Shown here: positions 1 through 32,892 of the stretch, one piece after another
Numbering within the stretch: the first letter of the stretch is position 1
How the letters are laid out: every line of letters starts with the position of its first letter
From: Nesterenkonia massiliensis
Lineage (GTDB): Bacteria; Actinomycetota; Actinomycetes; Actinomycetales; Micrococcaceae
Direction: 5' to 3'
Length of the DNA stretch: 32,892 bases
Assembly: GCF_000455245.1 (NCBI RefSeq)
Contig: NZ_HG005166.1
Coordinates: 381,218 to 414,109, forward strand
Translations under genes and position numbers: made by a program
The notes under the pieces: generated by a model
Database searches by the model: none
Told to the model about the DNA's origin: nothing
The model's input: only the letters and a program-made list of their open reading frames with translations

Positions 1-580
1 CCTTCGCCATCCAATGCTTGGCTTCGGTGAAGGCCTTCCGGAGGGTGTAGGCGGTGCCCAGCCGGGTAGACGGGGTGCGTTTCTGGTCCCCGTGGAAGCG
101 TTTGGGGTTCTCTCCTAGGGCAGCTTTCAGGCCGGAAGGGGAGCGGACCACCATGTCATCGACCACCCCGCCGTGGGTCTTCACCGCGACGGTCAGCCCG
201 CCGATGGGATTGGCTGAGCCGGGATTGACGTTGACCGTGGTCACCCCACTGGCCACGGCGTCGTCGAAACCGATTTCATGGGGATTGATGGCGTCGATGG
301 CGCGCACTGCGGCGGTGACAGCTTCAGTGGTTTCGTTGAAGTCGGCACCTTCCCAGCCTTCACCCTGTTCATGCACCCCCAGGTGAACGTGCGCATCAAT
401 CAGGCCTGGGAGCAGCCACGCTCCTTGGGCATCGATAATCTCGTACCCCTCGGGGGATTCGATGTCGGCTCCGAGCGCGGAAATCTGCCCGTCGGTGACC
501 ACTAGCGTGCCATCGAATGGGGTTCCGCTGACGGGGACAATATGAGCGTTCTTCACTGAATAGTTTCGTTGCGCAACCAT
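1..580 (-). CDS. amidohydrolase family protein (imidazolonepropionase-like), N-terminal part
   Basis: The reading frame enters from the window edge and starts at an ATG whose complement is at 578-580, giving about 193 residues of the N-terminal part. The N-terminus has the small beta-sandwich seen in metal-dependent amidohydrolases, then the metal-binding stretch LPGLIDAHVHLG at about residues 57-68, whose two His normally bind the active-site metal. A later stretch, VNPGSANPIGGL, is typical of the imidazolonepropionase-like group. By family it would be a cytoplasmic metal-dependent hydrolase of a cyclic amide or related bond; the substrate cannot be told because the catalytic C-terminal half lies outside the window. 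There is no Shine-Dalgarno site, and a -10-like hexamer TACAGT (complement at 587-592) sits exactly seven bases before the start, so the mRNA may be leaderless. It is divergent from the CDF gene. Confidence 0.88.
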   Translation of the reverse strand, partial: MVAQRNYSVKNAHIVPVSGTPFDGTLVVTDGQISALGADIESPEGYEIIDAQGAWLLPGLIDAHVHLGVHEQGEGWEGADFNETTEAVTAAVRAIDAINPHEIGFDDAVASGVTTVNVNPGSANPIGGLTVAVKTHGGVVDDMVVRSPSGLKAALGENPKRFHGDQKRTPSTRLGTAYTLRKAFTEAKHWMAK

Positions 581-638
581 TCTGCGACTGTATCGCGATG
601 AGAACGCTTCTGACTACGGCTCGCACCTTAGGGATTCT

Positions 639-656
639 CAATAACTGCACTTATTG
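639..656. promoter_or_regulatory. palindromic operator candidate before the CDF exporter gene
   Basis: The sequence CAATAACTGCACTTATTG is an 18-bp inverted repeat with 16 of 18 positions symmetric. Its right half overlaps a -10-like hexamer TATTGT at 653-658, just before the CDF start at 664. Position, size and AT-rich arms suit a dimeric metal-responsive repressor of the ArsR/SmtB or a similar type. That is inference, because no regulator gene is present in the window. Confidence 0.5.
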
Positions 657-663
657 TGAACAC

Positions 664-1614
664 ATGGGATTCGGGCACAGCCACACACATGATCACCATG
701 GGCCTGGTCAGGCCGGTGCGGGTCGCGCACGGCTGGCCATTGCCTGCGGCATCACCATCGGTATTGTGCTGGCCCAGTTTCTCGGCGCGTGGCTCACTGG
801 CTCCCTGGCGCTGCTGACTGATGCTGTGCACTCGCTCACCGACAGTATCGGTCTGTTAGTCGCCCTGACCGCCGCTTCCTTGATGTTCCGCGCCGCCACC
901 ACCACGCGCACCTGGGGCTGGCGGCGGGTGGAGATTCTCGCCGGATTTCTGCAGGCAGCACTGCTGCTCGGCATCGGCATCTATGCGCTCATCGAAGGCG
1001 TCCAACGGCTCGGACTCTTCGGCTCTGGCCACAGTCCGGATATCGCTCCTGAGCTGCTGTTGATCTTCGGCGCAATCGGGCTGGCCGGCAACATCGCATC
1101 GCTGGCAGTACTAGCCCGTGGGCGGCGTGAGAACTTCAACATGCGTGCAGCCTTCCTCGAAGTGGCTGCCGATGCCTTGGGGTCGCTGGGTGTCATCATC
1201 GCCGCCGTCGTGCTGTGGACCACCGGCTGGGCTCAGGCAGATGCGGTGGCCGCGCTATTGATCGCCTGCTTGATCATTCCCCGCGCTGCCCGACTACTGC
1301 AGGAAACCTCCCGAGTGCTGCTGGACTTCACCCCGGCAGGACTTGACCTCGAAGAAGTCCGACGGCACATGCTCGCGTTAGAGCATGTGGAGGAGGTCCA
1401 CGATCTGCACGCCTCCATGATCGCCACCGGTCTGCCGGTTCTTTCGGCGCATGTGGTGGTGGATGAGGCCTGTTTCACCGCCGGCTGCGCCCCGCAGAAG
1501 CTCGCTGAGCTGCGCGCATGTGTGGCCGAGCATTTTGATATCGCCGTCGAACACTCCACCTTCCAGCTGGAGACCCGAAGCATTGCAGACCAAGAGACTC
1601 ACGTCCACAGCTGA
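664..1614 (+). CDS. cation diffusion facilitator (CDF) metal exporter, CzcD/ZitB-like
   Basis: This 316-residue protein would exchange cytoplasmic Zn2+ or a related divalent metal for protons at the cell membrane. It has a His-rich N-terminus (GHSHTHDHHG), six predicted membrane helices, and a soluble C-terminal domain with a further His-containing tail. Helix 2 carries the metal-site sequence LLTDAVHSLTD. In helix 5 the usual HxxxD is EVAAD, with Glu where His is most common, so metal preference may differ from classic zinc transporters. I prefer the ATG at 664 over an in-frame ATG at 598: the upstream extension has no family resemblance, and a TATTGT -10 lies at 653-658, which fits a leaderless transcript. 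A palindrome over the -10 suggests metal-dependent repression. The SOD-like gene follows after about 20 bases. Confidence 0.9.
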   Translation: MGFGHSHTHDHHGPGQAGAGRARLAIACGITIGIVLAQFLGAWLTGSLALLTDAVHSLTDSIGLLVALTAASLMFRAATTTRTWGWRRVEILAGFLQAALLLGIGIYALIEGVQRLGLFGSGHSPDIAPELLLIFGAIGLAGNIASLAVLARGRRENFNMRAAFLEVAADALGSLGVIIAAVVLWTTGWAQADAVAALLIACLIIPRAARLLQETSRVLLDFTPAGLDLEEVRRHMLALEHVEEVHDLHASMIATGLPVLSAHVVVDEACFTAGCAPQKLAELRACVAEHFDIAVEHSTFQLETRSIADQETHVHS

Positions 1615-1634
1615 CAGCGCTACAGTTGGGCATC

Positions 1635-2483
1635 ATGAGTTCGTCTGATCTTCGTACTAACACCCGTTCTGTCACCCCCGGCCGAACCCGTTCCCTGCTG
1701 GCCGGAACCGCCGCTCTGGCCCTGCTGCTCTCCGCCTGTGGTGGCGGAGGAAACGACGACGGCGCCCGCGGGCCTCAGGGTGACGAGGAGGCCACGGCGA
1801 CCGAAACCGGAGCCCCCGGGCAGACCGATGATCAGCAGGACCCTGATGCAGGCGCACCTGCAGGAGACGGAGAACAGTTCGCCACCGCCGACCTTGCCGA
1901 TCCGGTGGGCAACAGCGTAGGCACCGTGACGTTCTCAGAAGTCGATGCGGGTGTCCGCGTCGAAGCACATGTGCAGGATATGACTGCAGGATTCCGTGGC
2001 TTCACGATTCACGAGACCGGATTATGCGAGCCGCAGTCTGCCAATGACTGGGGCTATATCGGCGATTTCTACTCCGCTGGAGCCCACCTGCCAGGTGCTC
2101 CTACCCAGGAACAGGGAGTAGTTGAGGGCGAAGACGAGCTGGAGAGCCCCACGGACTGGCATACTCCTGAAGGAGATGTCCCCGGATATGGGGGCGCAGA
2201 CACCGAGGGCCAGCAGAGCATCGATCACCCTGATCATGCCGGAGATCTGCCGAACCTGCTGATCAACGCTGATCGCACCGGGTACCTCGCAGTGGTCACC
2301 GACCGCCTGAGCCCAGAACTCCTCCTGCAGGAGGAAGGGACGGCGGTGATCGTGCACTCTGCAGCTGATCACCATGGAAATGTCCCGGCTCGCTACGCTC
2401 CATACGGACCGGACCAGGAGTCCCGGATCACCGGTGATTCCGGGGACCGGGCCGCCTGCGGTGTGGTGGAGGAATCCCGCTGA
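1635..2483 (+). CDS. Cu/Zn superoxide dismutase-like lipoprotein lacking one Cu ligand
   Basis: This 282-residue exported lipoprotein has a basic N-terminus, a hydrophobic stretch and a lipobox LLSAC with Cys35, followed by an acidic low-complexity linker to about residue 85. The rest is a SodC-type fold: FTIHETGLCEP, FYSAGAHL, HAGDLPNLL, AVIVHSAADHHGN, and a C-terminal GDRAACGV whose Cys would pair with the Cys of GLCEP. His126, His151, His201/Asp204 and His241 match the usual metal ligands. The first His of the copper HxH pair is Thr124, and Arg121 replaces another usual His. It may be a copper-poor or inactive relative, or a metal-binding surface protein. The ATG at 1635 is preferred to an in-frame TTG at 1626. 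A -10-like TACAGT at 1621-1626 suggests a very short leader or none. Confidence 0.82.
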   Translation: MSSSDLRTNTRSVTPGRTRSLLAGTAALALLLSACGGGGNDDGARGPQGDEEATATETGAPGQTDDQQDPDAGAPAGDGEQFATADLADPVGNSVGTVTFSEVDAGVRVEAHVQDMTAGFRGFTIHETGLCEPQSANDWGYIGDFYSAGAHLPGAPTQEQGVVEGEDELESPTDWHTPEGDVPGYGGADTEGQQSIDHPDHAGDLPNLLINADRTGYLAVVTDRLSPELLLQEEGTAVIVHSAADHHGNVPARYAPYGPDQESRITGDSGDRAACGVVEESR

Positions 2484-2499
2484 GGCCCACAGTCACATC

Positions 2500-2529
2500 T
2501 TGCTGAGCCTGAAGAAGTCTGGATATAGT
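2500..2529 (+). promoter_or_regulatory. candidate sigma-70-type promoter of the mrp operon
   Basis: TTGCTG at 2500-2505 and TATAGT at 2524-2529 are separated by 18 bases. This is the best -35/-10 pair between the SOD-like gene and mrpA. It would give a leader of about 100 bases that holds the hairpins described next. No experimental support is available here. Confidence 0.5.
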
Positions 2530-2534
2530 CGATA

Positions 2535-2612
2535 CCCGGTGCGCCGGGAAGACTGGTCGGCAAAATAGGATGGGCAGGATAAATCCTGGCCATCCCGTGC
2601 GCCTGCCCGACC
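2535..2612 (+). promoter_or_regulatory. structured mrp leader with nested and alternative stem-loops
   Basis: A small hairpin CCCGG/CCGGG lies at 2535-2539 and 2544-2548. A 28-base inverted repeat follows at 2568-2595: GGATGG, G, CAGGAT, AA, ATCCTG, G, CCATCC, symmetric except for one G-G position and the AA centre. It is enclosed by an outer stem GGTCGG (2555-2560) with CCGACC (2607-2612). A competing stem GGGCAGG (2572-2578) with CCTGCCC (2602-2608) cannot form at the same time as the inner or outer stems. Such mutually exclusive pairings are typical of cis-acting RNA switches or attenuators. I do not recognise a known riboswitch class. Confidence 0.6.
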
Positions 2613-2620
2613 GCCATAAC

Positions 2621-2655
2621 AAGGAGGACCTCCTATGACGCTGATGGTCCTCCTT
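2621..2655 (+). promoter_or_regulatory. hairpin enclosing the mrpA ribosome binding site and start codon
   Basis: AAGGAGGACC at 2621-2630, which is the Shine-Dalgarno site, is perfectly complementary to GGTCCTCCTT at 2646-2655 inside codons 4-7 of mrpA. The ATG at 2635-2637 sits in the 15-base loop, and five Ts run from 2654 to 2658. The Shine-Dalgarno bases AGGAGG are also followed at once by CCTCCT. Folding would hide the ribosome site, or act like a weak terminator, so it may control expression of the whole operon. Confidence 0.6.
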
Positions 2656-5616
2656 TTTCTTACGCTGGTGCTGGTGCCCGCTGCAGTGGCAGTGCACAGG
2701 CTCGCCGGACGCAATACAGGATGGTTTGCCGCCGCGGCGCTGACGGCCCTGGGTGCCGCGACTCTGCCGTGGATCCCCGGCCTCCTAGAGGGTGAGACCC
2801 CCACCGCCCACTTGCCCTGGATACCCAGCCTGAATGTGGGAATCTCGCTGCGGCTGGACGGCCTGGCAATGGTCTTCTTGCTGCTGGTGCTGTTTATCGG
2901 CGCACTGGTGATGGCCTATAGCGCCCGGTACTTTTCCCCTAAGAAGAAGACGGGGGACTACTACCTGTGGATGCTGATGTTCGTCTTCGCCATGTCCGGC
3001 ATGGTGCTGGCCGACGACCTCATCCTGCTCTTCGTCTTCTGGGAGTTCACTACTCTCTGTTCGTTCTTCCTGATCAACCGCTCCGGTGATAAAGCGCCCG
3101 CCCCCGCCCAGCGCACGCTGCTGATCACTATGGCCGGCGGCCTCGGCCTGCTCACCGCCGTGCTGTGGATCATCGTCAAGACCGGCACTACACGGATCTC
3201 GGAGGCGCTGACCCATCAGGTGTGGGGCGAAGACGCCACCTTCACCGCCGTGGTCGCGCTGCTGATCGCCTTCGCTGCATTCACCAAATCCGCGCAGTTC
3301 CCCTTCCACCTGTGGCTGCCCGATGCCATGGTGGCACCGGCCCCGGTCTCCGCATATCTGCACGCTGCAGCCATGGTCAAGGCTGGCATTTACCTGCTGC
3401 TGCGCTTCTCACCGGTCTTTGAAGGTGTCGCAGTCTGGCAGGTCACCCTGATCGTTGGTGGCCTGATCACCGCACTCATCGGTGCGCTCTTTGCGTGTCA
3501 GCGCCATGACATCAAAGAGATCATGGCTTACTCCACGGTCTCGCAGCTGGGCTTCCTCGTCGCAATCATCGGCGTCGGAACGCCGACGGCCATCGCCGCG
3601 GCCATCATTCACGTCATCGCCCACGCACTGTTCAAGTCCTCGCTGTTCATGATGGTCGGCATCATTGAACATGAGGCGCATTCCCGCGATATCCGAGTGC
3701 TCAACGGTCTGCGCAAGACCATGCCGGTCTCCTTCGTCATCACCTTGATCGCCTCCCTCTCGATGGCCGGTGTGCCCCCGCTTTTCGGCTTCGTCTCCAA
3801 AGAGAATCTGCTCAAGGGTTTCCTCTCCGCAGAGGACGGCACATTTGGCCCCGGGCTGACCTGGACCATCACGCTGCTGGCGGTACTGGCAGCAGTGGGC
3901 ACCTTCGCCTACTGCGGTCGGATAGTCCTGGGTGCCTTCACCTCCTATACCGGTGCCGGCAAGCGTGATGAAGTACTGGAACCCATGGCTGCCGACGGCG
4001 CCCACGAGGCTCCTTTCAGCTTCTACCTTCCGGCGCTGCTGCCGGCGGTGGCAGGTGCGCTGCTGGGCTTCGTGCCTTTCATCTTCGACGGTCTGATCAG
4101 CCAGGCAACTACCGCCGCTCACCGCGACAGCTACGAGGCCCACTTCTACCTGTGGGGCGGGATCAGCGTTGATCTGATGCTCTCGGTGGTGGTCATGGGT
4201 GTAGGGCTGGTGGCCGTCTTCAGCCGGACCCGACTGGACAGCCTGATTCCGCGCACCATCCTGCCGTTCACCGGTGTGCAGATCGCTGAGAACATTCGGA
4301 CCGGCTCCATTAACTTCGGCCGCCGCGTGGGCGATCTGACCCGCACGGATATGCATGGCCTCCACCTCACCGCTCCAGGCATCTTCCTGGCGGGTCTTTT
4401 CCTTGCCGGTGTGCTGCATGTGGGCGAGGTCGGCAGCTTCAGCGAAGGCCACACCCAGCCCATTGACTGGGTGCTGATCTCGCTGCTGACGGTCTTCCTG
4501 CTGGGCACTGTCATCAGCACCTCGCGTACCGCGGCCGTGGTTCTTACAGGCGGCGCAGGCTTCGTCGTCGGCGCCTGGTATTTCGCCCTCGGTGCCGTGG
4601 ATGTCGGCATGACCCAGCTGCTGGTCGAGATCCTCACCGTGGTGGTGCTGGTTCTGGTGATGCGCAAGCTGCCGCGGAAGTTCCACGCCGTCTCGCGGAC
4701 CCGCACCGCAGTCTCGGCCGTCGTCGCCATCATCTTCGGTGTCATGGCCTTTGTGGCCACCTTCGCGCTGACTGGACGCCGCGGCCAGTCACCTGCAGCT
4801 GAATGGTATTTGCAGAACACCTACGATGCCTCCGGGGCCATCAACGTGGTCAACTCGATCCTGGTGGACTTCCGTGCCCTGGATACCTTCGGTGAGCTCA
4901 CCGTGCTTGGTGTGGCCGGCTTCGCCATCCTGGCAGTGCTGAACTCGGCATTCTCCACCTCAGATAATGAACCGGCTGAGTCCCGCCTGTGGGTGGGCAC
5001 CCCGTTGGATCACGCAGCAGATAACACGGTGGCCATGCGCACCGTATTCAATTGGATGGCGCCTTTCATCGTGATCCTCTCGCTGGTGCTGCTGCTGCGC
5101 GGCCACTATGACTCCGGCGGTGGATTCATCGCCGCGCTGGTGGCAGGTGGTTTCTTCGCCCTGCGCTACCTGGTGGCACCCAGTGATTCTGCGGTGAAGC
5201 TGCGCTTCGACTACGCGCTGGTGATCGTCGGCGGCATCATCACCGGTGCAGCCATCGGCTTCACCGGTTTCATCGAGGGCTCCTATCTGCGGCCGATCGT
5301 CATCTTCGAAGGCCTACCGCTGCCATGGGGCTCCGAGTCAGGATTCTCCCTGACCACAGCGCTGATCTTCGATATCGGCATCTACCTGGCCGTCATCGGC
5401 GCGGTGCTGGTGGCACTGGACCGTTTGGGTCAGGCCCAGCGCTATCCAGCTGAACTCTTGAAGGCGCATATGAAGGCTCAGGGCCAGCAGACCGGTGAGA
5501 TCTCTGAGATCGAGATGCACGCCGGCGCTGACCCCGGAGACTTGCCGCTGCAAGCGCAGGCTGAGGAACGTAAGTATCTGCGGCCGCTGCGCCGTAAGGG
5601 AGTGAGCGGCTCATGA
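2635..5616 (+). CDS. mrpA: Mrp Na+/H+ antiporter subunit A fused to subunit B
   Basis: This 993-residue polytopic membrane protein is the large subunit of the multi-subunit Mrp/Mnh cation/proton antiporter, which uses the proton gradient to expel Na+. The N-terminal two-thirds is the NuoL-like proton channel domain, with Glu137 in the FWEFTT helix and Lys218 in FTKSAQFPFHLWLPDAM, the residues this family uses for proton transfer. A C-terminal MrpA domain follows, then from about residue 800 an MrpB-type domain (LLLRGHYDSGGGFIAALVAGG). This explains why no separate mrpB exists, and the fused form is common in Actinobacteria. It has a strong AAGGAGGA ribosome site. Its stop overlaps the mrpC start as ATGA, implying coupled translation. 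A 425-residue open frame on the opposite strand (3409-4686) is a codon-bias shadow. Confidence 0.96.
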   Translation: MTLMVLLFLTLVLVPAAVAVHRLAGRNTGWFAAAALTALGAATLPWIPGLLEGETPTAHLPWIPSLNVGISLRLDGLAMVFLLLVLFIGALVMAYSARYFSPKKKTGDYYLWMLMFVFAMSGMVLADDLILLFVFWEFTTLCSFFLINRSGDKAPAPAQRTLLITMAGGLGLLTAVLWIIVKTGTTRISEALTHQVWGEDATFTAVVALLIAFAAFTKSAQFPFHLWLPDAMVAPAPVSAYLHAAAMVKAGIYLLLRFSPVFEGVAVWQVTLIVGGLITALIGALFACQRHDIKEIMAYSTVSQLGFLVAIIGVGTPTAIAAAIIHVIAHALFKSSLFMMVGIIEHEAHSRDIRVLNGLRKTMPVSFVITLIASLSMAGVPPLFGFVSKENLLKGFLSAEDGTFGPGLTWTITLLAVLAAVGTFAYCGRIVLGAFTSYTGAGKRDEVLEPMAADGAHEAPFSFYLPALLPAVAGALLGFVPFIFDGLISQATTAAHRDSYEAHFYLWGGISVDLMLSVVVMGVGLVAVFSRTRLDSLIPRTILPFTGVQIAENIRTGSINFGRRVGDLTRTDMHGLHLTAPGIFLAGLFLAGVLHVGEVGSFSEGHTQPIDWVLISLLTVFLLGTVISTSRTAAVVLTGGAGFVVGAWYFALGAVDVGMTQLLVEILTVVVLVLVMRKLPRKFHAVSRTRTAVSAVVAIIFGVMAFVATFALTGRRGQSPAAEWYLQNTYDASGAINVVNSILVDFRALDTFGELTVLGVAGFAILAVLNSAFSTSDNEPAESRLWVGTPLDHAADNTVAMRTVFNWMAPFIVILSLVLLLRGHYDSGGGFIAALVAGGFFALRYLVAPSDSAVKLRFDYALVIVGGIITGAAIGFTGFIEGSYLRPIVIFEGLPLPWGSESGFSLTTALIFDIGIYLAVIGAVLVALDRLGQAQRYPAELLKAHMKAQGQQTGEISEIEMHAGADPGDLPLQAQAEERKYLRPLRRKGVSGS

Positions 5617-6098
5617 GCATCGCTATTGCCGTAGGCCTGCTGACCGCCGCCGCCGTCTATCTGTTCATGCAGCGCGGCATGGTGCGCATCGTGCTGGGCT
5701 TTGTGCTGGCCAGCCATGCTGCCAACCTGATGCTCTTCGCCGCCGGCAACACGGCTTTCCGAGATGTGCCGTATATCGGTTCAGGAGAAGTGGGCGAGCA
5801 GGCGGATCCGCTGCCGCAGGCCTTTGTGCTCACCGCGATCGTCATCGCCTTCTCCATCACCATGTTCATGGTGACCCTGGCTATCACCACCACCCGGGAT
5901 GATGACACCGAGGATGAAGAAGAGTCCCCGGCTAAAGTGCTGGCTCCGGGCAGCACAGCAGATACCGACGACGCCGCCTTCAGCGACTTGGACACTGCCT
6001 CCGGTGAGATCGCAGTAGAGACCTACAAGGATGAGACTGGCGTGGGCCAGCCTAACCTCGAGCACGCAGAGCGCATGCCGAAGGAGGAGGAGAAGTGA
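5613..6098 (+). CDS. mrpC: Mrp Na+/H+ antiporter subunit C
   Basis: This NuoK-like subunit has three membrane helices in the first 95 or so residues, including the family sequences MVRIVLGFVLASHAANLMLF and DPLPQAFVLTAIVIAFS. It helps form the proton path of the Mrp complex. At 161 residues it is longer than the usual 110-120, because of a hydrophilic, very acidic C-terminal tail of about 65 residues (DDDTEDEEE and similar) that would lie in the cytoplasm. Its start overlaps the mrpA stop (ATGA), and its stop overlaps the GTG start of mrpD. Assignment is firm from sequence and position; the role of the tail is unknown. Confidence 0.95.
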   Translation: MSIAIAVGLLTAAAVYLFMQRGMVRIVLGFVLASHAANLMLFAAGNTAFRDVPYIGSGEVGEQADPLPQAFVLTAIVIAFSITMFMVTLAITTTRDDDTEDEEESPAKVLAPGSTADTDDAAFSDLDTASGEIAVETYKDETGVGQPNLEHAERMPKEEEK

Positions 6099-7705
6099 GC
6101 CTCACCGAGATCCTCCCGCCGCTGCTGCCGCTGCTGGTTGGCGTGCCGCTGTTGATGGGCGCCATTGGAGCGGCAGTGCGCAAGAACAAGCGCATTCGCC
6201 ACGTCATCAGCTTAGGCACGCTGGCCGGGCTACTGGCCTTCTCCATCCTGCTGGTCGTGGTCACCCATGACGGCACCGTCCTGGCTCACCAGGTGGGTAT
6301 GTGGGACTACGGCATCTCCATTCCCTTTGTGGTGGATGCGTTGAGTTCCCTGGTGCTGATGATCATCAGCATTCTGGGTATTGCCAGTGTGCTCTTTGCT
6401 ATGGCCACCCACGAGGCCCGGGCACGCTTCTACCATCCGTTTGTGCTGGTGCTGATGGCCGGAGTGGCCGGCGCGCTGATGACCGGCGATATCTTCAACC
6501 TCTTCGTTTTCATCGAAGTGATGCTGCTGCCCAGCTACGGCCTGCTGGCCATGATGGGCGCGAAGCTGGGCGCTCACGGCGCACGCATCTATGTCTCGGT
6601 CAACCTGCTGGCCTCCACCCTGCTGCTGATCGGTATCGCGCTGGTTTACGCCACCGCGGGCACCGTCAACCTTGCTGAGCTGCGCGGAGCAGCTGTGGAG
6701 GATCCGGCGGTGGCTGTGGCAGGCGGCGTCGTCCTGACCGCCATCAGCATCAAGGCTGCAGTGGTGCCGGTCCATGGCTGGCTGACCCGTACTTATCCGA
6801 TGACCTCACCGGCAGTGACCACCCTGTTCTCCGGTATCCACACCAAGGTGGCGATCTACGCCATCTACCGCATCTACTCACTGCTCTTCGACGGCGATGA
6901 GAAGTTCCTGTGGGTCGCGCTGCTGGTGACCTCACTGACCATGCTCATCGGTGTGCTGGGGGCAATCGGTGAAAAGACCACTCGCTCAATCCTGGTTTTC
7001 CACATGATCAGCCAGATCGGCTACATCCTCATCGGTGTTGGGCTCTTCACCGGACTGGGGCTCACTGCAGGCATCTTCTACCTGCTGCACCACATGATTG
7101 TGAAAGCCAGCCTCTTCCTCTCCACCGGCGCTATCGAGGAGACCTACGGCACTGGTGAGATCGACAAGCTGGGCGGGATGCTCAAACGCGAGCCGCTGAT
7201 CGCTGTGACCTTTATGGTGGCGGCTCTCTCGCTGGCCGGCCTGCCGCCATTCTCCGGATTCGTGGCGAAGTTCAGCATCATTCAGGCCACCCTGGAGCAG
7301 TCCCACTACTGGGTTGCTGCAGTCGCGGTGCTGGTCTCGGTGTTCACGCTGCTCTCCATGCTGAAGATCTGGACCGGCGTGTTTATGGGCTCTGCACCTA
7401 AGGACCTGGAGGAGCGCGCGCTAGCCTATCAGGAGCGCATGCACGGCAAGCGCTACCTTCGGGTCCAGGCCCAGGCGGAGAGCCCCACACTGACTATCGG
7501 CCCGCCGACTGCCACCATGAGCGCTGTGCTTGCCGGTGAGCGGGCGGTGAAGGTCCCTATGAAGCTCATCATCCCAGGCATGCTGCTGGCAGCCATCACA
7601 TTGTTCTTCGGTCTGGGTGCGGAGCTGCTGATGACGCTCTCGGAGACCGCCGCTGAGAACCTGCTGAACCCCGACGGCTACGTGGAGGCGGTGAGCAACG
7701 CATGA
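6095..7705 (+). CDS. mrpD: Mrp Na+/H+ antiporter subunit D
   Basis: This 536-residue NuoM/NuoN-like proton channel subunit of the Mrp complex has about 14 membrane helices. Glu141 in FVFIEVMLLPSYG and Lys220 in ISIKAAVVPVHGWL are the conserved charged residues of the proton path, and the later LPPFSGFVAKF is also typical. It begins with GTG, which overlaps the mrpC stop (GTGA) and follows the purine-rich ribosome site AAGGAGGAGGAG. It ends in an ATGA overlap with mrpE. It acts with MrpA in ion exchange at the cytoplasmic membrane. Confidence 0.96.
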   Translation: MSLTEILPPLLPLLVGVPLLMGAIGAAVRKNKRIRHVISLGTLAGLLAFSILLVVVTHDGTVLAHQVGMWDYGISIPFVVDALSSLVLMIISILGIASVLFAMATHEARARFYHPFVLVLMAGVAGALMTGDIFNLFVFIEVMLLPSYGLLAMMGAKLGAHGARIYVSVNLLASTLLLIGIALVYATAGTVNLAELRGAAVEDPAVAVAGGVVLTAISIKAAVVPVHGWLTRTYPMTSPAVTTLFSGIHTKVAIYAIYRIYSLLFDGDEKFLWVALLVTSLTMLIGVLGAIGEKTTRSILVFHMISQIGYILIGVGLFTGLGLTAGIFYLLHHMIVKASLFLSTGAIEETYGTGEIDKLGGMLKREPLIAVTFMVAALSLAGLPPFSGFVAKFSIIQATLEQSHYWVAAVAVLVSVFTLLSMLKIWTGVFMGSAPKDLEERALAYQERMHGKRYLRVQAQAESPTLTIGPPTATMSAVLAGERAVKVPMKLIIPGMLLAAITLFFGLGAELLMTLSETAAENLLNPDGYVEAVSNA

Positions 7706-8145
7706 GCCATAAATACGACGACGCCGGCATCGGCTCATGGCCCTGGCGGGTGATCAGCTTCATGCTCTGGTACGCCAAAGAGTTCATCCTGGCGAATCTG
7801 CGAGTGACCCTGGATGTGCTGCGGCCGAAGAAGTCCCAGAAGATGAATCCGGCGATTATCGCGGTGCCAGCAGCATCAAAGAATGACGCTGAGTGGACCA
7901 TGATCTCCACGCTGATCACGCTGACCCCCGGCACCTTGACGCTGAGCATCTCTCGGGAGCACCGGATCCTCTACGTGCACGGGATGTTCGTGGACAGCCG
8001 CGAAGATCTGGTGGCTGAGATCCAGGAGATGGAGGACCGCATGCTGCGCGCTATGCGGCGGGTGCCCGGGGACTTGAGCCGGCCGGTGCAGGCGCCGGTG
8101 GTTGAGCCGACTGAGTCGGATCAGCAGGGCGGTGAGGTCCGATGA
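7702..8145 (+). CDS. mrpE: Mrp Na+/H+ antiporter subunit E
   Basis: This 147-residue small subunit has an N-terminal membrane-associated stretch (FMLWYAKEFILANLRV) followed by the conserved MrpE core: WTMISTLITLTPGTLTLSI, then ILYVHGMFVDSREDL. Here the family motif LTPGTLT is complete. It is needed for assembly or stability of the Mrp complex in studied bacteria. It is embedded in the operon by ATGA overlaps on both sides. The last 25 or so residues are proline- and acid-rich and poorly conserved. Confidence 0.93.
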   Translation: MSHKYDDAGIGSWPWRVISFMLWYAKEFILANLRVTLDVLRPKKSQKMNPAIIAVPAASKNDAEWTMISTLITLTPGTLTLSISREHRILYVHGMFVDSREDLVAEIQEMEDRMLRAMRRVPGDLSRPVQAPVVEPTESDQQGGEVR

Positions 8146-8408
8146 TCTCTGAGATCACACTTGAAGTGGCGCTGGTGCTGCTGGCCGTCGGCATGCTCCT
8201 GGCAGCAGTGCGGGCATACCTCGGGCCGAAGGTGACTGACCGGGCTGTGGCCGCTGACCTGATCTTCTTCGCGATCATCGGGTTCATCGCGCTGATCGGG
8301 CTGCGCACCAATATCGAAGCGCTTTTCGACATCATTCTTATCGCAACGCTGCTGGGCTTCATGGCAGCGATCTCTATGGCCCGTCTGGGATCAGGAGGCC
8401 GACGCTGA
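8142..8408 (+). CDS. mrpF: Mrp Na+/H+ antiporter subunit F
   Basis: This 88-residue protein has three membrane helices and matches the size and pattern of MrpF (also called MnhF or PhaF). The middle region AYLGPKVTDRAVAADLIFF contains the conserved Asp-Arg of the family's first loop. It is a structural part of the antiporter complex. The start overlaps the mrpE stop as ATGA, and the stop shares a base with the mrpG start (TGATG). Confidence 0.93.
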   Translation: MISEITLEVALVLLAVGMLLAAVRAYLGPKVTDRAVAADLIFFAIIGFIALIGLRTNIEALFDIILIATLLGFMAAISMARLGSGGRR

Positions 8409-8776
8409 TGAGTGCATTGACACTGCTGCACGGTGCCGGACTGCTCCTGATTTTCTTAGGCATTGTGACCATCATTGTTGCCGGTATCGGACTGTTCCGC
8501 CTCCCGGACCTTTACCTGCGCGCCTCCGCCGTCGGCACCTCCGCGGGGCTGGGAGTAGCCAGCATTGTGGTGGGTGTGCTGCTGATGGACTTCTCCTGGC
8601 TGAATCTGGTGAAGGCACTGATCGCGGTCATCGCCCAGCTGCTGACATCGGCAGTGGGTTCCATGGCCATTGCCCGCTCCGGTTACCTGAATAACTCGGT
8701 GCCTGCGGCAATCACCCATACCGATGATCTGATGAAGACGCGCCGGGATCAGTTCGAATCTGGCCACCAGAAATAA
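8408..8776 (+). CDS. mrpG: Mrp Na+/H+ antiporter subunit G
   Basis: This is the last gene of the operon and encodes a 122-residue protein with three membrane helices. The first loop has the MrpG signature GLFRLPDLYLRASAVGTSAGLGVA. It completes the A/B-C-D-E-F-G set, so the complex encoded here looks functional. Downstream, 8788-8825 can fold into an imperfect stem (GGAAC pairing with GTTCC plus TCC/GGA) that might end the transcript, but it lacks a T run and I give it little weight. Confidence 0.94.
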   Translation: MSALTLLHGAGLLLIFLGIVTIIVAGIGLFRLPDLYLRASAVGTSAGLGVASIVVGVLLMDFSWLNLVKALIAVIAQLLTSAVGSMAIARSGYLNNSVPAAITHTDDLMKTRRDQFESGHQK

Positions 8777-8910
8777 CGTCACGAAACTCTAGGAACTCCT
8801 GCCAGATGGGAGCTGGGTTCCGACAGATTCTTGAAGTTTTGTCTCTCTGATCGGATGGAGAGCGCCGGTGTTCAGGGAGCATCCAGAGATCATCCTGATA
8901 CTTGGGTGAT

Positions 8911-10137
8911 ATGAGCGACGAGGGTCTGAAGCCGCACACTGTCCGCGAACGCGACGACGACGCCATGGGCGTCTTCGATGAGAGGGCCACCTATCAGGAC
9001 GCATCCCGTCCCGGTACGGTCTCCGCCGCTGCTGACCAGCCGTTCTTGGTGAAGGCACGTCAGCGCGAAGAGTACGTGGAGAGCCACCGCGGCGAACGCG
9101 ACGAGGATAAGCCCGAGTCCCCACCGAAGCTCACCAAAGCGTCGTGGCGCTACAGCGTCAAACGCACGCTCACTGAATTCAGCAGGGACCAGTGCACTGA
9201 CTTAGCTGCGGCACTGACCTATTACGCAGTGCTCTCGGTCTTTCCGGCGTTGGTTGCTTTGGTCTCGCTGCTGTCGCTGGTGGGGGAGGCCGAGCGGACT
9301 CAGCAGTTCGTGATGGACACCCTGACCGAGATGACCGGCGGCGAAGACAACCAAGTCATGGAGACCGTTGAGCTGGTGATGGGCAGCATCACTGAGGCCC
9401 AGGGCGCTGGGATCGCCCTGGCTCTGGGTATTCTGATCGCCATCTGGACCGCCTCCAACTACGTCAATGCCTTCTCCCGGGCGATGAACCGCATCTTCGA
9501 GGTGGAGGAGGGCCGCAGCGTCTTCAAGCTTCGCCCTCTGCTCTACGGTGTCACAGTGGCACTGATTGTTCTGGTCGCCATTGCCGGTGTTCTCCTGGTG
9601 GTCTCAGGACCGCTTGCTGAAGCCATTGGGGCCACTGTGGGCTTGGGCGAAACCGCCGTCACCGTATGGAACTGGGCAAGCCCGGTAGTGCTGCTGTTCC
9701 TGGCGGCCGGAGGCATCGCTCTGCTGTACTACTTCACTCCGAATATTCGCCAGCCCGGCGCTTCCTGGGTCTCCGCCGGTGCAGTGCTGGCTATCGTGGT
9801 GATGATCCTGACCACCGTGGGCGTAGCGATCTACGTGATGAACTTTGCCAACTACAACGCCACCTACGGTGCCCTGGCAGGCGTCATCATCTTCCTGTTC
9901 TGGATCTACATCATGAATATGGTGCTGCTGCTAGGTGCAGAGTTCGACGCCGAACTCGAGCGCAGCCGCCAGCTGCAGACCGGCATCGACGCTGAGCGCA
10001 CCATCATGCTTGCTCCCCGAGAAACAAAGGGCCTGGAGAAGCGCCACGCGAAGTATGAAGAAGTGGTCGCTTCGGCCCAGGCTCTACGGCTTACCCGGGG
10101 CCGGACCGCCGACCCGGATGAGGTCTGGCGCCGGTAA
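8911..10137 (+). CDS. YihY/BrkB family inner membrane protein
   Basis: This 408-residue protein has a charged N-terminal region of about 80 residues. The family core follows, starting with DLAAALTYYAVLSVFPALVALVSLLSL at about residues 95-121 and continuing through six membrane helices, including IAIWTASNYVNAFSRAMNRIFEV and FLFWIYIMNMVLLLGAEFDAEL. It was once called ribonuclease BN in error; the true role is not settled, with transport or envelope functions proposed. The ATG at 8911 is preferred to an in-frame TTG at 8902. There is no good ribosome site, and a -10-like GATACT at 8897-8902 suggests a short leader or none. It lies 134 bases after mrpG and is probably transcribed separately. Confidence 0.9.
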   Translation: MSDEGLKPHTVRERDDDAMGVFDERATYQDASRPGTVSAAADQPFLVKARQREEYVESHRGERDEDKPESPPKLTKASWRYSVKRTLTEFSRDQCTDLAAALTYYAVLSVFPALVALVSLLSLVGEAERTQQFVMDTLTEMTGGEDNQVMETVELVMGSITEAQGAGIALALGILIAIWTASNYVNAFSRAMNRIFEVEEGRSVFKLRPLLYGVTVALIVLVAIAGVLLVVSGPLAEAIGATVGLGETAVTVWNWASPVVLLFLAAGGIALLYYFTPNIRQPGASWVSAGAVLAIVVMILTTVGVAIYVMNFANYNATYGALAGVIIFLFWIYIMNMVLLLGAEFDAELERSRQLQTGIDAERTIMLAPRETKGLEKRHAKYEEVVASAQALRLTRGRTADPDEVWRR

Positions 10138-10247
10138 CGGTTGTGTAAAACCTCTGAGACAGCTGGGCTGCGAGTGAGCGTGCGGTGTGAGAGCTTGATA
10201 GGCTCCCCCTTTAAGTGACGTATGCAACACATGCGCCGCGAAGGAAT

Positions 10248-10272
10248 AGGCAGGCCCACCATATGCCTGTCT
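10248..10272 (+). promoter_or_regulatory. leader hairpin before peptide-binding lipoprotein gene 1
   Basis: AGGCAGGC at 10248-10255 pairs with GCCTGTCT at 10265-10272 (eight pairs, one of them G-U). It ends 14 bases before the ribosome site TTGAGGAG. Further upstream, TTGATA at 10195-10200 could be a -35 element, but no -10 at good spacing is clear. The hairpin may protect the mRNA 5' end or tune translation of a highly expressed gene. Confidence 0.35.
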
Positions 10273-10296
10273 CTCGCATTCTCTTGAGGAGACATT

Positions 10297-11922
10297 TTGT
10301 CCATTAGTAAGAACTTCACCCGCGCGGGAGTGGTACTGGCTGCCTCCGCTCTGGTTCTGACCGCTTGCGGCGGCAATGGTGATAACGGCGGCGACGCCGG
10401 CACCGCTGAGGGCGAGTCAGCTGCCGTGGCTGGCGGCGGTACCATCTCGGTCTACAACTGCGAGCCCCAGCACCTGGTGCCCGGTAACTCGACCGAAGTC
10501 TGCGGATCCAAGGTCCTTCAGCAGCTCTTTACTGGTCTCGTTGAGCTCGACTACGACACTTACGAGGTCATCCCCGGCGTCGCAGAGTCCTGGGACACCG
10601 AGGACAGCCAGACCTGGACCTTCACCCTCGGCGAGGACTGGGCCTTCCAGAACGGTGAGGAAATCACCGCACAGACTTTCGTCGACACTTTCAACTGGGT
10701 GGTCAACCCGGAGAACACCCAGCAGAGCGCCAACTTCTTCGACAACGTCGTCGGCTACGACGCGGTTATCAACGAAGAGACCGACGAGCTCGAGGGTCTG
10801 CGCGCGGTTGATGAGTACACGCTGGAAATCGAGTTGGCGGAGCCTTTCGCTCCGTTCCCCCAGATGCTCACCTACACTGCTTTCTACCCGATGCCCTCTG
10901 AAGCCTTCGAGGACATCGAAGCCTTCGAGCAGGCCCCCATCGGCAATGGTCGGTACCAGATCGACGGTTCCTGGGAGCATGACGTGCAGATTGCTGCCGA
11001 TCGCTGGGAGGACTTCCCCGGCGAGAACCCTGGTCTTCCCGAGCGTATCGAGTGGCGCATCTACTCCGATATCGACACTGCCTACATGGACGTTCAGGCC
11101 GGAAACCTGGACATCCTGGACCAGACTCCTCCGAACCGTCTGACTCAGATCGAGGCAGACTTCGGTGAGAACTCCGCCACCTTCGACACCGGATCCTTCA
11201 CCTACCTGGGCCTGCCGCTGTACCAGGAGGATTTCCAGGACGAAGACGTGCGCCACGCGCTGTCCATGGCTATTGATCGCCAGGCCGTTATTGACGCCAT
11301 TTTCGACGGCGCCCAGACTCCGGCTACTAACATCATTCCGCCGATGCTTCCTGAGGCTCAGGACGGCATCTGCGAATGGTGCGAGTACAACCCTGAAGAA
11401 GCAGCCGACCTGTACGAGGCTGCCGGCGGCCCCTCCGAGCTGACCGTGTGGTTCAACTCCGGTGCCGGCCACGATCAGTGGGTGGAAGCCGTTGCTAACC
11501 AGTGGCGTCAGAACCTCGGCATCGAAGAGGTCAAGTTCGAGTCCCTGGAGTTCGCTCAGTACCTCGAGCTCCACGACAATGAGGAAATTACCGGTCCCTT
11601 CCGCCTGGGTTGGACCCTGTCCTACCCCAGTGCTCAGTACGCGATGGAGCCCATCTACACCACGGGCCAGTCTTCGAACTACACCGGTTTCTCCAATGAG
11701 GAGTTCGATGCTCTGATCGAGGAAGCCAACGCTGCAGATCCGGAGACTTCCATCGAGCTCTACCAGCAGGCTGAAGAGATCTTGCTGAACGAGATGCCTG
11801 TTCTGCCGATGTGGTTCTCCAACTACACCACCGTCCACAGCGACCGGATCGACAACGGTTCGCTGCTGATGGACCAGGGCACATTCCTGCGCCTTGAGCA
11901 GATTGTGGTCACCGAGGACTAA
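10297..11922 (+). CDS. peptide ABC transporter substrate-binding lipoprotein (family 5), operon 1
   Basis: This 541-residue exported lipoprotein has a signal sequence and lipobox LTAC, then a DppA/OppA-type family 5 binding domain. Visible family landmarks are QLFTGLVELD, FTLGEDWAFQNGEEITAQTFVDTFNWV, and the C-terminal NEMPVLPMWFSNY. It would capture peptides or a similar solute outside the membrane and deliver them to the permeases encoded downstream. It starts with TTG at 10297, five bases after a clear GAGGAG. A strong stem-loop directly after the stop separates it from the permease genes, a common way to make more binding protein than transporter. The 473-residue open frame on the opposite strand is a shadow. 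Confidence 0.93.
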   Translation: MSISKNFTRAGVVLAASALVLTACGGNGDNGGDAGTAEGESAAVAGGGTISVYNCEPQHLVPGNSTEVCGSKVLQQLFTGLVELDYDTYEVIPGVAESWDTEDSQTWTFTLGEDWAFQNGEEITAQTFVDTFNWVVNPENTQQSANFFDNVVGYDAVINEETDELEGLRAVDEYTLEIELAEPFAPFPQMLTYTAFYPMPSEAFEDIEAFEQAPIGNGRYQIDGSWEHDVQIAADRWEDFPGENPGLPERIEWRIYSDIDTAYMDVQAGNLDILDQTPPNRLTQIEADFGENSATFDTGSFTYLGLPLYQEDFQDEDVRHALSMAIDRQAVIDAIFDGAQTPATNIIPPMLPEAQDGICEWCEYNPEEAADLYEAAGGPSELTVWFNSGAGHDQWVEAVANQWRQNLGIEEVKFESLEFAQYLELHDNEEITGPFRLGWTLSYPSAQYAMEPIYTTGQSSNYTGFSNEEFDALIEEANAADPETSIELYQQAEEILLNEMPVLPMWFSNYTTVHSDRIDNGSLLMDQGTFLRLEQIVVTED

Positions 11923-11932
11923 TCCCCTCCGA

Positions 11933-11982
11933 CACCAAAAAGCGCGGTCGGCACCATAGCGTGCAGGCCGCGCTTTTTGGTG
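11933..11982 (+). terminator. strong stem-loop between binding-protein and permease genes, operon 1
   Basis: CACCAAAAAGCGCGG at 11933-11947 is perfectly complementary to 11968-11982. A further GCAC/GTGC stem (11951-11954 with 11961-11964) lies within the loop. The As on one side and five Ts on the other, with a GC-rich core, give an intrinsic-terminator shape in both directions. It begins 11 bases after the binding-protein stop, so it probably ends most transcripts there while some read through. Confidence 0.8.
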
Positions 11983-11998
11983 CCCGCCATTTGTTCAA

Positions 11999-12028
11999 TT
12001 CTGCAATTCTGTCCTGAGTCTCTATCAT
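11999..12028 (+). promoter_or_regulatory. possible internal promoter before the permease genes
   Basis: TTCTGC at 11999-12004 and TATCAT at 12023-12028 are 18 bases apart and lie just after the terminator-like stem-loop. They could supply separate transcription of the permease and ATPase genes. The -35 match is partial, so this is tentative. Confidence 0.3.
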
Positions 12029-12117
12029 GGAGCCCGGCACTGTCGCCTCCATCACATGGGGGCCCGACGATGCCAGGCGTCCCAAGGACGCACTGACCGG
12101 CCCCATCCAAGGACACC

Positions 12118-13044
12118 ATGACTCGATACATCATCCGGCGTCTGCTGCAGTTCATACCGGTCATCCTCATCTCCACGCTGATCGTCTACGCGCTGGTGTT
12201 CGCCATTCCAGGCGACCCGATCCGCGCGTTGGCCGGCGACCGTCCGATGAGCGATGCCGTGCGCGAACAGCTCAGACAGCAGTACAACCTCGACGACCCC
12301 TTCTTCATTCAGTACTTCAAGTACATATGGGGCGTCTTCACCGCAGCTGACTTCGGCACTACTTTCCAGGGCCGTCCCGTGCTGGACATCATCCAGCAGC
12401 GGCTGCCGGTGACGGTCACGCTCGCGCTGGTGGCTACGGCAATCCAGGCCGTTTTCGGTGTGATCGCCGGCATCCTGTGCACCATCTATAAGGACCGGTT
12501 CATCGATCGTCTGGTGCAGGTCAGCACCGTGATGATGGTTGCTCTGCCGATTATTGCCATCGGCTTCCTGCTGCAGCTGGTGTTCGGCCTCAACCTGGGC
12601 TGGTTCCCGATCGCAGGTAACCGCGAAGGCCTCGTCAGCTACCTGCTGCCGGCTTTCACCCTGGCGTCGGTGTCCACCGGCATCATCGCCCGCCTGCTGC
12701 GCGGCGAACTCGTAGATGCCATGCAGTCCGACTATGTGCGCACCGCCACTGCCAAGGGGCTCAAGCGCACCCGCGTCATCGGCCGCCACGGCCTGCGCAA
12801 CGCCATGATCCCGGTGGTGACCTTCATTGGTGCCGACCTGGCCAGCATGCTCGGCGGTTCGATCGTGGTGGAGTCGATTTTCAACCTGCCGGGACTCGGC
12901 GAGCAGGTATACCGCTCCATCAGTGGCCAGGAAGGTACCGTCGTCGTCGGCATCGTCACTTTGATGGTGATCTTCTTCGTGGTGATCAACCTGCTGGTTG
13001 ACCTGCTCTACGGCCTGCTCGACCCAAGGATCCGCTATGAGTAA
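12118..13044 (+). CDS. peptide ABC transporter permease, DppB-like, operon 1
   Basis: This 308-residue membrane protein of the DppB/OppB type has six helices. The N-terminus MTRYIIRRLLQFIPVILISTLIVYAL and the segment FAIPGDPIRALAGD are typical. The cytoplasmic EAA-type loop that meets the ATPase is seen as YVRTATAKGLKRTRVIGRHGLRNAMIP, followed by LGGSIVVESIFNLPGLG. It pairs with the next gene product to form the channel. An AAGGA ribosome site is at 12109-12113. Its stop overlaps the next start (ATG at 13037, TAA at 13042-13044), implying translational coupling. Confidence 0.94.
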   Translation: MTRYIIRRLLQFIPVILISTLIVYALVFAIPGDPIRALAGDRPMSDAVREQLRQQYNLDDPFFIQYFKYIWGVFTAADFGTTFQGRPVLDIIQQRLPVTVTLALVATAIQAVFGVIAGILCTIYKDRFIDRLVQVSTVMMVALPIIAIGFLLQLVFGLNLGWFPIAGNREGLVSYLLPAFTLASVSTGIIARLLRGELVDAMQSDYVRTATAKGLKRTRVIGRHGLRNAMIPVVTFIGADLASMLGGSIVVESIFNLPGLGEQVYRSISGQEGTVVVGIVTLMVIFFVVINLLVDLLYGLLDPRIRYE

Positions 13045-13969
13045 TCCAAACCCTGAGGCACGAACCACCCCGGTTTCCACTGCGGCCACTGAGGCCGGCG
13101 AGGGGCAGAAGAAAACCGCCGAGGCAAGCCTGTTGGCTGACGCCTGGCGCTCCCTGCGGAAGAACCCCTGGTTCATCATCTCTGCAGCGATCCTGCTGGT
13201 GATGCTGGCCATGGCAATCTTCCCGCAGCTGTTCACCAGCGAGGATCCGCGCGCCTGCTTCCTGGAGCGCAACCGCCAGACCCCATCTGCCGAACACTGG
13301 TTCGGCACTGATATCCAGGGCTGTGACTACTACACCCGGGTGATCTACGGAGCCCGGAACTCCATTGCGGTGGGCTTCATCGTCAGCCTCGGAGTGCTGG
13401 TCATCTCATTGATCCTGGGGCTTGTGGCCGGTTACTTCGGGAAATGGGTTGACGCTGTGATCTCCCGCTTCACCGACATGGTCTTCGCTGTGCCCTACAT
13501 CCTGGGTGCGCTGGTCTTCCTCAACGTGATCCCCACCCGCGGAGTACGGGAGGTGGCCATGGTGCTGATCATCTTCACCTGGCCGACGATGACCCGCTTG
13601 ATGCGCGGATCAGTGATCTCAGCGGCCAGCACAGAGTACGTCACCGCGGCTCGAGCGCTGGGTGCCGGACATGTCACCATCATGCGCCGGCATATTCTGC
13701 CGAACTCGTTGGGTCCGGTGATCGGGTACGCCACCGTGTTCATCGGCATCATCATCGGCGCTGAAGCAACCCTGACCTATCTCGGTGTGGGGCTTCAGCT
13801 GCCGGCCATTTCCTGGGGCTTGCAGCTCTCGGATGCCAAGCCTTATCTGACTTCGTTCCCGCATCTGCTGGTGTTCCCGCTGCTGTTCGTCTCGCTGACG
13901 GTCTTCGCCTTTATGACCCTTGGCGATGCGGTGCGCGATGCTCTCGACCCGAAGTCCAAGAAGAAGTAA
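13037..13969 (+). CDS. peptide ABC transporter permease, DppC-like, operon 1
   Basis: This is the 310-residue partner permease of the DppC/OppC type. After a hydrophilic N-terminus, WRSLRKNPWFIISAAILLVML starts the first helix. HWFGTDIQGCDYYTRVIYGARNSI is the usual external segment, and YVTAARALGAGHVTIMRRHILPNSLGP is the ATPase-contacting loop. The end, DAVRDALDPKSKKK, is typical. I start it at the ATG at 13037, overlapping the previous stop by 8 bases; the open frame extends to 12998 but adds only an unrelated sequence. It is co-transcribed with both flanking genes. Confidence 0.93.
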   Translation: MSNPNPEARTTPVSTAATEAGEGQKKTAEASLLADAWRSLRKNPWFIISAAILLVMLAMAIFPQLFTSEDPRACFLERNRQTPSAEHWFGTDIQGCDYYTRVIYGARNSIAVGFIVSLGVLVISLILGLVAGYFGKWVDAVISRFTDMVFAVPYILGALVFLNVIPTRGVREVAMVLIIFTWPTMTRLMRGSVISAASTEYVTAARALGAGHVTIMRRHILPNSLGPVIGYATVFIGIIIGAEATLTYLGVGLQLPAISWGLQLSDAKPYLTSFPHLLVFPLLFVSLTVFAFMTLGDAVRDALDPKSKKK

Positions 13970-13981
13970 GGGGTCACTGTA

Positions 13982-15016
13982 GTGACTGAGACAACGACGA
14001 CGTCGGGCACTCCACTATTGGAGGTTCGCAACCTAGAGGTGGAGTTCCGTTCCAAGACCGGAGTGGCCCAGGCCATCAACGGCATGAACTTCACGCTCCA
14101 TGCTGGCGAGACGCTGGCCATCCTCGGTGAGTCCGGATCCGGCAAATCAGTGACCGCTCAGACCATTATGGGCATCCTGGACATGCCACCGGGGCATATC
14201 ACCGGTGGACAGATTCTCTACCGCGGTGAAGACCTGCTGACCATGGGGGAGGAGAAGCGCCGGAAGCTGCGCGGGATGAATATCTCGATGATCTTCCAGG
14301 ACGCCCTTTCCAGCTTGAACCCGGTGCTGCCGGTGGGGTGGCAGATTGCTGAGATGTTCCGCGTGCACCGCGGTTTCAAGCGCAAGGAAGCCCGCGCTAA
14401 AGCTGTTGAGCTGATGCAGAAGGTGGGGATCCCCGCCGCGGAGAAGCGCGTATGGGACTTCCCTCATCAGTTCTCCGGCGGCATGCGGCAGCGCATCATG
14501 ATCGCGATGGCTATCGCTCTGGATCCGGATGTGCTCATTGCCGATGAGCCCACCACGGCGCTGGACGTCACAGTGCAGGCGCAGGTGATGGGCCTGCTGA
14601 AGGACCTGCAGGCCGAGCACAATATGGGCCTGATCCTGATCACCCACGACCTGGGTGTGGTGGCGGATGTGGCCGATAAGATCGCGGTGATGTACGCCGG
14701 TCGGGTGATGGAGTCCGCCGATGTCTTTGAGATCTACGCCCGGACCGCCAACCCCTACACCAAGGGGCTGCTGGAATCGATTCCGCGTATCGACGGAGCC
14801 GGTGAGCGGCTGCGCGCCATCCCTGGTCTGCCGCCGCCGCTGACGGATATGCCAGCGGGCTGCCCGTTCAGCCCACGCTGCGAATTCGCGACCGAACTGT
14901 GTACTGCGGAGCGGCCAGCTCTGCGTGAGATCGTGCCCGGACATCGCTCCGCCTGCCATTACGCAGAGAAAATCTATGCGATGAGTGCCGAGGGTACAGA
15001 GGAGGCCCGAGCATGA
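13982..15016 (+). CDS. peptide ABC transporter ATPase, DppD-like, operon 1
   Basis: This 344-residue ATPase powers the operon 1 transporter. Walker A GESGSGKS is at residues 49-56, the signature is FSGGMRQR, and Walker B with its Glu is [12 protein letters not shown]. The H-loop His is in [11 protein letters not shown]. The C-terminal oligopeptide-type extension holds the Cys cluster CPFSPRC...C...C found in DppD/OppD proteins. It starts with GTG at 13982, 12 bases after the previous stop, with a weak AAGGGG ribosome site. Its stop overlaps the next ATG (ATGA). Confidence 0.94.
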
Positions 15017-16071
15017 GCCTGAATCCCCAGTCGCACACCACCGGCGTCGTCGACCCCTTTGCCGATGCGGAGGTTGTCCTTGACGTCAAAGACCTGGTGA
15101 AGCACTACCCGCTGACTCAGGGCGTCGTCTTTCAGAAGAAGGTCGGCGCTGTTCAGGCGGTCGACGGCGTGAGCTTCCAGCTTCGGAAGGGGGAGACCCT
15201 GGGTATTGTGGGCGAGTCCGGTTCGGGCAAGTCCACTCTGGCTAAGCTTCTGATGCGTCTTGAGGACCCGGACTCCGGTTCGGTGGCCTTCAAGGGCCAG
15301 GACTTCCTCTCGGTCAAGGGCGAGGAGCTGCGCCGACTTCGCCGGAAGATCCAGATCATTTTCCAGGACCCCTACACCTCGCTGAACCCGCGAATGTCGG
15401 TAGGTGACATCATCGGGGAACCCTTCAAACTCCATAAGGATGCCAGGCCCGCTCAGGGCATCCGCAACCGGGTCAAAGAGCTGCTGGACCTAGTGGGGTT
15501 GAACCCGGACCATATCAACCGGTATCCGCACCAGTTCTCCGGCGGCCAGCGTCAGCGAATCGGCATTGCGCGAGGCTTGGCGCTGAACCCGGATGTCATC
15601 ATCTGCGATGAGCCGGTCTCCGCGCTGGATGTTTCGGTCCAGGCGCAGGTGATGAACCTGCTGGAGGACCTGCAGAAGGAGATGGGGCTCAGCTACATCT
15701 TCATCGCCCACGATCTTTCTGTCGTCCGGCACATTTCTGACCGGGTCGGTGTGATGTACCTGGGCAAGCTTGCTGAGCTGGGTCACGATGAGGAGATCTA
15801 CTCCGCACCGGCACACCCCTATACCCAGGCGCTGCTCTCGGCAGTACCGGTGCCTGACCCCACCCAGCGGGGCCACCGTCAGCAGATCGTGCTCAAGGGG
15901 GACCCGCCGAGTCCGGCGAACCCGCCGTCGGGCTGCCGGTTCCGCACACGATGCTGGAAAGCAACTGATCGTTGTGCCGAGGAAGTCCCTGAGCTGATGG
16001 TCCGGCCGGGCATTACCCAGCTGGCAGCTTGCCACTATGCGGCCCAGAACGAGGACGTCGCAGCAGAATGA
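15013..16071 (+). CDS. peptide ABC transporter ATPase, DppF-like, operon 1
   Basis: This is the second ATPase of the operon, 352 residues, of the DppF/OppF type. The start of the domain, [20 protein letters not shown], is the usual DppF beginning. Walker A GESGSGKS, signature FSGGQRQR and Walker [13 protein letters not shown] are intact, and the C-terminal Cys cluster (GCRFRTRC...C...C) is present. It forms a heterodimer with the preceding ATPase beneath the two permeases. It is the last gene of operon 1 and is followed by a long stem-loop with a T run. Confidence 0.95.
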
Positions 16072-16102
16072 GCTGAGTTCTGCATACGGACGCTGCTTCA
16101 CC

Positions 16103-16187
16103 GGGCGGCGAGTGAACACGAGCGTAACATTCTGACTTATTTTGCAATGCGGAATGTTCGGCGAGTGTTCACTCGCCGCCCATTTTT
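16103..16187 (+). terminator. terminator of peptide operon 1 with two alternative folds
   Basis: A 17-base arm at 16103-16119 (GGGCGGCGAGTGAACAC) is perfectly complementary to 16165-16181. A nested stem AACATTC (16126-16132) with GAATGTT (16152-16158) fills the loop. The right part is also a compact hairpin by itself: CGGCGAGTG at 16159-16167 with CACTCGCCG at 16170-16178, followed by five Ts at 16183-16187. The compact form looks like the working intrinsic terminator; the long form competes for the same bases. Confidence 0.75.
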
Positions 16188-16545
16188 GGTTACGGGCATG
16201 TTTCGCACGCCGCCGAAAATCCCACTGGAGCTAGGCGCAGCCTGACGTTTAGCTGACTGTTACCTGGGGGTTACTTACCGCGTATTTTCACGGAAGTTGC
16301 GCTCGTCACACCCACTGCAGCTCTCTGACCAGATGTGTTTCAAGAAGGTTGCTCGCTGCAACTTGACTTTCCTCAAATGAGACTTAGTCCACACTGTGAC
16401 CTCGTCTTGACCCCTTGTAACGGTTGCGTTACGTGCCCAAAAGGGGTGTTCTGCGCGCTGATTGCCGACGTAATGTGGTGCCACCTTGATTTGGTGTTGC
16501 GTACATCACCAGTCTCATTCGCACCTATCGCATGAGGAGCAAGAA
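16188..16545 (+). promoter_or_regulatory. gene-free regulatory region before peptide operon 2
   Basis: About 360 bases hold no convincing gene. Visible elements are: GTTAC at 16259-16263 and again at 16270-16274, 11 bases apart, with another at 16189-16193; a hairpin GTTGC/GCAAC at 16348-16352 and 16358-16362; a 16-bp palindrome GTAACG-GTTG-CGTTAC at 16417-16432; a -35-like TTGACC at 16407-16412, overlapping the palindrome region; and a -10-like TAATGT at 16471-16476. The ribosome site GAGGAG is at 16534-16539. The stretch looks like a regulated promoter region with a repressor or activator site, but the actual start point is uncertain. Confidence 0.45.
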
Positions 16546-18513
16546 GTGAAACTACGGAAACTCTCTGCCGCGACGGCCATTTTGGCCTCCGGCGCACTCG
16601 TCCTCTCGGGCTGCACCCCGGGTGAGGACAATGCTGCAGAGCCGGATACCACCGAGACCACCGACAACGGCGGCGCAGCTGGCGGCGGTGACTACACCCA
16701 GGAGGGTCAGCAGTACACCGTTGAGCCCGACTCCGGAGCACTGGCTGATCTGGGCGCTGACTTCGAGACTGCCGCTGATGAGATCAACGTCTCCGTGGCG
16801 GACGTGAACTTCGTCTCCTACAACGGTCTGGCACGTACCGCCAATAACACCACCAACTCCGCCATTGTGGAACAGCTGGGCTCCGGCTTCTGGTACTTCG
16901 GCTCTGACCTGACCATCAACCAGAACGAGGAGTTCGGCTCCTACGAGGTGATCGAGGAAGGTGAGGTCGTCTACGAAGAGGACGAGAACGGCGACCCCCT
17001 GCTGGATGAAGAGACCGGCGAACTGGTCATCAACACTGAAGAGTCCACTCCGCAGGTTGTTGAATACACTATCAGCGACGACGCCGTGTGGTCCGATGGC
17101 ACCCCGATCACCGTGGCAGACTTCGTCCTAGCCTGGGGCGTACAGGCTCCGGGCCTGGAGAACCCGGATTTCGATCCTGAGGACGAGTCCGAGGACGCAG
17201 AGCCGCCGCACCTGTTTGACTCCACCTCCAAGAGCTTCGGCGAGTACGTGCCCAACGGTCCCGAGGGAGAGCTGGACGGCAAGACCTTCACCGTTGAGTA
17301 CTCTGACCACTACGTCTACGTCGACTGGCAGCTGGTTGTTCCCGCACCCCAGCCGGCACATATTGTGGCCGAGCAGGGTGGTCTGAGCGTTGACGAGCTG
17401 GTGCAGGCCTTCTATGACAAGGACGGTTCCGCACTGGTGGACGCCGCTGAGTTCTGGAACACCGGCTGGCACGTTCAGGGCGGTGAGCTGCCTGATTCGG
17501 AGCTGATCCCCTCCTCCGGCAAGTACCTGATTGACTCCTTCTCCACCGGTGAGTACATCTCCCTGGTCGCCAACCCCGACTACTGGGGCACCCCGGCCGG
17601 TACCGAGCGCATCACCTTCCACTTCATCGGTGACGGCGCTATGCCGCAGGCTCTGGAAAACGGTGACCTTGATGTCATCGCCCCCCAGCCCACCGTTGAC
17701 ACCCTGGACCTGCTCAACGGCATGAACCGCGACATCGTCATCCACGAACAGGAGCTGGCTACCTGGGAGCACCTGGACCTCAACCACAGCGAGAACTCGG
17801 TGTTCAACGACCCGCTGGTGCGTGAAGCCTTCGCACTGTGCGTGCCGCGTCAGCTGATCGTGGACAACCTGATCAAGCCGATCTACCCCGAGGCTGAGCT
17901 GCTGAACGCCCGCGAGGTCTTCAACTACCAGCCCACTTACGACGAGATCACCTCTGAGTCCTACGACGGTCGTTACGACGAGCAGGACCTGGAGCGCGCA
18001 GCTGAGCTGCTCGAGGAAGCCGGACTGGACTCAGTCGACGTCTCCATCGGCTACCAGGCACCTAACCCGCGCCGTACCGACCAGGTGCAGCTGATCGCCG
18101 AGCAGTGTGGCCAGGCTGGCTTCAACATCGAAGACGGCGGACACGAGGCCTTCTTCGCTGAGGTCATCCCCTCCGGTGACTGGGATATTGCTCTCTTCGC
18201 CTGGGCAGGTTCGGGTCAGATCGCTTCTGGCCGTAACCTCTACCACTCCGCAGGTGGCCAGAACGACGCCAGCTGGAACAACGAAGAGCTCGACGCTCTC
18301 TGGGACGAGCTGGTTGTCACCATGGAAGAAGAGGATCGCATCCCGCTGATCCAGCAGATCGAGAAGATCCTCTGGGACGACCTGATGAGCATCCCGCTCT
18401 TCGTCCACCCGGGCATCTTCGCCTCTGACGCCGAGATCTACAACGTGCGCTCAACTGCAGCACAGACCGGCATCACCTGGAACGCCGACCAGTGGCAGCG
18501 CGCCGCCGAGTGA
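16546..18513 (+). CDS. peptide ABC transporter substrate-binding lipoprotein (family 5), operon 2
   Basis: This 655-residue lipoprotein starts with GTG at 16546, six bases after GAGGAG. It has a signal sequence with lipobox LSGC, an acidic linker, and a long family 5 binding domain: VEYTISDDAVWSDGTPITVADFVLAW, VANPDYWG, VREAFALCVPRQLIVDNL, and the C-terminal IPLFVHPGIF. It is larger than the operon 1 protein and rich in Asp and Glu, as in the large actinobacterial members of the family. It should bind peptides or a related solute outside the membrane for the operon 2 transporter. The open frame reaches back to 16486, but that extension has no signal-peptide character. Three hairpins follow the stop. 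Confidence 0.92.
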   Translation: MKLRKLSAATAILASGALVLSGCTPGEDNAAEPDTTETTDNGGAAGGGDYTQEGQQYTVEPDSGALADLGADFETAADEINVSVADVNFVSYNGLARTANNTTNSAIVEQLGSGFWYFGSDLTINQNEEFGSYEVIEEGEVVYEEDENGDPLLDEETGELVINTEESTPQVVEYTISDDAVWSDGTPITVADFVLAWGVQAPGLENPDFDPEDESEDAEPPHLFDSTSKSFGEYVPNGPEGELDGKTFTVEYSDHYVYVDWQLVVPAPQPAHIVAEQGGLSVDELVQAFYDKDGSALVDAAEFWNTGWHVQGGELPDSELIPSSGKYLIDSFSTGEYISLVANPDYWGTPAGTERITFHFIGDGAMPQALENGDLDVIAPQPTVDTLDLLNGMNRDIVIHEQELATWEHLDLNHSENSVFNDPLVREAFALCVPRQLIVDNLIKPIYPEAELLNAREVFNYQPTYDEITSESYDGRYDEQDLERAAELLEEAGLDSVDVSIGYQAPNPRRTDQVQLIAEQCGQAGFNIEDGGHEAFFAEVIPSGDWDIALFAWAGSGQIASGRNLYHSAGGQNDASWNNEELDALWDELVVTMEEEDRIPLIQQIEKILWDDLMSIPLFVHPGIFASDAEIYNVRSTAAQTGITWNADQWQRAAE

Positions 18514-18629
18514 TCAGTCACTGACTGATCCTCACGGCAGGCAGCGCCGGGGTTGATCACCATCAATCCCCTGGCGAAGCGATGACGGCGGGATCTGGCA
18601 GACCACACATCTGCCAGGTCCCGCCGTCA
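18512..18629 (+). terminator. three consecutive stem-loops between binding-protein and permease genes, operon 2
   Basis: First stem: GATCAGTC (18512-18519) with GACTGATC (18523-18530), starting within the stop codon. Second: TTGAT with ATCAA around CACC at 18553-18566, extended by flanking Gs and Cs. Third: a 20-base arm at 18583-18602 with 18610-18629, complementary except for one U-G pair, with a loop of seven. None has a long T run. Together they probably reduce transcription or protect the 3' end of the binding-protein mRNA, matching the role of the stem-loop in operon 1. Confidence 0.65.
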
Positions 18630-18667
18630 CCACGTCCCCCCGTTATCCCGGAAGGCGATACCCCGCT

Positions 18668-20203
18668 GTGCTGAAATACATTCTCAAGCGATTCGGAAGC
18701 ACCATTCTGGTGCTCTTCGGCGCTTCCGTCCTGGTCTTCTTCATGACCGTCCACTCCGGAGACCCACTCGCTGATCTCCGTGAGAGCAACGACCCCGATG
18801 CCCCGTATCAGATGGAGCAGCGCATCCGGGTCATGAACCTGGACCAGCCCTGGTACGTGCGTTATTGGGGCTGGCTGCGCGGAGTGCTTGGCTGCTTCTA
18901 TGGCCAGTGTGACTTCGGCGTGAACCGCGAGGGCCAGCAGATGAACTCGATTCTCGCTGGTGCCGCACAGGACTCGCTGCGTCTGGTCTTCATTGCCACA
19001 ATCGCCTCGATTGTCATCGGCATCCTGATCGGCATTATGTCCGCCATCCGCCAGTACTCCCTCTTCGACTACTCCGTCTCCTTCATCATCTTCCTGTTCT
19101 GGTCCATGCCCGTGTTCTGGGTTGCAGTCCTGGCCAAGGATTATCTGGCCATCGGTTATAACAACTGGATGCAGGACGGCGGTCACTTCAGCTGGCCGCA
19201 GATATTCATCATCTCGGCAGTGCTTGCCGTGGCCATTCCCCTGGTGGCAGGCGGAGATCCCAAGCGCCGGGTCATCACTGGCGTGATGACATTCGCTGCC
19301 AGCGCCGGTGCCTTGTGGTTCTTCGACAGCTCATCATTTGCGACCACTCCGCGTATCGGTGGAATCGGCATCATCATTCTCAGCCTGGCACTTGCCGTTG
19401 GTCTGACCGCGCTCATTACCGGGCTGAACAACCGCAATGTGCTGTACACCTCGCTGATGGTGGCCGGTATCGGCATTGTCGCCTACTACGCCACCTGGGG
19501 ACTGCTGGAGAACCCCCCAGGCGGTTGGTTCCTCATGCTGGGGCTGTTTGCTCTGACCATCGTGGTCTGCGTGGTGCTTGCTCGTGTATTCGGAGGCTAT
19601 GCCAAGGGACAAGCCACTGCGGTCTCCGTTATCACCGGCACTCTGATCTCAGGCTTGATCCTGCTGGATCATTTCATGTACCACTGGCCCGAGCTGATCT
19701 CGCTGAAAGCACGTCCGATCAGCACGATCGGCTCTCATACCCGCCGTTTTACCGAAGACGATGTCACCTGGTGGCAGGTCAACCTGGACCTGCTGACCCA
19801 GCTCTGGGTGCCAACTATGGTGCTGATGATCACCTCGGTGGCCACATATACCCGGTATACCCGGTCCTCAATGCTGGAAGTCGCCCGTCAGGATTACATT
19901 CGAACAGCCCGGGCCAAGGGCGCCAACGAACGCTCAGTGACCTTCAAACATGCTTTCCGCAACGCGATGATCCCGCTGGCCACCATTGTGGCTTTCGACT
20001 TCGCCGGGCTGATCGGCGGCACCGTGATTATGGAACAGGTCTTCAACTGGAACGGCATGGGCGGGCTCTTTGTCACTGGCCTGCAACAAGTTGACCCTGC
20101 ACCGGTGATGGGCTTCGTGATAGTCACCGGCTTCGTAGCTGTGATGTTCAACTTCCTGGCGGACATCGCGTACGCCCTCCTCGACCCAAGGATCCGAGTA
20201 TGA
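18668..20203 (+). CDS. oversized peptide ABC transporter permease, DppB-like, operon 2
   Basis: This is a 511-residue permease. The DppB pattern is present at both ends: an N-terminus LKYILKRFGSTILVLFGASVLVFFM, and at the C-terminus the ATPase-contact loop YIRTARAKGANERSVTFKHAFRNAMIP followed by GGTVIMEQVFNWNGMGG. Between about residues 175 and 345 an insertion carries several extra hydrophobic helices not found in the 308-residue operon 1 homologue. It begins with GTG at 18668, with a rather distant GGAAGG upstream. It ends in an ATGA overlap with the next gene. Comparable long permeases occur in Actinobacteria; what the inserted helices do is unknown. Confidence 0.9.
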   Translation: MLKYILKRFGSTILVLFGASVLVFFMTVHSGDPLADLRESNDPDAPYQMEQRIRVMNLDQPWYVRYWGWLRGVLGCFYGQCDFGVNREGQQMNSILAGAAQDSLRLVFIATIASIVIGILIGIMSAIRQYSLFDYSVSFIIFLFWSMPVFWVAVLAKDYLAIGYNNWMQDGGHFSWPQIFIISAVLAVAIPLVAGGDPKRRVITGVMTFAASAGALWFFDSSSFATTPRIGGIGIIILSLALAVGLTALITGLNNRNVLYTSLMVAGIGIVAYYATWGLLENPPGGWFLMLGLFALTIVVCVVLARVFGGYAKGQATAVSVITGTLISGLILLDHFMYHWPELISLKARPISTIGSHTRRFTEDDVTWWQVNLDLLTQLWVPTMVLMITSVATYTRYTRSSMLEVARQDYIRTARAKGANERSVTFKHAFRNAMIPLATIVAFDFAGLIGGTVIMEQVFNWNGMGGLFVTGLQQVDPAPVMGFVIVTGFVAVMFNFLADIAYALLDPRIRV

Positions 20204-21339
20204 GCGAGAACAATTCTTCTGATCTTGAACAGCAGATGACCGACCTCGCCGAGGTTGAGGATGCCAAACTGCAGAACAAGGGACGTTCGCTGTCCCAGAA
20301 TCAGCTGGTGCTGAGACGGTTCTTCAGCCACAAGCCTGCCGTGCTGTCGCTGATCATTCTGGTCTTCTGCGCTGTGATGGCTTTCTCATCCCTGGGCTAC
20401 GGGCCGATCCCGGGCTGGTGGGATAAGACCCACACCGCCACGGGTCCGGTGATCGACGGTGGACGCCCCACGATGTTCCAGAACGGCCAGATCCTCGGTG
20501 AGCATCCCTTTGGGCAGACCCAGATGGGCCAGGACTACTTTGCTCAGGTCATGTACGGCATGCAGCAGTCCTTGATCATCGCCTTCGTGGTGGGCATCGT
20601 CTCCACCATTGTCGGTGTGGTCATCGGTGCATTGGCTGGCTTCTACCGCGGTTGGATCGAAACCATCCTGATGCGCCTGACCGACGTGGTCATCGTGGTG
20701 CCGCTGCTGGTGATCGCGGCTGTGGCCGGCCAGATGGTCGGTGGTCGGGTGTGGCTGCTGGCACTTGTGCTTGGTCTGATCACCTGGACGGGCTTGGCTC
20801 GACTAGTTCGCGCGGAGATTCTCACCCTGCGAGAGAAGGAGTACGTGGCAGCCTCAATTGCGATGGGCTCCTCCGCATGGCGAATCATTCTGCGCCATAT
20901 GGTGCCCAACAGCATCGGCGTCATCATCGTCAACACCACATTCTCCATTGCCGCGGCGATCCTACTGGAGTCATCCCTGTCCTATATCGGATTCGGTGTG
21001 CGTCCGCCTGAGCTCTCGTTGGGCTTCCTGATCAACTACTACGAGTCCGCCTCCAGCACCCGGCCTTGGCTGTTCTGGTTCCCCGGCATCTTCATCGTGC
21101 TGATCGCTCTGACGGTGAACTTCATCGGTGACGGTTTGCGCGATGCCTACGACCCGCGGCAGAAGCGTGTCGGAGACCGGCGCCCCGGTCTGCTGCGCTC
21201 ACTGGGCCTGCGCAATCGCCGCGCAGAAGAGCGCGTAGCTGGCGCAGGCAACGCCTACGGCACCCCCGGCACTGCCACCCACCCTGTTTCGGCCTCAGAG
21301 CCGAAGGGGAACACTATGCGTTTCTGGAGGAAGAAATGA
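20200..21339 (+). CDS. peptide ABC transporter permease, DppC-like, operon 2
   Basis: This is a 379-residue permease. A hydrophilic N-terminus leads into VLRRFFSHKPAVLSLIILVFCAVM. EHPFGQTQMGQDYFAQVMYGMQQSL is the characteristic external region, and YVAASIAMGSSAWRIILRHMVPNSIGV is the ATPase-contact loop. After the usual end (DGLRDAYDPRQKR) an extra basic tail of about 55 residues continues, rich in Arg, Gly and Ala. It overlaps both neighbours by ATGA, so it is translated as part of operon 2. Confidence 0.93.
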   Translation: MSENNSSDLEQQMTDLAEVEDAKLQNKGRSLSQNQLVLRRFFSHKPAVLSLIILVFCAVMAFSSLGYGPIPGWWDKTHTATGPVIDGGRPTMFQNGQILGEHPFGQTQMGQDYFAQVMYGMQQSLIIAFVVGIVSTIVGVVIGALAGFYRGWIETILMRLTDVVIVVPLLVIAAVAGQMVGGRVWLLALVLGLITWTGLARLVRAEILTLREKEYVAASIAMGSSAWRIILRHMVPNSIGVIIVNTTFSIAAAILLESSLSYIGFGVRPPELSLGFLINYYESASSTRPWLFWFPGIFIVLIALTVNFIGDGLRDAYDPRQKRVGDRRPGLLRSLGLRNRRAEERVAGAGNAYGTPGTATHPVSASEPKGNTMRFWRKK

Positions 21340-23018
21340 GTGAACCGATCCTCAGCTTCGAGGATGTCCGGGTCAGCTTCGCCACCGAATCAGGCACGGT
21401 CGATGCTGTGAAGGGCGTGAGCTTTGATGTGAAGCCCGGTGAGGTCGTGGCGGTGGTGGGCGAATCCGGTTCCGGTAAGTCCGTGACCTCGTCAACCTCT
21501 ATGGGACTCTCCGCGGAGAATGCCACGGTGACCGGTACGGTGATCCTGGATGGCAAAGACGTGACTCGGATGCCTGCAGGGGAACTGCGCAAGCTGCGCG
21601 GTAACGACATCTCCATGGTGTTCCAGGAGCCCATGACTGCGCTGAACCCAGTGCTGAAGGTCTCAGACCAGATGGCCGAGGTCTTCGAGATTCATGGTCG
21701 TGCCTATGGCAAGGACGCAGTGGCCAAATCCATAGAACTGCTCGAGCAGGTGGGAATTCCCAATGCTGCAGAGCGGATCTATGAGTATCCGCACCAGTTC
21801 TCCGGTGGTCAGCGTCAGCGCATCGTCATCGCCATGGCGATTGCGAATAATCCGAAGATGATCATCGCCGATGAACCCACCACCGCACTGGATGTCACCG
21901 TCCAGGCCGAGATCCTCGACCTGCTGCGGACGCTGAAAGATGAGACCAAGGCCGGCATTCTGCTGATCACTCACAATATGGGTGTGGTGGCGGATATGGC
22001 CGATCGCGTCGTCGTCATGTTCCAGGGCGTAGTGGTGGAGCACGGGCCGGCAGAGGAGATCCTTCTGGACCCGCAGCACCCATACACTAAACGGCTGCTG
22101 GAGGCTATGCCTCGACTGCGGGACACCTCATTGACTGTTAATGAGCCATCACCTGTTGTTGCTGCCGAAGAGGTTGCTCCCGGTGACTACGTCCTGGAGG
22201 GTCGGGACCTGGCGTTGGCCTATAAGCACCGCGGCCGCTCCAAGCGCGTGGTGGAAGGGGTGAACTTCGGGGTGCGTCCCGGCGAGATCCTCGGTCTGGT
22301 GGGAGAGTCCGGTTCCGGCAAGTCCACCGTGGCCAAGGCTGTGCTGGGACTGCTGGAGGTAGACCACGGGGAGTTGCTGATCCGTGGGAAGAACCTGCCT
22401 AAGCTCCCGCGTAGGGAGAAGAAAGCGCTGCGCCGAGAGATCGGTGTGGTCTTCCAGGACCCAGCGGCCTCCTTGGATCCGCGTTTCCCCATCGGCGAGA
22501 TCATCACTGAGCCGATGGTGATTCATAAAGTGGGTACCCCTAAAGAGCGCATCGCCCGAGCGGAAGAGCTGCTGGAGGCGGTGAAACTACCGCGCGATGT
22601 GGTCAACCGTTTCCCGCATGAACTCTCCGGAGGTCAACGTCAGCGTGTGAGCATCGCCCGTGCGCTGGCCTTGAGCCCCTCCATTCTCATCGCTGATGAG
22701 CCCACCTCGGCCCTGGACGTTTCGGTACAGGCTCGTGTGCTGGATATGTTCTCAGAGCTGCAGGAGCAGTATGAGTTCGCTTGCCTGTTCGTGACCCACG
22801 ACCTTGCTGTGGTGGACCAGCTGGCGGATCAGATTATGGTCATGGAGAAGGGGCGAGTGGTGGAGCAGGGCCGCAAGGAGCAGATCCTGACCTCACCTCG
22901 CGAGGACTACACCAAGCGGCTGCTGGCCGCGGCACCGGTGCCGGATCCGTATAAGCAGCGTGCACGTCGTGAGGCTCGCCGTCAGCTGCTCACCGCTCAG
23001 GGAATCGCTCTGGACTAA
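21336..23018 (+). CDS. fused double ABC ATPase for peptide uptake, operon 2
   Basis: This 560-residue protein holds two full ATPase domains in one chain, equal to DppD plus DppF. Walker A GESGSGKS occurs at residues 42-49 and again near 323-330. Both halves have FSGGQRQR or LSGGQRQR signatures, DEPTTALD or DEPTSALD Walker B motifs, and H-loop His residues (LITHNMGVV, FVTHDLAVV). Unlike the two operon 1 ATPases, neither half carries the C-terminal CxxxxRC Cys cluster. It energises the operon 2 permeases. It begins in an ATGA overlap, and the next gene follows within about 10 bases. Confidence 0.95.
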   Translation: MSEPILSFEDVRVSFATESGTVDAVKGVSFDVKPGEVVAVVGESGSGKSVTSSTSMGLSAENATVTGTVILDGKDVTRMPAGELRKLRGNDISMVFQEPMTALNPVLKVSDQMAEVFEIHGRAYGKDAVAKSIELLEQVGIPNAAERIYEYPHQFSGGQRQRIVIAMAIANNPKMIIADEPTTALDVTVQAEILDLLRTLKDETKAGILLITHNMGVVADMADRVVVMFQGVVVEHGPAEEILLDPQHPYTKRLLEAMPRLRDTSLTVNEPSPVVAAEEVAPGDYVLEGRDLALAYKHRGRSKRVVEGVNFGVRPGEILGLVGESGSGKSTVAKAVLGLLEVDHGELLIRGKNLPKLPRREKKALRREIGVVFQDPAASLDPRFPIGEIITEPMVIHKVGTPKERIARAEELLEAVKLPRDVVNRFPHELSGGQRQRVSIARALALSPSILIADEPTSALDVSVQARVLDMFSELQEQYEFACLFVTHDLAVVDQLADQIMVMEKGRVVEQGRKEQILTSPREDYTKRLLAAAPVPDPYKQRARREARRQLLTAQGIALD

Positions 23019-23028
23019 GTGGCAGAAG

Positions 23029-24135
23029 GTGACTGAGGACCGTCGCGCTGGTGCGCTTATTGCTCGCACTCGCGATGCCGAGTGGCTCGAGCAGGCTCAG
23101 CAGAATCGCCGTCGACGACGACGCAGGATGCTGAAACTAGGTGCTGCTGGCGCGGCGGTCGCCGTCGTTGCGGTATTCCTGCTCCAGGACGGTCTGCGTC
23201 GCAGCGGATTGCTGGATGCAGTGGGATATACCTGCGGGGAGTTCATCCATCCCGAGGAAAACCTTTCTGACCAACCCCGAAATACTCATTTCAGCAGCTG
23301 GGCTGCATTCGAAGAGCAGCTGGTCGAGAATTTTGAACCGGGGGAGGGTTATGAAGATCCCGGTGAGCTACTGAGCCAGATGCAGGAGTATGCCCAGGCG
23401 CTGGGGATGACACCTGTCTCTGGGGCTTTTCTGGGATGGAGTATCACCGAGCAACCTTTCGTCGCCAGCGCGGTAGGGGAGCAGCTACTGGTGGGGCATA
23501 CCTCCCAAGCCTGGAGCCTGGTGGATTCGCTCATGGTGGTCGACCCCGCCACTGGGGAGGCGCTCAGCTACGCGGCGATCCGCGATTCTCAGCGGCGCGA
23601 TGAGGACAGCCCTACCAGGCTGCTTCTGGGAGCGGGAGTGGTAGAGGACTACATGGTGATTCAGGTTCGCGCCGCAAATGGTGATACTCATGCCGTGCGA
23701 CTGGGGATAACTGGCGCGGACGACTCTGAATGTTTGCGGCTTCCTGGAGTGGAGACTGAGGCCGATCAATTAGGTGCACTCCCGGTAGTGCTGCGCCGCG
23801 TTGTTGATCTCAGTAGTACATACCAGGACGCCCAGCTGAGCATTGCCCACGGTCGCGAGGCCCGACCAGCACCTGGAAGCCCGGATCCGGGAATGAGTCT
23901 GAGCCAGATCGACGTGCAGCAGTGGGAGGTTCTGAGCACCCAGGAGGGCCTCAGCGATGACCAAGCCGTCCAGGAGCTCAGCCGGCACGTACACACCTCC
24001 TCCGACTCGTTGGATCTGGACGTGGCTGAGGCGGAGGTTGCCTTCGCCGGGGCAGTCCGATCCGTCCGGTCCCTTCAGCAGAACCAGTATCTGATCACTT
24101 GGGAGCACGGCTACCTGGTACTAGCACGGCCCTGA
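23029..24135 (+). CDS. unknown membrane-anchored protein downstream of peptide operon 2
   Basis: I do not recognise a family. The GTG at 23029 gives 368 residues; the frame is open back to 22960, but that overlaps the ATPase gene. The protein has an Arg-rich cytoplasmic segment (QNRRRRRRRMLK), one hydrophobic helix (LGAAGAAVAVVAVFLL) at about residues 36-52, and a large acidic extracytoplasmic part. A beta-propeller-like reading of segments such as SLVDSLMVVDPATGEALSYAAI and QYLITWEHGYLVLARP is possible but weak. It lies 10 bases after the ATPase stop and may be read from the same transcript. A link to peptide uptake is only inferred from position. Confidence 0.7.
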   Translation: MTEDRRAGALIARTRDAEWLEQAQQNRRRRRRRMLKLGAAGAAVAVVAVFLLQDGLRRSGLLDAVGYTCGEFIHPEENLSDQPRNTHFSSWAAFEEQLVENFEPGEGYEDPGELLSQMQEYAQALGMTPVSGAFLGWSITEQPFVASAVGEQLLVGHTSQAWSLVDSLMVVDPATGEALSYAAIRDSQRRDEDSPTRLLLGAGVVEDYMVIQVRAANGDTHAVRLGITGADDSECLRLPGVETEADQLGALPVVLRRVVDLSSTYQDAQLSIAHGREARPAPGSPDPGMSLSQIDVQQWEVLSTQEGLSDDQAVQELSRHVHTSSDSLDLDVAEAEVAFAGAVRSVRSLQQNQYLITWEHGYLVLARP

Positions 24136-24161
24136 TCAGAAGTTCCTAGCCGACGCCCAGT

Positions 24162-24536
24162 TCAGCGGGCGAGGGCTCGGGTGTAGCTCTGGGCCCAGAT
24201 CAGAGTGATAGCAACAGCGACAACGGGAACTCCGAAAGTCACCAGTAGCAGTGGCAGCGGGTCCTGACTGCACAAGAAGACCACGGCGAGTACACCGCTG
24301 AGCAGAGCAAGCAGAATCCCGGGTGCCAGTGAGCTCAGCAGCTGAGCGCGGATCGCAGAGGTGCGAGCCGCTCGCGGCCACTTTTTTCCGGACCCTGAGC
24401 GGCCGGCTAAACAGTGGACATGCCCCTGGGGGACCTCCAAGGAGAAATCCGTAACGATGATCCGCACATTTCCATCCGCCTCGGTGTAGCGGATAGAGAT
24501 CTTCTCCAGGGAGATGGCGTGCTTCAGCGCAGTCAT
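24162..24536 (-). pseudogene. in-frame remnant of an ABC transporter: ATPase start joined to permease tail
   Basis: The 124-residue frame begins like an ABC ATPase: SLEKISIRYTEADGNVRIIVTDFSLEVPQG, then HCLAGRSGSGK, a Walker A. It stops resembling an ATPase directly after GSGK and continues KWPRAARTSAIRAQLLSSLAPG into two hydrophobic helices and a short basic end, like the C-terminus of a FtsX-type permease. The switch falls in a run of six As in the coding strand (complement at 24383-24388). The simplest reading is a single in-frame deletion that removed most of an ATPase and most of an adjacent permease. The ATG has no ribosome site, but a -10-like TAATCT (complement at 24543-24548) ends seven bases before it, so a leaderless mRNA is possible. 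The encoded protein cannot hydrolyse ATP as an ABC protein. Confidence 0.65.
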
Positions 24537-24607
24537 GTGAAGGAGATTACACAGTGCTGGGTTAATTTCGGGTTACCGGAAAACTCTTTTTGATAGATAT
24601 TCGAATA

Positions 24608-24627
24608 CCGCCAGAGGCGGCATTTTT
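24608..24627 (+). terminator. small rightward intrinsic terminator with no adjacent gene
   Basis: CCGCC (24608-24612), AGA, GGCGG (24616-24620), then C, A and five Ts at 24623-24627 form a compact intrinsic terminator for rightward transcription. It is immediately preceded by the 10-bp palindrome TATTCGAATA at 24598-24607. The nearest rightward gene ends 470 bases earlier, beyond the leftward ABC remnant, so it may stop antisense read-through, end a small RNA, or be left from a lost gene. Confidence 0.6.
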
Positions 24628-24669
24628 ATACATGTCGGCACCTCTCACCGGTAGCGAACTGATGCTGCA

Positions 24670-24744
24670 CACCACTAGTGTCCAGAAGTGGTGAACATCT
24701 TCGATTTTGTGCTAGCGCGTACACTGGGCTGGTGCGCTCGCACC
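24670..24744 (+). promoter_or_regulatory. typA upstream region: dyads and a -10-like hexamer
   Basis: CACCACT at 24670-24676 pairs with AGTGGTG at 24687-24693 around 10 bases. A -10-like TACACT lies at 24720-24725. A perfect 14-bp dyad GGTGCG-CT-CGCACC at 24731-24744 would be at the very start of the mRNA. The ribosome site GGAAGG is at 24762-24767. No convincing -35 was found. Confidence 0.35.
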
Positions 24745-24775
24745 ATTTGACCTTAAGTTTTGGAAGGCCTTTCTC

Positions 24776-26695
24776 TTGAGCATCACCTCACGCAATGATC
24801 TGCGCAATGTCGCGATCGTCGCCCACGTCGACCACGGCAAGACCACTCTGGTCGACGCCATGCTGCGCCAGACCAAGGCAGTCGGCGGACACGGCGACCT
24901 CGAAGACCGCGTCATGGACTCCGGTGACCTTGAGAAGGAAAAGGGCATCACCATCCTGGCTAAGAACACCACCGTGTTCTACTCCGGTCCCTCCGCCCAG
25001 AAGCACGCCGGTCAGGACCAGGTGACCATCAACGTCATCGATACCCCAGGTCACGCTGACTTCGGCGGCGAGGTCGAGCGGGGTCTGTCCATGGTCGACG
25101 GCGTCGTGCTGCTGGTGGACGCCTCGGAGGGCCCGCTGCCGCAGACCCGCTTCGTGCTGCGCAAAGCACTCAACGCTTCCCTTCCGGTGATCCTGGTGGT
25201 CAACAAGACCGACCGCCCCGACGCCCGCATCGAAGGTGTCATCTCCGACACCATGGATTTGCTGCTGGGCTTGGCCTCCGACGTCGCTGAGGAGAACCCG
25301 GACCTGGATCTGGACTCCGTGCTGGATGTGCCGGTGGTCTTCGCCTCCGGTAAGGCTGGCCGCGCCTCCAAGGAGCAGCCCGCTGACGGCGGCCTGCCGG
25401 ACAACGAGGACCTTGAGCCGCTGTTTGAGACCATCCTCGAGCACGTCCCCGCACCCCAGTACGACGACGAAGAAGTCCTTCAGGCTCATGTCACCAACCT
25501 TGACGCCTCTCCCTTCCTGGGGCGCCTGGCACTGCTGCGCATCTTCAACGGCACCCTGCGCAAGAACCAGCAGGTGGCCTGGGCACGTAAGGACGGCTCC
25601 ACCAAGACGGTGAAGATCACTGAGCTGCTGGCCACCAAGGGCCTGGAGCGTGTGACCGCTGAATCCGCCGGCCCAGGCGAGATCGTCGCCGTCGCCGGTA
25701 TCGAGGACATCATGATCGGTGAGACGCTCACCGATCTGGAGAACCCCAAGCCGCTGCCGAATATTGTGGTGGATGATCCCGCGATCTCCATGACCATCGG
25801 TATCAACACCTCTCCAATGGCCGGCCGCGTCAAGGGCGCAAAGGTCACCGCCCGCCAGGTGAAGGACCGCCTGGACAAGGAGCTGATCGGTAACGTCTCC
25901 ATCAAGGTGCTGCCCACCGAGCGCCCCGACACTTGGGAAGTCCAGGGCCGTGGCGAGCTCGCCCTGGCCATCCTGGTGGAGCAGATGCGCCGCGAGGGCT
26001 TCGAGCTGACCGTGGGCAAGCCGCAGGTGGTCACCCGTGAGGTCGACGGCAAGCTCCATGAGCCCATGGAGAACATGACCATCGACGCTCCGGAGGAGTT
26101 CATGGGTGCTATCACCCAGCTGATGGCAGCTCGTAAGGGCACCATGACCACCATGACCAATAACGGCACCGGCTGGATCCGTATGGAATTCCTGGTTCCC
26201 GCGCGCGGTCTGATCGGCTTCCGCACCAAGTTCCTCACCGAAACCCGCGGTGCAGGCATCGCCTCCTCCTACGCGGCAGGCTACGAGCCCTGGAAGGGCG
26301 AGATCGAGTACCGCACCTCCGGTTCGCTGATCTCCGACCGCGCCGGCTCGGCCACCCCATTCGCGATGATCAACCTGCAGGAGCGCGGCAAGTTCTTCGT
26401 CGAGCCGCAGTCCGAGGTCTACGAAGGCCAGGTGGTGGGTGAGAACTCCCGCAACGAGGACATGGAAGTCAACATCACCAAGGAGAAGAAGCTCACCAAT
26501 ATGCGTGCAGCTTCAGCAGACTCCTTCGAGGGCCTGACCCCGCCGGTGAAGCTGACCCTGGAGGAGTCCCTGGAGTTCGCCAATGAGGACGAGTGTGTGG
26601 AGGTGACCCCGGAAGCCATCCGTATCCGCAAGGTCATCCTGAACTCCTCCGAGCGGATGAAGGAAACCCGCAAGAAGAAGTCCGCCTCGGCCTAA
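24776..26695 (+). CDS. typA: translational GTPase TypA/BipA
   Basis: This 639-residue ribosome-binding GTPase acts in 50S assembly and stress or cold adaptation in studied bacteria. The GTPase domain shows AHVDHGKTT (residues 16-24), [12 protein letters not shown] and NKTD. A beta-barrel domain, an EF-G III-like domain ([20 protein letters not shown]), an EF-G V-like domain ([20 protein letters not shown]) and the BipA-specific C-terminal domain ([29 protein letters not shown]) follow. It begins with TTG at 24776, eight bases after GGAAGG; no better start exists near the conserved N-terminus. It is followed closely by a small membrane-protein gene. Confidence 0.97.
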
Positions 26696-26703
26696 AGGCG
26701 TAC

Positions 26704-27258
26704 TTGACGTCTATGACACAACACTCAGAGCTGTCCACTAGCCGACGCCGTCCTGCTCTGCTGGGGGTGTGCTTCGCCGCCGGGGCTATCATCGGCGTGC
26801 TGGGCACTATGTTGCACGGCAATATCTGGGTGATCGGAGAGCCCAGCAGCGGACTCATCCTCCCGTGGGGCGCAGTGCTTGCACTGCTGATTCTGCTGCT
26901 GGCTCTCCTGTGGTCCGGTATGACCGCCGGGTCACTGACCGAACCCATGCTGATGGGCGCAACAACGTTCACTGTGGCCAGCATCGCCTACCTATGGCCC
27001 GGGCCGGACCAGCTGGTGGTTCACTACACGCCGATCGCCTGGGAGCAGCTTCCCGGTCCGGTGTTAGCCTCCGCACTATGGTGGCTGGGCAGCGCACTGA
27101 TCACCTGTGTGGCCATGATTCTCACCAAATGGCTTCTGATGAAGGACGCGCTGCAGCAGAAACAAGCCGCTGCTGCCCAGGCCCAGGCTCACTTACGTGG
27201 TGAAGACCACCAGCCGCCGTCGTCATTGGCGCCCTACCCCGGTGGCCCCCAGCGGTAG
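26704..27258 (+). CDS. small four-helix membrane protein, function unknown
   Basis: I do not recognise a named family. From TTG at 26704, which follows AAAGG at 26694-26698 by five bases, the protein is 184 residues. An ATG at 26713 is an alternative start three codons later. It shows four membrane helices, at LLGVCFAAGAIIGVLGTML, ILPWGAVLALLILLLALLW, LMGATTFTVASIAYLW and ALWWLGSALITCVAMILT, and an Ala/Gln-rich cytoplasmic tail. The stop of typA is 8 bases upstream, and fdxA begins 40 bases downstream. Co-transcription with typA is likely; no functional link can be claimed. Confidence 0.8.
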   Translation: MTSMTQHSELSTSRRRPALLGVCFAAGAIIGVLGTMLHGNIWVIGEPSSGLILPWGAVLALLILLLALLWSGMTAGSLTEPMLMGATTFTVASIAYLWPGPDQLVVHYTPIAWEQLPGPVLASALWWLGSALITCVAMILTKWLLMKDALQQKQAAAAQAQAHLRGEDHQPPSSLAPYPGGPQR

Positions 27259-27298
27259 ACTGGGAAACTGACGCACCCCCAAAGGAGACTTCGAGACC

Positions 27299-27628
27299 AT
27301 GACCTACGTCATTGCGCTTCCCTGTGTGGACCTCAAAGACAAGGCCTGCATCGATGAGTGTCCGGTGGACTGCATCTATGAAGGCGAACGCTCCCTGTAC
27401 ATCCACCCCGACGAGTGCGTGGACTGCGGCGCCTGCGAGCCGGTCTGCCCGGTGGAAGCCATCTACTACGAAGATGACCTGCCCGAGGAGTGGAGCGAGT
27501 ACTACCGCGCAAACGTGGAGTTCTTCGACGACCTCGGCTCTCCTGGTGGTGCCGCCAAACTGGGCAAGATCGAGAACGACCATGAAGTGATCGCTGTCCT
27601 GCCGCCGCAGGCCCACGACGAACACTGA
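27299..27628 (+). CDS. fdxA: 7Fe ferredoxin (3Fe-4S plus 4Fe-4S)
   Basis: This is a 109-residue cytoplasmic electron carrier of the actinobacterial FdxA type. Cys9, Cys17 and Cys50 are placed as ligands of a 3Fe-4S cluster, and Cys21, Cys40, Cys43 and Cys46 as ligands of a 4Fe-4S cluster, with Cys25 as the extra Cys. The sequences ACIDECPVDCIYEG and CVDCGACEPVCPVEAI make the assignment firm. AAAGGAGA lies a short distance upstream of the ATG. It directly precedes dapC, an arrangement common in Actinobacteria. Confidence 0.97.
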   Translation: MTYVIALPCVDLKDKACIDECPVDCIYEGERSLYIHPDECVDCGACEPVCPVEAIYYEDDLPEEWSEYYRANVEFFDDLGSPGGAAKLGKIENDHEVIAVLPPQAHDEH

Positions 27629-27650
27629 TTCCCAAGGTCTGACACCTTCC

Positions 27651-28769
27651 ATGCTCACTCTTCCCGAGTACCCCTGGGACGCCATGACTCCCTACCGGGA
27701 GTTAGCGGCTGCCCATCCCGGCGGCACAGTGGATCTCTCCATCGGCACCCCGGTGGATCCCACCCCGCAGGTGATCCAGGATGCCCTGGCTGCTGCCAGT
27801 GACGCCCCCGGGTACCCCACCACTCACGGCCGGCCCCAGCTGCGCGAGGCTGTGGCTGACTGGTTCGCCCTCCGTCGCGGTGTGCCGAATCTCGACCCTG
27901 AGGCGGTGCTGCCCACCATCGGATCTAAGGAGCTGGTGGCCTGGCTGCCGACTCTGCTGGGCCTGGGGGCCGGGGATATTGTGCTGCGTCCCCGCATCGC
28001 TTACCCCACTTATGACATGGGTGCGGTGATCGCCGGCGCTGAACGGGTGGCCACCGATGACCCGTTCAGCCTGGATGAGTCCGTGCTGGCCCGGGTGAAG
28101 CTGATCTGGCTGAACTCTCCGGGTAATCCCACCGGAAAAGTCGACGACGTCGCCTATATGGCCCGCGTAGTGGAGCTTGCCCGCCGCATCGGCGCCGTCG
28201 TGGCCTCCGATGAGTGCTATGCAGAACTGCCCTGGGAGGTCGAGGAGGTGCCCTCGATCCTGGACCCCCGCGTCGCCGGTGAATCGCACCAAGGCCTGCT
28301 GGCGGTGTATTCAGTGTCCAAGCAGTCCAATCTGGCCGGCTATAGAGCCGCCTTTGCTGCTGGCTGCCCCGAGCTGATCAAGGGGCTGGTGAATACCCGC
28401 AAGCACGCCGGGATGATCATGCCAGCCCCGGTGCAGGAAGCGCTGCGAGTGGCACTTTCCGACGACGACCACGTCCGGTCTCAGCGGGAGCTGTATCGTC
28501 GCCGTCGTGCCCTGTTGAAGCCCGCTCTGGAAGCTGCAGGCTTCACAGTGGAGCATTCGGTGGCGGGCCTGTACCTGTGGTGCACTGACGGCTCCGTGAC
28601 CGAAGATGGACGCGGTGACACCTGGGCTCAGGTTCAGCGGATGGCAGAACGTGGGATCGTTGTGGGACCGGGAGTCTTCTACGGTGAGGCCGGGGAAGGC
28701 TACGTCCGAGTAGCTTTGACGGCCTCCGATGAGCGAATTGCGGCCGCCGCTGAGCGTCTCGCAGTCTGA
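27651..28769 (+). CDS. dapC: succinyldiaminopimelate transaminase
   Basis: This 372-residue PLP enzyme of aminotransferase class I/II makes N-succinyl-LL-2,6-diaminopimelate from the 6-oxo compound and glutamate, in the succinylase branch of lysine and cell-wall DAP synthesis. Lys224 in YSVSKQSNLAGYR is the predicted PLP-binding lysine. LNSPGNPTGKV supplies the substrate-binding Asn, and the N-terminal DLSIGTPVDPTP is typical of DapC. It lies 22 bases after fdxA. dapD, the preceding step of the same pathway, is at the right edge of the window on the other strand. Confidence 0.93.
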   Translation: MLTLPEYPWDAMTPYRELAAAHPGGTVDLSIGTPVDPTPQVIQDALAAASDAPGYPTTHGRPQLREAVADWFALRRGVPNLDPEAVLPTIGSKELVAWLPTLLGLGAGDIVLRPRIAYPTYDMGAVIAGAERVATDDPFSLDESVLARVKLIWLNSPGNPTGKVDDVAYMARVVELARRIGAVVASDECYAELPWEVEEVPSILDPRVAGESHQGLLAVYSVSKQSNLAGYRAAFAAGCPELIKGLVNTRKHAGMIMPAPVQEALRVALSDDDHVRSQRELYRRRRALLKPALEAAGFTVEHSVAGLYLWCTDGSVTEDGRGDTWAQVQRMAERGIVVGPGVFYGEAGEGYVRVALTASDERIAAAAERLAV

Positions 28770-28809
28770 CAACCTATTGGCGCGTGTGTCTGGTCACACG
28801 GTAGGTTGT
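28769..28809 (+). terminator. stem-loop after dapC
   Basis: ACAACCTA at 28769-28776 pairs with TAGGTTGT at 28802-28809. Inside it, CGTGTG (28783-28788) pairs with CACACG (28795-28800). It starts at the last base of the dapC stop and is followed by only a few Ts, so it is probably a weak terminator or a 3'-end stabiliser. Confidence 0.6.
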
Positions 28810-28832
28810 TTCATGTTGTCACCCACGTGCTT

Positions 28833-28867
28833 GTCCGCGCGGGGCACCGACGTGCCCCGAAGCGGAC
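28833..28867 (+). promoter_or_regulatory. strong hairpin in the citrate synthase leader
   Basis: An outer stem GTCCGC (28833-28838) with GCGGAC (28862-28867) encloses an inner stem CGGGGCAC (28840-28847) with GTGCCCCG (28852-28859) around CGAC. The ribosome site AAGGAAG starts at about 28890. The hairpin is not followed by Ts, so it is more likely a leader structure or protein site than a terminator. No clear promoter hexamers were identified around it. Confidence 0.5.
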
Positions 28868-28906
28868 CTGACGCAGCCGCAGGATCGGTAAGGAAGCGAG
28901 CGAACG

Positions 28907-30187
28907 ATGACTGAGCAGAACTCAGCCCGCCTGGACTATCAGGGGCATGAGCTGGAACTACCGGTGGAAACCGCGGTAGAGGGCAATGATGGCCTCGATA
29001 TCGCCCCGCTGTTGAAGACCACCGGTGCGGTCACCTACGACCCGGGCTTCATGAATACGGCCAACACCAAATCGGCCATCACCTACATCGACGGTAACGA
29101 GGGCATCCTGCGCTACCGTGGTTACCCCATCGAGCAGTTGGCGGAGAAGTCCAGCTTCCTTGAGGTTTCCTACCTGCTGATCTACGGCGAGCTGCCTACC
29201 CCGGAGCAGCTTCAGGACTTCGACAACGTCACCCGCCGGCACACTCTGCTCCACGAGGAGCTTAAGGATTTCTTCGGCGGATTCCCGCGCGATGCACACC
29301 CGATGCCGGTGCTGTCCTCGGCTGTTTCGGCGCTGTCCACCTACTACCCGGACTCCCTGGATCCTTTCGATGCGGATCAGGTTGAGCGTTCCACCTACCG
29401 GCTGCTGGCGAAGGTCCCCACCATTGCGGCTTACGCCTATAAGAAGAGCATCGGCCAGCCCATGCTCTACCCGGATAACAATCTGAGCCTGGTGGAGAAC
29501 TTCCTGCGCGGCTGCTTCGGCGTTCCGGCGGAGAACTACGAGATTGACCCCGATATCGCCAAGGCCCTGGACGTCCTGCTCATCCTGCACGCAGACCACG
29601 AACAGAATTGCTCCACCTCCACGGTGCGACTGGTGGGCTCCTCGCAGGCGAATATGTTCGCCTCCATCTCCGCAGGCATCAACGCGCTCTACGGTCCCGC
29701 CCACGGCGGTGCGAACGAGGCTGTGCTGAAGATGCTGCGCCAGATCCAGGCAGGTGACGTCAGCCCCGAGGCCTTCATGGAGAAGGTGAAGAACAAGGAG
29801 GACGGCGTCCGCCTCATGGGCTTCGGTCACCGCGTCTACAAGAACTACGACCCGCGTGCTCGCGTGGTCAAGGGCCTTGCTGATGAGCTGCTGGGCAAGC
29901 TGGGCGGCGACGACGAGCTCTTCGATATCGCGCAGCGCCTGGAGCAGAAGGCCCTGGAGGATGACTACTTCGTGGAGCGCAAGCTCTACCCGAACGTGGA
30001 CTTCTACACCGGTCTGATCTACAAGGCCATGGGCTTCCCGGAGAAGATGTTCACCGTGTTGTTCGCACTAGGACGTCTGCCCGGCTGGATTGCCCAGTGG
30101 CGCGAGATGATGGACGATCGCAACACCAAGATCGGCCGTCCCCGCCAGATCTACGTGGGCGAGCCCAAGCGCGATTACCCCGCCTGA
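28907..30187 (+). CDS. gltA: citrate synthase, type II (gltA)
   Basis: This 426-residue enzyme condenses acetyl-CoA and oxaloacetate to citrate at entry to the TCA cycle. The catalytic residues fit the family: His266 in GPAHGGANEAV, His308 in GFGHRVYK, and Asp365 in YPNVDFYTG. The N-terminal extension with LLKTTGAVTYDPGF and GILRYRGYPIEQLAE is that of the hexameric, NADH-regulated type II enzymes found in many bacteria; allosteric control here is inferred. A ribosome site AAGGAAG precedes the ATG. The gene stands alone between a leader hairpin and a strong terminator. Confidence 0.97.
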   Translation: MTEQNSARLDYQGHELELPVETAVEGNDGLDIAPLLKTTGAVTYDPGFMNTANTKSAITYIDGNEGILRYRGYPIEQLAEKSSFLEVSYLLIYGELPTPEQLQDFDNVTRRHTLLHEELKDFFGGFPRDAHPMPVLSSAVSALSTYYPDSLDPFDADQVERSTYRLLAKVPTIAAYAYKKSIGQPMLYPDNNLSLVENFLRGCFGVPAENYEIDPDIAKALDVLLILHADHEQNCSTSTVRLVGSSQANMFASISAGINALYGPAHGGANEAVLKMLRQIQAGDVSPEAFMEKVKNKEDGVRLMGFGHRVYKNYDPRARVVKGLADELLGKLGGDDELFDIAQRLEQKALEDDYFVERKLYPNVDFYTGLIYKAMGFPEKMFTVLFALGRLPGWIAQWREMMDDRNTKIGRPRQIYVGEPKRDYPA

Positions 30188-30198
30188 GCTTGTTCATC

Positions 30199-30234
30199 CA
30201 GGAGCGCCCCGGCCAATCGGTCGGGGCGCTCCTG
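30199..30234 (+). terminator. citrate synthase terminator
   Basis: A 13-base arm at 30199-30211 (CAGGAGCGCCCCG) is perfectly complementary to 30222-30234 around a 10-base loop. It begins 12 bases after the gltA stop. The T run is poor, as is often so in high-GC Actinobacteria. Confidence 0.75.
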
Positions 30235-30246
30235 TGTCTCCTCGTT

Positions 30247-30322
30247 CGGTCACGCATTTTGACGCCACTTTGACCCGCTAAGCACCGAATCCAGGACGAA
30301 ACGCCGTCATATCGCGTGACCG
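30247..30322. repeat. 76-bp palindromic element A, 3' side of the nuclease-like gene
   Basis: The element begins CGGTCACGC (30247-30255) and ends with its exact complement GCGTGACCG (30314-30322). A shorter TGACG/CGTCA match sits further inside. Its length and ends equal those of element B at 31409-31484; the interiors share only scattered positions, including CGAAA at the same offset. It lies 20 bases from the stop of the leftward AbiEi/DUF559 gene. Confidence 0.75.
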
Positions 30323-30341
30323 TATGCGTGTCGGCGCAGAA

Positions 30342-31298
30342 TCAGCTGCGCCACCCCTGTTTCCGCAGTGCCCGGGTGATCTTCGCTACGGCTCCAGCCC
30401 CGCTGTGTCGCATGTGTTCTTTGGTGATGCGCACCTCTACCCAGCCCAGGGCCTCAGTCCGCTCCTGACGCCTGACATCGCGCAGCACCTGTTCCGGGTC
30501 CGAATGAACCGACTGCCCCTCATACTGGATCGCCAGTCGGTACTTCTCCACACTGAGATCTGGCTGCACTATACGGCGACCATGTTCATCCAGTAGCCAC
30601 ACATTAACCTGCGGCTCGGGAAGATTAGCCTCATACATGTAATAACGGAGCGTGGTTTCCTGGGGTGAATCGGCTCCGGGCCTCGCCAACAGGCTCGCAG
30701 TTCTTACGGTTTTTGCGCCGTTGGCTGGCCCCCGGGCTTTAGCCGCATCCCGCAAATCTGACACCCGGGTCAGTGATCCCGTTGTTTCGCCGAACTCAGT
30801 GCGCCCTGGACGCACCGCGATATCAGCCAGAATGAGCGCCTGAAGCATCGGCAGCTTCAATGCCAAGTCTGTCCAGGTCCAAGCGGGATCAGTCAGCGGT
30901 ATCGACTGGTATGTGGCGCAGAAACGCTCAGGCACATCGGCGGTATGAGAGACCACCAGCCCCGAGCGTCGCGTACGCGCCCGACCGCGTGCATGAATCA
31001 GATGATAGGGCGGACCCAGCGGAACTGGTATCAAGCCCCAGAGTGCGGCCGCCGTCTCATGTCCTACGGTCCTGCCGCCTATCGCGGTCAGTGCCTGGAG
31101 GGTGTGCAGCGCGGAAGGGCTAGCATTATTCGTTTGTGGTCCCAGAAGGCCGTGCCCGAGGGAGATGAGGGAATCATTGGCTAGCGCATGCCTGATATCT
31201 CGTGCTGGCAGTTGCTCCAGGGCTTCCCTTCTGGTCAGCCCGTGGCGGGGCACGAGGTAGTTATGGGCGCGTCGTCGTCGATCCTCGGGGGACTTCAT
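30342..31298 (-). CDS. AbiEi-like/DUF559 protein with a nuclease-like C-terminal domain
   Basis: This 318-residue protein, from the ATG at 31298 (AAGGA eight bases upstream), has an N-terminal winged-helix-like region of the AbiEi antitoxin type (GLTRREALEQLP, then DSLISLGHGLLG). A linking region follows, then a C-terminal PD-(D/E)xK, Vsr-like DUF559 domain: SPQETTLRYYMYEANLP, then PDLSVEKYRLAIQYEG and QERTEALGWVEVRITKEH. Asp247 is kept, but Gln258 stands where the family usually has Glu (IEYDG), so activity may be altered. No AbiEii-type toxin gene is adjacent. The frame stays open to a GTG at 31415 inside repeat element B. Such genes occur in many divergent copies in Actinobacteria and their job is unknown. 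The two bracketing 76-bp elements suggest a selfish or repeat-handling unit, which is inference. Confidence 0.82.
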   Translation of the reverse strand: MKSPEDRRRRAHNYLVPRHGLTRREALEQLPARDIRHALANDSLISLGHGLLGPQTNNASPSALHTLQALTAIGGRTVGHETAAALWGLIPVPLGPPYHLIHARGRARTRRSGLVVSHTADVPERFCATYQSIPLTDPAWTWTDLALKLPMLQALILADIAVRPGRTEFGETTGSLTRVSDLRDAAKARGPANGAKTVRTASLLARPGADSPQETTLRYYMYEANLPEPQVNVWLLDEHGRRIVQPDLSVEKYRLAIQYEGQSVHSDPEQVLRDVRRQERTEALGWVEVRITKEHMRHSGAGAVAKITRALRKQGWRS

Positions 31299-31408
31299 GC
31301 TCCTCATCCTTGGCCGGATGTGGCCGGAGGGGCAGAGGAGGCGCCTCAGATGTGGAAGAGCGGCCGTGGTGGACTGCCGAATCATCACTGGGGAAAACTC
31401 CGGACGTT

Positions 31409-31484
31409 CGGTCACGCGTTTTACCGGTAATAAACCGCCGCGATCGCTGAAAATGGCGCGAAATCTCGCAAAAACGCGTGACCG
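31409..31484. repeat. 76-bp palindromic element B, 5' side of the nuclease-like gene
   Basis: CGGTCACGCGTTTT at 31409-31422 is exactly complementary to 31471-31484, with a 48-base AT-richer interior that contains a further CGCC/GGCG match. The ends are the same as in element A and the total length is identical. It lies 111 bases upstream of the chosen start of the leftward gene, so it sits in its promoter region. Confidence 0.8.
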
Positions 31485-31522
31485 TAAGAAGTTCTGGGGG
31501 AGGGGTGGCCGGTGGGTGCTGC

Positions 31523-32572
31523 TTAGTCGCGGGAGAAACCGATGACGACGGCGTCGTCGCTCACTGTCTCCTGGCGCTCCCAGATCCCGGAATCGCGGTT
31601 CCAGTCGTATGGCCCCGCCGCCACAGACTGCACGCCGTAGTCATAAGCTGCGGCCACCGCCCAATGCGCCACCATCCAGAGGTAGTCATAGTCCCCGCTG
31701 CGTTCAGGGACATGAATCACCATCTGAGCAGTGGAGCCTTCGCCGTTGAGTTCCACCACGCCGTCCAACACCGGCTCCGGCTCGAACTCCTCGTCGCCTT
31801 GCCCCTCGGGCGCTTCGGTGAAGCTGACCCCCAAGGCGTTGGGCATCAGCGCCACCAGCTCCTCGGTGAGACCCTGGGGATCTGCCTCCGGGGCATCCAG
31901 CTGCGGCAGCGTACAGCTCATCACCACCGGCTGCTGGCCGGCTAAGGGCAGCGCAAAAGCCCGCGCTCGGTCAGTGTGCTGGGGATAGAAGCTGGGATTG
32001 TGCGGCCGGTCCAGGGCCTCAGCGGCCTCATCCAGGCTCAGCTCCGGGGTCCAGGCTGATTCCTGCTCAGCGTCCTCGTTCTGCTCTTCCTCAGCGCCAG
32101 CGTCTTCAGCGGCCCAGCGTTCTTCGAGCATGTCATAGAACCCGTCGATGCTTGCTTCAGCCACCTGGGCACTGGCGCCCTGGGACCAGTCCCGCGCACC
32201 GCGGGCAAACAACACCCGGGAATCACGCTCATTGGTCGCCTGCCGTACCGTCAGCTCGGACTCCTGCAGGGAGATCCCCACCGCGTGGACAGCCGCCTGC
32301 GGGGGCAGCTCGCGGTCCACAGCAGACACCGAGATCATCGCCGCATTATGCGCCTGTGACGGACTCAGCCGCTGGACCTGCTCCGGCAGCGCCACCTCGC
32401 AGCGCTCATCCAGCAGATACTCGTTCTGCTCGATGTACTGCCAGGCGCCGTAGCCGGTGCCGGCCACCAGAGCGGTGGTGATACCCAGGGCAACCAGGGC
32501 GCGACGACGACGGCGCCGCCGAACCATGGGGCGGGTGGCGACGACGCTGCGGTGGCGGGCGTTCGGTCTCAT
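31523..32572 (-). CDS. unknown membrane-anchored protein downstream of dapD
   Basis: I do not recognise a family. The 349-residue protein has a basic N-terminus (VRRRRRRRALVALG), one hydrophobic helix (ALVALGITTALVAGTGYGAW) at about residues 25-44, and a large acidic extracytoplasmic part with a Glu/Asp-rich stretch near residues 160-175. Its layout of an Arg cluster, a single helix and an acidic ectodomain resembles the unknown protein at 23029-24135, although I see no clear sequence identity. It begins three bases after the dapD stop, so the two are almost surely co-transcribed leftward; a role in lysine synthesis does not follow from that. Confidence 0.75.
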   Translation of the reverse strand: MRPNARHRSVVATRPMVRRRRRRRALVALGITTALVAGTGYGAWQYIEQNEYLLDERCEVALPEQVQRLSPSQAHNAAMISVSAVDRELPPQAAVHAVGISLQESELTVRQATNERDSRVLFARGARDWSQGASAQVAEASIDGFYDMLEERWAAEDAGAEEEQNEDAEQESAWTPELSLDEAAEALDRPHNPSFYPQHTDRARAFALPLAGQQPVVMSCTLPQLDAPEADPQGLTEELVALMPNALGVSFTEAPEGQGDEEFEPEPVLDGVVELNGEGSTAQMVIHVPERSGDYDYLWMVAHWAVAAAYDYGVQSVAAGPYDWNRDSGIWERQETVSDDAVVIGFSRD

Positions 32573-32575
32573 GAC

Positions 32576-32892
32576 TCAGTTGGCGTGCAGGGCTGCGTTG
32601 AGCTCGACCTTCTGGCCCTTACGCGGCCGGGCCTGCACCTGACCGGTGACGGAGTCGCGCAGGAACAGCAGCCCGGAGGAGCCAGAGAGCTCACTTCCCT
32701 TAGCGGTGCCGGAGACCTCGCGGTTCTCATCGAGCACGGTCACTTTGGTGCCGGCGGTGATGTAGAGGCCCGCCTCCACCACACAGTCGTTGCCCAGGCT
32801 GATACCCACACCGGAGTTCGCTCCGAGCAGCACGCCCTCGCCGAGGGTGATCTTCTCTTTGCCGCCGCCGGAGAGGGTGCCCATGATGGAGG
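32576..32892 (-). CDS. dapD: tetrahydrodipicolinate N-succinyltransferase, C-terminal part
   Basis: The frame runs in from the right edge and covers the last 105 or so residues. [50 protein letters not shown] shows the left-handed beta-helix hexapeptide pattern, and the end [10 protein letters not shown] is the hallmark C-terminus of actinobacterial DapD. The enzyme transfers succinyl from succinyl-CoA to tetrahydrodipicolinate, the step before DapC. The start is outside the window. Confidence 0.95.

Follow-up and report, generated by a model that had tools for sequence, protein, structure and literature searches.

The genome of Nesterenkonia massiliensis contains, within a stretch of 32,892 nucleotides (hereafter the window; contig NZ_HG005166.1), a nuclease-like gene enclosed by two palindromic elements of the same length, which raises the question of whether the gene and the repeats form a unit and what the protein might do with them. 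The first-pass annotation had described two 76-bp elements with common ends and largely different interiors, and both descriptions proved exact: the elements flank the minus-strand ORF, each begins with CGGTCACGC and ends with GCGTGACCG, and their interiors reach 47% identity in the better orientation. A model search of the window recovered no further copy, as had also been noted. Under a uniform base model, 4.8e-7 exactly spaced places of this kind are expected per window by chance. Element A additionally carries the inner blocks TGAC (30260-30263) and GTCA (30306-30309). A GC-rich hairpin at 30199-30234, located 3′ of the citrate synthase gene, is probably the terminator of that gene.

Table 1. 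Features of the nuclease locus, in positions of the window.
Feature	Position	Strand	Description
Citrate synthase, conserved neighbour	28907..30187	+	Pfam match; context
Element A, 76-bp dyad	30247..30322	.	Starts CGGTCACGC, ends GCGTGACCG; about 20 bp past the stop of the nuclease gene
Nuclease-like gene	30342..31415	-	AbiEi-like residues 49-245 and Vsr/EDxHD-like residues ~248-355
Element B, 76-bp dyad	31409..31484	.	Same ends, CGGTCACGC and GCGTGACCG; upstream of the nuclease gene
349-aa conserved neighbour	31523..32572	-	No Pfam family found; context

Gene starts and neighbours were taken from a simple gene caller and tblastn extents. The listed GTG start of the nuclease ORF overlaps element B and residues 1-35 of the structural model have pLDDT values below 50; the real start is probably M40, at 31298. 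The AlphaFold model, built with 40 sequences, reached a pLDDT of 88.5 and a pTM of 0.83. In this predicted model, residues 49-245 resemble the AbiEi antitoxin 6y8q (Z 10.5, rmsd 4.6, 178 residues), a part that also gave weak profile matches, and residues ~248-355 resemble I-Bth0305I (3r3p; VIA Z 12.6, 96 residues, rmsd 2.7) and Vsr (1cw0; Z 10.4). Z values of 8-11 were also obtained for mitoribosomal chains that contain a comparable part. The E-D-x-H-D residues of EDxHD nucleases are present as E253, D286, H304 and D313, a motif assigned by order only; across the 40 sequences, the first three are invariant and D313 is conserved in at least 90%. The proposal of an AbiEi/DUF559 nuclease-like gene stood by fold and by relatives and fell short by Pfam gathering score, since the window protein scored 32.9 against 38.2 bits for MTES_1575 (PF18741) and 11.8 against 20.6 bits for DUF559 (PF04480). 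Among the 40 sequences of alignment A2, a Pfam scan at E ≤ 0.01 detected DUF559 in 17 and MTES_1575 in 26, and the only families it gave were these two, AbiEi_1, AbiEi_4 and DUF7889. A profile search of solved-structure sequences returned no significant match (best E 0.05). Distant matches included five in plasmid records and one in phage records. In the available text of earlier reports, a Caulobacter DUF559 protein was treated as Vsr-like (PMC12907096), and MTES_1575 was named after the Vsr-like domain of a large fusion protein, with palindromes unmentioned in the part at hand (PMC3710099).

At E ≤ 1e-8, 28 of the 30 genus genomes yielded a nuclease homologue, and eight of the 30 examined loci place it between the citrate synthase gene and the 349-aa gene. 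All eight syntenic loci had a palindrome on each flank, with sequences that differed among most of them. In one (G007) both palindromes were weak, with an inverted-repeat score of 13 that some control genes also reached; here and in G014 the bracket enclosed one more gene, which in G014 was a cytidine-deaminase Pfam match. A ninth citrate synthase/349-aa locus, in N. natronophila, had just one weak palindrome side. The first-pass annotation had looked to orthologues for the same palindrome. Its exact ends were absent from them except in Garicola koreensis DSM 28238 (G010), whereas palindromes of other sequence were present at most of the other syntenic orthologues. These differing palindromes overturned the candidate explanation that the palindrome is limited to a few genomes and the gene is ordinary.

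Inverted repeats were scored around 80 homologue loci picked on protein similarity alone, 71 with full flanks and 9 without, all of them Actinobacteria by record title save one Acidobacteria bin among the loci without full flanks; 46 control genes were taken from the same loci. At a score of at least 15, palindromes were detected on both sides of 30 of the 71 homologues and on either side of 58, against 0 and 2 of the 46 controls (Fisher 2.7e-8 for bracketing on both sides). The corresponding numbers were 25 and 48 of 71 versus 0 and 0 of 46 at a score of at least 18, and 42 and 67 of 71 versus 3 and 15 of 46 at the loosest threshold tabulated, 12. Median scores were 18 and 19 at homologues and 10 and 10 at controls. 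At the threshold of 15, 13 of the 71 loci had no palindrome on any side; outside Nesterenkonia, both sides were occupied in 22 of 53 loci and either side in 42. At the same threshold, the 40 genus homologues gave both sides in 18, either side in 32 and neither in 8; this count, like alignment A2, leaves out 10 of 50 loci, where the ORF was truncated or misplaced, the sequence repeated or nearly repeated another, or a homologue was lacking. The nuclease-palindrome pairing is real and general, though not detected at some homologues, and the earlier suggestion of a repeat paired with a nuclease family in the manner of REP elements and RAYT proteins is supported far more generally than the window shows.

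The two palindromes of one gene also belong together. Upstream and downstream arms of the same gene were more similar than those of shuffled pairs (30 loci, p ≤ 1e-4), and the gene's own partner palindrome was strictly the best match in 18 of these 30. Palindrome similarity rose with protein similarity across 72 loci, the correlation being weak (Mantel rho 0.147, p ≤ 5e-4). Above 80% protein identity the arms had a mean similarity of 0.98, and below 40% one of about 0.5; the trend was clear only above ~50-60% identity.

Beyond the nuclease loci, we searched for dispersed copies. A strict end pattern found 10 exact copies in the N. massiliensis genome, every one of 76 bp although 63-93 bp were permitted, and the reversed control pattern gave no match there. 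A sequence-only model identified at least 17 distinct places; 150 of 692 first-look candidates were scored, so further copies are possible. At least 13 belong to the window class (12 of 76 bp and one of 77 bp) and at least four to a sister class of 66 bp with ends like CGGTGGCGC. The sister-class copies, whose inner half-site is similar to that of the window class, lie at C4:55267, C2:251538, C11:15140 and C2:477050 in N. massiliensis (G000) and at C15:18781 in G020, where no nuclease homologue was found in 14 kb of the locus (L133). The idea that the class is tied closely to nuclease genes was not supported, as 11 of the 13 window-class copies are more than 20 kb from every one of the four homologues in N. 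massiliensis. The palindrome of a second paralogue was found just twice with a strict pattern, both times at its own gene, and dispersal is therefore not universal. Three paralogues of this genome (L130, L131 and L132) have palindromes of other sequence, clearly two-sided in L131 and L132.

The strict pattern was present in only 2 of 30 genus genomes. In Garicola koreensis, all 10 strict copies were 66 bp long, one helical turn below 76. A near-identical pair there (L028 at C1:232578 and L033 at C3:70259) has, by eye, ~18 bp of right flank in common and is a probable recent duplication. A wider pattern matched 4 of 395 family genomes (G000, G010, G020 and G185), the G020 match being one sister-class copy and the single G185 match looking like chance; its reversed control gave one match each in two of the 395.

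Other classes were dispersed in other genomes. The GAGSGGCGG class occurred in 9 of 30 genus genomes at 3-18 copies each, with a length of 65-66 bp among the matches listed (48-78 permitted). In these nine related genomes, those with an intact cognate gene had 11 (G004), 18 (G009), 13 (G022), 14 (G023) and 16 (G026) copies, and those in which a close gene is broken or lacking had 10 (G018), 7 (G024), 6 (G019) and 3 (G012). The catalytic segment of the G018 gene is deleted, the G024 gene is broken, and G019 and G012 have only nuclease homologues of ~30% identity. One Nesterenkonia copy is missing in G023 and G012, and G019 has almost nothing of it. Of 40 element loci fetched from four Nesterenkonia genomes, 32 had a counterpart in another genome, which suggests that movement is slow. 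At one palindrome site in several Nesterenkonia genomes (L261 and relatives), an end motif like GCGYTGAGRGGC is repeated beside the palindrome.

Four Jiangella genomes contained 72, 54, 11 and 1 copies, of 71-72 bp among the matches listed. No nuclease homologue lay within 600 bp of the 20 copies examined among the 72. Four 72-bp copies in J. aurantiaca are identical, and one pair of these matches over just 78 bp. Another identical pair (L236 and L239) has 182 bp in common, and several copies share a decaying right flank; segment duplication may therefore explain part of the spread. The site of one identical copy had no element in two relatives and a different palindrome in a third. At L297 (G397 C388), a different palindrome of ~56 bp, right at the end of a gene, occupies the place of the 72-bp J. 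aurantiaca copy. No clean target duplication was seen in two comparisons, one at a Jiangella site and one at a Nesterenkonia site. The nuclease palindromes of two J. aurantiaca loci (L201 and L222) have the outer 14 bp in common and differ in their interiors, and the dispersed Jiangella copies include both subtypes.

Regarding their structure, the half-sites of window-class elements follow a common motif, roughly CGGTCACGCNNTNTGACGGNANTTT. The REP-like reading of the first-pass annotation gained no support from hairpin covariation, of which none was seen. Arm similarity was 0.47 within one element and 0.49 between elements, and within-element arms were no closer than between-element arms in all six sets analysed (permutation p 0.71-1.0), of which Jiangella supplied one and Nesterenkonia-clade genomes the other five. 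By this measure there is no sign of compensatory pairing, although the outermost 9-14 bp, which are conserved, might yet pair. A shared half-site without compensatory pairing suggests a dyad that a protein recognises. A structured RNA was rejected on this lack of covariation and because nothing in the window reached the gathering score of an Rfam family. Tn3-like 38-bp ends, considered because 76 is twice 38, were rejected on the length of 66 bp elsewhere and on flanking direct repeats, of which none were visible by eye.

Palindromes also bound other genes. At one orthologous site, G004 and G023 have a palindrome standing alone, G018 has a 555-bp ORF between two palindromes and G022 has an alcohol dehydrogenase (ADH) gene between two palindromes; the alignments break within ~4 bp of the palindrome ends. 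Gain by insertion or loss by recombination between palindromes may each account for this site, with indistinguishable outcomes; the presence of two different genes there calls for one or more gains, or else for an ancestral array that was longer. In G006, the order is palindrome, hydrolase, palindrome, nuclease, palindrome.

We consider it somewhat probable, and place it ahead of regulatory and passenger models, that the nuclease recognises and cuts its palindromes sequence-specifically and that repair drives their spread. Near-fixed length, dyad half-sites, family bracketing, gene-specific pairs, dispersal, sites lacking the element, cassette boundaries and the predicted fold are computed observations, from which we infer binding, cutting, mobility and the nuclease as the cause of dispersal. 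Under this model, gene and palindromes would form one system, in which the AbiEi-like part would read the two inverted half-sites of a palindrome of fixed length and the Vsr/EDxHD-like part would nick or cut inside or next to it. Repair of the break could then spread or replace palindromes and let genes enter or leave between two of them. The palindromes would serve as mobile or docking sites, with the nuclease gene itself lying between two, and the whole might resemble in its action either REPIN/RAYT pairs or free-standing homing endonucleases.

An unlikely alternative is an operator model, in which the protein would repress its own gene as an AbiEi-type regulator bound to the upstream palindrome, the other copies being regulon sites and the nuclease moving nothing. 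The AbiEi-like N-terminal part and the lack of hairpin covariation fit such a role, and AbiEi proteins are described in the available text as repressing their own promoters via inverted repeats (PMC7319586). All 17 N. massiliensis copies are intergenic by simple gene calls, and the 13 between tandem genes include some that could be promoter-near; the remaining 4 lie in convergent gaps. However, palindromes scoring at least 15 were equally frequent downstream and upstream of the homologues (43 and 45 of 71), and four Jiangella copies are identical. Divergent gaps held none of the 17 N. massiliensis copies and 3 of 10 in G010 (with 5 tandem and 2 convergent), against 24 of 118 background gaps of at least 60 bp at the same loci (77 tandem, 17 convergent), proportions that are jointly not clearly different.

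Less likely again is that the palindromes are an integron-like recombination or docking substrate for a host or other enzyme, with the nuclease gene as a frequent cassette. The site that is solo, ORF-bearing or ADH-bearing in different genomes, its sharp boundaries and the G006 array are all consistent with a passenger; yet each nuclease gene tends to have a palindrome sequence of its own, one that tracks the phylogeny of the gene, which is not required of a passenger. Bidirectional transcription terminators or insulators would suit intergenic copies often close to 3′ ends and are nonetheless very improbable given the common sequence, the near-fixed length per genome, the absence of compensatory pairing and the rarity of such repeats at control genes. 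Miniature transposons of an old family, mobilised by an unrelated transposase since lost and near the nuclease by chance, would account for dispersed copies and gene-free sites and are similarly hard to credit when the same protein family is bracketed, far beyond controls, by differing palindromes across Actinobacteria.

Taken further, recognition and cutting by the nuclease would allow a broader and more tentative proposal, which we regard as possible, of a mobile system that would be new in class and widespread among Actinobacteria. In it, a nuclease combining an AbiEi-type reader with an EDxHD cutter would drive docking sites of its own, long palindromes of fixed length. These sites would spread solo, change length by whole helical turns and gain or lose cassettes, in an integron-like manner without transposase or integrase. 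If so, a large uncharacterised DUF559/MTES_1575-like group of Actinobacteria would gain a DNA substrate. That substrate could be read in the genome beside each nuclease gene, so that specificity would be testable gene by gene, and the family would offer many natural pairs of a long DNA site and its reader.

We compared the pairing with known systems. In the predicted model, the C-terminal part has the fold of the EDxHD enzymes I-Bth0305I and Vsr, and I-Bth0305I reportedly dimerises on a target of nearly 60 bp, according to the available text (PMC3943268). The nuclease differs in being a free-standing chromosomal gene with an AbiEi-like reader and a many-copy palindromic site. To AbiEi it is linked by its N-terminal fold (Z 10.5 to 6y8q) and weak profile matches. 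AbiEi proteins recognise 23-bp inverted repeats that occur in pairs 3 or 13 bp apart, as far as the available text describes (PMC7319586), and this difference of about one turn can be likened to palindromes of 66 and 76 bp. Unlike type IV AbiE systems, the AbiEi-like part is fused to a nuclease-like part, and at the window locus no AbiEii toxin adjoins it (by Pfam, the neighbours are citrate synthase and a protein of no family). As for integrons, attC sites are imperfect palindromes of tens of bp that bound gene cassettes. Imperfect palindromes of tens of bp bound cassettes here too, with the difference that their arms lack compensatory pairing.

A search of the open literature, most subscription literature lying outside it, found no description of this nuclease-palindrome pairing. 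To our knowledge, dispersed palindromes tied to a single-copy enzyme are known only with tyrosine transposases. The evidence points to an undescribed enzyme-and-repeat partnership in Actinobacteria, akin to mobile repeat systems; if this is true, enzyme-tied dispersed palindromes have evolved twice, the second time with a nuclease unrelated to the tyrosine transposases. A close parallel is REPIN/RAYT (RAYT, REP-associated tyrosine transposase; REPtrons included), where, in the available text of the reports, tyrosine transposase genes are flanked by long inverted repeats and co-evolution of enzyme and palindrome has been proposed (PMC3116915, PMC3733652). A single-copy enzyme gene stands beside its own palindrome class, the copies are dispersed and mostly intergenic, and the class sequence varies by enzyme, all as those same partial sources describe for RAYTs (PMC3116915, PMC3733652). 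The nuclease family has the flanking by its own class, on both sides in 30 of 71 loci, and dispersed copies, one paralogue excepted. It differs in the enzyme, which is AbiEi-like and Vsr-like and gave no match to a Y1 (HUH) tyrosine transposase in the Pfam scan of 40 members or in the model fold, and in the palindromes, which are of near-fixed length, longer than REPs (20-40 bp in the available descriptions), without hairpin covariation and with gene cassettes between them.
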